DNA of 64,000 nt from Butyrivibrio sp. (GTDB lineage: Bacteria; Bacillota; Clostridia; Lachnospirales; Lachnospiraceae), in assembly GCF_017635265.1 (NCBI RefSeq), contig NZ_JAGBLU010000137.1:62001-126000 (forward strand). Reading direction: 5' to 3'. Position numbers and translations under genes: made by a program. This document shows, piece by piece, positions 1 to 64,000 of the stretch (position 1 is its first letter; each line of letters starts with the position of its first letter). Under the pieces are notes generated by a model. It was not told where the DNA came from. It searched no databases and saw only the letters and a program-made list of their open reading frames with translations.

Positions 1-1938
1 TTTGATATGTCTTTGTCATTTGTCATCATGTTTACTGCGATGTTTGCAACAGAAGTTCTTCAAATGTCTTTTTTTCCAACTATTTTATTGTTTACTACAA
101 TATTCAGGATTGCTCTGAATGTTTCATCTACAAGACTTATCCTTACTCAGGGAAGTGCGGGACAGGTCATAGAAGTGTTTGGTTCATTTGTAGGTGGTGG
201 TGACCTTATTGTAGGAGCTATTGTCTATGTGATTTTAATCATTGTTCAGCTCATGGTCATAAATAAAGGTTCCGAACGTGTAGCTGAAGTATCAGCCCGA
301 TTTACTTTGGACGCTATGCCCGGTAAACAGATGGCTATTGATGCGGATTTAAATACCGGAGCCATAACCGATGCCGAGGCTAAAGAGAGAAGAAACAAGA
401 TTCAGGAAGAAGCCAGCTTCTTTGGTGCTATGGATGGTGCTACCAAATACGTAAAGGGAGACTCTACAGCAGGTCTTATTATTACGGCAGTCAACCTGAT
501 TGGCGGTATTGCCATGGGCGTACTTAGAATGGGAATGGATGTTAATACAGCCATTAATACCTATTCAATCCTTACAATGGGTGATGGTCTTGTTAGTTCA
601 ATTCCTTCATTGATGATATCAATGTCAACAGGTATTCTTGTAACGAAGGGATCGAAAGAGGCAGATTTTGGACATGTGCTTATTGGGCAGCTGTTTGGAA
701 TGCCAAAGACACTTTATCTGGTTGGCGGAGTAGTAGCAGGACTTGGCATTTTTTCTCCGCTTCCGACACTGCTTTATGTTTCCTTCGGAGCAGGCTTTGT
801 GCTGCTTGGAAGAGTTGCAAGCCAGACTATAGAAGAGGTTCAAACAGAGTCTGAAGTCGCATCTTCTGAAGAAGCTCAGGCCGAAGAAATCAGACAGCCT
901 GAAAATGTAACCAGTCTTTTACAGGTTGATCCTATTGAACTTGAATTCGGTTACGGAATTATTCCTCTTGCAGACGTCAATCAAGGCGGAGATCTCCTTG
1001 ATCGAGTTGTTATGATAAGACGTCAGGTTGCCCTTGAACTTGGTACTGTAGTTCCTATAATTCGACTTCGAGATAATATACAGTTGAATCCCAATCAATA
1101 TATCATTAAAATTAAAGGTATACAGGTAAGTGACGGAGAAATATTATTTGATCACTACATGGCAATGAATCCGGGACATGTTGAGGATGAGATAACCGGT
1201 ATCCCCACATTTGAGCCTTCTTTCCATCTGCCTGCCATCTGGATTACGGAAGGTCAGCGTGAAAGAGCGGAGAGCCTGGGATATACGGTTGTTGATCCAC
1301 CGTCCATCATTGCTACACACCTTACCGAGATAATCAGAGAACACATTTCTGAGCTGATGACCAGACAGGATGTGCAGAATCTTGTTGATAATCTTAAAGA
1401 GAACAATCCTGCCCTTGTAGATGAGCTTGTTCCTAAGCTTATGAGCCTTGGTGAAATTGAGAAGGTTCTTCAGAATCTGTTAAAAGAAGGTATTTCTATA
1501 AGAGACCTTGTTACTGTATTTGAAACTTTAGCAGATTTTGCACCTTCGACACATGATCCTGACATACTTACCGAATATGTAAGACAGTCATTAAAAAGGG
1601 CTATTTCCAATAAGTTTTTTATGCTTGGTGAAACTACAAGTGTAGTGACGCTTGATCCCAAGATAGAGCAGGAGATTATGAGCAGCATTAAACAAACCGA
1701 GACCGGCGCCTATTTGACACTTGATCCTGAAAGAACAAAAGCAATTCTTAATTCGGTAGGCGAACAGGTTAGAAAACTTGAAGAGTCCGGTAAACAGGCC
1801 ATTATTATGGCGTCACCGATTGTTCGAATGTATTTTAAGAAGATGACAGAGGATTATTATAAAGATTTAGTTGTTATCTCGTATAATGAAGTTGAGGCAA
1901 ACATTGAATTACAATCTGTGGGGATGGTAACTGCATAA
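1..1938 (+). CDS. flhA: Flagellar biosynthesis protein FlhA (5' partial)
   Basis: FlhA is the main export-gate subunit of the flagellar type III secretion apparatus in the inner membrane. The reading frame is open from base 1, and the family's first several dozen residues lie outside the window. What remains shows the conserved membrane segment around RIALNVSSTRLIL, the cytoplasmic loop DAMPGKQMAIDADL that is diagnostic of the FHIPEP family, further membrane helices (about residues 145-190 and 220-270 of the visible part), and then the long C-terminal cytoplasmic domain beginning near DPIELEFGYGIIPLAD. That domain receives chaperone-substrate complexes. The stop is followed one base later by flhF, consistent with translational coupling. 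Identity is secure; only the N-terminus is unknown here. Confidence 0.96.
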   Translation, partial: FDMSLSFVIMFTAMFATEVLQMSFFPTILLFTTIFRIALNVSSTRLILTQGSAGQVIEVFGSFVGGGDLIVGAIVYVILIIVQLMVINKGSERVAEVSARFTLDAMPGKQMAIDADLNTGAITDAEAKERRNKIQEEASFFGAMDGATKYVKGDSTAGLIITAVNLIGGIAMGVLRMGMDVNTAINTYSILTMGDGLVSSIPSLMISMSTGILVTKGSKEADFGHVLIGQLFGMPKTLYLVGGVVAGLGIFSPLPTLLYVSFGAGFVLLGRVASQTIEEVQTESEVASSEEAQAEEIRQPENVTSLLQVDPIELEFGYGIIPLADVNQGGDLLDRVVMIRRQVALELGTVVPIIRLRDNIQLNPNQYIIKIKGIQVSDGEILFDHYMAMNPGHVEDEITGIPTFEPSFHLPAIWITEGQRERAESLGYTVVDPPSIIATHLTEIIREHISELMTRQDVQNLVDNLKENNPALVDELVPKLMSLGEIEKVLQNLLKEGISIRDLVTVFETLADFAPSTHDPDILTEYVRQSLKRAISNKFFMLGETTSVVTLDPKIEQEIMSSIKQTETGAYLTLDPERTKAILNSVGEQVRKLEESGKQAIIMASPIVRMYFKKMTEDYYKDLVVISYNEVEANIELQSVGMVTA

Positions 1939-1939
1939 T

Positions 1940-3190
1940 ATGATTATTAAAAAGTATGTTGGAAAAACTGAGAGTGAGGCAACAGAAGAAGCACGAAAGG
2001 AACTGGGTACTAACATTGTAGTGATGAATGTCAGGCCAATGAAAAAGACCGGATTTTTTTCGCTGTTTCAGTCCAAAAAAATTGAGGTAACGGTAGCCCT
2101 TGAGGATGAACCTGAAAAACCGGTTGTCAGGACTGTGCTGCAGCAAAAGGATACAGCAATTCCGAGTCAGAAGGACACTATTGCTTCTGCTGTGCTCAAT
2201 GCCACGATGGTAAGAGAAAATAAAGATAAAGAAGACAACAGTGCAATCGAAGAAAAGCTGGATAATTTGAGCAGTCTTCTTGAAAAGAATTTTCTTAAAA
2301 ATGAGAAGGATTCTTCTGAAGCGGTTGTTGAGGCTGCAGATGAACCGGCTGCAAAGGCTTTAGATAAAACAAAAGCTAAAAATGCTGTTTCCGAAGAGAC
2401 GTTATCCTTTATCAAACTTTTATATAATACTCTCATTGAGAATGAAGTTGATGAAATTTATGTAAATCAGCTGACGGATGAAGTTGAAAAAATCAGTAAG
2501 CCAGGTCTTCCGTTTGATTATGCCCTTGCTAATGTATATCAGAAAATGGTGCTTAAATTCGGAAAGTCCGAGCCTATTGATCTGGAAAACGAGAAAGCAA
2601 GAGCTGAAATTTTCATAGGTCCTACCGGTGTAGGCAAAACCACAACAATAGCAAAGCTTGCATCCGAGCTTTCGGTAACACAGAAAAAGAAAGTAGCTCT
2701 TTTGACAGTAGATACCTACAGAATTGCGGCTGCAGAACAGCTTCGCACCTATGCATCTGTTTTGGAAATACCTTTCAGGGTTATATATTCGGTTGATGAA
2801 ATGAGACAGGCGGCTGAAGATTTCAAAGACTTTGATTATATCATGGTTGATACGGCCGGACATTCCATTCATAACGACGAACTCAAACAGGACGTAGAAA
2901 GCTATATAAGAGTTTTGGAAGAAATAGTGGAATGTGAGAATTTTCTTGTTTTATCTGCAACAACCAAGTACAGAGATCTCATTGAAATTGCAGATTCCTA
3001 TTCCAAGATGGTTACTTATAAGCTTATCTTTACCAAGATGGATGAAACCGGGGCAAAAGGTAATTTGTACAACATAAGATTACATACAGGAGCACCGGTT
3101 GCATATATAACCAACGGTCAAAATGTACCGGATGATATTGCAGTATTTGATGCACAGAAAATTGTTAAACACTTACTTGGCGGTAAGTAA
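1940..3190 (+). CDS. flhF: Flagellar biosynthesis GTPase FlhF
   Basis: FlhF is an SRP-family GTPase that helps determine where and how many flagella are built. The 416-residue protein has the family's N-terminal basic segment, a variable acidic/coiled middle (about 60-170), and a C-terminal NG domain. The P-loop GPTGVGKTTT is near residue 227, the DTYRIAAAEQL motif follows, and TKMDETGAKGN is the G4/closing region. The G3 motif reads DTAGH (His308) where SRP GTPases usually have DTAGR, a small oddity. The start lies one base after the flhA stop, and flhG follows after 21 bases, the usual FlhF-FlhG pairing in which FlhG stimulates FlhF GTPase. Confidence 0.95.
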   Translation: MIIKKYVGKTESEATEEARKELGTNIVVMNVRPMKKTGFFSLFQSKKIEVTVALEDEPEKPVVRTVLQQKDTAIPSQKDTIASAVLNATMVRENKDKEDNSAIEEKLDNLSSLLEKNFLKNEKDSSEAVVEAADEPAAKALDKTKAKNAVSEETLSFIKLLYNTLIENEVDEIYVNQLTDEVEKISKPGLPFDYALANVYQKMVLKFGKSEPIDLENEKARAEIFIGPTGVGKTTTIAKLASELSVTQKKKVALLTVDTYRIAAAEQLRTYASVLEIPFRVIYSVDEMRQAAEDFKDFDYIMVDTAGHSIHNDELKQDVESYIRVLEEIVECENFLVLSATTKYRDLIEIADSYSKMVTYKLIFTKMDETGAKGNLYNIRLHTGAPVAYITNGQNVPDDIAVFDAQKIVKHLLGGK

Positions 3191-3211
3191 TGTTTCTTCT
3201 TGGGGTAGATT

Positions 3212-4147
3212 ATGGACCAGGCACAACAACTTAGAAATTTAATAAAAAATTCGAACAAGCCTACGAGACCTCTTGCCAGAATCATCACTGTTACAAGTGG
3301 AAAGGGAGGAGTAGGAAAGTCTAATGTCGCCATTAATCTTGCAATCCAGTTTAAGAGAATGGGTAAAAGAGTTATCATTCTTGACGCAGATTTTGGGCTT
3401 GCCAATATCGAAATAATGTTTGGAACTGTTCCAAAACATAATCTTTGTGACTTAATCTATCAGGGAAAAAACATTAAAGATATCATAACATGGGGGCCTG
3501 AAGGAGTGGGCTTTATATCAGGCGGCTCGGGTATTTCAGGCATGTATAATCTCAGTAGGGATTATCTTGTTTATATAATTGTAAATCTTGCGGAGCTTGA
3601 TGCAATTGCTGATATAATAATAATAGATACAGGTGCGGGAATTTCAGATGCAGTTATGGAATTTTTGGTTGCCAGTGGAGAAATTATTGTAGTTACTACT
3701 CCGGAACCAACGTCAATAACAGATTCCTATTCACTTCTTAAGGCACTTAATCAGTCTCCGAGATTTTCACTTGAAGATACCAAGGTGAAAGTTATGTCAA
3801 ACAGGGTTACTTCAACGGAAGAAGGACATCAGCTGTTTAATAAATTAAATACTGTAGTTGCCAGGTATTTGAAATTACCTCTTATATATATGGGAGCGAT
3901 TCCACAGGATCAGATGCTGGCCAAGAGTGTAATGCAGCAGTCGCCTGTTTCAATTCAATATCCTAATGCAAAGTCAGCTAAAGCATTTGAGACCATAGCG
4001 TCTGAACTTATGAATCCGAATGATACTGCGCTTATTAAAACAAGAGGAATGGCTGCTTTCTTTTCGCATATTATCACCGGAAGAAAGTTAAGTACATTGC
4101 CTTCAGAAAATACGAATATTTTAGGTAATGCACAGAATACACAATGA
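3212..4147 (+). CDS. flhG: Flagellum site-determining ATPase FlhG (MinD-like, YlxH)
   Basis: A MinD/ParA-superfamily ATPase of 311 residues that partners FlhF in limiting flagellar number. It carries the deviant Walker A motif GKGGVGKSN near residue 30, the switch I motif DADFGLANIEI near 59 and the switch II region IIIDTGAGIS near 138. A short basic N-terminus precedes the P-loop, as in FlhG, where it activates FlhF. The true MinD is encoded separately at 18027-18809, so this is not the division-site protein. Its stop codon lies within the start of the next gene's longest reading (ATGA), suggesting coupled translation within the flagellar operon. Confidence 0.93.
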   Translation: MDQAQQLRNLIKNSNKPTRPLARIITVTSGKGGVGKSNVAINLAIQFKRMGKRVIILDADFGLANIEIMFGTVPKHNLCDLIYQGKNIKDIITWGPEGVGFISGGSGISGMYNLSRDYLVYIIVNLAELDAIADIIIIDTGAGISDAVMEFLVASGEIIVVTTPEPTSITDSYSLLKALNQSPRFSLEDTKVKVMSNRVTSTEEGHQLFNKLNTVVARYLKLPLIYMGAIPQDQMLAKSVMQQSPVSIQYPNAKSAKAFETIASELMNPNDTALIKTRGMAAFFSHIITGRKLSTLPSENTNILGNAQNTQ

Positions 4148-4161
4148 TTGGAGATATATTA

Positions 4162-4884
4162 ATGCTCAGCGATTACATTTCCCCGGGAATAAAAGTAGAA
4201 CTAAAAGCTACCGGTAAAATCTGGATGGAAGACGATTCAAGAACAAAGCATATATACATGAGTAAGGTTATGGATGTTGTTTCTGATGACAGAGTCGAAG
4301 TTCTTATGCCTTTTGAACAGGGTAAACTTGTTCTTCTTCCGGTGGACGGAGAATATAGCTTATGTTTTTACAGTACAAAAGGTTTATTTCAGTGCTATTC
4401 AAAAATAGTGGATAGATACCGAAGTGACAATATGTATATTTTGGTACTTGATCTGACAACAGAATTGCAGAAATTACAACGACGAGAGTATTACAGATTC
4501 AGTTGTGCTTTGGAATTAAAATCAAGAATTTGTTCTAAAGAAGAGTTGGAAGCTTTTGAGAATAACAGAAAGTATCTGGTTGAGCCGGGTGTTTCACTTC
4601 AGAGAAGTGTTGTGGTTGATATAAGCGGAGGAGGACTTAGATTTGTAGCAAATTTCCGTTACGAGGAAGGAAGCACCATCTATTGCTCCTACAGACTTCC
4701 GGGATCTTCCAATGAGAGTGAATATCAGATGATATGCAGCGTTTTAAAAGTTCAGGAGTTGGAAAATCGCCCCGGACTTTTTGAGCACCGTATCCAGTAT
4801 CTTTATATTGATGAAACTTCGAGAGAAGATATTATTCATTTTATCTTTGAAGAAGAACGAAAAATAAGAAAGAAGCAAACTTAA
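4162..4884 (+). CDS. PilZ-domain c-di-GMP receptor, YcgR/YpfA-like
   Basis: A soluble protein of 240 residues with an N-terminal YcgR-like barrel (about 1-100) and a C-terminal PilZ domain. The two c-di-GMP binding signatures are present: RREYYR (RxxxR) near residue 110 and DISGGG (DxSxxG) near 155. In related bacteria such proteins slow the flagellar motor when c-di-GMP rises, and its place between flhG and cheB fits that. I prefer the ATG at 4162 because GGAGA at 4150-4154 is correctly spaced for it. A start at 4144, overlapping the flhG stop, would add six residues and cannot be excluded. Confidence 0.88.
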   Translation: MLSDYISPGIKVELKATGKIWMEDDSRTKHIYMSKVMDVVSDDRVEVLMPFEQGKLVLLPVDGEYSLCFYSTKGLFQCYSKIVDRYRSDNMYILVLDLTTELQKLQRREYYRFSCALELKSRICSKEELEAFENNRKYLVEPGVSLQRSVVVDISGGGLRFVANFRYEEGSTIYCSYRLPGSSNESEYQMICSVLKVQELENRPGLFEHRIQYLYIDETSREDIIHFIFEEERKIRKKQT

Positions 4885-4886
4885 TT

Positions 4887-5957
4887 ATGAAAAAAATTTT
4901 GATTATTGATGACTCTGCACTTATGAGAACTGTTCTTAGTGATATTATTAATTCAGATTCAAGATTCCAGGTGGTTGATAAGGCCAAGGATGGAGTTGAA
5001 GGTCTGGAATTACTTAAGAAGAACACTTATGATGCTGTTGTTCTTGATATAAATATGCCAAGAATGGATGGTATCACGATGCTTAAGGAACTTAATAAGA
5101 ATAAGATCAGAGCCAAAATAATGATGGCCAGTACTGATACGAAAGAGGGCGCGAAAGTTACAATGGATGCTCTCGATCTAGGGGCTCTTGATTTTGTTCA
5201 TAAACCGGACCGTGCTTCTGAATGCCGCGGTGAGGATTTCACCAAGCATTTCATAAATACACTTGCCGCTGTAGCCAATTCCAAGGCTCCTATGCCGGCA
5301 AGAGCATTCTCCATCGACGAAGCAAAGGAATCCAGAAAGGTTGTTGAGCTTGTAAGTAAGTCCGCAAGCAGGATTACCGGAAACAGGATAGTTGCTATTG
5401 CATCATCAACAGGTGGTCCGAGAGCACTTCAGTCTGTTATTCCTAAACTTCCCAAAAACCTCAAAACACCGGTTGTTCTTGTTCAGCATATGCCGGAAGG
5501 CTTTACTGCTTCACTGGCAGAGAGACTTGATTCTCTAAGTGAAGTTACAGTTAAAGAAGCTTCTGAAGGAGATGTTTTGGTTCCCGGTTGTGTTTACATC
5601 TCAAGGGGTGGTAAGCACATGCATATTGTAAAGAATGGATCAAAGAGCGTTATCCATTACGTTGATGGTCCTACCAGAGAAGGTGTCAGACCTTGTGCAA
5701 ATTTCATGTATGAATCACTTATGGATTCCGATTATGATGAGATTTGTTGCGTGGTACTCACCGGAATGGGAGCTGACGGAACAGAAGGAATCAGGAACTT
5801 AAAGTCCAAGAAGAAAGTTCATGTAATCGGACAGGAAGAAAGTACCTGTACCGTTTATGGAATGCCCAAAGCTGTTGCAACCGCTGGACTGGTTGATCAG
5901 GTTGTAAAACTTGAGAATGTAGCCCAGGAAATAATAATGAATGTCGGTGTGAATTGA
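4887..5957 (+). CDS. cheB: Chemotaxis response regulator / protein-glutamate methylesterase CheB
   Basis: CheB demethylates (and can deamidate) chemoreceptor glutamates when phosphorylated by CheA. The 356-residue protein has an N-terminal receiver domain with the acidic pair DD at 8-9 and the phosphoacceptor Asp54 in VVLDINMP. A linker follows, then the methylesterase domain with the serine motif ASSTGGPRAL, the histidine in VQHMPEGFT and the aspartate in LTGMGADG, giving a complete Ser-His-Asp triad. It starts two bases after the PilZ gene. No CheR is encoded in the visible region. A 146-base gap with regulatory-looking sequence separates it from cheA. Confidence 0.96.
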   Translation: MKKILIIDDSALMRTVLSDIINSDSRFQVVDKAKDGVEGLELLKKNTYDAVVLDINMPRMDGITMLKELNKNKIRAKIMMASTDTKEGAKVTMDALDLGALDFVHKPDRASECRGEDFTKHFINTLAAVANSKAPMPARAFSIDEAKESRKVVELVSKSASRITGNRIVAIASSTGGPRALQSVIPKLPKNLKTPVVLVQHMPEGFTASLAERLDSLSEVTVKEASEGDVLVPGCVYISRGGKHMHIVKNGSKSVIHYVDGPTREGVRPCANFMYESLMDSDYDEICCVVLTGMGADGTEGIRNLKSKKKVHVIGQEESTCTVYGMPKAVATAGLVDQVVKLENVAQEIIMNVGVN

Positions 5958-6018
5958 GGGATTTCATATTCTTTTAATACTTCTTTAAGTTTTTTTTCTG
6001 TATTCCTCCATTCAAAAA

Positions 6019-6029
6019 GCCGATATAAT
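6019..6029 (+). promoter_or_regulatory. Possible -10 elements upstream of cheA
   Basis: GCCGATAT at 6019-6026 matches the -10 of the motility sigma factor (B. subtilis SigD type), and TATAAT at 6024-6029 matches a sigmaA -10. The expected upstream elements at the right spacing are poor (no TAAA 15 bases upstream, and only TATTCC at 6001-6006). This is a partial match inside a 146-base gap, not a firm promoter. Confidence 0.3.
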
Positions 6030-6030
6030 G

Positions 6031-6066
6031 TTCAAAAGTATGCGATAATAAGGTTATACTTTTGAA
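6031..6066 (+). promoter_or_regulatory. Perfect 11-bp inverted repeat before cheA
   Basis: TTCAAAAGTAT at 6031-6041 is exactly complementary to ATACTTTTGAA at 6056-6066, with a 14-base loop. No T-run follows, so it does not look like an intrinsic terminator. It lies just downstream of the possible -10 elements and 38 bases before the cheA ATG. It could be an mRNA processing or stabilising hairpin, or an operator. The pairing is seen directly; the role is unknown. Confidence 0.55.
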
Positions 6067-6103
6067 AGACCTATCACTTTTTAAATATGGAGGTAAAATA
6101 GTT

Positions 6104-8209
6104 ATGGATGTTTCCCAGTATCTAAGTGTCTTTCTCGATGAAGCAAAGGAGCACCTTCAGTCACTTAATGATAACATTATGATTCTTGAGCAGGATCCTG
6201 AGAACGAGGATTGTATCAATGAAATCTTCCGTTCAGCTCATTCAATGAAAGGTATGGCCGGAACTATGGGCTATACCAGAATGCAGAATCTTACTCATGA
6301 CATGGAGGATGTTTTCTCAGACGTTCGTGGTGGCAAAATCAAGATCAAATCTGCCGACATCGATGTTCTGCTTCAGTGCCTTGATGCCATTCAGGGATAT
6401 GTTGATAATATTACCGAGAATCAGGACGAAGGTACTGATGAACATAAGGATATCATAAAAGCTCTCGCAGATATCAGAAATGGTGGTGGCGGCGGAGAAG
6501 CAGCATCTGCTGCGCCTGCAGAAAGTGCTCCGGCAGCTGAAGCTACGCCTGCTGATGGACCTGCTGAAGGAGCTGACGGTTCTTCGGATTACAGGGCTAT
6601 TCGCCTTGATCCATCTGTTAAATCCACATTAGAAGAAGCTAAAAGCCAGGGAAAGAAAATCTATGGCGTTACAGTACATATCCAGGAATCCTGTATTTTA
6701 AAGGCAGCCAGAGGCTTCCTTGTATTCAAGGGATTGGAAGAAATCGGTGAGATTGCTGTTTCTGAGCCCAATACACAGGATATCGAAGATGAAAAGTTTG
6801 ACTTTTCTTTCAGCTTGATTCTTATTACCGATGAATCAAAAGAAAAGGTTGAAGAGATTGTAAAATCAGTTTCAGAAGTTGAGGGCTGCGAATGTGGCGA
6901 GTATGACCCAAGTGGAGCTAAAGCTCCTGAAGAAAAAGCAGAGGCCGCTCCGCAGGGAGCACCTGCAGCTGCTCCGGCAGCAACCACTCCCGCCGCACCT
7001 GCAGCAAATAAGCCTGCACCTGCTGCCGGTGGTAAGAAGCCGGTTGGTAAGCCTGTTGTAAACAGAACAGTTCGTGTTGATATCGAAAAACTTGATGTTC
7101 TCATGAACCTTGTTTCTGAGCTTATTATTGCCAAGAACTCACTTATTTCGGCTGCCAATACTTCTGGAGTAAGTAATTCAAATGTTAATGAGCAGATTGA
7201 GTACCTTGAAAGTGTAACTACAAACCTTCATGAGTCTGTCATGAAAGTTCGAATGGTTCCTATTGAGAGCGTACTTCAGAAATTCCCTCGTATGATCAGA
7301 GATCTTAACAAGACTCTTGGAAAGAAGATGGAGCTTACCATGACCGGTGAGGACACTGAAATGGATCGTACCGTTGTTGATGAAATTGGTGATCCGTTGA
7401 TGCATCTTATAAGAAATAGTGCGGACCATGGTATCGAATCCGCAGACCTTCGTGCTCAGCGTGGTAAGCCGGAAGTAGGACAGATTTTCCTTCATGCTTT
7501 CCAGGATGGTAACAGCGTTGTTATCGAAGTTGGTGATGATGGTAATGGTATTGATGCAGAGGCCGTTAAGAATAAAGCCATTGAAAAAGGAGTTGTATCT
7601 CCTGATCAGGCAGCTCTTTTAACTGAAAAGCAGTGTGTTGAGCTTTTGTTCCATCCGGGATTTTCAACTGCTAAACAGGTTTCTGAAATTTCAGGTAGAG
7701 GTGTTGGACTTGATGTTGTTAAGTCAAAGGTTGAATCTCTTTCCGGTGAAGTCACTGTTAAGACCAAACTTGGCGAAGGATCAACATGGGTAATCAGACT
7801 TCCGCTTACCCTTGCTATTATTCAGGCTCTGATGGTTATCATCGGAGAAGAAAAATATGCTATACCTCTTGATTCAATTCAGAGTATCGAAGATGTGTCA
7901 CCTTCTGATATTAAGTTTGTTGAGAATAAAGAAGTTATCAATCTTCGTGGAAGTGTTCTTCCTCTTATCAGACTTAACGAAGTCCTTGACACAGAATCAA
8001 CCAAGAATCCTGATGAGGATATGGTTGTTGTTATTGCAAGAAAGGGCGACCAGCTGGCAGGTCTCGTTATAGATGAGCTCATGGGACAGCAGGAAATAGT
8101 TATTAAGCCTCTTGGAAAATACACTAACAAGTGCAAACTTATCAGTGGTGCTACAATCCTTGGTGATGGCGAGATTGCTCTTATTCTTGATACTAATTCA
8201 ATTTTCTGA
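6104..8209 (+). CDS. cheA: Chemotaxis sensor histidine kinase CheA
   Basis: CheA is the autophosphorylating kinase of the receptor array and passes phosphate to CheY and CheB. In 701 residues the order is: P1/Hpt domain with the phospho-histidine His46 in RSAHSMKGMAG; an Ala/Pro-rich linker; a P2 domain (about 165-270); a second Ala/Pro linker; dimerisation P3; the P4 kinase with N box HLIRNSADHGIE and G boxes GDDGNGID and GRGVGLDV; and a C-terminal CheW-like P5 domain. The ATG at 6104 has GGAGG at 6089-6093, so a TTG further upstream (6062) is not needed. cheW follows closely. Confidence 0.97.
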   Translation: MDVSQYLSVFLDEAKEHLQSLNDNIMILEQDPENEDCINEIFRSAHSMKGMAGTMGYTRMQNLTHDMEDVFSDVRGGKIKIKSADIDVLLQCLDAIQGYVDNITENQDEGTDEHKDIIKALADIRNGGGGGEAASAAPAESAPAAEATPADGPAEGADGSSDYRAIRLDPSVKSTLEEAKSQGKKIYGVTVHIQESCILKAARGFLVFKGLEEIGEIAVSEPNTQDIEDEKFDFSFSLILITDESKEKVEEIVKSVSEVEGCECGEYDPSGAKAPEEKAEAAPQGAPAAAPAATTPAAPAANKPAPAAGGKKPVGKPVVNRTVRVDIEKLDVLMNLVSELIIAKNSLISAANTSGVSNSNVNEQIEYLESVTTNLHESVMKVRMVPIESVLQKFPRMIRDLNKTLGKKMELTMTGEDTEMDRTVVDEIGDPLMHLIRNSADHGIESADLRAQRGKPEVGQIFLHAFQDGNSVVIEVGDDGNGIDAEAVKNKAIEKGVVSPDQAALLTEKQCVELLFHPGFSTAKQVSEISGRGVGLDVVKSKVESLSGEVTVKTKLGEGSTWVIRLPLTLAIIQALMVIIGEEKYAIPLDSIQSIEDVSPSDIKFVENKEVINLRGSVLPLIRLNEVLDTESTKNPDEDMVVVIARKGDQLAGLVIDELMGQQEIVIKPLGKYTNKCKLISGATILGDGEIALILDTNSIF

Positions 8210-8240
8210 TTGAACTTCTGTTTTGAAAAGGAGAATAATG

Positions 8241-8735
8241 ATGAACGAACTTAGAGATAGTGCCGATGTAGGAGAACTTATCCAGTATATTGTTATTAAA
8301 ATTGATGATGAACAGTATGGTATAAACATTAAGTTCATTGACAACATAGTTAGAATGCAGCAGATCACAAGAGTTCCTCAGGTTGATGAATACTTAAAAG
8401 GTGTTATCAACATTCGAGGTGAAATTGTTCCTGTAATGAGTGTAAGGATGAAGATGGGACTTGCTGAGGATGTAATCACCAATAAGTCCAGAATTATCAT
8501 TCTTAAAACAGAAACTGGTGATCTTGTGGGAATTATTGTTGATCAGGTTAATCAGGTACTTACCATAGATTCCAATAACGTTGAAAAAGTCAGATATGAT
8601 GACAAGAAAGCAAAATCCAACGCTACTTTTGTAAGCGGTGTTGGTCACTACGATGGCGGATTGGTTTCAATTCTGGACCTTGAGGCAGTAGTTTCTGATA
8701 AGGAAGCAAAAGAAAAAGCATCAAATGCCAGCTGA
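8241..8735 (+). CDS. cheW: Chemotaxis coupling protein CheW
   Basis: CheW links receptors to CheA in the signalling array. The 164-residue protein is a single CheW/SH3-like domain beginning YIVIKIDDEQYGI and containing the conserved VPQVDEYLKGVINIRGEIVPV segment split across about residues 47-67. AAGGAG at 8228-8233 is best spaced for the ATG at 8241; the ATG at 8238 would add one Met. It lies between cheA (31 bases upstream) and cheC (13 bases downstream), so it is part of the chemotaxis operon. Confidence 0.95.
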   Translation: MNELRDSADVGELIQYIVIKIDDEQYGINIKFIDNIVRMQQITRVPQVDEYLKGVINIRGEIVPVMSVRMKMGLAEDVITNKSRIIILKTETGDLVGIIVDQVNQVLTIDSNNVEKVRYDDKKAKSNATFVSGVGHYDGGLVSILDLEAVVSDKEAKEKASNAS

Positions 8736-8748
8736 TGGAGGATAAATA

Positions 8749-9381
8749 ATGGGTGAAATGAGTTTGGATAATTTATCCAGCCAGTATTTTGATGTATTAA
8801 AGGAGCTGGGTAATATTGGCGCAGGTAATGCCACTACAGCACTTGCGCAGATGATCGGTACCAAGGTTGATATGTGTGTTCCACAGGTAAGACTTCTGGA
8901 TTTTAAAGATGTAGGAGATCTTATGGGTGGTGCGGAAAAAATCATGGCAGGTATTTACCTTGCGGTTGAAGGCGACATTGATGGAAGTATCATGTTCCTT
9001 CTCGGCAAGCAGGCTGCCAGACACCTTGTAGATAAGCTGATGGGTACAGGAGCAAAGCCTGAAGAAGCTGATTTTGATGAGGTTGAAATGTCTGCTCTCA
9101 AAGAGGTTGGCAATATCATTACAGGTTCTTATCTTAATTCTCTTTCAATGATGACGAACCTAAAGCTTATACCGTCAATTCCATATGTTGCCATTGATAT
9201 GGCAGCCGCAATTCTGAGCGTTCCTGCAATCCAGTTTGGAATGATGGGAGATAAGATACTTCTTATCGAGACACAGTTTTTTGATGAACTAAAACTTAGC
9301 GGATATTTTATTCTTTTACCTGATATGGATGGTTACAGTAAGATTCTCTCTTCACTTGGAATGGGAGATGTTTCACTTTAA
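8749..9381 (+). CDS. cheC: CheY-P phosphatase CheC
   Basis: CheC dephosphorylates CheY-P and binds CheD in Bacillus-type adaptation. Both phosphatase signatures are present in 210 residues: Asp15-Glu19-Asn22 in DVLKELGN and Ser115-Glu119-Asn122 in SALKEVGN, with the downstream Pro-containing strands. Having two complete motifs and no FliY-type C-terminal extension distinguishes it from FliY and CheX. The order cheW-cheC-cheD is the standard Firmicutes arrangement, and cheD starts 14 bases downstream, consistent with CheC-CheD complex formation. Confidence 0.94.
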   Translation: MGEMSLDNLSSQYFDVLKELGNIGAGNATTALAQMIGTKVDMCVPQVRLLDFKDVGDLMGGAEKIMAGIYLAVEGDIDGSIMFLLGKQAARHLVDKLMGTGAKPEEADFDEVEMSALKEVGNIITGSYLNSLSMMTNLKLIPSIPYVAIDMAAAILSVPAIQFGMMGDKILLIETQFFDELKLSGYFILLPDMDGYSKILSSLGMGDVSL

Positions 9382-9395
9382 CAAAGGGGCGGCTT

Positions 9396-9881
9396 ATGAG
9401 TCAAATTATTAAGGTTGGGATGGCCGATCTGAATATTTGTGTCAGCCCTGATGGAATTACTACGCTGGGACTTGGTTCCTGTGTGGGTATTGCAATAAGG
9501 GATCCTGTAACCAAAATTGGCGGTCTTGCACATGTTATGCTACCTGATTCGACTGAGATAAAGAACAATTCCAACATTCCAAAATTTGCGGATACCGGAA
9601 TTGAAGAACTTGTCAAACAGATTGTGGCGAAGGGTGCTAATAAATCAAGACTTGTGGCCAAAATTGCAGGTGGGGCACAAATGTTTGCTTTTCAGTCAAG
9701 CAGTAAGACTATGAGAGTTGGAGACAGAAACGTAGCTGCTTCACTTAAGAAGTTAAAAGAGCTTAATATTCCTGTTCTTGCACAAGATACAGGTGATTCG
9801 TATGGAAGAACGGTCATTTTTTATCCGGAAAATGGTAACTATGTAATCAGAGCTGTTGGAAAGCCGGAAAAAATTATATGA
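9396..9881 (+). CDS. cheD: Chemoreceptor glutamine deamidase CheD
   Basis: CheD deamidates receptor glutamines and binds CheC in the CheC/CheD/CheY-P feedback loop. The 161 residues contain the catalytic set at the family spacing: Thr23, Cys29 in LGSCVG and His46 in GLAHVMLPDS. SD sequence AAAGGGG precedes the ATG. The stop overlaps the start of the following membrane-protein gene (ATGA at 9878-9881), indicating translational coupling. Confidence 0.95.
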   Translation: MSQIIKVGMADLNICVSPDGITTLGLGSCVGIAIRDPVTKIGGLAHVMLPDSTEIKNNSNIPKFADTGIEELVKQIVAKGANKSRLVAKIAGGAQMFAFQSSSKTMRVGDRNVAASLKKLKELNIPVLAQDTGDSYGRTVIFYPENGNYVIRAVGKPEKII

Positions 9882-10228
9882 ATACTGATGATACAGAAGA
9901 AATCAAAAAGTTTAATACAAAACTGATCACCCCGTTTATAGTGCTTTTTAGTACCGCAGTAATAGCTGTTTTTACGTACTTTAAGCACTATCCTGTGGGT
10001 GATTGGTTTGTGATTGTGTTTGCTTCAGTTGTTATATTTCTTGTGATAGGTCTTTTGACCGAAAAAATGATCACAAGATTTATTGAAGTAAATAATGAAA
10101 AAGTCATGGCTGAAAAAAGAGAAGCGGAAAGACTTGAGGAAGAGGCAAGAAAAGCCATGGAAGCCGAAGCCGGTGGTAAGGCAAACGGGGAGTCCGACAC
10201 TTTGGAAATTAAGGATATTCCTGAATAA
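9878..10228 (+). CDS. Small two-helix membrane protein of the flagellar operon
   Basis: I do not recognise a named family. The 116-residue protein has two predicted membrane segments (about residues 16-34 and 42-62) followed by a highly charged helix rich in Lys, Glu and Arg (about 65-100) and an acidic tail. Its start overlaps the cheD stop, and it lies 27 bases before the motility sigma gene. Clostridial flagellar operons often carry a small unknown membrane protein at this position. A role in motility is inferred from location only. Confidence 0.75.
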   Translation: MNTDDTEEIKKFNTKLITPFIVLFSTAVIAVFTYFKHYPVGDWFVIVFASVVIFLVIGLLTEKMITRFIEVNNEKVMAEKREAERLEEEARKAMEAEAGGKANGESDTLEIKDIPE

Positions 10229-10255
10229 AATGAAAAGGATTTGGGGATCTGATAC

Positions 10256-11029
10256 ATGGATGAGGCAGGCAGAAATAAATTATGGGTCGAGTATAATAAG
10301 TCCAAATCTGCAGATGTTAGGGAGAAACTGATTTTAGAGTATGCTCCTTTGGTTAAGCTGGTGGCCGGAAGACTTAGCATGTATTTGGGCTTTAATGTTG
10401 AATATGATGATTTAGTCGGCTATGGTATTTTTGGTCTTATTGATGCAATAGACAAATTTGATCTTATGAAGGATGTTAAGTTTGAAACTTATGCAAGCCT
10501 TCGTATTCGTGGTGCTATATTGGATCAGATCAGAAAAATGGATTGGATTCCAAGAACCATCAGACAGAGACAGAAAAAAATTGAGGTTGCAATAAGAGAA
10601 ATTGAAAGAGATAGCGGGCATGTGGCCACGGATGCTGAAATTGCCGCAAAAATGGATATATCTGAAGACGAATATCAAAACTGGCAAAATCAGATGAAAG
10701 TCACAGGCGTTGTTTCATTAAATGAGTTCATGGATCAGGGGGCTGACATAACTGAGGATGCCAATAATCATGAATCAGGATTTGTTAAGCCGGAAGAAGC
10801 GGTTGAAAAAGAAGAACTAAAAAAGATGCTTGCTGAATCATTGGAGCTTCTTACAGATAAAGAAAAGAAGGTTATACTTCTTTATTACTATGAAGAACTT
10901 ACTTTGAAAGAAATCAGTGAAGTTTTGGAAGTTTCGGAATCCAGAGTTTCTCAGCTTCATACGAAAGCGCTTCAGAAGATGAGAAATAGAATGGGTGATT
11001 ATTTGGGAATAATAACAAATTCTCGATAA
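10256..11029 (+). CDS. fliA: RNA polymerase sigma factor for flagellar genes (FliA/SigD/WhiG family)
   Basis: A sigma28-type factor of 257 residues that directs late flagellar and chemotaxis transcription. Region 2 includes LVKLVAGRLSMYLGFNVEYDD split over residues 25-45, then DLVGYGIFGLIDAIDKFD and FETYASLRIRGAILDQIR, the region that recognises the -10. WIPRTIRQR starts region 3. Region 4 near the C-terminus has LTLKEISEVLEVSESRVSQ as its helix-turn-helix. GGGGAT at 10243-10248 positions the ATG. No anti-sigma flgM gene is visible in the window. Confidence 0.95.
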   Translation: MDEAGRNKLWVEYNKSKSADVREKLILEYAPLVKLVAGRLSMYLGFNVEYDDLVGYGIFGLIDAIDKFDLMKDVKFETYASLRIRGAILDQIRKMDWIPRTIRQRQKKIEVAIREIERDSGHVATDAEIAAKMDISEDEYQNWQNQMKVTGVVSLNEFMDQGADITEDANNHESGFVKPEEAVEKEELKKMLAESLELLTDKEKKVILLYYYEELTLKEISEVLEVSESRVSQLHTKALQKMRNRMGDYLGIITNSR

Positions 11030-11041
11030 GGATGGGATATT

Positions 11042-12619
11042 ATGCATGGTTATTTTCAACTTGTAATTACTGATAATGGAACTGGTATCAGAGTTTTTCC
11101 GCCTACTGATGGCGGTGAGGCTCTGAATGTAAATGATGTCCGTGAATATCTGGATGAGAGAAAAATTCAATATGATGTTGTTGTATTAAATGAAGCTGTG
11201 ACAAAAGCCGAAAATGAAGTTGTTATTATCACCAAGGCTCAGATTCTGCCGGAGAGAGAAGCTGTTAAGTTTGATGTTTCCAAGGATCATATGACTGTCA
11301 CAGCTGTTTTTTACCCTCCTACAGAAGGGTCTGAACTTCTGACTGAAAAAGAATTGATGGATACCATAGCTTACAGAAAGTATACCTATGGTATTAAAAA
11401 TGAAAATATACATCAGTTCTTTGAACACAGAGAGTATTGTAAGGAAATTCTTATATGCCGGGGAAAGCCGGTAAAACAGGGAGAAAATGCAAGTGTTGAA
11501 TATCATTTCAATGCAAATTTGCGTGCAAAACCCACACTTCGTGAAGACGGAAGCGTAGATTATTTTAATCTCAATCTGATCAATAATGTTAATGAAGGCG
11601 ATCTTTTAGCAACACTGCATCCTGAAGTTCCCGGAGAACCCGGAATTAATGTTTTCGGAGAAACCATTAAACCTGCAATGGTTAAGTCTACATATATCAA
11701 GTATGGTAAAAATACAGTTTTGTCAGAAGATAAATTGACTCTTAGGGCTGAAACATCAGGACATGTTACGGTAAAAGAAGGTAAAATTACTGTTTCTGAC
11801 GTGCTGACTCTTGAAAATGTCGATGTATCAACAGGTAATATCAATTACGAAGGCAGTGTTGTTGTCAAAGGTGTGGTTGCCACCAACTTTTCTGTAAAAG
11901 CGGGCGGAAATATCGTTGTTAAGGGCATTGTAGAAGGAGCAACATTAGACGCGGGTTCGAATATAATCCTTGAATGTGGTGCAAAAGCAGGAGGAAATAT
12001 AATTGCAGGCGGAAATGTAGTTACAAAATTCGTAGAAAATGCTACAATAACAGCAAAGGGAAGTATTACCAGTGAATGTATACTTCATTCAAATATTTCT
12101 TCCGGAACAGAGGTTAATGTTACAGGTAAAAGGGGATTTATCGCCGGAGGTAAGGTTATAGCAGCCGATAAGGTTAAGGCCAAGATTCTTGGTTCTGAGA
12201 TGGGGGCAAATACTATCATAGATGTGGGTTCAGATCCAGGACTAAAGCTTCGTCTAAAAGAACTTCAAAAGAATATGGCCGCAGCTCAGAAAAACATTGA
12301 AAGCATCAAACCAACCATTGATGGATTCAGTAAAATGCTTAAGGCCGGTGCCAGGTTTTCACCTGAGCAGGTTGCCAGCGTAAAAAAGTTAATTGATATG
12401 AATAAGACCTTAACGGAAAGCATTCAAAATGATTCTGAAGAATATGCTCAGCTTATGGAAAAGCTTCAGGATACAAAAAGTGCTGAGGTCATAGTAGAGG
12501 GGACTGCTTATCCGGGTACTACCGTGAACATTGGGGAATTGTCCATGATAGTTAAAAAGCCGGTTCAATATAGCAGATTTGTTATAAAAGAAGGTGATGT
12601 AAGACTGGCACCGATTTAA
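11042..12619 (+). CDS. FapA/DUF342 family protein
   Basis: A 525-residue member of the FapA (flagellar assembly protein A, DUF342) family. The N-terminal third is mixed alpha/beta. The middle (about 240-390) is a glycine-rich right-handed parallel beta-helix of short repeats such as NINYEGSVVVKG and AGGNIIAGGNVV, resembling MinC-C and polymer-forming folds. A coiled coil follows (about 395-490). It follows the sigma gene by 12 bases and so is flagellar by context. The exact biochemical role of the family is not established. Confidence 0.87.
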   Translation: MHGYFQLVITDNGTGIRVFPPTDGGEALNVNDVREYLDERKIQYDVVVLNEAVTKAENEVVIITKAQILPEREAVKFDVSKDHMTVTAVFYPPTEGSELLTEKELMDTIAYRKYTYGIKNENIHQFFEHREYCKEILICRGKPVKQGENASVEYHFNANLRAKPTLREDGSVDYFNLNLINNVNEGDLLATLHPEVPGEPGINVFGETIKPAMVKSTYIKYGKNTVLSEDKLTLRAETSGHVTVKEGKITVSDVLTLENVDVSTGNINYEGSVVVKGVVATNFSVKAGGNIVVKGIVEGATLDAGSNIILECGAKAGGNIIAGGNVVTKFVENATITAKGSITSECILHSNISSGTEVNVTGKRGFIAGGKVIAADKVKAKILGSEMGANTIIDVGSDPGLKLRLKELQKNMAAAQKNIESIKPTIDGFSKMLKAGARFSPEQVASVKKLIDMNKTLTESIQNDSEEYAQLMEKLQDTKSAEVIVEGTAYPGTTVNIGELSMIVKKPVQYSRFVIKEGDVRLAPI

Positions 12620-12649
12620 GGGGAGCGGTGCAAAACGGAGGAGAGTTTT

Positions 12650-13045
12650 ATGTCTATTAACCGAATTGATTTTGGTGTAATTGCTGCATCTAACGAAGTT
12701 TCACATGTTAAAGCTGCTGAAGATTCCCGTCCGCTTATGGACAGGCAGAATTTTCAGACTCAGTTTAACGAAGAAGTTGACAATCAAAAAAATTCTGTCA
12801 ATCAGAAAGATGATGTAGGACAGGGAGAGCTTAATTCAGACGCCCAGGAAAAGGGAAGTAATGAGTACATGGGCGATGGAGGAAGCAACAGAAAGAATGC
12901 TCGTGATGAAAAAAAAGAGAAAAAACCCATTCTTGAGAGACAATTATCTGTAGAAAAAATGGAAAAAATGGCTGGTAACATGCTTGACAGAAATGGAAAA
13001 CCTGTCGATCTTAGGCTTTCTTCAGGTTTTGATTTGAAGATTTAA
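12650..13045 (+). CDS. Small hydrophilic protein at the end of the flagellar operon
   Basis: Not recognised. The 131-residue protein has no membrane segment and a low-complexity, Asn/Gln/Lys/Glu-rich middle (about 40-100), with two more ordered ends. The last 30 residues (from LSVEKMEKMAGNML) may form a helix and strand. GGAGGAGAG lies just before the ATG, giving a convincing start. It sits 30 bases after the FapA-family gene and is the last gene before an internal promoter. Disorder and context suggest an accessory or regulatory flagellar protein, but nothing in the sequence proves that. Confidence 0.7.
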   Translation: MSINRIDFGVIAASNEVSHVKAAEDSRPLMDRQNFQTQFNEEVDNQKNSVNQKDDVGQGELNSDAQEKGSNEYMGDGGSNRKNARDEKKEKKPILERQLSVEKMEKMAGNMLDRNGKPVDLRLSSGFDLKI

Positions 13046-13062
13046 TATTTCTATATTATAAT
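13034..13062 (+). promoter_or_regulatory. SigmaA-type promoter for the 13115-15011 gene pair
   Basis: TTGAAG at 13034-13039 and TATAAT at 13057-13062 are separated by 17 bases. They overlap the end of the preceding gene and lie 53 bases before the next start codon. This suggests the two following genes are transcribed separately from the flagellar operon. Confidence 0.55.
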
Positions 13063-13114
13063 AAAGTATCGAATCAAAATTACATTTTTTTATGGGGCAT
13101 TTGGGCGGGGAATA

Positions 13115-14131
13115 ATGATTAGTATCACTGAAATTGTTTTAATTGTTGCAGGTTTTTTTGCAATAATATTTGGGTATCTTCTTCCTACGAATAAAGATAT
13201 AGATGAAGATGATAAATTGCTCATGGAAAGAGAGATTCGTGAGCTTGTTCGCCGTGAGGTTGAGGATCAAAAAGAAACTATTGAAAACATGGTTGATGAT
13301 ACTGTCGATAATTCTTTAGATCGCACAGAACGCGCTATGGAGCGCATTTCTAACGAAAAACTTTCTGCTATCGGTGATTATTCCGATACAGTCATAAATG
13401 ATATCCACAAAAATCATGATGAAGTAATGTTTATGTATGATATGCTCAACGATAAGCATAAAAAACTTACGAGTGTTGTGTCTGAAGTGACTAAAAAGAC
13501 CGATGAGGCCTGGCAGGCTGTCAAGGACGCGGAGGCAACTGCCCGTGATGCCACAGAGTTGGCTGAGTCTCTTAAAAGTACACAGGATGTTGTCAGTGGC
13601 AAAAAAAATGTCAGGGCTATTCTTCTGGATGAAGATAAGGACATGATAAGTGGAATTAAGATTCCTTATAAAGAAAAAGCCGTTGTTCCTGCAGCTAATC
13701 CACATCCCATAATGGAATCAAAACCAAAAACTGTTCCTGCAGAGCCTAAAGTATCAGCGCCTCTGGAAAGTGGTTATGTTGATGCGAACAATGTCAAGGA
13801 ATTAAAGGAATTGGATAAAATTCCTGCTCAGGTTATATCAAGGAGTCAGGCATCCGGTTTACATGTAATCGGAAACACGGGAAATGATACTTCTCAGGAA
13901 AAAGAAATAGTGAGTGCTAAAGTTGTATCTATTTCTGAAGGCAAAACGGCTAATCTTGACAGGAATATGAGAGAGCTTACTGCAGTTGATCCTGCATCTC
14001 AGAATAAAAAAATAATTGAAATGCATAAAGCCGGAAAGTCCAATATGGTAATAGCAAGAGAACTTGGGCTGGGGATTGGAGAGGTTAAACTTGTCATAGA
14101 TCTCTCATATAAGCATAGGAAGGTTAAGTAA
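13115..14131 (+). CDS. DUF6115-like membrane-anchored coiled-coil protein
   Basis: A 338-residue protein with one N-terminal membrane helix (about 5-25), an acidic helical region and coiled coil (about 30-170), a Pro/Ser/Lys-rich linker (about 185-290), and a compact C-terminal helix-turn-helix segment beginning KKIIEMHKAGKSNMVIAREL (about 300-330). This architecture matches the DUF6115 group found in Firmicutes near flagellar genes; the C-terminal HTH resembles a resolvase-type DNA-binding motif. Function is unknown. It starts after its own promoter and is followed 13 bases later by another single-span envelope protein. Confidence 0.75.
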   Translation: MISITEIVLIVAGFFAIIFGYLLPTNKDIDEDDKLLMEREIRELVRREVEDQKETIENMVDDTVDNSLDRTERAMERISNEKLSAIGDYSDTVINDIHKNHDEVMFMYDMLNDKHKKLTSVVSEVTKKTDEAWQAVKDAEATARDATELAESLKSTQDVVSGKKNVRAILLDEDKDMISGIKIPYKEKAVVPAANPHPIMESKPKTVPAEPKVSAPLESGYVDANNVKELKELDKIPAQVISRSQASGLHVIGNTGNDTSQEKEIVSAKVVSISEGKTANLDRNMRELTAVDPASQNKKIIEMHKAGKSNMVIARELGLGIGEVKLVIDLSYKHRKVK

Positions 14132-14144
14132 GGAAGTTAGGGGA

Positions 14145-15011
14145 ATGGAACTAAAATATTATCTTCGTGGTATTGGAATTGGAGTGATTCTTACTGCGAT
14201 TATCATGGGATTTGCTCTTGGGGGAAGAAAGGCAACCATGAGTGATGCGCAGGTTATACAAAGAGCAAAAGAGCTTGGAATGACTGAAGGTGGAGTACTT
14301 TCCACCGGCTCAGGTGAGGTGGATAATAATGGCGCGTCATTGGCATCTTCATCCGATCAGGCATTGGATGAAGCGGGAAAAGAAATATCTAAAGAAGTCA
14401 ACGAAACAGTCACTCTTACAAGTGAACCAATTCCTACGCTGGATGCAGAAAAGAAAAAGACAGAAGATACGAAAAATGAAGCTAAAACAGATAAGATTAT
14501 GGCTTCTGCAGAAGCTTCATCATTGACTTCTGCAAGTGATAAGTCAAAATCAGATACATCTGCCGGTAAGGAAAAAAATAAAGAAGAAACTGTTTCGACA
14601 GCTGACGCAACAACAGAAAGTGAAGATGCCGGAAGCAAGGCTTCTTCCGATGTGGTGACATCAAAAGATAATACAAAAGAAACCACGACAAAAGCTGCGA
14701 CTGAAAACACATCAGAAACCACAACAAAAGCTGCAACTGAAAACACATCAGAAACTACAACAAAAGCCATAACAGAAACTATAACAGAGACTAAGTCTTT
14801 AAATACTGAACCTAAAACGGTTACTATACCCGGAGGACTTGGCTCCGAGGGAGTTGCTCTTGTTTTGTACAATGCCGGTGTGATTGATAACGCCACTTCT
14901 TTTAACAAATATTTGGTTGAGCAAGGAAAAGACAGGTACATCAGATCGGGCACAAAAACTATTCCTGCGAATGTTACTTATGCAGATATAGCTTCTATAA
15001 TTACAAAATAA
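14145..15011 (+). CDS. Single-span envelope protein with Thr-rich repeats and an MltG/YceG-like C-terminal domain
   Basis: A 288-residue protein with an N-terminal membrane helix (about 8-27). A long Ser/Thr/Lys/Glu-rich extracytoplasmic stalk (about 60-225) contains three 12-residue repeats of the form ETTTKAATENTS. The last 65 residues contain TIPGGLGSEGVALVLYNAGVI and a GTKTIPANVTYADIASII ending. The latter resembles the LysM-like N-terminal domain of endolytic transglycosylase MltG, but the catalytic domain is absent. It may bind peptidoglycan without cutting it. It ends immediately at a strong terminator. Confidence 0.72.
   Translation: MELKYYLRGIGIGVILTAIIMGFALGGRKATMSDAQVIQRAKELGMTEGGVLSTGSGEVDNNGASLASSSDQALDEAGKEISKEVNETVTLTSEPIPTLDAEKKKTEDTKNEAKTDKIMASAEASSLTSASDKSKSDTSAGKEKNKEETVSTADATTESEDAGSKASSDVVTSKDNTKETTTKAATENTSETTTKAATENTSETTTKAITETITETKSLNTEPKTVTIPGGLGSEGVALVLYNAGVIDNATSFNKYLVEQGKDRYIRSGTKTIPANVTYADIASIITK
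14679..14786 (+). repeat. Three tandem 36-bp in-frame repeats
   Basis: Units at 14679-14714, 14715-14750 and 14751-14786 begin GAAACCAC or GAAACTAC and encode a 12-residue Thr-rich motif in the stalk of the preceding gene. The first two copies differ at only two positions; the third is more diverged. Copy number could vary between strains. Confidence 0.85.
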
Positions 15012-15050
15012 ATCGTCCTGCTTCAATAAGAAGCAGGACGATTTATTTTT
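15005..15050 (+). terminator. Intrinsic terminator after the 13115-15011 unit
   Basis: A perfect 19-bp stem (15005-15023 with 15031-15049, including GTCCTGCTT/AAGCAGGAC) closes a 7-base loop and ends in a T-rich tract. The left arm overlaps the stop codon of the upstream gene. Confidence 0.9.
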
Positions 15051-15059
15051 AAAAAAGTG

Positions 15060-15088
15060 TTGAATTATGGCTTTGCCTATGATAATAT
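15060..15088 (+). promoter_or_regulatory. Promoter of rpsB-tsf
   Basis: TTGAAT at 15060-15065, a 17-base spacer, and TAATAT at 15083-15088 with an extended TGA just before the -10. It lies directly after the upstream terminator and about 200 bases before rpsB, leaving a long leader. Confidence 0.65.
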
Positions 15089-15094
15089 GATAAA

Positions 15095-15291
15095 GCTGTG
15101 GGAAAGAGGGCATATTGCGCATTTTTACACAGACTGTCCAATGACAGTAACAAAAATATGCACGTATATCTAATTCCTGATATGGTGTCAGATTCATACT
15201 GATCAGATCAGGAGTCGCCTGCTCACTAACGCGAGGGCGGGAATTACGACCAGGGATATGCGGAAGATTTTAACCAAATGGAGGTAATAAC
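15095..15291 (+). promoter_or_regulatory. Structured 5' leader of rpsB
   Basis: About 195 untranslated bases with several helices: GCATATT (15110-15116) with AATATGC (15155-15161), enclosing a perfect ACTGTC/GACAGT hairpin (15133-15148); CCTGAT (15176-15181) with ATCAGG (15207-15212); and a CGCC...GGCG hairpin near 15216-15239. Long leaders of ribosomal-protein operons often bind the encoded protein to regulate translation. S2 autoregulation is possible here but inferred. I could not match it to a named RNA family. GGAGG sits just before the rpsB ATG. Confidence 0.5.
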
Positions 15292-16041
15292 ATGAGCGTT
15301 GTATCAATGAAACAGTTACTTGAAGCAGGTGTTCACTTTGGACATCAGACAAGAAGATGGAACCCTAAAATGGCTCCTTACATCTTCACAGAGAGAAACG
15401 GAATCCACATTATCGATCTTCAGAAGTCAGTTGTAAAGGTTGATGAGGCTTACAAGGCAGTGTTCGAAATTGCACAGCAGGGTGGAACAATCCTTTTCGT
15501 TGGAACAAAGAAGCAGGCACAGGACGCTGTTAAGACAGAGGCTGAGCGTTGCGGAATGTACTATGTAAACGAGAGATGGCTCGGTGGTATGCTCACAAAC
15601 TTCAAGACTATCCAGAGCAGAATCGCCAGAATGAAAGCTATCGAGAAGATGCAGGAAGATGGAACATTTGATGTTCTTCCTAAGAAAGAAGTTGCTCAGC
15701 TCAAGAAAGAGCTTTCAAAATTACAGGCTAACCTTGGCGGAATCAGAGATATGAAGAGAATCCCTGATGCAATCTTTGTTGTAGATCCTAAGAAAGAAAG
15801 AATCTGCATTCAGGAAGCTGAGTCTCTTGGAATCACACTTATCGGTATCGGTGATACAAACTGTGATCCTGAAGAGCTTGATTTCATCATCCCTGGTAAC
15901 GATGACGCTATCAGAGCAGTAAAGCTTATTGTTGGTAAAATGGCTGACGCTGTTATCGAGGCTAATCAGGGTGCTGAGTCTGACGTTGCAGCTGATTACA
16001 ATGCAGAAGAAGTTGCAGAGACAGAAGAAGTTACAGAGTAA
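15292..16041 (+). CDS. rpsB: 30S ribosomal protein S2
   Basis: Primary component of the small subunit, located near the head-platform junction. The 249 residues show the S2 signatures: [15 protein letters not shown] near the N-terminus, [26 protein letters not shown], and the [13 protein letters not shown] motif near residue 200. The C-terminal 25 residues are acidic. The gene uses C-ending codons (ATC, AAC) and AAG far more than its neighbours, as expected for a highly expressed gene. It is followed by tsf with an intercistronic hairpin, the classical rpsB-tsf operon. Confidence 0.98.
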
Positions 16042-16056
16042 TATATCAGAATATAA

Positions 16057-16083
16057 CGCAGTCAATCATAATGGTTGGCTGCG
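16057..16083 (+). promoter_or_regulatory. rpsB-tsf intercistronic hairpin
   Basis: CGCAGTCAATCA (16057-16068) pairs with TGGTTGGCTGCG (16072-16083), a 12-bp stem with two G-U pairs and a 3-base loop. No T-run follows, so it is more likely an RNA processing or partial attenuation element than a full terminator. It lies 27 bases before the tsf ATG. Confidence 0.6.
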
Positions 16084-16110
16084 AATTTGAATAAATCGGA
16101 GGATAAATAC

Positions 16111-17064
16111 ATGGCTATCACAGCAGCAATGGTTAAAGAGCTTCGTGAGTCTACCGGTGCAGGTATGATGGAGTGCAAGAAGGCTCTTACAGAGACTAAT
16201 GGAGATATGGACGGAGCAGTTGAATACCTTAGAAAGAACGGTATCATGAAGGCTGAGAAAAAGGCTAGCAGAATCGCAGCTGAAGGACTTACAAGAGTTG
16301 CAGTTCTTGATGACAAGACTGCTGCAGTTGTTGAAGTTAACTCAGAGACTGACTTCGTTGCTCAGAACGATAAGTTCCAGGCATTTGTAGAAGCTGTTGC
16401 AAAGCAGGCTGTTAATTCAAATTCAGCTGATCTTGATGCATTCCTTGCTGAAAAGTGGAATCTTGACGAGTCAAAGACTGTAAACGATGCTCTTGTTGAG
16501 ATTACAGCAGTTATCAGCGAGAAGCTTAGCATCAGACGTTTTGAAAAAGTTGTAGCTTCTAATGGTATCGTTGTTCCTTACGTACATGGAAATGGTAGAA
16601 TTTCTGTTATCGTTGAAGCTGATACAGATGTTGTTAATGATGATATTAAAGAAGCTGTTAAGAATGTTGCTATGCAGGTTGCAGCTCTTAATCCTAAGTA
16701 TGTTGCTTCTGAGGATGTTTCAGAGGAATACAGAAACCATGAGAAAGAGATTCTTCTTGCTCAGGCTATGAAAGAGAACGAAGAGCTTCCTGAAGGAAAG
16801 AGAAAACCTCAGGAAATCATCGAGAAAATGCTTATTGGTCGTCTTAACAAAGAGCTTAAAGAGATCTGCCTTAACGAGCAGGTTTATGTTAAAGCAGAAG
16901 ATGGAAAGCAGACAGTTGGTCAGTACATTGCTCAGGTTGCTAAGAACAACGGTGCAAAGCTTTCAATCAAGAGATTTGTTCGTTTTGAGACTGGCGAAGG
17001 TATCGAAAAGAAAAACGAGAACTTTGCAGAAGAAGTTGCAAAGCAGGCAGCTGGTATCAACTAA
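16111..17064 (+). CDS. tsf: Elongation factor Ts
   Basis: EF-Ts exchanges nucleotide on EF-Tu. The 317-residue protein has the N-terminal UBA-like domain (VKELRESTGAGMMECKKAL), the TDFV core motif in NSETDFVAQND near residue 80, the dimerisation region, and the C-terminal module ending near FVRFETGEGIEKK. I start at the ATG at 16111, preceded by GGAGGA at 16098-16103; a TTG reading 36 bases upstream is spurious. Codon use matches rpsB. A terminator follows 60 bases after the stop. Confidence 0.98.
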   Translation: MAITAAMVKELRESTGAGMMECKKALTETNGDMDGAVEYLRKNGIMKAEKKASRIAAEGLTRVAVLDDKTAAVVEVNSETDFVAQNDKFQAFVEAVAKQAVNSNSADLDAFLAEKWNLDESKTVNDALVEITAVISEKLSIRRFEKVVASNGIVVPYVHGNGRISVIVEADTDVVNDDIKEAVKNVAMQVAALNPKYVASEDVSEEYRNHEKEILLAQAMKENEELPEGKRKPQEIIEKMLIGRLNKELKEICLNEQVYVKAEDGKQTVGQYIAQVAKNNGAKLSIKRFVRFETGEGIEKKNENFAEEVAKQAAGIN

Positions 17065-17124
17065 TTTATTTTGTACATCGTAGTTTGTTTCGATACGATT
17101 CTTATAGCTAATTGAAACAATAGA

Positions 17125-17174
17125 AAAGAGCCTGGTTTCTTTCATATTAAAAACAGAAACCAAGCTCTTTTTTT
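17125..17174 (+). terminator. Intrinsic terminator after tsf
   Basis: AAGAGCCTGGTTTCT (ending at 17140) pairs with AGAAACCAAGCTCTT (from 17155) with one C-A mismatch and a 14-base loop, followed by a run of seven or more T. Confidence 0.88.
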
Positions 17175-17189
17175 ACGTAAATTCGTACT

Positions 17190-17217
17190 TTGATTTTAAA
17201 AACAGATGTTTTATACT
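17190..17217 (+). promoter_or_regulatory. Promoter of minCDE
   Basis: TTGATT at 17190-17195 and TATACT at 17212-17217 with a 16-base spacer, between the tsf terminator and minC. Confidence 0.55.
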
Positions 17218-17248
17218 GTATAAGTATGATTGAGGTTTAAGGTTGGTG

Positions 17249-18013
17249 ATGTTTTTGAATCAGACGGTTACTATTAAAGGAACAAAATCCGGAATCATAT
17301 TGGTTTTGGATGCAGAAGTCTCTTTTGAAGATTTAAAAAAAGAAGTTGCTGTTAAGTTTGATGAGGCATCCGGTTTTCTTGGAAACAACAAAATGGGGCT
17401 TATTATTCGAGGCCGCACTCTTTCCGAGAGCGAAGAGGACGAAATTGTTGATATTATAAATAACCATTCACAGCTTAAGATTGTTTGTATTATTGACGAA
17501 GAGTCTGAAAAGGAACGCCTGTTTTCATCTGTTAATATTTCTGAAAATGAAAATGTTGATAGCGTTCAATCGGATGAGCCGGTGATTTCTCAGGAAATCG
17601 TAGATGATTATGCCAACAATGCTTTGGTATATAATGGTAACTTACGTTCAGGACAGGACGTGTCTTGTAAACAGAGTGTTGTGATACTTGGCGATGTCAA
17701 ACCTGGAGCAAATGTAGTATCTTACGGAAGTATCTTTATTTTAGGAGAGCTTAGAGGTAATGCTTTTGCAGGTGCAGGCGGAGATAAAGATGCCTTTGTT
17801 ATGGCACTTGCTCTTAATCCATTACAGGTTAGAATAGCAGACGCAATAGCTATTTCACCTGATGCAGAGAAAGGGCCAAAGCTTAAAATCAGAAAGAAAA
17901 AGCTTTTAGCAAATGCTCAGGCTAATGAGCCTGAAGTGGCATATATCGAAAATGGTCATATAGTTAAAGCGTCTTATGGACCATCATTTTTAAGACAGTT
18001 AAACAAAAAGTAA
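17249..18013 (+). CDS. minC: Septum site-determining protein MinC
   Basis: MinC inhibits FtsZ ring assembly away from midcell. In 254 residues there is an N-terminal inhibitory domain beginning VTIKGTKSGIILVLD (about 1-100) and a C-terminal beta-helix domain from about residue 125 (NALVYNGNLRSGQDV, GDVKPGANVVSYGSIFILG, LRGNAFAGAGGD), which binds MinD. The ATG at 17249 is best placed behind AAGG at 17239-17242; TTG 17243 and GTG 17246 are alternatives. minD starts 13 bases downstream and minE follows, so the full oscillating Min system is present. Confidence 0.94.
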   Translation: MFLNQTVTIKGTKSGIILVLDAEVSFEDLKKEVAVKFDEASGFLGNNKMGLIIRGRTLSESEEDEIVDIINNHSQLKIVCIIDEESEKERLFSSVNISENENVDSVQSDEPVISQEIVDDYANNALVYNGNLRSGQDVSCKQSVVILGDVKPGANVVSYGSIFILGELRGNAFAGAGGDKDAFVMALALNPLQVRIADAIAISPDAEKGPKLKIRKKKLLANAQANEPEVAYIENGHIVKASYGPSFLRQLNKK

Positions 18014-18026
18014 TTGGAGGACAAGT

Positions 18027-18809
18027 ATGGGAGAAGTCATAGTTGTAACATCTGGTAAAGGTGGTGTAGGAAAGACAACCACTACAGCTAATATCGGAAC
18101 AGGATTGGCTAAGTTAAACAAAAAGGTTGTACTGATTGATACAGACATAGGACTTAGAAACCTTGATGTTGTAATGGGTCTTGAGAATAGGATTGTTTAT
18201 AACCTCGTTGATGTTATCGAGGGTAACTGCAAGCGCAATCAGGCTCTTATCAGAGATAAGAGATATGAGAATCTGTTTCTTTTGCCGGCAGCTCAGACAA
18301 AAGATAAGACAAGTGTTACTCCTGAACAGATGAAGAAGCTTACAGAAGAGCTTAAAGAAGAATTTGATTATGTAATTCTTGATTGTCCTGCCGGAATTGA
18401 ACAGGGATTTAAGAACGCCATTGCAGGTGCTGACAGAGCTCTTGTGGTAACTACACCTGAAGTATCAGCTGTACGTGATGCTGATAGGATTATCGGACTT
18501 TTAGAGGCTAATGAGATTAAAAAGACTCATCTCATTGTTAACAGATTGCGTGCTGATATGGTAAAACGTGGCGATATGATGTCTGCTGATGATGTAATAG
18601 ATATTCTTGCAGTTGAACTGATTGGTCAGGTTCCTGATGATGAGAATATTGTAGTTGCTACCAATAATGGTGAGCCACTTGTTGGTGATAGTTCACTTGC
18701 AGGGCAGGCATATATGAATATATGCCGTAGAATTACAGGAGAGCAGGTTCCATTTCTTGATTTGGATCCTAAGAAAGGATTATTTTCTTGGTTTACTAAG
18801 AAAAAGTGA
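18027..18809 (+). CDS. minD: Septum site-determining ATPase MinD
   Basis: MinD is the membrane-binding ATPase that recruits MinC and oscillates with MinE. The 260 residues show the deviant Walker A GKGGVGKTTTTANIG at about 10-24, DTDIGLRNLDVVMG near 40, the switch II region LDCPAGIEQGFKNA near 118, and a C-terminal amphipathic membrane-targeting helix GLFSWFTKKK. SD GGAGG precedes the ATG. It sits between minC and minE in the standard order. The other MinD-like gene in the window, flhG, lacks this C-terminal helix. Confidence 0.97.
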   Translation: MGEVIVVTSGKGGVGKTTTTANIGTGLAKLNKKVVLIDTDIGLRNLDVVMGLENRIVYNLVDVIEGNCKRNQALIRDKRYENLFLLPAAQTKDKTSVTPEQMKKLTEELKEEFDYVILDCPAGIEQGFKNAIAGADRALVVTTPEVSAVRDADRIIGLLEANEIKKTHLIVNRLRADMVKRGDMMSADDVIDILAVELIGQVPDDENIVVATNNGEPLVGDSSLAGQAYMNICRRITGEQVPFLDLDPKKGLFSWFTKKK

Positions 18810-18824
18810 TAAGGGGGCTATGTT

Positions 18825-19103
18825 ATGAAGATATCAGATTTTTTCAAGAAAAAGTCTTCCAGTGATGTTGCAAAAGATCGTTTAAAGCTTGTTCTTGTTT
18901 CTGATCGTGCATCCTGTTCGCCTGAAATTCTTCAGAAGATCAGAAGCGATATCATAGAAGTATTATCTAAATATGCAGAAATTGATATGGAAGGAATAGA
19001 TATCAATATTACGAATGTCGATACAGAAACCAATGATGGCAAGACTGTTCCGGCCTTATATGCGAATATTCCTATCAAGAATATGAATCATAATCTTAAG
19101 TGA
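18825..19103 (+). CDS. minE: Cell division topological specificity factor MinE
   Basis: A 92-residue MinE. Its N-terminal region (MKISDFFKKKSSSDVAKDRLKLVL split over residues 1-24) contains the membrane-binding helix and the MinD-contact strand; residues about 33-90 form the topological-specificity dimer (CSPEILQKIRSDIIEVLSKY). It stimulates MinD ATPase and confines MinC to the poles. It is the last gene of minCDE and ends five bases before a terminator stem. Among Firmicutes, Clostridia commonly have MinE whereas Bacillus uses DivIVA/MinJ. Confidence 0.95.
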   Translation: MKISDFFKKKSSSDVAKDRLKLVLVSDRASCSPEILQKIRSDIIEVLSKYAEIDMEGIDINITNVDTETNDGKTVPALYANIPIKNMNHNLK

Positions 19104-19108
19104 TTTTT

Positions 19109-19139
19109 ACCCGGGAAGAACTTCTTTCCGGGTTTTTTG
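19109..19139 (+). terminator. Intrinsic terminator after minE
   Basis: ACCCGGGAAG (19109-19118) pairs with CTTTCCGGGT (19124-19133) with one G-U pair and a 5-base loop, followed by TTTTTG. Confidence 0.88.
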
Positions 19140-19257
19140 TGTGGATTAATCGTCTAAGACTTACGATATATTATTAAACTTAATAGTTTACATATAATGA
19201 ATTCAAATTTCAGAATAATTTTGCCAAAAAATAATTAGTATTTTATGAATAATATTG

Positions 19258-19282
19258 TATAATTAAATAGCATAAAATTATA
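19258..19282 (+). promoter_or_regulatory. -10 and overlapping inverted repeat upstream of the OhrR-like gene
   Basis: TATAAT at 19258-19263 is a consensus -10; the best -35 at 17 bases is weak (TTAGTA, 19235-19240). The -10 is the left half of a 7-bp inverted repeat, TATAATT (19258-19264) and AATTATA (19276-19282), 16 bases before the gene. MarR/OhrR regulators often repress their own gene through such AT-rich palindromes. The region is very AT-rich, so chance is a real alternative. Confidence 0.4.
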
Positions 19283-19297
19283 TTAGGAGTTTTTATA

Positions 19298-19738
19298 ATG
19301 GATAACGAAGAGAAGTACGAATCATTAAAACTTGGAAATCAATTATGCTTTCCTTTATACGCATGTTCAAAAGAAATAATCAGAAGGTATAAACCATACC
19401 TTGATAAAATTGATCTTACCTATACTCAGTATATTACCATGATGGTAATGTGGGAGAAAAAGACAGTTAATGTTAAGACTTTGGGAGAGTGTCTTTATCT
19501 TGATTCTGGTACACTTACTCCTGTTTTGAAAAAGCTCGAGGCAAAGGGCTATATAACAAGGGAGCGTTCCAGTGAAGATGAAAGAAATCTTGTTGTTTCT
19601 ATAACACCTGATGGGGAGAAGCTCCGTGATGAAGCTATAAGTATACCTTCGTCTATTGGTTCATGCGTTAAACTTTCTGATGAAGAAGGAAAGGTTCTTT
19701 ATAATCTTTTATATAAGATTATTGGAAATGTAAGATAA
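19298..19738 (+). CDS. MarR-family regulator, OhrR-like (one-Cys peroxide sensor type)
   Basis: A winged-helix repressor of 146 residues. The N-terminus reads LGNQLCFPLYACSKEI, close to the OhrR/SarZ/MgrA signature, with the redox-active cysteine at Cys17; in that family the Cys is oxidised by organic peroxides and the protein leaves DNA. The wing region includes LDSGTLTPVLKKLEAKGYI and RERSSEDERNLVVSIT, typical of the family. No ohr peroxidase gene is adjacent, so its target is not evident. It lies alone between the min operon and the hydrogenase block. Confidence 0.85.
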   Translation: MDNEEKYESLKLGNQLCFPLYACSKEIIRRYKPYLDKIDLTYTQYITMMVMWEKKTVNVKTLGECLYLDSGTLTPVLKKLEAKGYITRERSSEDERNLVVSITPDGEKLRDEAISIPSSIGSCVKLSDEEGKVLYNLLYKIIGNVR

Positions 19739-19744
19739 TCTTTA

Positions 19745-19773
19745 TTGATTTTTTCTTGTAATAGAAATATAAT
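19745..19773 (+). promoter_or_regulatory. Promoter of the metal-sensor/ech/hyp run
   Basis: TTGATT at 19745-19750 and a consensus TATAAT at 19768-19773 with an ideal 17-base spacer. It begins seven bases after the OhrR-like gene and points at the CsoR-family gene, predicting a leader of about 90 bases. This is one of the best promoter matches in the window. Confidence 0.7.
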
Positions 19774-19787
19774 AAATTTCGGCTTGG

Positions 19788-19853
19788 TGTGCGGTTTTGT
19801 TGGGATTTGTCTTTTTTTAAATTAAAAAGTCAAAAAATTAACGAAAGCGCACA
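19788..19853 (+). promoter_or_regulatory. Leader hairpin before the metal-sensor gene
   Basis: TGTGCG (19788-19793) pairs with CGCACA (19848-19853); a GTT/AAC pair and an inner CTTTTT/AAAAAG stem (19811-19816 with 19824-19829) extend the fold. It lies between the predicted start site and the SD. It could be an operator for the encoded repressor or an mRNA structure; I found no G-tract operator typical of RcnR/InrS. Confidence 0.45.
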
Positions 19854-19872
19854 TTGTTTTTGGAGGTTTTTT

Positions 19873-20169
19873 ATGAGTTCTCATACCCATAATCATCACC
19901 ATGATCCTGAGAAGATCAAGGCAATTGTCAACCGTCTGTCTAAAGCCATAGGACATCTGGAGTCTGTCAAAAGGATGGTTGAAGATGACAAGGATTGTAC
20001 TGAGGTTCTTATTCAGCTGGCAGCTGTCAGGTCGGCAATTAACGGCTGCGGCAAGGAGCTTTTAAAAGAACATATCAGTCATTGTATTGTTCATGCTGTT
20101 CAGGACGGTGATGACGGAGCTGTCAAAGAATTAAATGACGCTATCGACAAATTTTTAAAGAGTTCATGA
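19873..20169 (+). CDS. CsoR/RcnR-family metal-sensing repressor, InrS-like (probable Ni sensor)
   Basis: A 98-residue all-helical DUF156 repressor with a His-rich N-terminus (HTHNHHHD). The ligand positions known in the family are all filled: His10 (site W), Cys42 (X), His67 (Y) and Cys71 (Z). The C-H-C spacing (25 and 4) is that of CsoR, but the extra N-terminal His 32 residues before the first Cys matches the cyanobacterial Ni(II) sensor InrS as I remember it. Cu(I) sensing remains possible. GGAGG at 19862-19866 fixes the ATG. The hydrogenase genes start 42 bases downstream, so control of a Ni enzyme is a reasonable inference. Confidence 0.85.
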   Translation: MSSHTHNHHHDPEKIKAIVNRLSKAIGHLESVKRMVEDDKDCTEVLIQLAAVRSAINGCGKELLKEHISHCIVHAVQDGDDGAVKELNDAIDKFLKSS

Positions 20170-20211
20170 GCTTAATCTCATGAAAAATGTATGTGAAAGG
20201 GGCGAAACACC

Positions 20212-22149
20212 TTGGCTATTCCAATTTTAAACGCAGTAAACTTCCTTATCTTATTTCCCTTTATCGTGGCAGTGATCATAGGATTTCTCAAAAAGGCCAG
20301 TCCTTTGAGAAGTGCAGTCATCATAATTGGTGGATTCACAATTATGGCAACTGCTGTTTATGTTGCGGTTCAGGTACTTACATCCGGAGATACTTCTCAG
20401 TTTGTTTACCTTGAACACACACATATTCCGGATATGATCGTTATTGCCGGCGAGATATTCCTGATGGGGCTTGTTTGCTTCCTTAGCATCAAGTACAAAA
20501 AGTACTATGCTATTATTTTTTCTCTTGTTGGAACCATTCCTGTACTTTGGATGGATTTAACAGGACGTGCGGTAGAAGGTAATACACATCTTCGTATTGA
20601 TACTTTTGCTGCAGTAATGTATCTGATTGTAGGAATTGTAGGTATTCTTATCTGCATTTATGCATCAGGATACATGAAAGATTATCATCACCATCATACT
20701 GATGTTCAGGATCGTTCAAATTACTTCCTGGCACTTATGTTTGTTTTTCTTGGTGCAATGTTTGGTCTTATTTCTTCTGATAATCTCGGATGGATTTATT
20801 TCTTCTGGGAGATCACAAGTGTTTGCTCATTCCTGATGATCGGTTATACGAGAACACAGGAAGCAGTAGACAATTCATTTAGGGCTCTTTGGATGAACCT
20901 TCTTGGCGGCTGTGGTTTTGCTGCCGGACTTTTATATTGTAATCTGAATCCTGAGCTTATGATTTCAAATTTAAGTCAGGTTACACAGTCATCAGTTCCG
21001 GCTGTTGTTATTGTGCCTGTTACACTTTTTGCTTTTGCGGCTCTTACAAAGAGCGCACAGTTCCCATTCTCAAGATGGCTCCTTGGTGCCATGGTAGCGC
21101 CAACTCCATCAAGTGCGCTTCTTCATTCAGCTACAATGGTTAAGATTGGTGTTTATATGCTTATAAGAGTGGCTCCGGTTATGGCAGGAACCCTTACAGG
21201 AATCATGATCACCGTAATTGGTGGCTTTACATTCTTTGCTGCATCACTTCTTGCAATTACAGTTAGTGATGGCAAGAAAGTACTTGCATATTCAACAATT
21301 TCTAACCTGGGACTTATTACAGCATGTGCCGGCACAGGTACAACTGAAGGTGTATGGGCAGCTGTAATGCTTGTTCTTTTCCACGCTGTTTCTAAATCAC
21401 TTCTGTTCCAGACTGTCGGTGATATTGAAAACTGCATGGGAAGCCGTGATATTGAGGATATGCACGGACTTATCATTAAACTTCCAAGGCTTGCATTTAT
21501 TATGATTATTGGTATCTGCGGTATGTTTATGGCTCCGTTTGGTATGCTTGTTTCCAAGTGGGCAGCTCTTAAATCATTCGTTGATTCCGGATCTGTCTGG
21601 CTTGTTCTTTTCCTTGTTTTTGGTTCAGGAAGCACATTGTTCTATTGGGCTAAATGGCTTGGAAAGATTTGTACGGTAATCCATCAGTCATTTGAACTTG
21701 AGGATATTACACCAAGAAGTGAAATGGTTTCCATTTTCCCGTTAACATCACTTATCGTTATCATGTGTTTTGCTTTCCCGTGGATGTCAGGGCATATGAT
21801 ACAGCCTATCCTTGATGAGGCATATCATACAAGCATTCCGGATGTTATCGGCGGAAGCGATGTAATCATCATGATGATAATGGTTGCCATGGTATTTATG
21901 ATTCCTATCGGATCAAGATTTTTATCAATTGGTAAGAACTCAAAGATGACTATGTCTTATGTTGCCGGTGTTAATGCCGGTGATGACAGACATTATATTG
22001 ACTCTTTTGGAAAAGAGAGAGCTCTTTATATGTCAAACTGGTACATGACTGATTATTTTGGTGAAAAGAAACTTCTCTGGCCATGTATTTATGTAGCTAC
22101 TGTACTTGTTGCGGTTATGCTTATTATTGTAGTTGGAGGTGCTTTCTGA
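20212..22149 (+). CDS. echA: Ech hydrogenase subunit A (proton-conducting antiporter-like)
   Basis: The large membrane subunit of the energy-converting hydrogenase, homologous to NuoL/HyfB and Mrp antiporter subunits. The 645-residue protein has about 14-16 membrane helices. It contains FVFLGAMFGLISSDN and WEITSVCSFLMIGY, with the conserved Glu near residue 202, and the KSAQFPFSRWLLGAMVAPTP motif near 285 containing the conserved channel Lys. Translation starts at a TTG behind AAAGGGG. Its stop overlaps the echB start (TGATG). It would carry ion translocation coupled to ferredoxin oxidation and H2 formation. Confidence 0.94.
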   Translation: MAIPILNAVNFLILFPFIVAVIIGFLKKASPLRSAVIIIGGFTIMATAVYVAVQVLTSGDTSQFVYLEHTHIPDMIVIAGEIFLMGLVCFLSIKYKKYYAIIFSLVGTIPVLWMDLTGRAVEGNTHLRIDTFAAVMYLIVGIVGILICIYASGYMKDYHHHHTDVQDRSNYFLALMFVFLGAMFGLISSDNLGWIYFFWEITSVCSFLMIGYTRTQEAVDNSFRALWMNLLGGCGFAAGLLYCNLNPELMISNLSQVTQSSVPAVVIVPVTLFAFAALTKSAQFPFSRWLLGAMVAPTPSSALLHSATMVKIGVYMLIRVAPVMAGTLTGIMITVIGGFTFFAASLLAITVSDGKKVLAYSTISNLGLITACAGTGTTEGVWAAVMLVLFHAVSKSLLFQTVGDIENCMGSRDIEDMHGLIIKLPRLAFIMIIGICGMFMAPFGMLVSKWAALKSFVDSGSVWLVLFLVFGSGSTLFYWAKWLGKICTVIHQSFELEDITPRSEMVSIFPLTSLIVIMCFAFPWMSGHMIQPILDEAYHTSIPDVIGGSDVIIMMIMVAMVFMIPIGSRFLSIGKNSKMTMSYVAGVNAGDDRHYIDSFGKERALYMSNWYMTDYFGEKKLLWPCIYVATVLVAVMLIIVVGGAF

Positions 22150-23015
22150 TGACTATGATTATTTTTAAGGCTATTCTTTATATTATTTTGGCACCACTGA
22201 TTGGGGGAACACTTGCAGGTGTGGATCGTGTTATTTCTGCACGTATGCAGGGCAGACAGGGGCCTCCGGTTTTTCAGCCGTTTTATGATGTATATAAGCT
22301 TCTTAACAAGCAGACAACCGTTGTTAACAGCATTCAGGTTCTGTTCGTTACAGGATATCTTATTATGACAATCTTCACAGGTACATTGTTCTTTGCGGGC
22401 GGAGATATGCTTTTGGTTTTCTTTGCTCTTTCAATGGCTGAAGTTGTTATGGTAATGGCCGCTTTTTCTACTAACGGTCCTTACAGTATCATGGGTGCTC
22501 AGCGTGAGCTCTTACAGATGATGTGCTACGAACCTATGACACTTCTTGTTGCAATTGGTTTCTACTATGCAAACGGAAGCTTTATGGTAAATGACCTGAT
22601 TCAGGCAAAAGTTCCTGCAATCGTTCAGATTCCCGGTTTCTTTATTGGATTTGTATTTATTCTTATTATTAAGCTTCGTAAGTCACCATTTGACCTTAGT
22701 ACTTCACATCATATGCATCAGGAAATGGTTAAAGGTCTTACAACTGATCTTTCAGGTAATAACCTTGCATTCGTTGAAATAGCTGAGTGGTATGACACAG
22801 TTCTTATGATGGGTATAGTTGGTATGTTCTTCTTGACAGCCAATCCTATCAGCAGAGTTTGGGCTTTGATTGCATGTGCAGTAGTATTTTTCCTTGAGAC
22901 ACTTATTGATAATCTGTTCCCTCGTGTAAAATACATCACAATGCTCAAAGTTACTTGGTCAGTAATTTTAATTTTTGCAGGTACTAATCTGCTTATTCTT
23001 AACGTACTTAAATAA
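22149..23015 (+). CDS. echB: Ech hydrogenase subunit B (NuoH-like membrane subunit)
   Basis: A 288-residue membrane protein of the NuoH/HycD family, which anchors the soluble arm. It has about eight helices and the conserved loop motifs DRVISARMQGRQGPPVFQPF near residue 20 and KLRKSPFDLSTSHHMHQEMV near 175, the latter corresponding to the quinone-site loop in complex I. The ATG at 22149 overlaps the echA stop; an upstream reading would be spurious. It is followed by the small hydrogenase subunit gene. Confidence 0.95.
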   Translation: MTMIIFKAILYIILAPLIGGTLAGVDRVISARMQGRQGPPVFQPFYDVYKLLNKQTTVVNSIQVLFVTGYLIMTIFTGTLFFAGGDMLLVFFALSMAEVVMVMAAFSTNGPYSIMGAQRELLQMMCYEPMTLLVAIGFYYANGSFMVNDLIQAKVPAIVQIPGFFIGFVFILIIKLRKSPFDLSTSHHMHQEMVKGLTTDLSGNNLAFVEIAEWYDTVLMMGIVGMFFLTANPISRVWALIACAVVFFLETLIDNLFPRVKYITMLKVTWSVILIFAGTNLLILNVLK

Positions 23016-23038
23016 TACGAGAAGGGAATGTGAGATCA

Positions 23039-23728
23039 ATGAAAATATCTAAATCACCATGGGTGTTACATTATGATGCATCCAGCTGCAATGGCTGTGA
23101 TATAGAAGTTCTTGCCACAATGACTCCACTTTATGACGTAGAGCGTTTTGGTATCATTAATACCGGTAATCCTAAGCATGCTGATGTTTTGCTTTTAACA
23201 GGCGGAATAAATGCTCAGACAGCTCCTGTTGTAAGGCAGCTTTATAATATGATGCCGGATCCGAAGGTTGTTGTTGCCTGCGGTATCTGTGCTTGTGACG
23301 GCGGTATCTTTAAAGAGTGTTATAACATCTTGGGCGGAGCTGACAAAGTTGTTCCTGTAGATGTATATGTTCCGGGATGTGCTGTACGACCTGAAGCTCT
23401 TATTGAAGGTGTTGTTAAAGCCGTTGGCATTCTTGAAGAGAAGAGAGCAAAGCTTAAGGAATCTATGAAGCAGGGCTATTGTACTGTTGATTACAGCAAG
23501 ATGGCTGTTCATATGACAGCTGATGACTACGATCCAAGTACACAGTATGATGCGGTTCTTACAGAGGAAGCGCTTCGTGAGCAGGCTGAAGAAAAAATAA
23601 AAGCTACTGCTAAACCGGCTCCGAAGCCGGCTCCTGCAGCTAATGCAGGTGCAGCACCGGCAGCGGGACCTGTTGCAGGTGGGGCAGCCTCAACGAATAA
23701 TAATGCCGGGAAAGGAGATAATAAATAA
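23039..23728 (+). CDS. echC: Ech hydrogenase subunit C (small subunit, NuoB-like)
   Basis: The small [NiFe]-hydrogenase subunit that carries the proximal [4Fe-4S] cluster. Cluster ligands are visible as SCNGCD near residue 20, CGICACDGG near 80 and VPGCAVRPE near 115. Residues 1-155 cover the domain; the remaining ~70 form an unusual tail rich in Ala and Pro (KPAPKPAPAANAG, then a Gly/Ala/Asn-rich end) that I would not expect in EchC. I choose ATG 23039; GTG 23030 would add three residues but sits too close to AAGGGA. The stop overlaps echD by one base. Confidence 0.93.
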   Translation: MKISKSPWVLHYDASSCNGCDIEVLATMTPLYDVERFGIINTGNPKHADVLLLTGGINAQTAPVVRQLYNMMPDPKVVVACGICACDGGIFKECYNILGGADKVVPVDVYVPGCAVRPEALIEGVVKAVGILEEKRAKLKESMKQGYCTVDYSKMAVHMTADDYDPSTQYDAVLTEEALREQAEEKIKATAKPAPKPAPAANAGAAPAAGPVAGGAASTNNNAGKGDNK

Positions 23729-24060
23729 TGAATACAGAATTTATTAGTGTAAATCCTGAAAGCGTTATTGATGAGTCACAGAAGCTTAAGTTTCAAGGTT
23801 ACCACCTTATGCAGCAGTGTGCTACACGTATCCCTGATGGATATGAACTTATATATTCTTTTGGAAAAGAACTTGAGGTTAAACAGCTTAAGATCACACT
23901 TCCGGAAGAGCAGGAGATTTCAAGTATTACAAGTATTTATCCTTGTGCTTTTATTTATGAAAATGAAATGCATGACCTTTTCGGAGTAAAGGTTAAGATG
24001 ATCAATATAGACTTCGAAGGAAAGCTTTATCGTACAGCGATAGAGACACCATTTAAGTAA
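23728..24060 (+). CDS. echD: Ech hydrogenase subunit D (NuoC-like)
   Basis: A 110-residue soluble subunit corresponding to the NuoC (30 kDa complex I) domain. It has the beta-rich N-terminus and the signature SSITSIYPCAFIYENEMHDL near residue 70, ending with FGVKVKMINIDFEGKLY. It holds the connection between small and large subunits. The gene overlaps echC by one base and lies 14 bases before echE. The short length is normal for EchD. Confidence 0.93.
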   Translation: MNTEFISVNPESVIDESQKLKFQGYHLMQQCATRIPDGYELIYSFGKELEVKQLKITLPEEQEISSITSIYPCAFIYENEMHDLFGVKVKMINIDFEGKLYRTAIETPFK

Positions 24061-24074
24061 TTGGAGGAACTGTA

Positions 24075-25154
24075 ATGTCAACAAGAAGTGTTATTCCATT
24101 TGGACCCCAGCATCCGGTTCTTCCGGAACCAATTCATTTGGACCTTGTAATGGAGGATGAGAAGGTTGTTGAAGCAATTCCTTCAATTGGTTTCATCCAT
24201 AGAGGTCTTGAAAAGCTGGTTGATAAAAAAGATTTTAATGAAATGGTCTATGTTGCAGAACGTATCTGCGGTATCTGTTCTCTCGGTCATGGACTTGGAT
24301 ATTCAGAGTGTGTAGAGCATATTATGGATATTGAGGTTCCTGCCAGAGCAAAATATCTTAGAACAATCTGGTCAGAGCTTTCAAGAATTCATTCACATCT
24401 TCTTTGGCTCGGTTTATTGGCTGATGCATTTGGATTTGAGTCTCTTTACATGGATTGCTGGAGACTTAGAGAAGATGCTCTTGATATGTTTGAAGCATCA
24501 ACAGGTGGCAGAGTTATTTTTTCTGTTATGAAGATCGGCGGTATAAGACGTGATGTATCTGATGAAATGTTAAAGGACTTTTATCAGAGAATTAATAAAA
24601 TGGAAGAGGATCTTAAGGCGATTGCCAAGCCATTTCTTAATGATCCGGCTGTACAGACAAGACTTCGCGGTGTTGGCGTTCTTACAGCTGAACAGGCAGA
24701 TGCCCTTGGATGTGCGGGACCTTTCCTTAGAGCGAGCGGAATAAGCAGAGATATCAGATCAACAGGATATTGTGCTTATGGAGATATTGATTTTGAGCCT
24801 ATAGTTTCTAATGATGGTGATTCATATGCTCGTACCGATTGTCGTATTCAGGAGATATTCCAGGCATTTGATATTATTCGTCAGTGTATCGATAAGATGC
24901 CTTCAGGCGATATCGATGTACCTGTAAAGGGTATGCCTAACGGCGAATATATGATGAGAATTGAACAGCCTCGTGGCGAAGCACTTTATTATGTAAAAGC
25001 AAACGGAACTAAGTTCATAGATAGAATGAGAGTTAGAACTCCCACATTTGCTAATCTTTCAGGCCTTGTGGAGACATTAAAGGGATGCGATCTGGCAGAT
25101 GTACCTATTCTTGTACTTACTATCGATCCTTGTATCAGTTGTACTGAAAGATAA
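24075..25154 (+). CDS. echE: Ech hydrogenase subunit E (NiFe-binding large subunit)
   Basis: The catalytic large subunit (NuoD homologue) of 359 residues. The two NiFe-binding motifs are RICGICSLGHG near residue 63 and DPCISCTER at the very C-terminus. The protein ends right after this second motif, so there is no C-terminal extension to be removed during maturation, as described for other EchE/CooH proteins. GPQHP near the start is the complex I 49-kDa-like signature. SD GGAGG lies before the ATG. EchE would reduce protons to H2 with electrons from EchF/EchC. Confidence 0.96.
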   Translation: MSTRSVIPFGPQHPVLPEPIHLDLVMEDEKVVEAIPSIGFIHRGLEKLVDKKDFNEMVYVAERICGICSLGHGLGYSECVEHIMDIEVPARAKYLRTIWSELSRIHSHLLWLGLLADAFGFESLYMDCWRLREDALDMFEASTGGRVIFSVMKIGGIRRDVSDEMLKDFYQRINKMEEDLKAIAKPFLNDPAVQTRLRGVGVLTAEQADALGCAGPFLRASGISRDIRSTGYCAYGDIDFEPIVSNDGDSYARTDCRIQEIFQAFDIIRQCIDKMPSGDIDVPVKGMPNGEYMMRIEQPRGEALYYVKANGTKFIDRMRVRTPTFANLSGLVETLKGCDLADVPILVLTIDPCISCTER

Positions 25155-25184
25155 CGATTATTCTTTTTTGGATGGAGATTAAAG

Positions 25185-25661
25185 ATGGCATTTGTAAGTT
25201 TTAAGAAAACAATTCTTCGTAATCTAGTATCAAAGCCATATACAAGAAAGACAGAAAAGCAATATCCTGAGGGAACAAGAGGCCATGTTGAGAATGATAT
25301 GGATGTCTGTGTCCTTTGTGGTCTTTGCTCAATTAAATGTCCTACACATGCTATTACGGTTGATAAGGCAGCTAAAACCTGGTCAATCAGACCAATGAGC
25401 TGCATTCAGTGTAGATGCTGTGTTGATAATTGTCCTAAGAAATGTCTTTCTATGGGCCTTAGATTCCAGGAACCCGGTGAAGAGAAGATTACTAAAACAT
25501 TTAAACAGTCAGAGAAAGCTATAGCAGCTCAGGAGGCACTTATGAAGGCTGCTAAAGAGCGTGCGGCTGCTGCAGCTGCAGCAAAAGCTGCTGCGGTAAA
25601 TGCAAATGGAGCACAGGCCGGTGGTGCTGCACCTGTTAAAACAGAAGAAAAGAAAGACTGA
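25185..25661 (+). CDS. echF: Ech hydrogenase subunit F (2x[4Fe-4S] ferredoxin-like)
   Basis: The polyferredoxin subunit (NuoI-like) that receives electrons from soluble ferredoxin. Two cluster motifs are present: CVLCGLCSIKCP near residue 43 and CIQCRCCVDNCP near 72. The core ends at about residue 100; the last ~58 residues are a Lys/Ala-rich helix-forming tail with a long Ala run, followed by a charged end. That tail is not part of the usual subunit and resembles the odd tail on EchC. The stop overlaps the hypF start by one base. Confidence 0.94.
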   Translation: MAFVSFKKTILRNLVSKPYTRKTEKQYPEGTRGHVENDMDVCVLCGLCSIKCPTHAITVDKAAKTWSIRPMSCIQCRCCVDNCPKKCLSMGLRFQEPGEEKITKTFKQSEKAIAAQEALMKAAKERAAAAAAAKAAAVNANGAQAGGAAPVKTEEKKD

Positions 25662-27928
25662 TGACAGTTAAAATTATAGTCAAAGGGGCGGTGCAGGGTG
25701 TAGGCTACCGCCCTTTTGTATTAAAAAAAGCAAATGAATACGGACTATTTGGTCAGGTAAAGAATATTGGCGCTGCTGTTGAAATTATAGCATCCGGCTC
25801 TGAAGAGATAATTGATAGCTTTACCAATATGCTTCAAGATGAGCATCCGGATGGCGCTTTTATTTTGAGTGTAGAAAAAACTGTTTTAGATGAAGTGAAT
25901 TTTTTCTTTACTGATTTTTCTATAGTCAAAAGCACAGTGGTGGATTTAAAATCTGAATTACCTGTATTTTTGCCTGATATAGGAGTTTGTGATACTTGTC
26001 TTACTGAAATGCTTTCGGTTGATAACAGAAGATATAAGTATCCGCTTATCAGTTGTGCTTCATGTGGTCCCAGAATAAGCATTTTAGATTCACTTCCATA
26101 TGATCGAAACACAACTACAATGTCGGATTTTACCATGTGTCCAAAATGTTCTCATGAATATAAGAATGGTCGAAGGACACATGCACAGACTATTTCATGT
26201 CATGATTGCGGTCCTTTTATGATTTTGGACTACTTTGATGGCAGTGGTACCTGCCATCTGGAAAGACAAGAAGCTGTAGACAGAGCTGTTTCATTATTAA
26301 AAAACAATAAGATACTTGGCTTAAAGGGAATATCCGGCTACCAGCTTATCTGTAAACCTGAAGATGAAATTTTAAAGAGATTAAGACTTATAAAAGGACG
26401 TGAAAATAAACCTTTTGCGGTTATATTTTCAACTATAGATAAAATAAAAGAAAGAGCTTTTGTTAATGCTAAAGAAGAAGAACTTCTTTTATCATCTGCA
26501 AGACCTATAGTTTTATTGAAAGCAAAGAAAGGCTTTGATTATGAGGTTTGTAAGGATAGCGACTATATTGGGGCCTTTTTACCATCTGCAGGGATTCACA
26601 GACTTTTGACGGACGAACTAGGTCCGCTTGTCTGTACAAGTGCAAATATCTCAGGTCAGCCCATGATAATTGATGATAAGGATTTTAAAAACACATTTTT
26701 TAATAAGGAATTATGTGTTGAGGGTATTCTTTATCATGATCGAAGAATTAATCAGCCCCAGGATGATTCTGTAATGTTTGTCATAGAGCAGGATAAAGAT
26801 ATTTTTTCCTCCCAGTTTATAAGAAGAGCACGGGGATTTGCACCATTGCCGATACTTTGCCCAAGTACATGTTCGGATTCTTCAATAATGTGTTTTGGAG
26901 GGGATTTAAAGAGTACTTTTTCATTTGCCAAAAAAGACAGAGTGATCATGAGCCAGTTTATCGGTGATCTTGAAGATGCTAAAACGCTGGATAATTTTGA
27001 TTTATTAATAAACAGATACAGTAAGCTTTTTTCTTTTACACCTGATATTGCTGTGTGCGATAGACATCCGCTGTATCATTCGTCAAAAAGAGCTTTTGAT
27101 TATGCCAAAGCAAGAAATATAAAGCTTTTAAGTATTCAGCACCATTATGCACATGTTTTATCTGTAATGGCTGAAAACAGTTTACACTCTTGCATAGGAA
27201 TTGCTTTTGATGGAACAGGCTTTGGTGATGACGGTAAAGTATGGGGCGGTGAAATCTTTTTATGCAAGGATACTGAATATAAAAGAGCAGGACACCTGTC
27301 ATATATAAAGCTTATGGGAGGTGACAGTGCTCCCAAAAAAGCAGATCTTGTTAAAAATTGCTATGAGTATGCTTTAGGCAATAATATATCCGATATTGTG
27401 AAAGCTGCTCTTTTAAATAATATAAATACTTTTGAGACATCAAGTGTAGGAAGGCTGTTTGATGCAGTCTCGGCGCTTTTGGAAATAAAAACCTACAATT
27501 CTTACGAAGGCGAATGTGCTTGCAGCCTTGAAAAAGAAGCTTCTAAATCCGACGGAGTGAATTATCCCGTATTTGAATGTAAGATGGTTGATGATGAAGA
27601 AACAATTATTTTAGATCAATTGGATTTGTTTAAGCAGATTTACGAATGCAAGGCTTCGGGGGCATATGATATTAAAGATATTGCATATGGTTTTCATATG
27701 TCTTTGACTTCATATATCTTAAATGTTTGTAGTATACTGAAAGACAGAACAAAAGAAATAAATGTATGTTTATCCGGCGGTGTATTTGCCAACAGAATTT
27801 TATTAAAAAATACAGTTTCTGTTTTAAGAAAAGAAGGATTTAATGTATATTGGAACAGGCTTGTTCCATCAGGTGACTCGGGAATTGCTCTTGGTCAGGC
27901 TTATTATGGATTATTAAGGAAGGAATAA
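25661..27928 (+). CDS. hypF: Hydrogenase maturation carbamoyltransferase HypF
   Basis: HypF makes the CN ligand precursor of the NiFe site from carbamoyl phosphate and transfers it to HypE. The 755-residue protein has an acylphosphatase domain (VQGVGYRPFV, about 1-90), two zinc-finger motifs (CDTCLTEM...CASCGPR and CPKCSHEY...CHDCGPF, about 105-185), a YrdC-like domain (about 200-385) and a Kae1-like domain with HHYAHVLSV and FDGTGFGDDGKVWGGE. Full family length. The start overlaps echF by one base, placing maturation genes directly after the structural genes. Confidence 0.96.
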   Translation: MTVKIIVKGAVQGVGYRPFVLKKANEYGLFGQVKNIGAAVEIIASGSEEIIDSFTNMLQDEHPDGAFILSVEKTVLDEVNFFFTDFSIVKSTVVDLKSELPVFLPDIGVCDTCLTEMLSVDNRRYKYPLISCASCGPRISILDSLPYDRNTTTMSDFTMCPKCSHEYKNGRRTHAQTISCHDCGPFMILDYFDGSGTCHLERQEAVDRAVSLLKNNKILGLKGISGYQLICKPEDEILKRLRLIKGRENKPFAVIFSTIDKIKERAFVNAKEEELLLSSARPIVLLKAKKGFDYEVCKDSDYIGAFLPSAGIHRLLTDELGPLVCTSANISGQPMIIDDKDFKNTFFNKELCVEGILYHDRRINQPQDDSVMFVIEQDKDIFSSQFIRRARGFAPLPILCPSTCSDSSIMCFGGDLKSTFSFAKKDRVIMSQFIGDLEDAKTLDNFDLLINRYSKLFSFTPDIAVCDRHPLYHSSKRAFDYAKARNIKLLSIQHHYAHVLSVMAENSLHSCIGIAFDGTGFGDDGKVWGGEIFLCKDTEYKRAGHLSYIKLMGGDSAPKKADLVKNCYEYALGNNISDIVKAALLNNINTFETSSVGRLFDAVSALLEIKTYNSYEGECACSLEKEASKSDGVNYPVFECKMVDDEETIILDQLDLFKQIYECKASGAYDIKDIAYGFHMSLTSYILNVCSILKDRTKEINVCLSGGVFANRILLKNTVSVLRKEGFNVYWNRLVPSGDSGIALGQAYYGLLRKE

Positions 27929-27930
27929 AT

Positions 27931-28149
27931 ATGTGCGTTGCAATACCAGGTAAAGTTATTCAAATAGATGGCACTAAAGCTACGGTGGATTTTAGTGGCA
28001 ATACTGTTATAGCTCAGGCAGGACTTGTTGATGTGAAGGTTGGAGACAGAGTCCTTGTTCATGCGGGCTGTATTATTCAGACAATGGACGATAAGCTTGC
28101 TGATGAAATGGAAGAATTATTTAATGAGATTGAGGATTTGACAGTTTGA
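27931..28149 (+). CDS. hypC: Hydrogenase assembly chaperone HypC
   Basis: A 72-residue HypC/HybG chaperone that carries the Fe(CN)2CO unit with HypD and delivers it to the large subunit. It begins MCVAIPGKV, with the essential Cys2 exposed after Met removal, followed by the small beta-barrel and an acidic C-terminal helix. It lies two bases after hypF and one base before hypD. Confidence 0.95.
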   Translation: MCVAIPGKVIQIDGTKATVDFSGNTVIAQAGLVDVKVGDRVLVHAGCIIQTMDDKLADEMEELFNEIEDLTV

Positions 28150-28150
28150 T

Positions 28151-29197
28151 ATGGCAAAATTAAGTTTTGAAGATATTCTTGATGAATTAAAGAATTATGA
28201 CGGAGAAGAAGTTCATATCATGGAAGTATGCGGAACTCATACTGCCGCAATTTCTGAAAACGGTATTCCATCTATGCTTTCTCCAAAGATCAAGCTTATT
28301 TCAGGGCCGGGATGTCCTGTTTGTGTCACTGTTACAGCAGTGATTGACAAACTTGTGGAACTTTCCATGGATGATAATACTGTGGTACTTACCTTTGGCG
28401 ACCTTATAAGAGTTAAAGGGACAAATAAGTCTCTTGCTGATGCCAAGGCAGACGGCGGACATGTCAGGATGGTTTATTCTCCAATGGAAACTGTTAAGCT
28501 TGCAAAGGAGGATCCTTCAAAGACCTACGTTTTTGCTGCCATAGGCTTTGAGACCACTACGCCAGTGTACGCAATGGTTTTGGAAGAGGCTGTTAAAGAT
28601 GGCGTAAAGAACTTAAAACTTTTGACTTCTTTAAAAACCATGCCTGAAGTGATCAGATGGGTTGTGAAAAACGGCGGCGGAATTGATGGTTTTATTGCTC
28701 CGGGACATGTTTCTGCTGTTACAGGAAGTGACATCTTTAAAGAACTTTCAGATGAGCTTGGAATCCCGTTTGTTGTGTCCGGTTTTGAAGGAAAGCAGCT
28801 TATAATGACCATATATGCTCTTGTAAACATGAAAGGGAAATCCGGCATAAAAAACTTCTATAAGAATGTAGTAACAGGTCAGGGCAATGTAAAAGCAATG
28901 GAAGTTGTAAATAAATATTTTGAAGTATCGGATGCTTCATGGAGAGGAATGGGTAAAATCAAGGGCTCCGGAATGATTCTTCGAAAAGAGTATTCTTCTT
29001 ATGATGCAGGAAGCTTCGGACTTGATGAAGATCATATGCCGCCCGGATGTTGTTGCGAAAAAGTTTTGGTTGGTAAGATAAAGCCGGCTGAATGTCCTTT
29101 GTTCGGCAAATCATGCACGCCGGATAACGCCCATGGTGCATGCATGGTATCAACGGAGGGCAGTTGCTATAACTATTTTGTATCAGGAAGAAGATAA
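28151..29197 (+). CDS. hypD: Hydrogenase formation protein HypD
   Basis: HypD is the iron-sulfur scaffold on which the Fe(CN)2CO moiety is built. The 348 residues contain MEVCGTHT near 24 with the conserved Cys, GPGCPVCVT near 54, the GFETTTP motif near 138, and the C-terminal [4Fe-4S] cysteines in PPGCCCEKVL and FGKSCTPDNAHGACMVSTEG. All family cysteine motifs are retained, suggesting an active protein. It starts one base after hypC and precedes hypE by four bases. Confidence 0.96.
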   Translation: MAKLSFEDILDELKNYDGEEVHIMEVCGTHTAAISENGIPSMLSPKIKLISGPGCPVCVTVTAVIDKLVELSMDDNTVVLTFGDLIRVKGTNKSLADAKADGGHVRMVYSPMETVKLAKEDPSKTYVFAAIGFETTTPVYAMVLEEAVKDGVKNLKLLTSLKTMPEVIRWVVKNGGGIDGFIAPGHVSAVTGSDIFKELSDELGIPFVVSGFEGKQLIMTIYALVNMKGKSGIKNFYKNVVTGQGNVKAMEVVNKYFEVSDASWRGMGKIKGSGMILRKEYSSYDAGSFGLDEDHMPPGCCCEKVLVGKIKPAECPLFGKSCTPDNAHGACMVSTEGSCYNYFVSGRR

Positions 29198-29201
29198 ACA
29201 G

Positions 29202-30212
29202 ATGAAGATTACAATGGCACATGGAAGTGGCGGTGAGTCGACTTCTAAATTGATAAAAGAGATTTTTGCAAAGCATTTTCATAATGAAATTTTAGATAAA
29301 CTTGAAGATTCAGCTGTGGTTGAAGGTGCAGGTAAATTGGCGGTTACAACGGACAGCTTTGTTGTTACTCCAATTGAGTTTCCCGGTGGAGACATAGGAA
29401 GATTATCTGTATGCGGTACTGTTAATGACCTTTTAATGAGTGGTGCTAAGCCAATGTATCTGACATGTGGCTGCATATTGGAAGAAGGCCTTGACATTGA
29501 TATTTTGGATCGTGTGATAAAATCCATGGCGGATACTGCTTGCGAAGCGGGAATTAAGATAATAACCGGTGATACAAAAGTAATTGAAAATAAAGGCGGT
29601 GTGCCTGGGCTTATAATCAATACTTCCGGAGTTGGTTTTGTTTCGGAAGATCTTGATGTGCCGGGGCCATTTAATCTCAAGGACGGTGACAAGATTATTA
29701 TTTCAGGTAATCTTGGCGACCACCACGCTGCAATTTTAGGAACAAGAATGGGAATACAGAACAATATTGTCTCTGATGCAGCGCCCCTTGTCGAAATGGT
29801 AAAAGGGCTTTTGGAAGAGAAAATCGAAGTTCATGCCATGCGCGACGTAACAAGGGGAGGGCTTGGAACTGTACTTAACGAGTTCTGTGATAGTTCAAGA
29901 TGTAACATTGACCTTTATGAAGAAAAAATGCCGGTTTCACCTGCTGTCAAAGACTTCTGCGGACTGTTAGGGCTTGATCCCATGTATATGGGCAACGAAG
30001 GAAAGATGGTTCTTTCTGTTTCATCCAAAGATGCTGACAGAGCGGTTTCTATAATAAAACAATCCAAATATGGCGAAAATGCATGTATAATTGGTGAAGT
30101 AATAAAAAATACTGATACAGCCAATAAAAGAAATGTAGTTCTTAATACAAAAATCGGCGGCAAACGAATCATTGGTTTAATGTATGGAGAAGGTCTTCCA
30201 AGAATTTGTTAA
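29202..30212 (+). CDS. hypE: Hydrogenase maturation factor HypE
   Basis: HypE dehydrates its carbamoylated C-terminal cysteine to a thiocyanate that supplies CN to iron. The 336-residue PurM-like protein begins MAHGSGGEST after a short strand, has the ATP-binding DSFVVTP and GDTKV motifs, and ends with GLPRIC, the required C-terminal Cys. The start is the ATG at 29202, just after the hypD stop; longer upstream readings are internal to hypD. It is the last hyp gene here; hypA, hypB and a maturation protease are not in the window. Confidence 0.96.
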   Translation: MKITMAHGSGGESTSKLIKEIFAKHFHNEILDKLEDSAVVEGAGKLAVTTDSFVVTPIEFPGGDIGRLSVCGTVNDLLMSGAKPMYLTCGCILEEGLDIDILDRVIKSMADTACEAGIKIITGDTKVIENKGGVPGLIINTSGVGFVSEDLDVPGPFNLKDGDKIIISGNLGDHHAAILGTRMGIQNNIVSDAAPLVEMVKGLLEEKIEVHAMRDVTRGGLGTVLNEFCDSSRCNIDLYEEKMPVSPAVKDFCGLLGLDPMYMGNEGKMVLSVSSKDADRAVSIIKQSKYGENACIIGEVIKNTDTANKRNVVLNTKIGGKRIIGLMYGEGLPRIC

Positions 30213-30263
30213 ATGATGTAAAATAAGAGTCGTAACTTTCGTTTTTTGAAGGGATGTTATTTA

Positions 30264-31106
30264 ATGGAATTTAAAAGAATCAATAAAGATACTGTTACTT
30301 GCATTATAACTGAAGATGATATGGATGAGCAGGGAATTAAGCTCGAAGATTTATTTGAAAAGAAAAAAGAAGCTATGGACTTTTTGCATGATGTCATGAG
30401 AAAAGCTCAGGAGGAAGTTGATTATAAACCAACAGGCTCTTTTATGCCGATGCAGATTACCGTATTGCCGGATCATTCTATTTCTTTAACGCTATCAGAA
30501 AATGCCTCCGCATCATTTGGTGAAATATTAAAAAATCTTACTGAAAAAGCAGGAATTACAATTCCCAAAAATGTTTTGGAAGATATCGGTGATTCAGAAA
30601 ATGAAGACAGAATAAACAGGCTTAATGAATACTTAAAAAGCCTTAAGCAGCTTACCAATTCTGTTAAAAATATAATGGAAGAATCGAATACTTCTGATAA
30701 CAGGAACAAGATTTCCATTAATCAGAACGCATCAGCTGCCACTAACAAGGAAAAGGCTGACAAAATTTCAAACAGAGCCACGAAAGTAAACAAGGATAAG
30801 GAACGTCTTAAGTTCCATGAATATGTTTTTACTTTTGGAAATATAAATACTGTTATTGAGTTTTGTAAGAAGGCACCAAGAGATCTTAAGATTTCAAGTT
30901 CTCTTTATAAAAATGAAAAAGATGGTTTATATTATCTTGATCTTAAGAGACTTGATGAAGAGCCTAAGGTGTTTGCTTCATTGTTTACAATGGCATATGA
31001 GTTTGGACATTTTCAGGCTTCCAACCAGCATGTGATTGCACATATCCGTGAATCCTATGATCTTTTGATCGGGGACAGAGCTATTTCTTCTTTAGCCGAA
31101 GTATAA
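30264..31106 (+). CDS. mecA: Adaptor protein MecA
   Basis: MecA-type adaptor that presents substrates to the ClpCP protease. The 280-residue protein begins MEFKRINKDTVTCIITEDDM, a clear MecA N-terminal domain. A long Ser/Asn/Lys-rich linker (about 130-185) leads to the C-terminal ClpC-binding domain with YVFTFGNINTVIEFCK and ESYDLLIGDRAISSLAE at its end. GAAGGGA at 30248-30254 sets the ATG. It is a single gene between hypE and its own terminator. Its substrates cannot be inferred from the sequence. Confidence 0.92.
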   Translation: MEFKRINKDTVTCIITEDDMDEQGIKLEDLFEKKKEAMDFLHDVMRKAQEEVDYKPTGSFMPMQITVLPDHSISLTLSENASASFGEILKNLTEKAGITIPKNVLEDIGDSENEDRINRLNEYLKSLKQLTNSVKNIMEESNTSDNRNKISINQNASAATNKEKADKISNRATKVNKDKERLKFHEYVFTFGNINTVIEFCKKAPRDLKISSSLYKNEKDGLYYLDLKRLDEEPKVFASLFTMAYEFGHFQASNQHVIAHIRESYDLLIGDRAISSLAEV

Positions 31107-31112
31107 ATGATG

Positions 31113-31154
31113 GCTGACGATATTAGTTAGATAATAATATCGTCAGCTTTTTTT
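31113..31154 (+). terminator. Intrinsic terminator after mecA
   Basis: GCTGACGATATTA (31113-31125) pairs perfectly with TAATATCGTCAGC (31135-31147) and is followed by seven T. Confidence 0.93.
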
Positions 31155-31185
31155 CTGATAACTGTATGGATTGAGATTAATAATT

Positions 31186-31893
31186 ATGAGACTAAATAAA
31201 TTTATTGCCGGTTGTGGTGTATGTTCGAGAAGAGAGGCTGATAAGCTGATAGAGGAAGGCCGAGTTAGCATAAATGGCGAAATTGCAGGCTTTGGAGCGC
31301 TCGTTTTAGATGGGGATACGGTCTTAGTAGACGGAAAAGAAATTTCATTACAGGAAGAAAAGATTGTAATTGCATATTATAAGCCTGTTGGAGTTACCTG
31401 CACAGAAAAAGATAAATTTGCCCAAAAAACTGTAATCGAGGACCTTGGCTTTGAAAAAAGAGTTACATATGCCGGAAGACTTGATAAAGAGTCAGAAGGG
31501 CTTCTGCTTATGACAAATGACGGAGATCTTATTAATGCCATGATGAGAGGTGCTTCAGGTCACGAGAAAGAATATGAAGTGACTGTAGATAAAGAAGTCA
31601 CCGCAGACTTTATAAGGGCCATGTCAGGCGGTATATATTTAAAAGAACTTGATAAAAAAACACGCCCCTGCAAGGTGAAAAAAACGGGAAAATACTCTTT
31701 TGACATAGTATTAACCCAAGGATTAAACAGACAAATCCGCAGAATGTGTGATGCTCTTGGCTTTTCGGTTAAAAAACTGAAAAGAATCCGGGTAATGAGT
31801 GTGAGGCTTGAGGATTATAACTTAAAGCCCGGAGAACATATCGTTCTTACAAAAGAGGAAGTAAAAAAACTCTGTAAAGATGCTGGATTATAA
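31186..31893 (+). CDS. rluF: 23S rRNA pseudouridine synthase, RluF-type
   Basis: An RsuA-family pseudouridine synthase of 235 residues: N-terminal S4 RNA-binding domain (RLNKFIAGCGVCSRREADKL, about 2-45) and catalytic domain with GRLDKESEGLLLMTNDG containing the catalytic Asp. HEKEYEVTVDK and LTQGLNRQIRRMCDALG are the features that favour RluF over RluB. RluF modifies U2604 of 23S rRNA in E. coli. The ATG at 31186 aligns with the family; an upstream TTG at 31171 has no advantage. It is one of three pseudouridine synthases in this window. Confidence 0.88.
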   Translation: MRLNKFIAGCGVCSRREADKLIEEGRVSINGEIAGFGALVLDGDTVLVDGKEISLQEEKIVIAYYKPVGVTCTEKDKFAQKTVIEDLGFEKRVTYAGRLDKESEGLLLMTNDGDLINAMMRGASGHEKEYEVTVDKEVTADFIRAMSGGIYLKELDKKTRPCKVKKTGKYSFDIVLTQGLNRQIRRMCDALGFSVKKLKRIRVMSVRLEDYNLKPGEHIVLTKEEVKKLCKDAGL

Positions 31894-31912
31894 GAAAAAT
31901 TAAGATTATACT
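31884..31912 (+). promoter_or_regulatory. Promoter upstream of ligA
   Basis: TGGATT at 31884-31889 and TATACT at 31907-31912 with a 17-base spacer, overlapping the end of the RluF-type gene. It would give a leader of about 110 bases containing the hairpin described next. Confidence 0.4.
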
Positions 31913-31928
31913 GTAAATATTACAAATT

Positions 31929-31987
31929 TGGGAGCATGATACCGTTCGAAGCGTATTTAGCTGAGTTACGGTATCAGCATCCGACCA
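31929..31987 (+). promoter_or_regulatory. Structured leader before ligA
   Basis: TGATACCG (31937-31944) pairs perfectly with CGGTATCA (31969-31976), extended outward by TGG/CCA (31929-31931 with 31985-31987) and a GCAT segment on both sides. The 24-base loop contains TTCGAA and TTTAGCTGAGTTA. No T-run follows. It lies 43 bases before the ligA ATG. The identity is unknown; a riboswitch-like element or a protein-binding hairpin are possibilities. Confidence 0.4.
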
Positions 31988-32026
31988 GACTTAGTCAGAT
32001 AATAAACTCACATTTTAGAGGAGTAA

Positions 32027-35585
<3,559 letters not shown>

Positions 35586-35602
35586 TTACGGGGTGATGAC
35601 TA

Positions 35603-36568
35603 ATGCCAATTAAGATTAAGAACGACCTCCCGGCAAGGGAAATCCTCGAGCAGGAAAATATTTTTGCAGTTGATGAAAACAGAGCGCTTCATCAGGATAT
35701 CAGATCTTTGCAGATCTGTATATTAAATCTGATGCCGCTTAAAGAGGACACTGAGTTGCAGTTATTAAGATCCATGTCCAACACGCCTCTTCAGATTGAT
35801 GTATCTTTTATGCAAATGAGTTCTCACCATTCATCAAATACTTCACCCAACCATCTAAACAGGTTCTATCATCCATTTGATGAACTGAAAGGCAACACAT
35901 ATGATGGTCTTATAATAACCGGTGCACCGGTAGAACAAATGGCTTTTGAAGAAGTTGATTACTGGGATGAATTATGCAGGGTGTTTGAGTGGTCCAAAAC
36001 TAATGTTACTTCAACCTTTCATATCTGTTGGGGAGCACAGGCCGGTATTTATTATCATTACGGAATAGATAAAAAGCCTCTCAGTGAAAAGAGATTTGGT
36101 ATCTACAAGCATAGGGTAATGAATAGAAAAGTTCCCCTTGTAAGAGGCTTTGATGATGTTTTTTCAATGCCTCATTCAAGACATACGGAAACACCTGCTG
36201 AAGATATACATAAGTGTAAAGATCTTGTGGTTTTGGCAGAATCTGATGAGGCAGGAATATTCCTTTGCATGAATAAAACTGGAAGTCAGATATTTGCAAT
36301 GGGGCATGCTGAATATGACAGGCTTACACTTGACTCAGAATATAAAAGAGATCTTTCGAAAGGTCTTGATATAAAGATGCCCAAGAATTATTATCCTGAT
36401 AATAATCCAGAGAACACACCTGATCTTTTGTGGCGAAGTCATGCCAATATTCTTTATACAAATTGGCTAAACTATTACGTATATCAGAACACACCATATC
36501 AGTGGGGACAGATATTAGACGAAGAGAAGAGAAAAATGGCATCCAAAGTTTTAACCAAAAAAATGTAA
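35603..36568 (+). CDS. metA: Homoserine O-acetyltransferase MetA (MetA/HTS family)
   Basis: First committed enzyme of methionine synthesis from homoserine. The 321-residue protein has the catalytic Cys142 in FHICWGAQ, the SMPHSRHTE His/Glu region and GHAEYDR. Residue 111, in TGAPVE, is Glu. In this family Glu111 goes with acetyl-CoA use and Gly111 with succinyl-CoA, so the enzyme is predicted to make O-acetylhomoserine despite the common annotation as succinyltransferase. I see no SAM riboswitch in the 17-base upstream gap; expression appears tied to ligA. Confidence 0.93.
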   Translation: MPIKIKNDLPAREILEQENIFAVDENRALHQDIRSLQICILNLMPLKEDTELQLLRSMSNTPLQIDVSFMQMSSHHSSNTSPNHLNRFYHPFDELKGNTYDGLIITGAPVEQMAFEEVDYWDELCRVFEWSKTNVTSTFHICWGAQAGIYYHYGIDKKPLSEKRFGIYKHRVMNRKVPLVRGFDDVFSMPHSRHTETPAEDIHKCKDLVVLAESDEAGIFLCMNKTGSQIFAMGHAEYDRLTLDSEYKRDLSKGLDIKMPKNYYPDNNPENTPDLLWRSHANILYTNWLNYYVYQNTPYQWGQILDEEKRKMASKVLTKKM

Positions 36569-36584
36569 TGGGAGGATAAAAGAG

Positions 36585-37409
36585 ATGGAGCTTAAGAATA
36601 TTTATACATGTTTTCCCGGAGGAAAGCATAAAGTATTAACACTTAGCTATGATGACGGTAAAATTGCTGACAGGAGACTTGTTGCGCTATTTAACGAGTA
36701 TGGGCTTAAAGGCACATTTAACGTTAATTCAGGTCTTGGGGACAGACCTTTTACCAATGATTATGATGAAAGGATACCTTTTTCAGAATTTAAAGAACTG
36801 TACAAAGGTCATGAAGTTGCATGTCACACGGTTTTGCATCCCACAATAGCAAGATGTCCTAAAGAACAGATGGTTCTTCAGGTTATTGAGGACAGAAGAA
36901 AGCTTGAAGAAGCTCTCGGCTACACTGTCAGAGGACTTGCATATCCTAACGGTTCAGTTGATGACAATGTTGTTGATGCATTAAAGGCTTGTGGCATCAG
37001 ACATGCCAGAACAGTACATTCCACACTTAATTTTGCACTTCCTACAGATTATCTTAGATGGAATCCAACATGTAGTCACAAAAATGAAGCTTTGCAGCGC
37101 CTTTCAGAAGAATTTATAGGACTTCACAAAACTCAGTACTTGTACATGTTCTATGTATGGGGACACAGCTATGAGTTTGAGATAGATAAGAATTGGAATG
37201 TTATCGAAAATTTTGCAAAAACTGTGTCCGGTAAGGATGACATCTGGTATGCAACCAATATTGAAATTGTGGATTATATGGATGCTGCTTCAAGAGTTCA
37301 GGTATCGGTAAATGGTGATTTTGCTTACAATCCAAATGCTATAAGTGTTTGGCTGGAAGTTGATAAAAAACATGTTGAACTGAAACCCGGAATTACGACT
37401 TCATTATAA
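36585..37409 (+). CDS. Polysaccharide deacetylase (NodB-domain) protein
   Basis: A carbohydrate esterase family 4-like protein of 274 residues. Motif 1 is LSYDDG near residue 24, with the catalytic and metal Asp pair; the metal histidines are in HTVLHP near 81 and the YPNGS strand is near 121. It has no signal peptide or membrane segment and so looks cytoplasmic, unlike most peptidoglycan deacetylases. The last ~50 residues form a small beta-rich add-on. It starts 16 bases after metA, apparently in the same transcript. The substrate is unknown. Confidence 0.85.
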   Translation: MELKNIYTCFPGGKHKVLTLSYDDGKIADRRLVALFNEYGLKGTFNVNSGLGDRPFTNDYDERIPFSEFKELYKGHEVACHTVLHPTIARCPKEQMVLQVIEDRRKLEEALGYTVRGLAYPNGSVDDNVVDALKACGIRHARTVHSTLNFALPTDYLRWNPTCSHKNEALQRLSEEFIGLHKTQYLYMFYVWGHSYEFEIDKNWNVIENFAKTVSGKDDIWYATNIEIVDYMDAASRVQVSVNGDFAYNPNAISVWLEVDKKHVELKPGITTSL

Positions 37410-37439
37410 ATTGTTAATATTTTATGGACCGTGGTATCA

Positions 37440-37468
37440 TTGTTTTTTCTATTAAAATAAGTTAAAAT
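37440..37468 (+). promoter_or_regulatory. Probable promoter for the 37524 gene
   Basis: TTGTTT at 37440-37445 and TAAAAT at 37463-37468, 17-base spacer, 56 bases before the start codon. Confidence 0.4.
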
Positions 37469-37523
37469 ATATTTGTTAGGTCGTTTATTTTATTAGAATG
37501 AGTTTAGACAAGGAGATTATTCT

Positions 37524-38003
37524 ATGGCCCAGAATGTAGAGAACGATGACCTTGAAGTAAAGACTGATTTAAAAAAGAAACCTACAAAGAAGACTAAAGA
37601 AATGCTTGAAGAAAATGCTAAACAGATAGAAGAACTTAAGGCTCTTCAAACGGAACTTGATCATGAGCTTGCTCTGCTTGATAAAGATGAACAGGAACTG
37701 GGTGAAAAGTCTGCACTTGAACTTAAGGTAACTCATAAAAAATTTGGTGAAGGACAGGTTATTAAACAGGATGGCAAGTACATTGAAGTTAAGTTTGCCG
37801 ATGTTGTCAAGAAGTTTGTCCTTCCCGGTTGTTTTGCCGATAAATTTCTCGAACTTGCTGATGAAGATGTTTATGAATATTACGTGAAGGCCAATGAAAT
37901 ACATAAGAAGCGTATGAATGCCGAACTTAAGGCAAAATCAGCAACCTTTGCTATTCAAAGACATGAAGATGCAATTGAAAAATTAAATGCAAAATTAAAA
38001 TAA
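37524..38003 (+). CDS. Unknown soluble protein with coiled coils
   Basis: Not recognised. The 159-residue, Lys/Glu-rich protein has a coiled coil (about 20-60), a short beta-rich core (LKVTHKKFGEGQVIKQDGK, about 68-105) that resembles the small barrel seen in UvrD/CarD-like interaction modules, and another helix (about 115-158). The motif KFGEGxV with following strands is recurrent in Lachnospiraceae proteins. SD AAGGAG lies before the ATG. It has its own promoter and ends at a bidirectional terminator facing the convergent 38041-42294 gene. Confidence 0.7.
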   Translation: MAQNVENDDLEVKTDLKKKPTKKTKEMLEENAKQIEELKALQTELDHELALLDKDEQELGEKSALELKVTHKKFGEGQVIKQDGKYIEVKFADVVKKFVLPGCFADKFLELADEDVYEYYVKANEIHKKRMNAELKAKSATFAIQRHEDAIEKLNAKLK

Positions 38004-38042
38004 AAAATTAGCACATCACATTTTGTGATGTGCTAATTTTTT
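38002..38042. terminator. Bidirectional terminator between convergent genes
   Basis: A perfect 19-bp stem (38002-38020 with 38024-38042) around GCACATCACA/TGTGATGTGC with a TTT loop. A-run and T-run flanks make it work in both directions. It overlaps the stop codons of both flanking genes. Confidence 0.92.
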
Positions 38043-41000
38043 ACATTGCTTTTTTTATTGATTCATCGACTTTCTTTTGAGCAGTTGAGAGCATGAGCTT
38101 AATTCTGTTAAGCTGATTTACTTCGGATGCACCGGGATCATAATCAATTGCAACGATATTGCATCCCGGATACAAATGTCTCATCTGTTTAATAACACCT
38201 TTTCCTACAACGTGATTAGGCAAGCATCCAAATGGCTGTGTACATACAATATTTGTTGCACCTTGTTCTATAAGTTCAACCATTTCACCTGTTAAGAACC
38301 AGCCTTCACCGGTCTGATTACCTATATCAACGATTGGTTTAGCATATTCAACAAGCTTGTAGATGCTTGTCGGCGGCTCAAAGTGCACACTTTTTTCAAA
38401 GGCTTTCGTAGCGCCACCACGAAGCTTTTCAATTGCCCAAATTGCCACTCTCATAAGTGCAGCTGTTTTAGCTGATGTACCGAGTTCTTTTGCTTTGTAA
38501 ATCTGATTGTAGAAGCAGTAGAGCATAAAATCAATAAGATCCGGAACAACAGCTTCTGCACCTTCAGCTTCCAATAGATCAACCAGATGGTTATTGGCAG
38601 CCGGAGCAAATTTAACAAGGATTTCTCCAACAACGCCAACTCTTGGCTTTACTTCATCAGTAATTTCGATTTTATCAAAATCCTCAATTATAGCGCGGCA
38701 CATCTTTTGGAACTTAATAAAGCTCATATGCTTTGCGGATACAAAATCAATACATTCTTTTTTCCATTTTTTATGAACAGCTTCAGTAGAACCCTTTACT
38801 TTTTCATAAGGCCTCATTCTGTATACACAACGCATGAAAATATCACCAAATACAGCGCCGTAGGCTGCTCTTTCAAGCATTTCAAAGTTGATATGAAAGC
38901 CCGGATTTGCTTCAAGCTTTGAAAGGTTAAGTGAAACAACAGGAATTTGTTCCATACCGGCCTTTTTCAGAGCTCTGCGGATAAAGCCGACATAGTTTGT
39001 AGCTCTGCAGCCGCCACCGGTCTGCGACATTATCACAGCGGTTCTGTTAAGATCATATTTTCCTGAATGGAGTTCGTCCATAATCTGACCGACAACCCAA
39101 AGAGAAGGATAGCAGGCATCATTGTTTACATACTTAAGTCCCATATCTATAGCATGTCTGTTGTCATTTTGCATTACAACAAAGTTATAACCACAAGCTC
39201 TGAAAGCAGGCTCTAAGATATCAAAATGAATAGGAGACATCTGAGGGCAAAGTATTGTATAGTTCTTTCTCATTTCTTCGGTGAAAAGAACTCTGTTATT
39301 AGCAGTAGAACGGATAGTTCTCTGCTCATTTTTTTGCTTTCTTACACGAATAGCCGCAAGGAGAGAACGAACCCTTATTCTGGCACTTCCAAGGCTGTTT
39401 ACTTCATCAATTTTAAGACAAGTATATATTTTGTCAGATCCGGAAAGGATATCATTGACCTGATCGGTTGTTACAGCGTCAAGTCCACATCCGAATGAGT
39501 TGAGCTGAATAAGGTCGAGGTCGTCACGTGTTCTTACAAAGCTTGCAGCAGCATAAAGTCTTGAGTGATACATCCACTGGTCAGAAACAATTAATGGCCT
39601 GTCCGGTTTTCCAAGGTGTGAAACGCTGTCTTCTGTCAGAACCGCAACGCCATAGGAACAGATCATGTCAGGAATACCGTGGTTAATTTCAGGATCAACG
39701 TGGTATGGTCGGCCTGCAAGGACAATTCCATGCTTTCCGTTTTCTTCCATCCATTTCAGGGTTTCTTCGCCTTTATTTTGGATATCTTTTCTGGCTTTTT
39801 GCATTTCTTCCCAGCCGAGTCTGGAAGCCTCGATTACTTCTTCGGCTGAAATTTCGGAAAATTCTTTGACAAGTGAAGCAGTAGCAGTTTCAAGACTTGT
39901 AAATGCCATGAAAGGATTGCGCAGCTTAACTTCACCGTTTGTGATGGCTTCAACATTATTTTTGATATTTTCCGAATAAGAAGTAACAATAGGGCAGTTG
40001 TAATGGTTGGTAGCTCCTTCAACTTCTTTTCTCTCGTAGAAAAGTCCCGGATAGAAGATGAAATCAACCTTTTGCTTTATCAGCCATTCAACGTGTCCGT
40101 GAGAGAGCTTTGCAGGGTAGCATTCTGACTCACTGGGAATGGATTCAATACCAAGCTCGTAAATCTGATGTGTTGATCTTGGAGAAAGAACAACCCTAAA
40201 GCCAAGCTTTGTAAAGAAAGTGAACCAGAATGGATAATTTTCATAAAAATTCAGGACTCTTGGAATGCCAACAGTTCCTCTAAATGCCTTGTCTGCTTCA
40301 AGGGGCTCATAACCAAAAATTCTCTTGTATTTGTAATCAAAGAGGTTAGGAATATTATCGGCATTCTTAACTTTTCCGATACCTCTTTCACATCTGTTGC
40401 CGGAGATATGAGTTCTGCCACCCGTAAATTTGTTTACAGTAAGACGGCAGTGATTCGTGCATCCCTGGCATGTTGTCATGCTTGTGGAATATTCAAGATT
40501 ATTGATCTGATCAATTCCAAGCATTGTAGTTTTATAATTATCAGTTTCGTAAAAACGTTCTCTTGCAATAAGAGCAGCACCAAAAGCACCCATGATTCCG
40601 GCAATATCAGGACGAATTGCTTCGGCACCCGAAATGATTTCAAATGCTCTTAAAACCGCATCGTTATAGAATGTGCCACCCTGAACAACTATATGATTTC
40701 CCAGATCTTTTGCATCAGAGACCTTGATTACTTTAAACAATGCATTTTTTATAACAGAGTAGGCAAGACCTGAAGAAATATCAGCTACATCAGCGCCTTC
40801 CTTCTGTGCCTGTTTAACCCTTGAATTCATGAAAACAGTACATCTTGTTCCAAGGTCAACAGGGGATTTTGCATAGAGAGCAACCTTTGCAAAGTCCTGA
40901 ACGCTATAACCAAGTGATTTGGCAAAAGTTTCTATAAATGAACCGCAACCTGAAGAGCAGGCTTCGTTTAACTGTACCGAATCAACTGAATTGTTCCTGA

Positions 41001-42294
41001 TATGAATGCATTTCATATCCTGGCCACCAATATCAAGGATACAGTCAACCTTAGGATCAAAGAAAGCAGCTGCATTATAATGGGCAATTGTTTCAACTTC
41101 GCCGTCGTCAAGTAAAAGAGCTGACTTAAGAAGCGCTTCGCCGTATCCTGTTGAACATGAACGGGCAATAGCTACCCCTTGGGGCATAAGCTTATAGATT
41201 TCCTGTATTGAAGAGATTGCTGTCTTTAAAGGACTTCCGTTGTTACTTGAATAAAATGAATAAAGAAGATCACCGTCTTCACTGATAAGGGCGCATTTTG
41301 TAGTAGTTGAACCTGCATCTATACCAAGAAAAGCTTTTCCCTTGTAACCGTCAAGTTTTCTGGTTTTTACTTTATACTTATCCTGACGTGTTCTGAATGC
41401 GACATAGTCATCTTCGTTTTTAAACAATGGATCAAGACGTGATACTTCAGCTTCCATAACTATCTTATGGGAAAGCTTGTCAGTCATTTCGTTCATTGAA
41501 TAAGAAACTTCTTCTTTTGCATTTAAGGCTGAGCCGATGGCAGCAAAAAGATGAGAGTTATCGGTTTCAATGGTATGCTCTTCATCAAGTTTTAAGGTAC
41601 GGATAAATGCAGCTTTAAGCTGATCAAGGAAATGAAGAGGACCTCCTAAAAATGCGACATGTCCTCTTATGGGCTTACCGCATGCAAGACCTGAAATTGT
41701 CTGGTTTACAACTGCCTGAAAAATAGAAGCGGCAAGGTCTTCTTTAGTTGCACCTTCATTGATAAGAGGCTGAATATCGGACTTGGCAAACACACCACAT
41801 CTGGCTGCAATTGTATAAAGAGAGTTGTAGTTTCTGGCATATTCATTAAGACCTGTAGCATCAGTCTGTAATAAGGATGCCATCTGGTCTATAAATGATC
41901 CGGTTCCTCCGGCACATATACCATTCATTCGCTGCTCAACGTTACCATCTTCAAAATATATGATTTTGGCATCTTCACCACCAAGCTCAATCGCAACATC
42001 GGTTTTGGGTGCAAGTTCTTTTAAAGATGTTGAAACGGCTATTACTTCCTGCACAAACGGAACATTCAAATGCTTTGCAAGAGTTAATCCTCCGGAGCCT
42101 GTAATAACAGGATGGATAGTAATATCTCCGCTAACCTTATAAGCTTCCTGCAAAAGATCAGATAATGTTTCCTGAATATTGGCAAAGTGTCTTTTGTAAT
42201 CTGAAAAAATGATATTACGATCACTATCCAAAAGGGCCACTTTAACAGTAGTGGAACCAATATCAATACCTAATGTGTAGTCTTTTGAAATCAT
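38041..42294 (-). CDS. Giant acyl-CoA dehydratase activase-related protein
   Basis: A 1417-residue protein related to 2-hydroxyglutaryl-CoA dehydratase components. Two BadF/HgdC-type ASKHA ATPase modules occur in tandem: GIDIGSTTVKVALLD near residue 9 and GIDAGSTTTKCALIS near 321. Each keeps cysteines expected to bridge a [4Fe-4S] cluster (CAGGTGSFID with ARCGVFAKSD; CSSGCGSFIE with TRCTVFMNSR). A DUF2229-like region follows (about 670-880), then an HgdB-like C-terminal part (about 1000-1400). Such fusions are widespread in Clostridia; the substrate is unknown. GAGGT precedes the ATG on the minus strand. Confidence 0.88.
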   Translation of the reverse strand: MISKDYTLGIDIGSTTVKVALLDSDRNIIFSDYKRHFANIQETLSDLLQEAYKVSGDITIHPVITGSGGLTLAKHLNVPFVQEVIAVSTSLKELAPKTDVAIELGGEDAKIIYFEDGNVEQRMNGICAGGTGSFIDQMASLLQTDATGLNEYARNYNSLYTIAARCGVFAKSDIQPLINEGATKEDLAASIFQAVVNQTISGLACGKPIRGHVAFLGGPLHFLDQLKAAFIRTLKLDEEHTIETDNSHLFAAIGSALNAKEEVSYSMNEMTDKLSHKIVMEAEVSRLDPLFKNEDDYVAFRTRQDKYKVKTRKLDGYKGKAFLGIDAGSTTTKCALISEDGDLLYSFYSSNNGSPLKTAISSIQEIYKLMPQGVAIARSCSTGYGEALLKSALLLDDGEVETIAHYNAAAFFDPKVDCILDIGGQDMKCIHIRNNSVDSVQLNEACSSGCGSFIETFAKSLGYSVQDFAKVALYAKSPVDLGTRCTVFMNSRVKQAQKEGADVADISSGLAYSVIKNALFKVIKVSDAKDLGNHIVVQGGTFYNDAVLRAFEIISGAEAIRPDIAGIMGAFGAALIARERFYETDNYKTTMLGIDQINNLEYSTSMTTCQGCTNHCRLTVNKFTGGRTHISGNRCERGIGKVKNADNIPNLFDYKYKRIFGYEPLEADKAFRGTVGIPRVLNFYENYPFWFTFFTKLGFRVVLSPRSTHQIYELGIESIPSESECYPAKLSHGHVEWLIKQKVDFIFYPGLFYERKEVEGATNHYNCPIVTSYSENIKNNVEAITNGEVKLRNPFMAFTSLETATASLVKEFSEISAEEVIEASRLGWEEMQKARKDIQNKGEETLKWMEENGKHGIVLAGRPYHVDPEINHGIPDMICSYGVAVLTEDSVSHLGKPDRPLIVSDQWMYHSRLYAAASFVRTRDDLDLIQLNSFGCGLDAVTTDQVNDILSGSDKIYTCLKIDEVNSLGSARIRVRSLLAAIRVRKQKNEQRTIRSTANNRVLFTEEMRKNYTILCPQMSPIHFDILEPAFRACGYNFVVMQNDNRHAIDMGLKYVNNDACYPSLWVVGQIMDELHSGKYDLNRTAVIMSQTGGGCRATNYVGFIRRALKKAGMEQIPVVSLNLSKLEANPGFHINFEMLERAAYGAVFGDIFMRCVYRMRPYEKVKGSTEAVHKKWKKECIDFVSAKHMSFIKFQKMCRAIIEDFDKIEITDEVKPRVGVVGEILVKFAPAANNHLVDLLEAEGAEAVVPDLIDFMLYCFYNQIYKAKELGTSAKTAALMRVAIWAIEKLRGGATKAFEKSVHFEPPTSIYKLVEYAKPIVDIGNQTGEGWFLTGEMVELIEQGATNIVCTQPFGCLPNHVVGKGVIKQMRHLYPGCNIVAIDYDPGASEVNQLNRIKLMLSTAQKKVDESIKKAM

Positions 42295-42368
42295 GTTTTA
42301 ACCTCAACTTCTAAATCTATTGTTAAGCTATATCTACTAATTAAATGTAGCTAAAGACAATCTATATG

Positions 42369-42397
42369 ATTATAATGCAGCGTTATATAAAAATCAA
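42369..42397 (-). promoter_or_regulatory. Promoter of the giant activase gene
   Basis: On the minus strand, TTGATT (42397-42392) and TATAAT (42374-42369) are 17 bases apart. The gene starts 75 bases further on. It is a strong match and diverges from the promoter at 42426. Confidence 0.65.
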
Positions 42398-42425
42398 TTA
42401 TATTAAATTGCATAAAATTTAAAAA

Positions 42426-42455
42426 TGGACATTCGCATTCCCTGACTTTTATGAT
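42426..42455 (+). promoter_or_regulatory. Promoter of the 42495-46847 unit
   Basis: TGGACA at 42426-42431 and TATGAT at 42450-42455 with an 18-base spacer, 40 bases before the first start codon. Five of six bases match consensus in each box. Confidence 0.5.
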
Positions 42456-42494
42456 ATTATTACTCTGTATGAGTATGTAAGGGAGATTTGTAAC

Positions 42495-44759
42495 ATGAAA
42501 AGTGCAAAGCGTCTTGTACTGATATTATTATCTTTTTTGATCATATTTTGTTATATGACGCTTACAGGCAAAGCATCCGGCGGAGTATCCAAGACTGTCA
42601 GAGTTGGATATTATCAAAATGAGGCATTTCAGGAAGGAGCTTCTGAAAATTCTGTAAAGAGCGGATATGCGTATGAGTATTATCGTAAAATATCCGAATA
42701 TACCGGATGGAACTATGAATATGTATATGGTGATTTCGTGACCGTTTATAATATGCTTCTGAAGGGCGAAGTGGATATGGTTGCCGGGCTTGCATATACC
42801 GAAGAGAGAAGCCGAATTATTTCTTATCCTGAAAGTCCTATGGGGACAGAGCTTTACAGTCTCGTTAAACATGAAGGCGATGAGACAATTACTACAAGTC
42901 CTTCTTCGCTTCAGGGAAAAAGTATTGGTGTCCTCAACAGTGCAATCAAAGAGTCTTTGGAAGAATTTTTGGTTGAAAAAAAAATCAATGCGAATATTGT
43001 TTCATTTAGAGATTATGATGCACTTCTTTCAGCTTTTGACAAAAGAGAAGTTGATACACTTGCCGGCGAAAGTGACGGTATTTATGACAGAAGTCATGCA
43101 GAAACTTTATATTCTTTTGGCGAAAGTGATTATTACATTTGTACCAGTAAGGATAGGTCTGATCTTTTGAAAGAGCTTAATGAGGCACAAAAACAGTTGT
43201 TTCTGGAATACCCTGATTATATAAGTTCGCTCAGAAACAAGTATTATCCGGAAACCCTTGCCAGCAGAGCGTTTACACAATCTGAAAAGAACTGGTTAAA
43301 TACACACGATAGTATTGTGGTCGGATATTTAAATAACTATCTTCCTTATAGTGATACAGACGAAAATGGTAAGGTGACAGGAATTGTAAAAGACCTTTTA
43401 CCTTATGTGTTTAAAGAGCTGGGTTATGACAGCATGACCATAAAGTATGTTCCATACGACAGTTATGATGATATGGTTATGGCAATCGATGAGGGAGATA
43501 TAGAACTTGCTTTTCCTGTGGGAGGAGGACTTTTCTTCTCTGAAGAGGATGGTTTGTTTATTTCAAAGCCTGTTATTTCTTCTCTAACAGATCTTATTTA
43601 TTCAACCGATTACTATGACAATTCTCAGCAGTTATTTGCTGTTAATGAAAAAAATAAGCTTCAGTACTATTACATTATGACGCATTATCCCGATGCAAAG
43701 ATTGAGTTTTATCCCTCAACCGATGCATGTCTTAAAGCTGTATTAAACGGAGAAGCCACATATACTACATTAAATGGATTAAGAACAGCTTCGATGCTTA
43801 AGAGAGCAGATTTTGACAAACTTTCTTTCAGGCAACTTGGCTATGCCGATGATAGATGCTTTGGAATTAAGATTGGCAATGACGGTCTGTTGAAGCTTAT
43901 AGACAGAGGTTTAAGCAGAACAGGCTCCGAATATATAAATAATCTTTCTTCGGTATATTCGGATCGTATGTATACTTATACTTTTAAGGATTTCCTTAAA
44001 GATAATTTTATCGGTGCGTTTATTGTATTTTTAGCTGTGCTTGCTACATTGTGTCTTCTTTTAGCATATAGCGTTTACGTTAACAACAAGAGAATAAAAG
44101 AAAAAGAAAAGTCAAAAAAAGATCTTGAACTTGCAAATAGGGAAAAATTTGTTTTTCTTAATAAGATGACCAATTATATGCGGGATCCTATAAATAATAT
44201 TGTCACTTTGATAAAGTTCTCGGAAAATGCAAAAGATATTCAGTTGATAAAAGAGAACCTGACAAAGATGGACGCACATAGCAAGGATCTCATGACAATA
44301 CTTAACAACATTCTCAATATCAGTAGCTTTGAGAGTGGACAGGTTAAACTCCAAGATCAGCTCAGTCTTTATAATTTCTTTGGCAAAAGAGTACTTGTTG
44401 TTGAAGATACACTTCCCAATCAGACAATTACCGGTAACATTATGAAGAAAGCCGGAATGGAAGTGCAGGTTGCCAATGATGGTCTTGACGCTTTTGAAAA
44501 AGTTAAAGCTGCACCGAGTGGCTATTTTGATGCAATCCTTATTAATGTTGATGAAAAAGATCTTCAGGGATTTCTTTTTATTAAGAGGATAAGGGAACTT
44601 GAAGATGATATCAGATCAGAAGTGCCTGTTATTGCTATTACAGGTGATGATTCTGACAATGAAAAAGAAAAGATTATTAAGTCAGGGCTGAACGGTTATA
44701 TAACAAAGCCTTATGATGTCAATGCGGTTCTTGATAAAATGTCAGGAATAATTTTATAA
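42495..44759 (+). CDS. Tandem Venus-flytrap transmembrane protein with degenerate kinase and receiver domains
   Basis: A 754-residue BvgS-like architecture: signal/anchor helix (about 5-25), two SBP_bac_3-type solute-binding domains (about 34-260 and 270-500), a membrane helix (about 504-530), a DHp-like helical pair (about 545-625) and a C-terminal receiver domain (632-754). The DHp motif reads TNYMRDPIN, with Asn560 where the phospho-His should be. There is no HATPase domain. The receiver aligns well (acidic pair in VVEDT, KPYD Lys kept) but has Asn684 at the phospho-Asp position (DAILINVD). It cannot work as a normal histidine kinase; it may transmit ligand binding by conformation. GGGAG precedes the ATG. 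Confidence 0.88.
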   Translation: MKSAKRLVLILLSFLIIFCYMTLTGKASGGVSKTVRVGYYQNEAFQEGASENSVKSGYAYEYYRKISEYTGWNYEYVYGDFVTVYNMLLKGEVDMVAGLAYTEERSRIISYPESPMGTELYSLVKHEGDETITTSPSSLQGKSIGVLNSAIKESLEEFLVEKKINANIVSFRDYDALLSAFDKREVDTLAGESDGIYDRSHAETLYSFGESDYYICTSKDRSDLLKELNEAQKQLFLEYPDYISSLRNKYYPETLASRAFTQSEKNWLNTHDSIVVGYLNNYLPYSDTDENGKVTGIVKDLLPYVFKELGYDSMTIKYVPYDSYDDMVMAIDEGDIELAFPVGGGLFFSEEDGLFISKPVISSLTDLIYSTDYYDNSQQLFAVNEKNKLQYYYIMTHYPDAKIEFYPSTDACLKAVLNGEATYTTLNGLRTASMLKRADFDKLSFRQLGYADDRCFGIKIGNDGLLKLIDRGLSRTGSEYINNLSSVYSDRMYTYTFKDFLKDNFIGAFIVFLAVLATLCLLLAYSVYVNNKRIKEKEKSKKDLELANREKFVFLNKMTNYMRDPINNIVTLIKFSENAKDIQLIKENLTKMDAHSKDLMTILNNILNISSFESGQVKLQDQLSLYNFFGKRVLVVEDTLPNQTITGNIMKKAGMEVQVANDGLDAFEKVKAAPSGYFDAILINVDEKDLQGFLFIKRIRELEDDIRSEVPVIAITGDDSDNEKEKIIKSGLNGYITKPYDVNAVLDKMSGIIL

Positions 44760-44775
44760 AAACAGAGGATAATAT

Positions 44776-45654
44776 ATGAATGAATTTTTAAACAACATGG
44801 AAAAGAAATTTGGAAAATATGCCATTCCAAATCTTACTCTTTACATCATCGGAATGTATGTACTTGGATATGTTTTGCAGCTTGCACCTGCAAGAGTAAA
44901 TATACTTGGTTTTTTGACTCTTGATCCTTATGCTGTTTTACATGGGCAGATCTGGAGGCTGGTATCCTGGCTCTTAATACCACCAAGCTCATTTAATATT
45001 CTTATTATCATTACCCTGTTCTTTTATTATTTTGTGGGAACAAGCATGGAAAGAACCATGGGAACATTCAGATATAATGTCTTTATTTTCGGCGGCGTTA
45101 TACTAATGATTCTTTCATCTTTTGTAACAATGCTTGTTTATAAGGTGTTCTTTGGAATTGGAGGAGAAGCTCTCGGTGCTGTAATGAGTGCTTTTTCCAT
45201 ATATTTTAGTACTTCCTATATTCAGGAAATGGTTTTCCTTGCTTTTGCAATGTGCTTCCCTGATGTACAGGTACTTCTCATGTTTATAATACCAATTAAA
45301 GTTAAGTACCTTGGATATTTTTATGCTGCAATTCTTGTTTATAATGCGGTGATGGGAATAGCAGGAAGCAATTATTTCGTATTCTTTGCTATTTTGTTCC
45401 AGTTTATCAATCTTTTCTTATTCTATCTGCAGACAGGTAAAATCAGTCATTTGAGGCCAAAAGAGGTTAAGAGGCGAAGAGATTTTCAAAGAAATGCAAA
45501 GATTATGCCTAAAGGAATTACAAGACATAAATGTGCAGTATGCGGAAGAACAGAAGAGGATTCGCCAGATCTTGAATTCAGGTTCTGTTCGAAATGCAAC
45601 GGCAATTATGAATATTGTCAGGATCATCTATTTACACATCAGCATGTTAAATAA
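44776..45654 (+). CDS. Rhomboid-fold membrane protein lacking catalytic Ser, with C-terminal zinc ribbon
   Basis: A 292-residue membrane protein with about six helices. GQIWRLVSW near residue 57 is the rhomboid L1 loop signature, and FVGTSMERTMG fits the following helix. The GxSG active-site motif is replaced: the aligned stretch reads EALGAV, with Leu133 in place of Ser. Intramembrane protease activity is therefore unlikely. The C-terminal ~45 residues carry paired Cys/His (CAVCGRTEED, CSKCNGNYEYC, then His residues), a zinc-ribbon-like module facing the cytosol. The gene starts 16 bases after the pseudo-kinase gene and ends nine bases before the sigma-like gene. Confidence 0.83.
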   Translation: MNEFLNNMEKKFGKYAIPNLTLYIIGMYVLGYVLQLAPARVNILGFLTLDPYAVLHGQIWRLVSWLLIPPSSFNILIIITLFFYYFVGTSMERTMGTFRYNVFIFGGVILMILSSFVTMLVYKVFFGIGGEALGAVMSAFSIYFSTSYIQEMVFLAFAMCFPDVQVLLMFIIPIKVKYLGYFYAAILVYNAVMGIAGSNYFVFFAILFQFINLFLFYLQTGKISHLRPKEVKRRRDFQRNAKIMPKGITRHKCAVCGRTEEDSPDLEFRFCSKCNGNYEYCQDHLFTHQHVK

Positions 45655-45663
45655 AGGAGCATC

Positions 45664-46422
45664 ATGGGAAATTTAGACAACAAAGAAAAAGAATTTGCAA
45701 CAATTCTAAAAAATATAACAAGACAAGCACGCGAAAACAGAAATGTTATAACTTCTGACGAAGTCAAAAATGCTTTTTCAGAACTTAAACTTGATGACAA
45801 ACAATTTGAGATGGTTTTTGAATATTTAAAAAACCATAAAATCGGTGTTGACTCAGAAGCTGTTTTTGCAGATGAAGATCTCTCCGATGAAGAAAAAAAC
45901 TATTTGGATGACTATATTGAAAGTTTAAAAGCTCTACCTGTATATACTGATGGCGAAAAAGAGGCTATAACAATAGCTGCGTTAGCCGGTGAAAAGGATG
46001 CGCAGGAAAAGCTTATTACCATGTATCTACCATTGGTTGTTGATGTTGCGAGAATGTATTCTGAACAGGGAGTTTACCTGGAGGACCTTGTGGGAGAGGG
46101 GAATGTTGCTCTTACAAAGGGGGTGACAATGCTTGAAGCGGTTGGTGAACCTTCTGAAGTAGAGAGCTTTCTCTATAAACTTATGCTTGATGCAATGGAG
46201 AACATTATTCAGGAGAACTTATCAGAAGATGCCGGTAGTCAGAAAGTTTTAAAGCTTGTTCAGGAAGTTGCGGATAAAGCAAGTGAGCTTGCTGAAGACC
46301 TCAGAAGGAAAGTTACCGTAAAAGAACTTATGGATGAGACGGGATGGGACGAAGATAAGATCAGAAGTGCTATTAAATTTAGCGGTGATAATATTGAAGA
46401 TTTAGATAGTGGAGAGAAGTGA
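45664..46422 (+). CDS. Sigma70-like protein with incomplete region 2 and no region 4
   Basis: A 252-residue acidic protein. Residues about 5-60 resemble sigma70 region 1.1, and about 95-150 resemble regions 1.2-2.2 (LPLVVDVARMYSEQGVYLED followed by LVGEGNVALTKGV), the part that binds the RNA polymerase clamp. The next segment, where FSTYATWWIRQA-type -10 recognition residues belong, reads VESFLYKLMLDAMENII. A region-3-like helix-turn-helix follows (VTVKELMDETGWDEDKI), and there is no region 4. It might bind core polymerase without recognising promoters. AAAGGAGC sets the start. The stop overlaps the next gene's GTG. Confidence 0.75.
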   Translation: MGNLDNKEKEFATILKNITRQARENRNVITSDEVKNAFSELKLDDKQFEMVFEYLKNHKIGVDSEAVFADEDLSDEEKNYLDDYIESLKALPVYTDGEKEAITIAALAGEKDAQEKLITMYLPLVVDVARMYSEQGVYLEDLVGEGNVALTKGVTMLEAVGEPSEVESFLYKLMLDAMENIIQENLSEDAGSQKVLKLVQEVADKASELAEDLRRKVTVKELMDETGWDEDKIRSAIKFSGDNIEDLDSGEK

Positions 46423-46847
46423 TTCATAACATGCAGAATATTGTAAACGAAGATGATTTTAAATATTACATGCAGGATATTGAAAGATATTATTTTGGAG
46501 CTCGTTATAATTATAATGAGCTCTTAAATAATGAAATGGTTCCATTCAAATTCAAGACCGTAATTACCAAGTATATAAAAGATGATGTAGATCTTGATAC
46601 ATCTTTAGAAAGTCATTTGTATTATATAAACAGAGACGGATTTGATTATAAGGTGTACAGACAGCTTCACTTAAGAGTAAGAACATCACAGTACAAAGAT
46701 CCCTTAAAACATGAAAAGGGGTTTAAAGAAAAGGTTTATACCATAGAGCAGCTGGCAAAGCTAAGTACCGTTGAAAAAGAAGAGAGGGGAATAATAATAA
46801 GAGAGCTTATTATTTCCAAACTTGCGCTTTTTGGTTTTTCTGTTTAA
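46419..46847 (+). CDS. Unknown protein at the end of the sigma-like unit
   Basis: Not recognised. A 142-residue soluble protein, rich in Tyr, Lys and aromatic residues in its first half (DIERYYFGARYNYNEL), with a predicted helical C-terminus. It contains no cysteine and no membrane segment. The GTG at 46419 overlaps the upstream stop (GTGA) and lies close behind GGAG; the ATG at 46431 would give 138 residues. It is last in the four-gene unit, followed by a terminator 49 bases after the stop. Close coupling to the sigma-like gene suggests a partner protein; that is inference. Confidence 0.68.
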   Translation: MIHNMQNIVNEDDFKYYMQDIERYYFGARYNYNELLNNEMVPFKFKTVITKYIKDDVDLDTSLESHLYYINRDGFDYKVYRQLHLRVRTSQYKDPLKHEKGFKEKVYTIEQLAKLSTVEKEERGIIIRELIISKLALFGFSV

Positions 46848-46895
46848 CGGAAAGTGAGAATAGTACAGCTTTTAATAATATTTTTAGACAAATAA

Positions 46896-46923
46896 AAAAA
46901 CTACCTGCTACCAGGTAGTTTTT
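46896..46923. terminator. Bidirectional terminator between the sigma-like unit and rpmB
   Basis: AAAAACTACCTG (46896-46907) pairs with CAGGTAGTTTTT (46912-46923) around a 4-base loop, with A/T tracts on both sides. It serves the + strand unit and the convergent minus-strand rpmB. Confidence 0.88.
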
Positions 46924-46933
46924 ATTATTAACA

Positions 46934-47119
46934 TTAAGCTCTTTCAACCTTGTTTGATCTAAGGCAACTTGCGCAAACGTGCATTCTCTTTGACTGACCG
47001 TTGACCTTAACAGCAACGTGCTGAACGTTTGACTTCCAAACTCTGTTAGATCTTCTATGAGAATGGCTTACGTTGTTACCGAAATGAACGCCCTTGCCAC
47101 AAATATCACATTTAGCCAT
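46934..47119 (-). CDS. rpmB: 50S ribosomal protein L28
   Basis: A 61-residue large-subunit protein. It starts MAKCDICGK and contains HSHRRSNRVWKSNVQHV and a second CASC pair near residue 49. The two CxxC pairs mark the zinc-binding (C+) form rather than a zinc-free paralogue. On the minus strand GGAGGTG precedes the ATG. It stands alone with its own promoter, divergent from asp23. Confidence 0.97.
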   Translation of the reverse strand: MAKCDICGKGVHFGNNVSHSHRRSNRVWKSNVQHVAVKVNGQSKRMHVCASCLRSNKVERA

Positions 47120-47191
47120 TTTGACACCTCCTTATAAGCCATGTAATCTTAACAAATAGCATATTATTGCTTAGCTTTCCGCAACATTGAT

Positions 47192-47220
47192 ATATTATCA
47201 GAAACGAAAACCAATTGCAA
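47192..47220 (-). promoter_or_regulatory. Promoter of rpmB
   Basis: On the minus strand, TTGCAA (47220-47215) and TAATAT (47197-47192) are 17 bases apart with an extended TGA before the -10, the same -10 form as the rpsB promoter. Confidence 0.65.
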
Positions 47221-47242
47221 GCAAAATATACAAAAATTATGG

Positions 47243-47271
47243 TTTATTTTTTTATTAACTGCTATTATAAT
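47243..47271 (+). promoter_or_regulatory. Promoter of asp23-fakA
   Basis: TTTATT at 47243-47248 and consensus TATAAT at 47266-47271, 17-base spacer, 56 bases before the asp23 ATG. Confidence 0.5.
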
Positions 47272-47327
47272 ACTATATGGTATGCGAAAACGGCGGTCAT
47301 ATGTGCTGCCTGTTAAGGAGGATTTAT

Positions 47328-47690
47328 ATGAAAGCTTCTGTGGTAAACACACACATGGGAAATATTTCTATTGATAATGAAGTTATTGCCCAGTATGCTG
47401 GTGCGGTGGCAATGGAATGCTTTGGAATCGTTGGCATGGCTAATGTCAATGTCAAGGACGGACTCGTTAGCTTACTTAAGCTTGATTCCATGACTAGAGG
47501 CATTAATGTAACACTTGATGAGAACAACAAGCTTAAACTTGATTTTCATGTTATAGTTGCTTACGGAGTAAGCATTTCTGCAGTATCGGATAATCTTATT
47601 GATACTGTTAAATATAAAGTAGAAGAGTTTACCGGGCTCGAAATCGAGAAGATTAATATCTACATCGAAGGCGTCCGTGTTATAGATTAA
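47328..47690 (+). CDS. Asp23/Gls24 family envelope-stress protein
   Basis: A 120-residue Asp23 (DUF322) protein with the conserved ISIDNEVIAQYAGAVAMEC start and GIVGMANVN, the central VIVAYGVSISAVSDNLID stretch and the GLEIEKINIYIEGVRV end. Family members are linked to cell-envelope homeostasis in Firmicutes. AAGGAGG at 47315-47321 fixes the ATG; an upstream reading is spurious. The adjacent fakA gene (33 bases downstream) is its usual neighbour in Firmicutes. Confidence 0.9.
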   Translation: MKASVVNTHMGNISIDNEVIAQYAGAVAMECFGIVGMANVNVKDGLVSLLKLDSMTRGINVTLDENNKLKLDFHVIVAYGVSISAVSDNLIDTVKYKVEEFTGLEIEKINIYIEGVRVID

Positions 47691-47723
47691 TTGGCTCGAT
47701 TGAGTTCTAGGAGGAATTAGGTT

Positions 47724-49508
47724 TTGAGTAATAATGTAATTGACGCTAAGCTGCTGTCAAAAATGTTTTTAGCTGGTGCCAAGAATCTTGAGGCAAAAAA
47801 AGAATGGATTAACGAACTTAACGTATTTCCTGTTCCGGACGGTGATACAGGAACCAATATGACAATGACAATTATGTCAGCTGCCAAGGAAGTTTCGAAT
47901 CTTGGTGACAACGCAGATATGGCAGCTATTTGCAAGGCTATTTCATCAGGTTCACTTCGTGGTGCAAGAGGTAATTCGGGAGTTATACTTTCTCAGCTCC
48001 TCAGAGGATTTACCAAGGTTGTTAAGGAGCATAACGAACTTAATGTTGAGATTCTTTCAGCTGCTTTTGATAAAGCTGTGGAAACAGCATATAAAGCTGT
48101 TATGAAGCCTAAGGAAGGTACAATTCTTACAGTTGCCAAGGGCGCTTCTGAAAAGGCTCATGAACTGGCTGCTGAAGGTACTGATGATATTGAGTATTTC
48201 TGCAGCGAAGTTATTAAATACGCAGATGAAGTACTTGCCAAAACTCCTGATATGCTGCCTGTTCTTAAGCAGGCCGGTGTTGTGGATTCCGGCGGACAGG
48301 GACTCATGCAGGTTCTTAAGGGAGCTTTTGATGGCTACCTCGGAAAAGAAATTGATCTTTCTATAAGCGAAGAATCTACTACTCCGGGTGCCAAAGCTAT
48401 GGCAAGTGGCAAGAAAGTAGAAGAGGCAGATATTAAGTTTGGTTATTGTACAGAGTTCATAGTTCTTTTATCAAAACCGCTTAATATTAAGCAGGAAATA
48501 GATTTCAAGTCATTCCTTGAGTCTATTGGCGATAGTATTGTTATGGTTGCTGATGACGAAATCTGTAAAGTTCACGTTCACTCCAATGATCCCGGTCTTG
48601 CTATTCAGAGAGCGCTTATGTATGGTCAGCTTTCAAATATGAAGATTGACAACATGAGAATGGAACACAGAGAGAAGCTCTTCCATGAGAACAGCGATGG
48701 TTCATGGGCAGAGATTAAAACTGAGATAAATGGCGCTGCTGAACTTACACCTACATATCTCCCCGGAGACGATATACCCCTTGGTGATAAGGTTGAACTT
48801 GATGATAAGACTGAGGAAGTTCCTCAGATGCCTCATAAGGAAGTTGGTTTTGTTACAGTATGTGCCGGTGAAGGCTTGGCTGAAATATTCAGAGGCCTTG
48901 GCGTTGATTATGTAATAGAGGGCGGACAGACCATGAACCCCAGCACTGCTGACATTATGGATGCGGTAGATAAGGTTAATGCTGATACTGTAATAGTACT
49001 TCCCAACAACAAGAATATTATTCTTGCAGCTAATCAGGCTGCGATTATGGCAGAAGATTCAGACAATGGCAAAAAAATAATTGTTGTTCCTTCCAAAACA
49101 GTTCCTCAGGGTGTAACAGCTTTAATTAATTATGTCCCCGATGTTTCTTTGGATGACAATGTAACAGCTATGACTGATGCGTTAAAAACTGTTAACACCG
49201 GTGAAGTAACTTATGCTGTAAGAGATACTGTTATTGATGACGTTCAGATTAAACAAGGCGATTACATGGGTATAGGTGATTCCGGAATTCTTTCTGTGGG
49301 CTCCGAAATTGCTGATGTAACATTTAATATGCTTGATAAGATGATGAATGATGATCTTGAACTTATAAGTGTTTACTACGGCGGAGACGTAGATGAAAAG
49401 GAAGCGGATGATCTCAGAAGCAGGATTTCCGAGAAATATCCTCAGTGCGATGTAGAACTTCAGTATGGTGGACAACCAATTTATTATTATATTGTTTCTG
49501 CAGAATAA
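47724..49508 (+). CDS. fakA: Fatty acid kinase catalytic subunit FakA (DAK2/DhaL-type)
   Basis: FakA phosphorylates fatty acids bound to FakB (DegV) proteins. The 594-residue protein has an N-terminal DhaL-like kinase domain with NVFPVPDGDTGTNM near residue 33 (metal/nucleotide site), GARGNSGVILSQ near 77 and VDSGGQGL near 189, and a C-terminal ~250-residue domain (from about 370) typical of FakA. The start is TTG behind AGGAGG at 47709-47714, at good spacing. A terminator follows. A DegV protein that could be its partner is encoded 2.2 kb downstream. Confidence 0.9.
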   Translation: MSNNVIDAKLLSKMFLAGAKNLEAKKEWINELNVFPVPDGDTGTNMTMTIMSAAKEVSNLGDNADMAAICKAISSGSLRGARGNSGVILSQLLRGFTKVVKEHNELNVEILSAAFDKAVETAYKAVMKPKEGTILTVAKGASEKAHELAAEGTDDIEYFCSEVIKYADEVLAKTPDMLPVLKQAGVVDSGGQGLMQVLKGAFDGYLGKEIDLSISEESTTPGAKAMASGKKVEEADIKFGYCTEFIVLLSKPLNIKQEIDFKSFLESIGDSIVMVADDEICKVHVHSNDPGLAIQRALMYGQLSNMKIDNMRMEHREKLFHENSDGSWAEIKTEINGAAELTPTYLPGDDIPLGDKVELDDKTEEVPQMPHKEVGFVTVCAGEGLAEIFRGLGVDYVIEGGQTMNPSTADIMDAVDKVNADTVIVLPNNKNIILAANQAAIMAEDSDNGKKIIVVPSKTVPQGVTALINYVPDVSLDDNVTAMTDALKTVNTGEVTYAVRDTVIDDVQIKQGDYMGIGDSGILSVGSEIADVTFNMLDKMMNDDLELISVYYGGDVDEKEADDLRSRISEKYPQCDVELQYGGQPIYYYIVSAE

Positions 49509-49540
49509 TTTGCATGATATCAGTTATGTTCGATGACCAT

Positions 49541-49573
49541 AAGCCGGGCTTTTTTGCCTGGCTTTAGTTTTTT
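49541..49573 (+). terminator. Intrinsic terminator after fakA
   Basis: AAGCCGGGC (49541-49549) pairs with GCCTGGCTT (49556-49564), one G-U pair, T-loop, then TAGTTTTTT. Confidence 0.85.
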
Positions 49574-49588
49574 AGACAGAGGTGTGTT

Positions 49589-51658
49589 TTGGGGCGCAGA
49601 GAATTTGAAGAAAGAGTAATAAATCTAAAAGGCATAGGTGAAAAAACAGCAAAGCTGTTTGAAAAATGCGGGGTATATACCTGTGGTGACCTTATAAGTT
49701 ATTATCCAAGAACTTATGACACATATGGTCCTATAATTAATGCCTGTGATGCTAAAACAGGTGAAGTATGTGCCTTGAAACTCACCATTATAGGGAGCAT
49801 TACAAAAAGGAGGGTAAGAAACCTTTCAATTATTGCCTTTGAAGCTGCAGATCAAACTGCAAAAGTTAAGATGACATACTTTAATGCGCCTTATCTGGCA
49901 AGTGCCTTGAAATCCGGAACAACTCATGTTTTTAGAGGCGTTGTCCAAAAAAAAGGATCTTTTTTATCAATTGATCAGCCTAAAATGTACAGGCTTGAAG
50001 AGTATATGGCTCTTAGCGGGAAGATGCAACCCAGATATCCGCTTGTTAAGGGGCTTTCCAATAATACTGTTATTAAAGCAATGAATGAAGCCTTCAAGAA
50101 TATCGGAAGCTTATCTGAATATGTTCCTGACGATATTTTAAAGAGATTAGGACTTATCGGATACAGCAAGGCTGTGTCTGGAATCCATTTCCCAAACAAT
50201 GAAAATGATTTGGAAAATGCAAGAAGAAGACTTGCCTATGATGAGTTTTTGCTGTTTGTATTAAAGCTCAGGCTTTTAAAAAAATCTCAGGAAGTAATCA
50301 AAAACGCCTATCCGATGATAGCTGTTTCAGAAACGCAAAGGCTTCTTGAAAGGCTTCCGTATAATCTGACAAATGCACAGCTACAGGCCTGGAAGGATAT
50401 ACAAAATGATCTTTTGGGCGAGAGTGTAATGAACAGACTTATTCAAGGGGATGTTGGTTCCGGAAAAACCATCATTTCCTTGTTGGCTCTATTGACTACA
50501 GCTGCCAACGGATATCAGGGGGCGCTAATGGCTCCGACAGAGGTGTTGGCAGCTCAGCATTACGAAAGTTTTAAGGAGATAATAAAAAAATATGATCTAA
50601 AGGCTTTAAAGCCTGTTCTTCTTACAGGAGCTTTATCCGAAAAGGCTAAAAAGGAAGCCAGAAGGCAAATAAGTGAAGGTGAAGTAAACTGTATCATTGG
50701 AACGAATGCTCTTATTCAGGATAAAGTAAACTACAGGAATCTTGCTTTGGTTGTGACAGATGAACAGCATAGATTCGGAGTCAGACAAAGGGAATCTCTT
50801 GCGGGAAAAGGTGATAAAGTACATGTTCTTTTGATGAGTGCGACTCCAATCCCGAGGACACTTGCTATTATCCTGTACGGAGATCTTCACATATCTGTGA
50901 TCAATGAGCTGCCGGGCGGAAGAAAAAAGATAAAAAACTGTGTTGTAGGAACGGACTACAGACCTACAGCTTATAAATTTATCAAAAGTCAGATTGAAGC
51001 CGGGCATCAGGCCTATATTATTTGTCCAATGGTAGAAGAGGGCGAACTTGATAACGTTGAAAATGTTACTGATTATACTGAAAAACTAAGGGCTGTTCTT
51101 CCTTCTGATATAAGAGTTGATATGTTACACGGCAGAATGAAACCTGCTCAAAAGGATCAAATAATGGATTCTTTTGCCAAAAAAGACATTGATGTTCTTG
51201 TTTCCACTACTGTTATTGAGGTAGGTATAAATGTACCAAATGCGACTGTTATGATGATTGAAAATGCCGAAAGATTCGGGCTGTCGCAGCTTCATCAGTT
51301 AAGAGGAAGAGTTGGAAGGGGAGATGCGCAGTCCTACTGCATTTTCATTAATACCTCCGATTCTAAAGAAGCAAAACAGCGACTTGATATAATGAATAAA
51401 TCAAATGATGGATTTAAGATTGCAGAGGAAGATTTAAGGCAACGAGGCCCCGGTGATTTGTTCGGTGTAAGGCAAAGCGGGAATCTTAATTTTAGAATTG
51501 GCGATATATACGGCGACAGCGATCTGGTAAAAGAATCTGCCATGGATGCTGACAGAATTCTTTCTGAAGATCCGGATTTAGAACTTCCACAACATACTGT
51601 ACTTAAAGATTTGCTTGGTACAAAATCTGCAAATTTTGTTGACTTTACAATCTTATAA
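49589..51658 (+). CDS. recG: ATP-dependent DNA helicase RecG
   Basis: RecG remodels stalled forks and Holliday junctions. The 689 residues include the N-terminal wedge/OB domain (about 1-230) and the helicase core: Walker A GDVGSGKT near 291, DEQHRFG near 391, LMSATPIPRTLA near 416, and motif VI QLRGRVGRG near 570, plus the C-terminal region. Translation starts at a TTG behind AGAGGTG, just after the fakA terminator. It precedes degV. Confidence 0.96.
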   Translation: MGRREFEERVINLKGIGEKTAKLFEKCGVYTCGDLISYYPRTYDTYGPIINACDAKTGEVCALKLTIIGSITKRRVRNLSIIAFEAADQTAKVKMTYFNAPYLASALKSGTTHVFRGVVQKKGSFLSIDQPKMYRLEEYMALSGKMQPRYPLVKGLSNNTVIKAMNEAFKNIGSLSEYVPDDILKRLGLIGYSKAVSGIHFPNNENDLENARRRLAYDEFLLFVLKLRLLKKSQEVIKNAYPMIAVSETQRLLERLPYNLTNAQLQAWKDIQNDLLGESVMNRLIQGDVGSGKTIISLLALLTTAANGYQGALMAPTEVLAAQHYESFKEIIKKYDLKALKPVLLTGALSEKAKKEARRQISEGEVNCIIGTNALIQDKVNYRNLALVVTDEQHRFGVRQRESLAGKGDKVHVLLMSATPIPRTLAIILYGDLHISVINELPGGRKKIKNCVVGTDYRPTAYKFIKSQIEAGHQAYIICPMVEEGELDNVENVTDYTEKLRAVLPSDIRVDMLHGRMKPAQKDQIMDSFAKKDIDVLVSTTVIEVGINVPNATVMMIENAERFGLSQLHQLRGRVGRGDAQSYCIFINTSDSKEAKQRLDIMNKSNDGFKIAEEDLRQRGPGDLFGVRQSGNLNFRIGDIYGDSDLVKESAMDADRILSEDPDLELPQHTVLKDLLGTKSANFVDFTIL

Positions 51659-51667
51659 AAGTAATAT
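51639..51667 (+). promoter_or_regulatory. Promoter of degV
   Basis: TTGACT at 51639-51644 and TAATAT at 51662-51667 with a 17-base spacer, overlapping the end of recG. Confidence 0.5.
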
Positions 51668-51684
51668 TATTTTAGTGTAATAGT

Positions 51685-51720
51685 ATGAAAATAGGAGGAT
51701 TATCGGCTTTTTGTCGATAG
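51685..51720 (+). promoter_or_regulatory. Hairpin and tiny ORF in the degV leader
   Basis: AGGAGG at 51693-51698 lies 35 bases before the degV ATG, too far for normal initiation. TATCGGC (51701-51707) pairs with GTCGATA (51713-51719). An 11-codon ORF runs from ATG 51685 to TAG 51720 across the hairpin. This could affect degV translation, or the mapped start may be imperfect. Confidence 0.35.
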
Positions 51721-51733
51721 AAAACACTATATT

Positions 51734-52603
51734 ATGTCTAAGATTGCAGTTATTACTGATAGTAATAGTGGTGTAACTCAGGGGCAGGCCAAGGAGTTGG
51801 GGCTTTTTGTTGTACCTATGCCATTTCGTATAAATGATGAAGATTTTTTTGAGGACATAAATCTGTCACAGGATCAGTTCTATCAAAAGCTTGGAGAAGA
51901 TGCATCAGTTTCTACAAGCCAGCCTTCACCTGATTCGCTTATGTCTCTATGGGATAAGGTTTTGGAGGAATATGATCAGATTATTTATATTCCAATGAGC
52001 AGCGGTCTTTCAGGTTCATGTCAGAGTGCCTACATGATTGCAAGTCAGGAATATGAAGGAAAAGTTTTTGTTGTAGATAATCAGAGAATATCTGTTACTC
52101 AGAGACAGTCTGCACTAGATGCACTTGAGATGGCAAAAGCGGGACTTTCAGCTGAAGAAATTGTCAAAAAGTTAATGGATACTAAATTCGAATCAAGTAT
52201 TTATATCATGCTTGATACGTTATACTATCTGAAAAAAGGCGGAAGGATCACTCCGGCTGCAGCTGCACTCGGAACGCTCCTTAGATTAAAGCCGGTTCTT
52301 CAGATTCAGGGCGAAAAACTTGATGCTTTTGCTAAGGCAAGAACTACCAGTCAGGGCAAAAATATAATGATAAACGCTATCAAATCTGATATTGAAAACA
52401 GATTTGGCGGTATGGAGAAAAAAGACTTCTACATTGCATGTGCTTATACCAAGGATTTAGAAGCTGCAAAAGCATGGAAAAAAGAAGTTGAAGAGGCATT
52501 TCCGGGATTTGATATCCATATGGATCCTCTTTCTTTGTCAGTTGCCTGCCATATCGGGCCGGGAGCATTGGCTGTAACTGTTACCAAAAAGTTACATTTT
52601 TAA
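51734..52603 (+). CDS. DegV family fatty-acid-binding protein (FakB-like)
   Basis: A 289-residue DegV protein that binds one fatty acid in a buried pocket and hands it to FakA. It begins IAVITDSNSGVTQGQA, has the STSQPSPDSL motif near residue 57, YIPMSSGLSGSCQSA near 87, LKKGGRITPAAA near 167 and GPGALAVTV near the C-terminus. Full length for the family. No SD lies directly upstream of the ATG (see the leader feature). FakA at 47724-49508 is a likely partner. Confidence 0.92.
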   Translation: MSKIAVITDSNSGVTQGQAKELGLFVVPMPFRINDEDFFEDINLSQDQFYQKLGEDASVSTSQPSPDSLMSLWDKVLEEYDQIIYIPMSSGLSGSCQSAYMIASQEYEGKVFVVDNQRISVTQRQSALDALEMAKAGLSAEEIVKKLMDTKFESSIYIMLDTLYYLKKGGRITPAAAALGTLLRLKPVLQIQGEKLDAFAKARTTSQGKNIMINAIKSDIENRFGGMEKKDFYIACAYTKDLEAAKAWKKEVEEAFPGFDIHMDPLSLSVACHIGPGALAVTVTKKLHF

Positions 52604-52655
52604 TTTGTTTTTATTTTAATTATTTACAGAAAAAGTTTTGAAAAGGGGTTTTTGA

Positions 52656-54578
52656 ATGGCTGCATACGAACAATATGACGCTTCCAGTATTACCGTTTTA
52701 GAGGGGCTTGAGGCCGTAAGGAAGCGCCCAGGTATGTATATCGGTAGCGTTTCAACAAGGGGACTTAATCACCTTGTTTATGAAATTGTAGACAACGCTG
52801 TTGATGAACATCTTGCAGGGTTCTGCACACAAATCCACGTCACGTTAGAGGCTGATGGTTCAGCTACAATAGAAGATAACGGAAGAGGTATTCCTGTAGG
52901 AATGCACGCCAAAGGTATTACTGCTGAGCGTGTTGTTCTTACTATGCTTCATGCCGGTGGTAAGTTTGATAATAATGCTTATAAAACCAGCGGTGGTCTT
53001 CATGGTGTAGGATCATCCGTTGTTAATGCTCTTTCGACAAGAATGAGTGTAAAAATAAAAAAAGACGGTTTCATTTATGAAGATACATATGAACGCGGAA
53101 TTCCTACAACCGAGCTCAAAAATGGACTTTTGACTCCACTGGGAACCACCAAAGAAACCGGAACTACCATCAATTTTTTACCGGACGATACAATTTTTGA
53201 AAAAACAAGATTTAAAGAAGATGATATAAAATCAAGACTTCATGAGACTTCTTACCTTAATCCTTCACTGACTATTATTTTTCAGGATAAGCGTCCCGGC
53301 GTGGAGGAATACGTTGAATTCCATGAGCCTGATGGAATCACCGGATTTATCAAGGACATGAACAAATCCAAAGAGGCTGTCCATGATGTGGTTTCCTTTA
53401 GCGGTGAAAGTGAAGGCGTTGAAGTGGAAGTGGCATTTCAGTATGTCAACGAATTCCATGAGGAAGTGCTTGGCTTTTGCAATAATATCTATAATGCTGA
53501 GGGCGGAACTCATCTTACAGGCTTTAAGACAATGTTTACCAACATTATCAATCAGTATGCAAGAGAACTTAACATCCTCAAAGATAAGGATAACAATTTT
53601 ACAGGTACTGATGTCAGAAATGGCATGACTGCGGTAATTTCTATTAAACATCCCGATCCACGATTTGAAGGTCAGACTAAAACAAAACTTGATAATCAGG
53701 ATGCGGCTAAGATTGTATCCAAGATAACCGGCGATGAAATGACAAGATTTTTTGACAGAAATCTTGAAACATTAAAATCCATCATAGGTTGTGCCGAAAA
53801 AGCGGCCAAGATCAGAAAGACAGAAGAAAAAGCTAAAACAAATATGCTCACCAAGCAGAAGTATTCCTTTGATTCAAACGGTAAGCTTGCCAATTGTATC
53901 AGTAAAGATGCTTCGAAATGCGAGATATTCATAGTTGAGGGAGATTCTGCCGGTGGCAGTGCCAAAATGGCAAGAGACAGGAATTTTCAGGCTATTCTTC
54001 CTATACGAGGTAAAATCCTTAATGTAGAAAAAGCCAGTATTGATAAGGTTCTTGCAAATGCAGAGATCAAGACAATGATCAACGCCTTTGGCTGCGGTTT
54101 TTCTGAAGGATACGGCAATGATTTTGATATAAATAAGCTTCGATATGACAAGATTATTATTATGGCGGATGCCGATGTAGACGGTGAACACATTTCAACG
54201 CTTCTTTTGACATTGTTCTATAGATTTATGCCGGAGCTTATCTATCAGGGACATGTATATATTGCAATGCCGCCTCTTTATAAAGCAATGCCTTCCAAAG
54301 GCAAGGAAGAGTATCTGTATGATGATAACGCGCTTACAAAATACAGAAAAACTCACAAGGGCTCTTTTACGCTTCAAAGATACAAAGGTCTGGGTGAAAT
54401 GGATCCCACTCAGCTATGGGAAACAACACTTGATCCTGAAAAGAGGCTTCTTAAGCTTGTAGAAATCGAGGATGCCAAAATGGCATCTCAAATGACTGAG
54501 CTTCTCATGGGTATTGATGTACCTCCGAGAAGAGATTTTATACACCAGCATGCTACAGATGCTGAATTAGATATTTAA
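52656..54578 (+). CDS. DNA gyrase/topoisomerase IV subunit B
   Basis: The ATPase/Toprim subunit of a type IIA topoisomerase, 640 residues. GHKL motifs are EIVDNAVDEHLAG, DNGRGIP and GGLHGVGSSVVNALS; transducer ISIKHPDPRFEGQTKTKL; Toprim EGDSAGGSA and DADVDGEHI; C-terminal QRYKGLGEM. The sequence is GyrB-like, but it is not next to dnaA/recF/gyr origin genes, and its partner lacks a GyrA box. It may be the second (topoisomerase IV-like) pair that many Lachnospiraceae have. AAAGGGG precedes the ATG. gyrA/parC-like gene follows after 17 bases. Confidence 0.9.
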   Translation: MAAYEQYDASSITVLEGLEAVRKRPGMYIGSVSTRGLNHLVYEIVDNAVDEHLAGFCTQIHVTLEADGSATIEDNGRGIPVGMHAKGITAERVVLTMLHAGGKFDNNAYKTSGGLHGVGSSVVNALSTRMSVKIKKDGFIYEDTYERGIPTTELKNGLLTPLGTTKETGTTINFLPDDTIFEKTRFKEDDIKSRLHETSYLNPSLTIIFQDKRPGVEEYVEFHEPDGITGFIKDMNKSKEAVHDVVSFSGESEGVEVEVAFQYVNEFHEEVLGFCNNIYNAEGGTHLTGFKTMFTNIINQYARELNILKDKDNNFTGTDVRNGMTAVISIKHPDPRFEGQTKTKLDNQDAAKIVSKITGDEMTRFFDRNLETLKSIIGCAEKAAKIRKTEEKAKTNMLTKQKYSFDSNGKLANCISKDASKCEIFIVEGDSAGGSAKMARDRNFQAILPIRGKILNVEKASIDKVLANAEIKTMINAFGCGFSEGYGNDFDINKLRYDKIIIMADADVDGEHISTLLLTLFYRFMPELIYQGHVYIAMPPLYKAMPSKGKEEYLYDDNALTKYRKTHKGSFTLQRYKGLGEMDPTQLWETTLDPEKRLLKLVEIEDAKMASQMTELLMGIDVPPRRDFIHQHATDAELDI

Positions 54579-54595
54579 GGTTTGTTAGGGGAAAA

Positions 54596-56836
54596 ATGGT
54601 GGAAGATAGAATTATTAGAACCGAATATTCTGAAGTAATGCAGAAGTCTTTCATAGATTATGCCATGAGCGTCATAATTGCGAGAGCTCTTCCTGACATA
54701 AGGGATGGTCTTAAACCGGTTCAGAGAAGAACTTTATATGATATGTATGAACTTGGTATAAGATATGACAGACCATATAGAAAAAGTGCCAGAATAGTGG
54801 GCGATACCATGGGTAAATATCATCCTCATGGTGACAGCTCTATTTATGACTGTCTTGTAGTAATGACTCAGGATTTTAAAAAGATGATTCCTCTTGTAGA
54901 TGGTCATGGAAATTTTGGCAATATTGAAGGTGATGGTGCCGCTGCTATGCGTTATACAGAGGCCAGACTTTCAAAAGTTACTCAGGAAAACTTTCTTCAG
55001 GATCTTGATAAGGATGTTGTGGATTTTTTACCTAACTTCGATGAAACAGAAAGAGAACCATCGGTACTTCCTGTTAAGATTCCGAACTTTCTTATAAACG
55101 GCTCCGAGGGTATTGCTGTTGGTATGGCAACCAGCACTCCGCCTCATAATCTTGCTGAAGTCATTGATGCTGAGATTGCTTATATCCAGGATGATTCTTT
55201 GACTACCAGGGATCTGATGAAATATATTAAGGGACCGGATTTCCCAACAGGCGGAATCGTAATTAACAAAGATGAGCTTAAGAATATCTATGAGACCGGT
55301 CAGGGTAAGATTAAGATAAGAGGTAAGGTTGAGACCGAAAAAGGGAAAAACGGTCACATCAACCTTATTATTACAGAAATTCCTTATACAATGATCGGGG
55401 CCGGAATCGGCAAGTTCATGGCTGATGTTGCTGAGCTTGCTGAAAAGAAAATCACAAATGATATTGTGGATATTTCTAATCAGTCATCAAAAGAAGGCAT
55501 CAGAATTGTCATTGAGCTTAAGAAAGATACAGATGTAGAGAATTTTACAAATCTTCTTTACAAAAAAACAAAGCTTGAAGATACTTTTGGTGTTAATATG
55601 CTGGCAATTGATAACGGAAGACCCGAAACCATGTCTCTAAAAGAGATCATGAGAGCCTGCGCAGATTTCCAGTTTGAAGTGGCAACAAGAAAGTATACAA
55701 CGCTGCTTAAAAAAGAACAGGAAAAGAAAGAAATACAGGAAGGTCTTATCAAAGCCTGCAACGTTATCGATCTTGTTATAGAAATACTTAGAGGCTCAAA
55801 AGACAGGGCGATGGCAAAAAACTGTCTGGTCAACGGAATGACTGAAGGCATTAATTTTAAGTCCAGAGAATCCGAAGCTATGGCTTCACAGCTCATGTTT
55901 ACCGAAGCTCAGGCTGATGCGATTCTTGAAATGAGACTATATAAGCTCATCGGGCTTGAGCTTGACGCTCTTATCAAAGAACATGAACAGACTGTAGCCA
56001 ATATTTTCAGATATGAGGATATTTTGGAAAGCCATGAATCAATGTCTATGGTAATTCAAAATGATCTCAACAAGATCAAGAAAGAATATCAATCTGCCAG
56101 AAAAACTGTAATAGACAACAGAGAAACTGCTGTTTATGAAGAAAAGCCGGTAGAAGAAACAAATGTAGCATTTATCATGGATAGATTTGGTTATGCCAAA
56201 ACAATTGATGCTACAACTTATGAAAAAAACAAAGAGACAATTGAAGCTGAATTCAAATTCTCATTTATTATGAAGAATACCGGAAAAGTATGTTTCTTTA
56301 CAAATACAGGTAATCTTCATACAGTAAAAGCAATGGACCTTCCACAGGGGAAAATGAGAGATAAAGGTGTTCCGATAGATAATGTCAGCAACTTCGATGC
56401 ATCAAAAGAAAATATTGTCCTTGCTGCCAGTCAGTCTGAACTTAATCTTTACAGACTTCTCTTTACTACCAAACAGGCAATGATGAAGATTGTTGATGGC
56501 GGTGAATTTGATGTTTCAAAGAGAACTGTTGCCGCAACCAAGCTTATGGACGACGATGAAGTTGTAAATGTTGAAGTTCTTCATACACAAAAGACTGTTA
56601 TTCTTCGCACCAATGAAGGATACTTCTTGAGATTTTATGTAGACACCATACCTGAAAAGAAGAAGGCTGCTGTTGGTGTAAGAGGAATGCGCCTCGGGAA
56701 AAATGATTATATCAGAGACGTATATTATTTAAATGACATGGAAGAAAAGGCCATTGAACACAATGACAAAGAACTTCAGCTTGGACATCTTAAAGTTACA
56801 AGCAGAGATACAAAAGGAACAAAGGTGAGATTATGA
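54596..56836 (+). CDS. DNA gyrase/topoisomerase IV subunit A
   Basis: The DNA cleavage subunit, 746 residues. The catalytic tyrosine is Tyr120 in AAMRYTEARL, and the quinolone-resistance region KYHPHGDSSIYD keeps the sensitive-type Ser and Asp. The breakage-reunion domain and coiled coil run to about residue 500. The C-terminal ~240 residues are a short beta-pinwheel domain in which I find no GyrA-box (QRRGGRG-type) motif, the element needed for DNA wrapping by gyrase. Decatenation (topoisomerase IV-like) is therefore plausible. It ends overlapping rsmD (ATGA). Confidence 0.9.
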   Translation: MVEDRIIRTEYSEVMQKSFIDYAMSVIIARALPDIRDGLKPVQRRTLYDMYELGIRYDRPYRKSARIVGDTMGKYHPHGDSSIYDCLVVMTQDFKKMIPLVDGHGNFGNIEGDGAAAMRYTEARLSKVTQENFLQDLDKDVVDFLPNFDETEREPSVLPVKIPNFLINGSEGIAVGMATSTPPHNLAEVIDAEIAYIQDDSLTTRDLMKYIKGPDFPTGGIVINKDELKNIYETGQGKIKIRGKVETEKGKNGHINLIITEIPYTMIGAGIGKFMADVAELAEKKITNDIVDISNQSSKEGIRIVIELKKDTDVENFTNLLYKKTKLEDTFGVNMLAIDNGRPETMSLKEIMRACADFQFEVATRKYTTLLKKEQEKKEIQEGLIKACNVIDLVIEILRGSKDRAMAKNCLVNGMTEGINFKSRESEAMASQLMFTEAQADAILEMRLYKLIGLELDALIKEHEQTVANIFRYEDILESHESMSMVIQNDLNKIKKEYQSARKTVIDNRETAVYEEKPVEETNVAFIMDRFGYAKTIDATTYEKNKETIEAEFKFSFIMKNTGKVCFFTNTGNLHTVKAMDLPQGKMRDKGVPIDNVSNFDASKENIVLAASQSELNLYRLLFTTKQAMMKIVDGGEFDVSKRTVAATKLMDDDEVVNVEVLHTQKTVILRTNEGYFLRFYVDTIPEKKKAAVGVRGMRLGKNDYIRDVYYLNDMEEKAIEHNDKELQLGHLKVTSRDTKGTKVRL

Positions 56837-57384
56837 GAGTAATTGCGGGTTCAGCAAGGAGACTGCATCTTGTTTCTCCTGATGGAAATGATACAAGACC
56901 TACTCAGGACAGAATAAAAGAGACACTTTTTAATATGATACAGAATCAGGTTCCGGGATCGGTTTTTGTTGATCTGTTTTCCGGTAGTGGCGGAATAGGT
57001 ATTGAAGCCCTTTCAAGAGGCGCTACAAGGGCATATTTTATTGAAAATGCCACACCTGCTTATAAGTGCATTATGGAAAATTTAAGGACTACACATTTTG
57101 AAGATGTTTCGACTGTTCTCAAACAGGATGTAGTTCTTGGCATCAGAAATATTCATGAAAAAGAAGTTGATATTATTTTCATAGATCCGCCATATCATGA
57201 AGATTTGTATGAAAGAACATTAAGCAGTCTTTCAAACATGGATTATGTTACCGAAAACACAATGATAATTATTGAAAGTTCTTTGGATATGGATTTTTCG
57301 TTCGCAGATGATTACGGATTTGAAGTTAGAAGAGAAAAGGAATATAAAACAAATAAACATGTATTCCTTTATAGAAAGGAGTAA
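56833..57384 (+). CDS. rsmD: 16S rRNA (guanine966-N2)-methyltransferase RsmD
   Basis: A 183-residue Rossmann methyltransferase. It begins MRVIAGSARRLHL, typical of RsmD, with the SAM-binding DLFSGSGGIGIEALSRGA near 48 and the catalytic IDPPYHEDLY (NPPY-type) near 118. The start overlaps the upstream stop (ATGA). coaD follows after two bases, the usual rsmD-coaD pairing in bacteria. Confidence 0.95.
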   Translation: MRVIAGSARRLHLVSPDGNDTRPTQDRIKETLFNMIQNQVPGSVFVDLFSGSGGIGIEALSRGATRAYFIENATPAYKCIMENLRTTHFEDVSTVLKQDVVLGIRNIHEKEVDIIFIDPPYHEDLYERTLSSLSNMDYVTENTMIIIESSLDMDFSFADDYGFEVRREKEYKTNKHVFLYRKE

Positions 57385-57386
57385 CA

Positions 57387-57875
57387 GTGAAGGTTGCAGT
57401 TTACCCGGGAAGTTTTGATCCTGTTACCTACGGACATTTAGACATTATAAAACGCGCATCCCGGATGTTTGATAAGGTTATAGTTGCTGTTATGTGCAAT
57501 TCAGCCAAAACTCCATTGTTTACGCTAGATGAACGTGTTAAAATGTTAAGGGAGTCGGTAAGCGACTTGAATAACGTTTATATTGAGTCTTTTAGCGGTC
57601 TATTAATAGACTATTGTAAAAAAGAAAATATACATATCGTTATTCGTGGACTTAGAGCTATTACAGATTTTGAATATGAATTGCAAATAGCCCAGACCAA
57701 TAAAGAGCTATCACACAATCAGGTCGATACGGTTTTTTTAACAACATCAATCAAATATTCATATCTTAGTAGTTCTGTAGTTAAGGAAGTTGCGAGCTAT
57801 AACGGCGATATAACTCCTTGTGTTCCGGAGTTTGTTGCAGATACATTGTATAAAAAGTATGGCTTTCGAAAATAA
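57387..57875 (+). CDS. coaD: Phosphopantetheine adenylyltransferase CoaD
   Basis: Penultimate step of coenzyme A synthesis: adenylation of 4'-phosphopantetheine. The 162-residue nucleotidyltransferase starts with GTG behind AAAGGAG. The motif GSFDPVTYGHLDII near residue 8 contains the TxGH signature, VIRGLRA is near 88, and SYLSSSVVKEVA is near 129. Full length. Confidence 0.96.
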   Translation: MKVAVYPGSFDPVTYGHLDIIKRASRMFDKVIVAVMCNSAKTPLFTLDERVKMLRESVSDLNNVYIESFSGLLIDYCKKENIHIVIRGLRAITDFEYELQIAQTNKELSHNQVDTVFLTTSIKYSYLSSSVVKEVASYNGDITPCVPEFVADTLYKKYGFRK

Positions 57876-57892
57876 CTATGGGGGAAATTATA

Positions 57893-58585
57893 ATGACCAG
57901 CAGAATAGAACAGCTCATTGATGAAATAGAAACTTATATTGATAATTGTAAACCTCAGCCTCTCTCACAGACCAAGATCATTGTTAATAAAGAGGAAATC
58001 GATGAGCTTTTAAGAGAACTTAGAAGCAAAACTCCTGAGGAAATAAAAAAGTATCAGAAGATAATCAGTAATAAAGAGGCAATATTGAATGATGCCAGAA
58101 AAAAAGCTGAAGAAATAGTTAATCAGGCAACAATAAAAACAAATCAGCTGATTAACGAACACGAGATCATGCAGCAGGCATATGCACAGGCCAATGAAGT
58201 TGTTTCACAGGCAGCTATGCAGGCAAAAGAAATACTTGATAATGCAATGATTGAGGCGAACAACATGAAGGGAGCTGCTGTTCAGTATACAGATCAGCTT
58301 TTAGCCGGAGTTGAGGATGTTATTGCACAGTCAATTGATGCGACAAGCAAAAATAATGATGAAATCATTGATGCAGTAAAACAGCATAGTATGGATATCG
58401 TTAAGTCAGTTTCACAAAGTAATGACAGTATTCTTTCAGCGCTTACTCAATATAGTGAAGTTATAAAGTCAAACAGAGCTGATCTTAAACAGCCGGAAGT
58501 TTCAGGTAATACGTCGTCTTCAGGCGCCGAGTCTGCACAAGCTATAGCACCAGCAGAAGGAATAAATCTTGATATGCTCAACTGA
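57893..58585 (+). CDS. Coiled-coil cytoplasmic protein (DivIVA/ATPase-subunit-like)
   Basis: A 230-residue highly helical protein with no membrane segment. A start domain (IEQLIDEIETYIDNCKPQPL) is followed by a long heptad region with repeated Ala/Glu/Gln (ARKKAEEIVNQATIKTNQLI), then a second helix and a Ser/Ala-rich tail. This resembles clostridial proteins loosely annotated as ATPase subunit-like or DivIVA-like, found after coaD. Function is unknown; cell-shape or division roles are only guesses. The ATG at 57893 has GGGGGAAA seven bases away; an upstream ATG at 57878 is less likely. Confidence 0.8.
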   Translation: MTSRIEQLIDEIETYIDNCKPQPLSQTKIIVNKEEIDELLRELRSKTPEEIKKYQKIISNKEAILNDARKKAEEIVNQATIKTNQLINEHEIMQQAYAQANEVVSQAAMQAKEILDNAMIEANNMKGAAVQYTDQLLAGVEDVIAQSIDATSKNNDEIIDAVKQHSMDIVKSVSQSNDSILSALTQYSEVIKSNRADLKQPEVSGNTSSSGAESAQAIAPAEGINLDMLN

Positions 58586-58595
58586 TATCAACAAT

Positions 58596-58630
58596 ATAAG
58601 CTGCCGCTAAATGCGACAGCTTATTTATTC
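58596..58630 (+). terminator. Weak intrinsic terminator
   Basis: ATAAGCTGCCGC (58596-58607) pairs with GCGACAGCTTAT (58613-58624) with one mismatch, followed by a short T-rich tract. Confidence 0.6.
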
Positions 58631-58653
58631 TTAAGTATATAAGTGGGGGACTT

Positions 58654-59712
58654 ATGAAAAATTGTATTGTTTCGTTTTGCCTTATTTTTGTTCTGATTTT
58701 AGGAATAGCTTTCAACATTGATACAGTAGATGTGCAAGCATCAAATGAAAAACCTGTCGTGGTTGTTATTGATCCCGGACATGGTGGAACAGGAGAACGA
58801 AACCTTGGCGCTCAATATAATGGCTTTTCTGAAAAAGAGCTTACTATGCAGGTTGCCACTGCAATGAAAGCAGAGCTGGAAAAATATGATAATGTAACAG
58901 TCTACTTAACAAGAACAACTGATACTATTGTTTCTCTTGAACAAAGAGCTATTTTTGCACAAAGTGTTAATGCAGACTTTATGTTTAGTATTCATTTTAA
59001 TGCATCATTAGAACATGATTTTTATGGCTCAGAAATCTGGACATCAGGTTTTGGAAATTATTATAAAAAAGGAGCTGAGTTTGGGCAGATTATTTCGGAT
59101 GACCTTGAAAGCCTTGGATTATACAAGAAGGGAGTAAAAACCAAGCTTGGGCAGAGCGGCAAAGATTATTATGGTATCATCAGGCAAAGCGTAGCAAGAG
59201 AGATTCCTTGCGTTATTATTGAGCATGCTTATCTTGATCACATTTATGATCTCCCTTTACTTAGAAGTGCAAACTTCATGCAGACCCTTGGAATTACTGA
59301 TGCAACCGCAGTTGCCAAATATTTTCATCTGTCATCAAAAAGTACAGGCGCAGATTTTAGTACATTTAATGTGAAAAGTGTAAGCGAACCAAAAAGTCCT
59401 CTTTCCAAGGATCTTACCGAGCCTGATTATTGTAAAGCACAAGTACTTTCATTTGACGCAACAAGTAGAAATGCTTTAGTTCAGATGAGTACGAAGGACA
59501 GCCAGAGTCCTGTTATTTATTTTTCATATAGCTATGATGGCGGAAATACGTTTTCTTTGCTGCAAATGTGGGATAGAACAAAGGAAACCCAATCATTTAA
59601 CATTTTAATTCCTAAAGGTATTACCAACCCACAAATTGTGTGCAGAGCCTACAACAATTACGAATTATATACTCAGAGTGAACCTGTAAATGTTCCGGAG
59701 TATTCAAATTAA
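58654..59712 (+). CDS. Secreted N-acetylmuramoyl-L-alanine amidase (Amidase_3)
   Basis: A cell-wall hydrolase of 352 residues. Signal peptide about 1-30 (hydrophobic FCLIFVLILGIAF, then VQASNE cleavage region). The zinc amidase domain (about 35-225) has DPGHGG, the Glu in FSEKELTMQV, SIHFNAS and the catalytic-Glu strand IIEHAYLDH. The remaining ~120 residues are a beta-rich domain, possibly fibronectin- or wall-binding-like, not identified. GGGGG precedes the ATG. It would cleave peptide stems from glycan strands outside the membrane. Confidence 0.9.
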   Translation: MKNCIVSFCLIFVLILGIAFNIDTVDVQASNEKPVVVVIDPGHGGTGERNLGAQYNGFSEKELTMQVATAMKAELEKYDNVTVYLTRTTDTIVSLEQRAIFAQSVNADFMFSIHFNASLEHDFYGSEIWTSGFGNYYKKGAEFGQIISDDLESLGLYKKGVKTKLGQSGKDYYGIIRQSVAREIPCVIIEHAYLDHIYDLPLLRSANFMQTLGITDATAVAKYFHLSSKSTGADFSTFNVKSVSEPKSPLSKDLTEPDYCKAQVLSFDATSRNALVQMSTKDSQSPVIYFSYSYDGGNTFSLLQMWDRTKETQSFNILIPKGITNPQIVCRAYNNYELYTQSEPVNVPEYSN

Positions 59713-59725
59713 AGAGGAAAAAGTT

Positions 59726-60457
59726 TTGAGACTTGATAAGTTTCTCGGTGACCATAATATTGGCACACGTAAACAAATAAAGGAATATGTAAAAAACGGA
59801 AGATGTCTGGTTAATGGTCAACCTGTCAAAAAGTCTGATATTCACATAGATGAGAGTAATGATGAGATCACTTTTGATGGTAAAATTCTATCATTTAGTA
59901 AATTTCATTACTATATGCTTAATAAGCCGGATGGAGTTGTTTCGGCAACTACTGATGGCAGGAACAAAACGGTTCTTGACCTATTAAAGACTGAAAATGT
60001 CAGAGGGCTTAATCCTGCGGGACGCCTTGATATTGATACAGTGGGACTTCTTCTTTTAACTGATGACGGCGGCCTTATTCATAGGCTTTTATCACCAAAA
60101 AAGCATGTTGATAAGACTTATGAGGTGCATCTTGAAAAAGATATTTCCGATGATGATATTAAACTACTGGAAAATGGCGTTGATATCGGTGATAAAAAAG
60201 ATAATGGAGACCCTTTTCTTACACTTGAAGCCAAAGTATGTAAAAAAGGAAAAGATGATAATGGTAACCCGGTGATTCATCTTACCATTCATGAGGGACG
60301 TTTTCATCAGGTAAAAAGAATGATGGAAGCCATAGGAAACAGAGTGGTATTTTTAAAAAGGATAACATTTGGTCCTTTGGTCCTTGATGAGAATCTATCT
60401 TATGGAGAATACAGAAAACTTACAGAAGATGAATTAAGAAAACTGGGAGTAGAGTAA
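59726..60457 (+). CDS. 16S rRNA pseudouridine synthase, RsuA-type
   Basis: A 243-residue RsuA/RluB-family enzyme with S4 domain (RLDKFLGDHNIGTRKQIKEY) and the catalytic motif AGRLDIDTVGLLLLTDDG. LTIHEGRFHQVKRMMEAIG is the RsuA-like ending. It probably modifies U516 of 16S rRNA. The start is a TTG at 59726 behind AGAGGA; further-upstream readings overlap the amidase gene. It sits 13 bases after that gene. Confidence 0.87.
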   Translation: MRLDKFLGDHNIGTRKQIKEYVKNGRCLVNGQPVKKSDIHIDESNDEITFDGKILSFSKFHYYMLNKPDGVVSATTDGRNKTVLDLLKTENVRGLNPAGRLDIDTVGLLLLTDDGGLIHRLLSPKKHVDKTYEVHLEKDISDDDIKLLENGVDIGDKKDNGDPFLTLEAKVCKKGKDDNGNPVIHLTIHEGRFHQVKRMMEAIGNRVVFLKRITFGPLVLDENLSYGEYRKLTEDELRKLGVE

Positions 60458-60460
60458 CTG

Positions 60461-61072
60461 GTGAATAATATGAAAAAAGCATTTAAAGGTGAATTTGGGT
60501 ACATCGAGTACAGGAAAAAGGTGGCAATAATAAGAACTATAGTGTTCCTTCTCGTAGTTCTTGCAATATTTTTTTCAGGACTTTTTATATACAAAAGCCA
60601 GAAAAGTATATTTAGTATAATTGCTGCTGTCTTATGTCTTCCTACAGGATGGAGCGGAGTTAATCTTATTATGTTTTTAAGGGCTAAAGGATGTTCTTTG
60701 GGAGATTATGAGAAAATTTCCCGGGTAAAGGGCGGGCTTTTAATCCATTATGATCATATCATTACATCTTATGACAAGAATTATTATATAGCGGCATCTA
60801 CAGTACTGGATAAAAATATCTGTGCATTGGCTGCTGATAAGGATATGGAAGAATCCGACTGTGAAAAGCACATAAAAAAAATGATGGTGGGAAGCGGATA
60901 TTCCGGCTACAGCATCAAGGTTTTCACCAATACTGAAAAATTTTGTGAAAGACTGTCTCAACTTGAAAAGCTCCGCAATGAGAAAGGAATTGATCCTTTT
61001 GCCATTGAAAATTCCTGGCAGGAAGGAACTGTACAGACACCGGCAGGAGTGCTTTTGTCTATTTCCTTATGA
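60461..61072 (+). CDS. Unknown two-helix membrane protein
   Basis: Not recognised. The 203-residue protein has a charged N-terminus, two adjacent membrane helices (about 24-46 and 51-72), and a cytoplasmic C-terminal domain of ~125 residues with GYSGYSIKVFTNTEKFCERL and scattered cysteines. A GTG at 60461 is chosen for its distance from GGGAG; ATG 60470 is the alternative. It lies three bases after the RsuA-type gene, so the two may be expressed together. Confidence 0.7.
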   Translation: MNNMKKAFKGEFGYIEYRKKVAIIRTIVFLLVVLAIFFSGLFIYKSQKSIFSIIAAVLCLPTGWSGVNLIMFLRAKGCSLGDYEKISRVKGGLLIHYDHIITSYDKNYYIAASTVLDKNICALAADKDMEESDCEKHIKKMMVGSGYSGYSIKVFTNTEKFCERLSQLEKLRNEKGIDPFAIENSWQEGTVQTPAGVLLSISL

Positions 61073-61117
61073 TAATTAAGAACTGAATTTTTAGTTTGTT
61101 TTGATAGATAAAAAATT

Positions 61118-62083
61118 ATGAAAGAAATTAAGATTACTGCAAATCAAGAAAATAAGCGATTAGACAGCTTTTTGAAATCATATTTATCCAATGCTTCCGG
61201 AAGTTTTATTTATAAGATGCTTCGAAAAAAGAATATAACGTTAAATGATAAAAAAGCTGATGGAAAAGAAAAACTACAGGTTGGAGATACTATTAAAATC
61301 TACTTTTCTGATGAAACACTAAATAAGTTTGTGGGTCAGAACAAAGAAAAAACATCAGGTTTTGGTTCAGATACATTTAAAGGCCTGAATGTTGAGGTGA
61401 TTTACGAAGATGAAAATGTTGTTTTTGTAAATAAACCAGCAGGACTACTTTCCCAAAAAGCTGAAAAAAACGACATCAGCTTAAATGACTGGCTTATATC
61501 TTACCTAATGGATAAAGGTGAAGTTAGCAGGGAAAGTCTTTTAACATATAAGCCATCTATATGCAACAGGCTGGACAGAAATACATCGGGGCTGGTTATA
61601 TGCGCCAAGTCTTTAAGCGGCGCCAGAGCAATGAATAATATGCTTAAAGACAGAACACTTGATAAGTATTACAGGACGATTGTATCCGGAAAGGTAGATA
61701 AAGCTATAAGGCTTAAGGGATACCTTTATAAAGATGAATCACAAAATAAGGTTTTTATTAAAAACAGTGATCCCAAAGATGAGAGATACTCATATATAGA
61801 GACAGAGTATGTTCCTTTAAAATATAATGAAGATCTGAATTTTTCTTTATTAGAGGTTAAACTTATAACAGGAAAGCCGCATCAGATAAGGGCGCATCTT
61901 TCGAGTATCGGGCATCCGCTTGTTGGGGATATAAAATATGGCGGAAAAAAATTTAAAAATATAAACTATCAGATACTGCACAGCTTTTGCATCAGTTTTC
62001 CGGCTGATATGTCCGGAGAACTCAGCTATTTAGCAGGGAAAAAGTTTGTTGCAAAACAGCCCGGTATTTTTGACATGATTTAG
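61118..62083 (+). CDS. RluA-family pseudouridine synthase (RluC/RluD-type)
   Basis: A 321-residue enzyme with an N-terminal S4 domain (about 10-70) and the RluA-type catalytic motif NRLDRNTSGLVICAKS near residue 151. GKPHQIRAHLSSIGHPLVGD near 252 is the conserved second motif. It likely modifies 23S rRNA; whether RluC- or RluD-like cannot be decided by eye. No good SD is seen before the ATG. Confidence 0.9.
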   Translation: MKEIKITANQENKRLDSFLKSYLSNASGSFIYKMLRKKNITLNDKKADGKEKLQVGDTIKIYFSDETLNKFVGQNKEKTSGFGSDTFKGLNVEVIYEDENVVFVNKPAGLLSQKAEKNDISLNDWLISYLMDKGEVSRESLLTYKPSICNRLDRNTSGLVICAKSLSGARAMNNMLKDRTLDKYYRTIVSGKVDKAIRLKGYLYKDESQNKVFIKNSDPKDERYSYIETEYVPLKYNEDLNFSLLEVKLITGKPHQIRAHLSSIGHPLVGDIKYGGKKFKNINYQILHSFCISFPADMSGELSYLAGKKFVAKQPGIFDMI

Positions 62084-62172
62084 GAACATTTTTTTCGGGT
62101 ATTTGACACACATTACATTCAAATATCCCAAAATTCTTTTGGTGTGAATATTGGGTTATGGAGGAGGGGAGT

Positions 62173-62712
62173 ATGCCAACCTGGAAATCAAGGGGGCTTC
62201 GAGGTTCAACTTTAGAAGAATTGATCAACAGATCAAATGAGCGCTATCAGGAACTGGGGCTTGCGCTTATACAGAAGATTCCTACGCCTATTACACCTAT
62301 TAACATTGAAAAAGAAACAAGACATATTACACTTGCGTACTTTGATCAGAAAAGTACCGTAGATTACATTGGAGTTGTTCAGGGCATTCCTGTTTGTTTT
62401 GATGCAAAGGAATGCGCCACAACCACTTTCGCTTTAGAGAATATCCATCCCCATCAGGTTGCGTTTATGCAGGACTTTGAGAAACAGGATGGTGTTGCTT
62501 TCTTTTTAATATATTTTACAAGTCTGAATGAATTCTATTATTTACCCTACAGGAATTTAAAAAACTATTGGGACAGAGCTGAAAACGGCGGAAGAAAAAG
62601 TTTTCGTCATGATGAGCTTGACCTGTCATATGTGATAAAAACGCCGGGTGAATCCGGAATACTTATTCCTTTTCTTGATGCCATTCAAAAAGATTTAGAA
62701 GAAAGAGAATAA
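62173..62712 (+). CDS. recU: RecU-like Holliday junction resolvase
   Basis: A nuclease of the RecU/PD-(D/E)XK type, 179 residues, which would resolve recombination junctions. Catalytic-type residues appear in TVDYIGVVQGIPVCFDAKEC: Asp in VDY and Asp-x-Lys in DAK, where many RecU have Glu-x-Lys, a conservative change. HPHQVAFMQDF is the family helix. GGAGGGG at 62163-62169 fixes the ATG at 62173. The upstream gap holds a TTGACA (62103) without a clear -10 and a short CCAAAA/TTTTGG hairpin (62128-62142). Confidence 0.82.
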   Translation: MPTWKSRGLRGSTLEELINRSNERYQELGLALIQKIPTPITPINIEKETRHITLAYFDQKSTVDYIGVVQGIPVCFDAKECATTTFALENIHPHQVAFMQDFEKQDGVAFFLIYFTSLNEFYYLPYRNLKNYWDRAENGGRKSFRHDELDLSYVIKTPGESGILIPFLDAIQKDLEERE

Positions 62713-62716
62713 GTAT

Positions 62717-62746
62717 TTGACATAACTATTTGCGTGATGGTAAACT
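62717..62746 (+). promoter_or_regulatory. Promoter of hisZ
   Basis: Consensus TTGACA at 62717-62722 and TAAACT at 62741-62746, 18-base spacer, with a TG before the -10 (TGG). It starts four bases after recU. The 64-base leader to hisZ shows no T-box or obvious attenuator. Confidence 0.65.
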
Positions 62747-62809
62747 CTTTACTATATTAGCATATTATCAAATTAGCACTTTACTTTGTGAAAGCGAAAA
62801 GAGGTAATT

Positions 62810-63919
62810 ATGAATAAAGTTCTTTTACATACTCCTGATGGAGTAAGAGATATTTATGGCGCAGAGTGTAGCGATAAAAAAATAGTTGCAGATAAGATTC
62901 ACAAAAAAATGAAAAGTTTTGGCTATCAGGATATTGATACGCCAACATTTGAGTATTTTGACGTTTTTGCAGAGGAGATAAATACATCCGATGCAAAAGA
63001 GCTTTATAAGTTTTTTGACAAAGAAGGAAACACTTTGGTTCTTAGACCTGACTTTACGCCTTCTATTGCCAGATGCGCTTCAAAGGTTATGCTTGAAAAT
63101 GGTACTCCTGTACGAGTTTGTTATGAGGGAAAAACTTTCCTTAATACCTCCAATCTTCAGGGAAAACTTAAAGAGAACTACAATATTGGTGTAGAGCTTA
63201 TGAATGAAAATTCTGTAATGGCTGATGCAGAGGTGATTGCTCTTTTGGTTTCCTGTTTGCAAAGTGTCGGACTTAAGGATTTTCAGATAAGTGTAGGAGA
63301 TGCCGGATACTATAAAGGGCTTTGCATTGAAGCAGGAATTGATACGGAAACCGAGGAAAGCATAAGAGAACAGATTACTGCAAAAAACTATTTTGCTGCT
63401 GAAAACCTTATGAATAAAAGAGGAATTGACTCTAAATACATTGATCAGATTTTGAAGGTATCTGAATTTACCGGCTCCGATGATGCACTTGAAAAAGCAG
63501 AAAATCTTGCAAATAACAAAATGTCGCTGGATGCGGTAAAAAGACTAAAGAGTCTGTATAAAGTACTTACCTGTTACGGTGTTCAAAAATATATATCCTT
63601 TGATCTTGGAGTTCTCAGTAAGTTTAATTATTATACGGGAGTAATATTTAGTGCTTATACCTATGGGGCTCCCGATGCTATTGCCAAAGGCGGCAGATAT
63701 GATAATCTCCTTGGAAAATACGGTAAAGACGCCCCGGCTATTGGATTTGCCATTATGTTGGATGATTTATTATCAGCATGTAAAAGACAACAAATTGAAT
63801 TAGAACATGAAGAACCTTTAATTACTGTTACATATAATGATAGTAATTTTGAAGAAGCTTGTAAACGTGCAACAGAGCTAAGACTACAGGGTAAAAATGT
63901 ATGTCTTTTACCTGAATGA
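62810..63919 (+). CDS. hisZ: ATP phosphoribosyltransferase regulatory subunit HisZ
   Basis: HisZ is a catalytically inactive histidyl-tRNA-synthetase relative that activates the short form of HisG in the first step of histidine synthesis. The 369-residue protein has TPDGVRDIYG near the start, motif 2-like LRPDFTPSIARC near 82, and the GGRYDNLLGKYG motif near 297. It lacks the anticodon-binding domain of true HisRS. AGAGGT precedes the ATG. The next gene is hisG, confirming the pairing. Confidence 0.94.
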   Translation: MNKVLLHTPDGVRDIYGAECSDKKIVADKIHKKMKSFGYQDIDTPTFEYFDVFAEEINTSDAKELYKFFDKEGNTLVLRPDFTPSIARCASKVMLENGTPVRVCYEGKTFLNTSNLQGKLKENYNIGVELMNENSVMADAEVIALLVSCLQSVGLKDFQISVGDAGYYKGLCIEAGIDTETEESIREQITAKNYFAAENLMNKRGIDSKYIDQILKVSEFTGSDDALEKAENLANNKMSLDAVKRLKSLYKVLTCYGVQKYISFDLGVLSKFNYYTGVIFSAYTYGAPDAIAKGGRYDNLLGKYGKDAPAIGFAIMLDDLLSACKRQQIELEHEEPLITVTYNDSNFEEACKRATELRLQGKNVCLLPE

Positions 63920-63930
63920 TCGGAGGATAA

Positions 63931-64000
63931 ATGAGGTACTTAACATTTGCCCTTGGAAAAGGGAGACTTGTAGATAAAACAATGGAGATACTTGGAAAAT
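63931..64000 (+). CDS. hisG: ATP phosphoribosyltransferase HisG, short form (3' partial)
   Basis: Only the first 23 codons are in the window: MRYLTFALGKGRLVDKTMEI matches the HisG N-terminus. CGGAGGA lies just before the ATG, 11 bases after hisZ. With HisZ present it should be the short HisG type. Confidence 0.88.
   Translation, partial: MRYLTFALGKGRLVDKTMEILGK

Follow-up and report, generated by a model that had tools for sequence, protein, structure and literature searches.

To our knowledge, the housekeeping RNA polymerase holoenzyme is restrained by anti-sigma proteins, small RNA, nucleotides or phage proteins. In Bacillus subtilis, SigO and RsoA constitute a two-protein sigma factor. 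Anti-sigma factors can cover the RNA polymerase-binding face of sigma region 2, and PhyR is described as a sigma mimic (PMC4598750). According to PMC7231995, the B. subtilis rhomboid YqgP serves FtsH as an adaptor independently of its protease activity and carries a cytosolic domain that binds metal. The locus described here combines a sigma-like and a rhomboid-like protein. No earlier description of a protein resembling its sigma-like product was found in the open-licence literature. The locus lies in a 64,000-nucleotide stretch of Butyrivibrio DNA (the window), and its features, in window coordinates, are as follows.

42432-42460, + strand: putative promoter TTCGCA-17-TATTAT, its second hexamer preceded by TG, from a consensus scan; position kept in the related loci L009 and L010
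42495-44759, + strand: VFT open reading frame, 754 aa; receptor with Venus-flytrap domains in tandem and a kinase-dead cytoplasmic part, a lineage add-on
44172-44174, + strand: VFT Asn560 codon, HisKA phospho-acceptor position
44544-44546, + strand: VFT Asn684 codon, receiver phospho-acceptor position
44776-45654, + strand: RHB open reading frame, 292 aa; rhomboid-like membrane protein without GxSG
45526-45645, + strand: RHB tail, zinc-ribbon-like; all 56 members compared share 5 invariant Cys and 4 invariant His
45664-46422, + strand: SIG open reading frame, 252 aa; primary-sigma-derived, regions 1.1 to 3 by homology, without clear region 4
46084-46104, + strand: SIG D141-N147 (DLVGEGN), region 2.2 clamp-contact motif, with Gly at the Q406 site
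46132-46254, + strand: part of SIG that aligns to sigma70 419-458 (regions 2.3 to 3.0); net charge -6, promoter residues gone
46431-46847, + strand: UNK open reading frame, 138 aa (142 aa if the start is GTG 46419); almost always found next to SIG
46891-46929, no strand assigned: terminator-like hairpin between the convergent UNK and rpmB

The initial annotation described four tandem genes; its open reading frames and the gaps of 16 and 9 bases stand, but the 4-base overlap between SIG and UNK is doubtful, because UNK homologues begin at the position of ATG 46431, which leaves an 8-base gap. The TGGACA at 42426, first taken for the promoter, is not kept in relatives; L009 and L010 keep TTCGCA-17-TATTAT instead. 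The consensus scan found 20 promoter-like sites across the window against 21.6 expected, so their number is not above chance. The hairpin is strong (-15.8 kcal/mol, z -5.8), but as a terminator closing the unit it stands in a shared setting: rpmB, on the other strand, converges with UNK around it and may therefore use the hairpin too.

Conservation of the gene neighbourhood

Occurrence was surveyed in 250 Lachnospiraceae genomes. UNK was present in 32 of them and adjoined SIG in 31, and RHB adjoined SIG in all 39 genomes that have an RHB-type SIG. UNK was missing from 6 of the 53 RHB-linked SIG loci, and one genome (G128) had UNK and RHB with no SIG at that place. VFT adjoined RHB in 12 of the best 80 of at least 555 RHB loci, a set biased to close relatives and in which VFT matches below 250 bits were left uncounted; all 12 were in Butyrivibrio. 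The conserved unit is RHB-SIG-UNK, three genes and not four, to which VFT is a Butyrivibrio add-on. Of the earlier idea of a four-gene unit, the family-wide adjacency of RHB, SIG and UNK survives, whereas a single conserved four-gene system is rejected, VFT having been found beside RHB in 12 of those 80 loci.

Residues kept and lost in SIG

The SIG profile matched SigA from region 1.1 to region 3 (E 8.7e-30; hhalign probability 100%, E 3.6e-42). The window SIG, taken singly, fell just under the Pfam cut-offs (22.2 against 22.5 for region 1.1, 21.8 against 24 for region 2 and 14.1 against 25.3 for region 3). By homology, SIG-type proteins are a family derived from the primary sigma factor, mostly 240-330 aa long. 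By open-frame length the family occurs in at least 91 of the 250 genomes, a hand count among the listed matches that takes in short frames and the long-frame genes in G097, G110 and G007, read as truncated, and drops G029, which lies at a contig end; not every counted gene was read. The matches listed in the class scan outside the family had frames of at least 352 aa. Residues were compared in 69 diverse truncated members with 25% mean identity; alignment A5 is without L174, L196 and L217.

The promoter-melting residues W433 and W434 were found in none of the 69 proteins. Five other residues were kept in two members at most (Y425 in 0, K426 in 1, T429 in 2, T440 in 1 and R441 in 1), and further promoter-region residues survived in a minority (Y430 in 18, E458 in 18, R451 in 12, F427 in 10, Q437 in 9 and H455 in 6). 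Past E. coli position 540 a median of 0 SIG residues could be aligned, the SigA region-4 profile gave at most 6.8 bits, and a weak Pfam region-4 match appeared in 5 of the 69; the SIG protein of L189 may hold a region-4 remnant. Across E. coli 503-530, the sigma finger (region 3.2), a median of 10 residues aligned. The initial view of a sigma70-like protein without regions 2.3/2.4 and 4 was borne out in that no clear region 4 is seen, and since the loss runs through the whole family it is not local decay.

The only columns invariant in all 69 proteins were D141, E145 and N147, which correspond to D403, E407 and N409 of E. coli sigma70. Residues 403, 406, 407 and 409 are named as contacts of the beta' coiled coil in PMC8321222, according to which mutants at these residues fold differently and only weaken binding; the invariant SIG residues may partly serve folding. 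Q406 was kept in 47 of 69 proteins, and its site is Gly in the window SIG and in 51 of the 53 RHB-linked SIG proteins. L402, which we take to be part of the core-binding set, was kept in none of the 69. Mean identity to the SigA consensus was 0.39 at the remaining region 2.1-2.2 sites versus 0.14 at 419-458. The charge of segment 380-418 changes from +2.0 in SigA to -3.0 in SIG, and segment 459-500 is also shifted; because segments outside the DNA face have shifted too, the acidity of SIG does not point clearly to DNA exclusion.

The same conserved surface is also predicted if SIG is a decoy that binds an anti-sigma factor and thereby frees SigA or another sigma, as PhyR does with NepR, because anti-sigma factors can cover that face (see above). 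RHB or UNK would then be, or control, the anti-sigma factor, and the near-obligate position of UNK beside SIG (31/32) agrees with such a role. However, searches with UNK gave nothing usable: for 39 members the best Pfam value was 0.0059, for a eukaryotic model that is unrelated, the window member had no usable NCBIfam match, and the best value among solved structures was 0.99. No anti-sigma family was matched in these searches. Moreover, SIG proteins not linked to RHB retain the motif without an adjoining UNK, and the ECF-like PhyR combines regions 2 and 4 with a receiver, whereas SIG, of primary-sigma origin, lacks a receiver and a clear region 4. We regard the decoy as rather unlikely.

The adjacency of the two genes and the near-obligate pairing of UNK with SIG would also be expected if SIG and UNK together formed an active split sigma, in which UNK gave the promoter-binding part; SigO-RsoA is a known two-protein case. 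This is very unlikely: UNK did not resemble region 4 of SigA (hhalign probability 0.05%), and was rejected as the missing region 4 on that result, the region 2.3/2.4 residues would still be needed yet are gone from SIG, and UNK is missing for many members of the SIG family.

Features of RHB and VFT

The window RHB has no GxSG motif, in agreement with its first description as a rhomboid without the catalytic serine motif, and the loss is family-wide: in the best 80 of at least 555 loci GxSG occurred in two RHB proteins, and not at a conserved place. Of 56 members, 46 have Ser at the position of S145 and 38 have His at that of H56, in neither case within a GxSG. Homology to the rhomboid superfamily is tentative: six of the 56 matched Pfam Rhomboid (best 0.004), and the values for the GlpG model and the GlpG structure were 0.0013 and 0.041. 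An assignment of RHB as a derlin, which had rested on motif likeness, gained no support, as no derlin match was found in Pfam with 56 members or among PDB matches to E 10. The tail of RHB is zinc-ribbon-like and probably cytosolic.

RHB was present in 237 of the 250 genomes, mostly without SIG, and at 9 of the 53 SIG loci without RHB the SIG gene lay just downstream of a gene for an envelope or membrane protease (seven S41, one M50 and one trypsin-like). These observations would fit a role of SIG, RHB and UNK in an envelope or proteostasis process apart from the polymerase, with the sigma fold reused as a scaffold. The protease neighbours are given little weight because in a quick tree they come mostly from one S41-linked branch, and the fact that the clamp contacts are the sole invariant residues family-wide speaks against such a role, which we consider unlikely.

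The window VFT contains two SBP_bac_3 stretches (E 1.4e-18) and a receiver (2.6e-17), with HisKA only below the cut-off (0.05) and no HATPase_c match found in the Pfam search. The acceptor positions are occupied by Asn560 in HisKA and by Asn684 in the receiver, whose sequence still has the acidic pair (ED), Thr and Lys. The phospho-acceptor His, HATPase_c and receiver Asp of hybrid histidine kinases are thus absent from this copy, as had been annotated, but relatives at the locus do not generally share the dead receiver. In the 25 VFT copies at the RHB locus the kinase His is lost in 24 and the receiver Asp is kept in 14, and the L012 copy, at the same locus, is an intact hybrid kinase with HisKA, HATPase_c and receiver all above the Pfam cut-offs. 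Elsewhere, the His is kept in 8 of 12 copies, a set that excludes relatives of about 30% identity (L265-L268, L271 and others). The expectation that related copies share the motif losses therefore holds family-wide for RHB and SIG and fails for VFT. This genome does carry three disabled modules in what may be a single transcript, but the modules were lost at different depths. The tie of kinase loss to the RHB locus (24/25 copies, which are not independent) fits what is expected of a non-enzymatic receptor, so the initially suggested path from an outside ligand to the polymerase is conceivable, though conjectural.

VFT copies show stepwise loss of kinase parts, which, together with the lost motifs, might suggest that the four genes are decaying remnants. 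Against this, dN/dS for RHB, SIG and UNK versus two relatives was 0.037-0.055, values that are rough because dS was 1.6 to 3.8 (near or past saturation) or not computable; furthermore, the frames are open family-wide and the RHB tail and the SIG motif are invariant. This counter-evidence covers RHB, SIG and UNK, dS of the VFT cytoplasmic part being not computable. Selection and conservation make decay unlikely as a full account of these three genes, for which it was rejected; the VFT cytoplasmic part may be decaying, but decay of the four genes together is extremely improbable.

Possible function and comparison with known systems

The reading that we favor, albeit with somewhat more doubt than belief, is that SIG binds to RNA polymerase but reads no promoters, and that it competes with SigA (or, less probably, acts as a sigma decoy) under the control of RHB and UNK, with VFT possibly upstream. 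The region 2.1-2.2 surface of SIG would bind the beta' clamp helices, and the docked protein would neither recognize nor melt promoters and would, as the most likely mode, regulate transcription by vying with SigA for core polymerase. RHB and UNK would probably set when SIG is free, e.g. by membrane tethering or by handing SIG to a protease; they are not required by the SIG family as such, because members elsewhere lack both. In some Butyrivibrio, a ligand-binding VFT appears to have been gained upstream and to have lost its kinase chemistry, and the signal may run via RHB. The odds of this reading, and of the wider one below, are reduced by the acidity, which extends beyond the DNA face, by the absence of L402, and by the alignment, which does not cleanly show that the sigma finger has gone.

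A more general picture, doubtful as a whole, is that Lachnospiraceae possess a widespread class of regulators made from the housekeeping sigma, in which clamp docking was kept and the promoter modules were dropped, and which would replace SigA on RNA polymerase. One branch would be wired to the membrane by UNK together with RHB as a rhomboid-like pseudoprotease. Some Butyrivibrio would extend this link to a kinase-dead ligand receptor, giving a route from outside to polymerase without phosphorylation or a DNA-binding protein. If true, a sigma-made protein reduced to its polymerase-docking half would be another way of restraining the housekeeping holoenzyme. Judged by open-frame length, at least 91 of the 250 genomes from this family, a major one in gut and rumen, encode such a protein, and it would provide a first functional lead for RHB, with its occurrence in 237 genomes. 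The docking idea is open to test with purified proteins.

Compared with the primary sigma SigA/RpoD (sigma-70 group 1), SIG is homologous over regions 1.1 to 3 and has the D403/E407/N409 clamp contacts in common, but it is shorter (about 250 versus about 370 aa) and acidic, lacks W433/W434, retains few other -10 residues and has no clear region 4. SIG-UNK and SigO-RsoA are each a pair of small neighbouring genes, of which one resembles region 2; in contrast, UNK has no likeness to region 4 and SIG lacks promoter-contact residues of its own. PhyR of the alphaproteobacterial stress response, as described in PMC4598750, is sigma-like and, as SIG would, acts without promoter binding; it fuses regions 2 and 4 to a receiver, whereas SIG has no receiver and comes from a primary sigma. 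RHB shares the rhomboid-like membrane part with B. subtilis YqgP and with derlins; it has no GxSG, ends in a Cys/His tail and gave no derlin match. Finally, VFT resembles the EvgS-type hybrid histidine kinases (SBP_bac_3 sensors) in having a pair of flytrap domains, a single membrane anchor, a HisKA-like helix and a receiver, but unlike these kinases the window VFT has neither phospho-acceptor His nor HATPase_c, and its receiver Asp is replaced by Asn.

Locus layout and gene pairing

The following open reading frames make up the locus:
42495-44759, + strand: VFT, tandem Venus-flytrap receptor with a kinase-like part
44776-45654, + strand: RHB, rhomboid-like protein
45664-46422, + strand: SIG, sigma-derived protein
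46419 or 46431 to 46847, + strand: UNK, small partner with two possible starts

The initial annotation had described a four-gene unit with its own promoter and terminator. The four-base overlap assumed between SIG and UNK is doubtful, because UNK homologues begin at the position of ATG 46431. The promoter-like site conserved in the related loci L009 and L010 was found at 42432-42460 and not at 42426, and promoter-like sites, taken together, occurred at chance level in a scan of the window. The terminator placed after UNK does contain a strong hairpin (z -5.8), which is however located between convergent genes, rpmB lying downstream of UNK on the opposite strand. Upstream and also on the opposite strand, 38041-42294 encodes a 1417-aa protein, which we take to be of the BadF/2-hydroxyacyl-CoA dehydratase activator type; its gene adjoins RHB in many of the best 80 of at least 555 RHB loci, and many loci across Lachnospiraceae keep it divergent from RHB.

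Among these best 80 of at least 555 loci, in which the closest named relatives of the window are Butyrivibrio, SIG was present in 53, UNK in 47 and VFT in 12 (VFT matches of at least 250 bits). The expected cohesion of the genes was borne out for RHB, SIG and UNK, but not for VFT. Gaps were largely below 100 bases, with exceptions including L080 (RHB and SIG 2.8 kb, SIG and UNK 53 bases apart) and L033 (372 bases from SIG to UNK). RHB was detected in 237 of 250 Lachnospiraceae genomes (E <= 0.001), and it adjoined SIG in 39/39 genomes, 38 with SIG scoring at least 200 bits on profile A2 plus the partial case G233. UNK occurred in 32 of the 250 genomes and was adjoined by SIG in 31; in the remaining one (G128; locus L180, 5122-7399) the order is RHB-ftsY-UNK, with ftsY in the place of SIG. 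All six UNK-containing genomes among 291 Clostridia were Lachnospiraceae. In comparisons with L009 and L010, dN/dS was 0.037-0.055 for RHB, SIG and UNK and 0.041-0.055 for the outer part of VFT (for the cytoplasmic part dS was not computable).

SIG and the truncated sigma family

SIG is a sigma-derived protein in which docking residues are retained and few promoter-reading ones are left. In single-sequence and profile searches it grouped with primary sigma factors across regions 1.1 to 3, and as a single protein it scored just under the Pfam cut-offs. A search of 250 Lachnospiraceae genomes placed it in one branch of a larger family, with a short member in at least 91 genomes as judged by open-frame length. 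At the search threshold used, SIG and a single SigA-like gene were found in the window's own genome. The full-length SigA frame of that genome (L219, 4902-6413) is 503 aa long, the other SigA proteins of the family (n=22) being 367-383 aa. Among the matches listed from the 291 Clostridia genomes, frames outside Lachnospiraceae had SigA length.

Sixty-nine truncated members (19 RHB-adjacent, 50 not) were aligned with 23 Lachnospiraceae SigA proteins and E. coli RpoD. On a quick tree one fully supported branch split the truncated members from the 23 SigA proteins, and the distribution of RHB-linked SIG required two changes, as would be consistent with a single gain plus a single loss. Mean identity among the 69 was 25%, with nine columns conserved in at least 90% in addition to three invariant ones, D403, E407 and N409 (E. 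coli numbering). In PMC8321222, positions 403, 406, 407 and 409 contact the beta' coiled coil, and mutants at these positions show weaker binding and altered folding. L384 (66), V387 (60) and L404 (66) were also kept, M413 in 15/69 and L402 in none. Of the promoter residues, W433, W434 and Y425 were found in 0/69, K426, T440 and R441 in one each, T429 in two, H455 in 6, Q437 in 9, F427 in 10, R451 in 12, and Y430 and E458 in 18 each. The net charge of 419-458 was -4.9 vs +3.5 in SigA; since 380-418 (-3.0 vs +2.0) and 459-500 (-4.3 vs -0.8) were shifted as well, the truncated proteins are acidic throughout.

Beyond position 540 a median of 0 residues aligned. The Pfam region-4 model matched 5/69 (best 9.3e-6), and a SigA region-4 profile gave at most 6.8 bits, largely over region-3 helices; residues 272-318 of L189 may be a region-4 remnant. 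The sigma-finger region (503-530; median 10 residues aligned) is reduced, not cleanly absent.

The most likely reading of these residue patterns, which as a whole we hold tentatively, is that SIG would dock on polymerase in place of SigA. A decoy for an anti-sigma factor would employ the identical SIG surface, and we regard it as less likely; a role unrelated to polymerase appears slightly less probable still.

At position 406, 47 of the 69 truncated members carried Gln and 18 carried Gly. Gly was found in 51/53 RHB-linked SIG proteins (from the best 80 of at least 555 loci) and Gln in 46/51 other truncated members; UNK accompanied 47/51 Gly-form and 0/2 Gln-form RHB-linked proteins. The role of UNK may be to offset a changed clamp contact or to make use of it, but we treat the association as a lead only because it possibly reflects one evolutionary event.

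Truncated members without RHB occupied many different places. A protease gene was immediately upstream in 9/53 such loci: S41 peptidase in seven (L162, L163, L165, L167, L173, L185, L213), M50 (RseP-like) in L172 and a trypsin-like protease in L171. Tails with at least three His in the last 25 residues were present in 5/69 truncated members (L162, L164, L168, L171, L185) vs 0/23 SigA; L174 and L217 also have His-rich tails. Such tails suggest metal binding.

The membrane components and related systems

The likeness of RHB to rhomboids is weak, as judged from profile and structure matches: Pfam Rhomboid matched 6/56 members (best 0.004), and RHB gave 0.0013 against a GlpG model and 0.041 against the GlpG structure. 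GxSG occurred in 2/80 (best 80 of at least 555 loci), at no conserved position; S145 was Ser in 46/56 and H56 His in 38/56, neither inside GxSG. Five Cys and four His in the final ~40 residues were invariant in 56/56, and the basic residues that follow the last hydrophobic stretch point to a cytosolic location for this tail.

In the window's VFT two SBP_bac_3 stretches and a receiver scored above the Pfam cut-off, HisKA was below it and HATPase_c was not found. Its acceptor positions are Asn560 and Asn684, so the dead kinase and receiver motifs described initially are real in this copy; the dead receiver does not extend to the locus copies in general. Among 25 of these (the window, 12 named records and 12 from a genus scan; some near-duplicates, none independent) the kinase His was absent from 24, ATPase motifs were present in five, and the receiver acceptor was Asp in 14 and Asn in 10, one lacking the receiver. 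L012, at the equivalent locus, had HisKA, HATPase_c and receiver all above cut-off. VFT matched in 27/61 genus genomes (E <= 1e-60). Twelve further copies came from other places in the genus: eight kept the His, two stopped before the kinase and two had another output; RHB was not seen next to any of them within the stretches fetched, the contigs of L260, L261, L262 and L269 ending at or soon after the gene. L263 and L264 combine this flytrap sensor part with a different output part, whose motif presumably resembles HD-GYP. At the RHB locus the kinase part of VFT is lost or eroding and the ligand-binding part is conserved.

Gene order and the near-obligate UNK-SIG pairing indicate that RHB and UNK are probably controllers of SIG. 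The position of VFT and the loss of its kinase suggest that it may also have a role.

UNK excepted, the parts belong to known superfamilies, and no paper describing a protein like SIG was found in the open-licence literature searched. SIG lacks defining features of a sigma factor and of PhyR, and RHB lacks those of a rhomboid protease. The nearest precedent found for a possible role of RHB is the B. subtilis rhomboid YqgP, for which PMC7231995 describes an FtsH adaptor role independent of protease activity and a metal-binding cytosolic domain.
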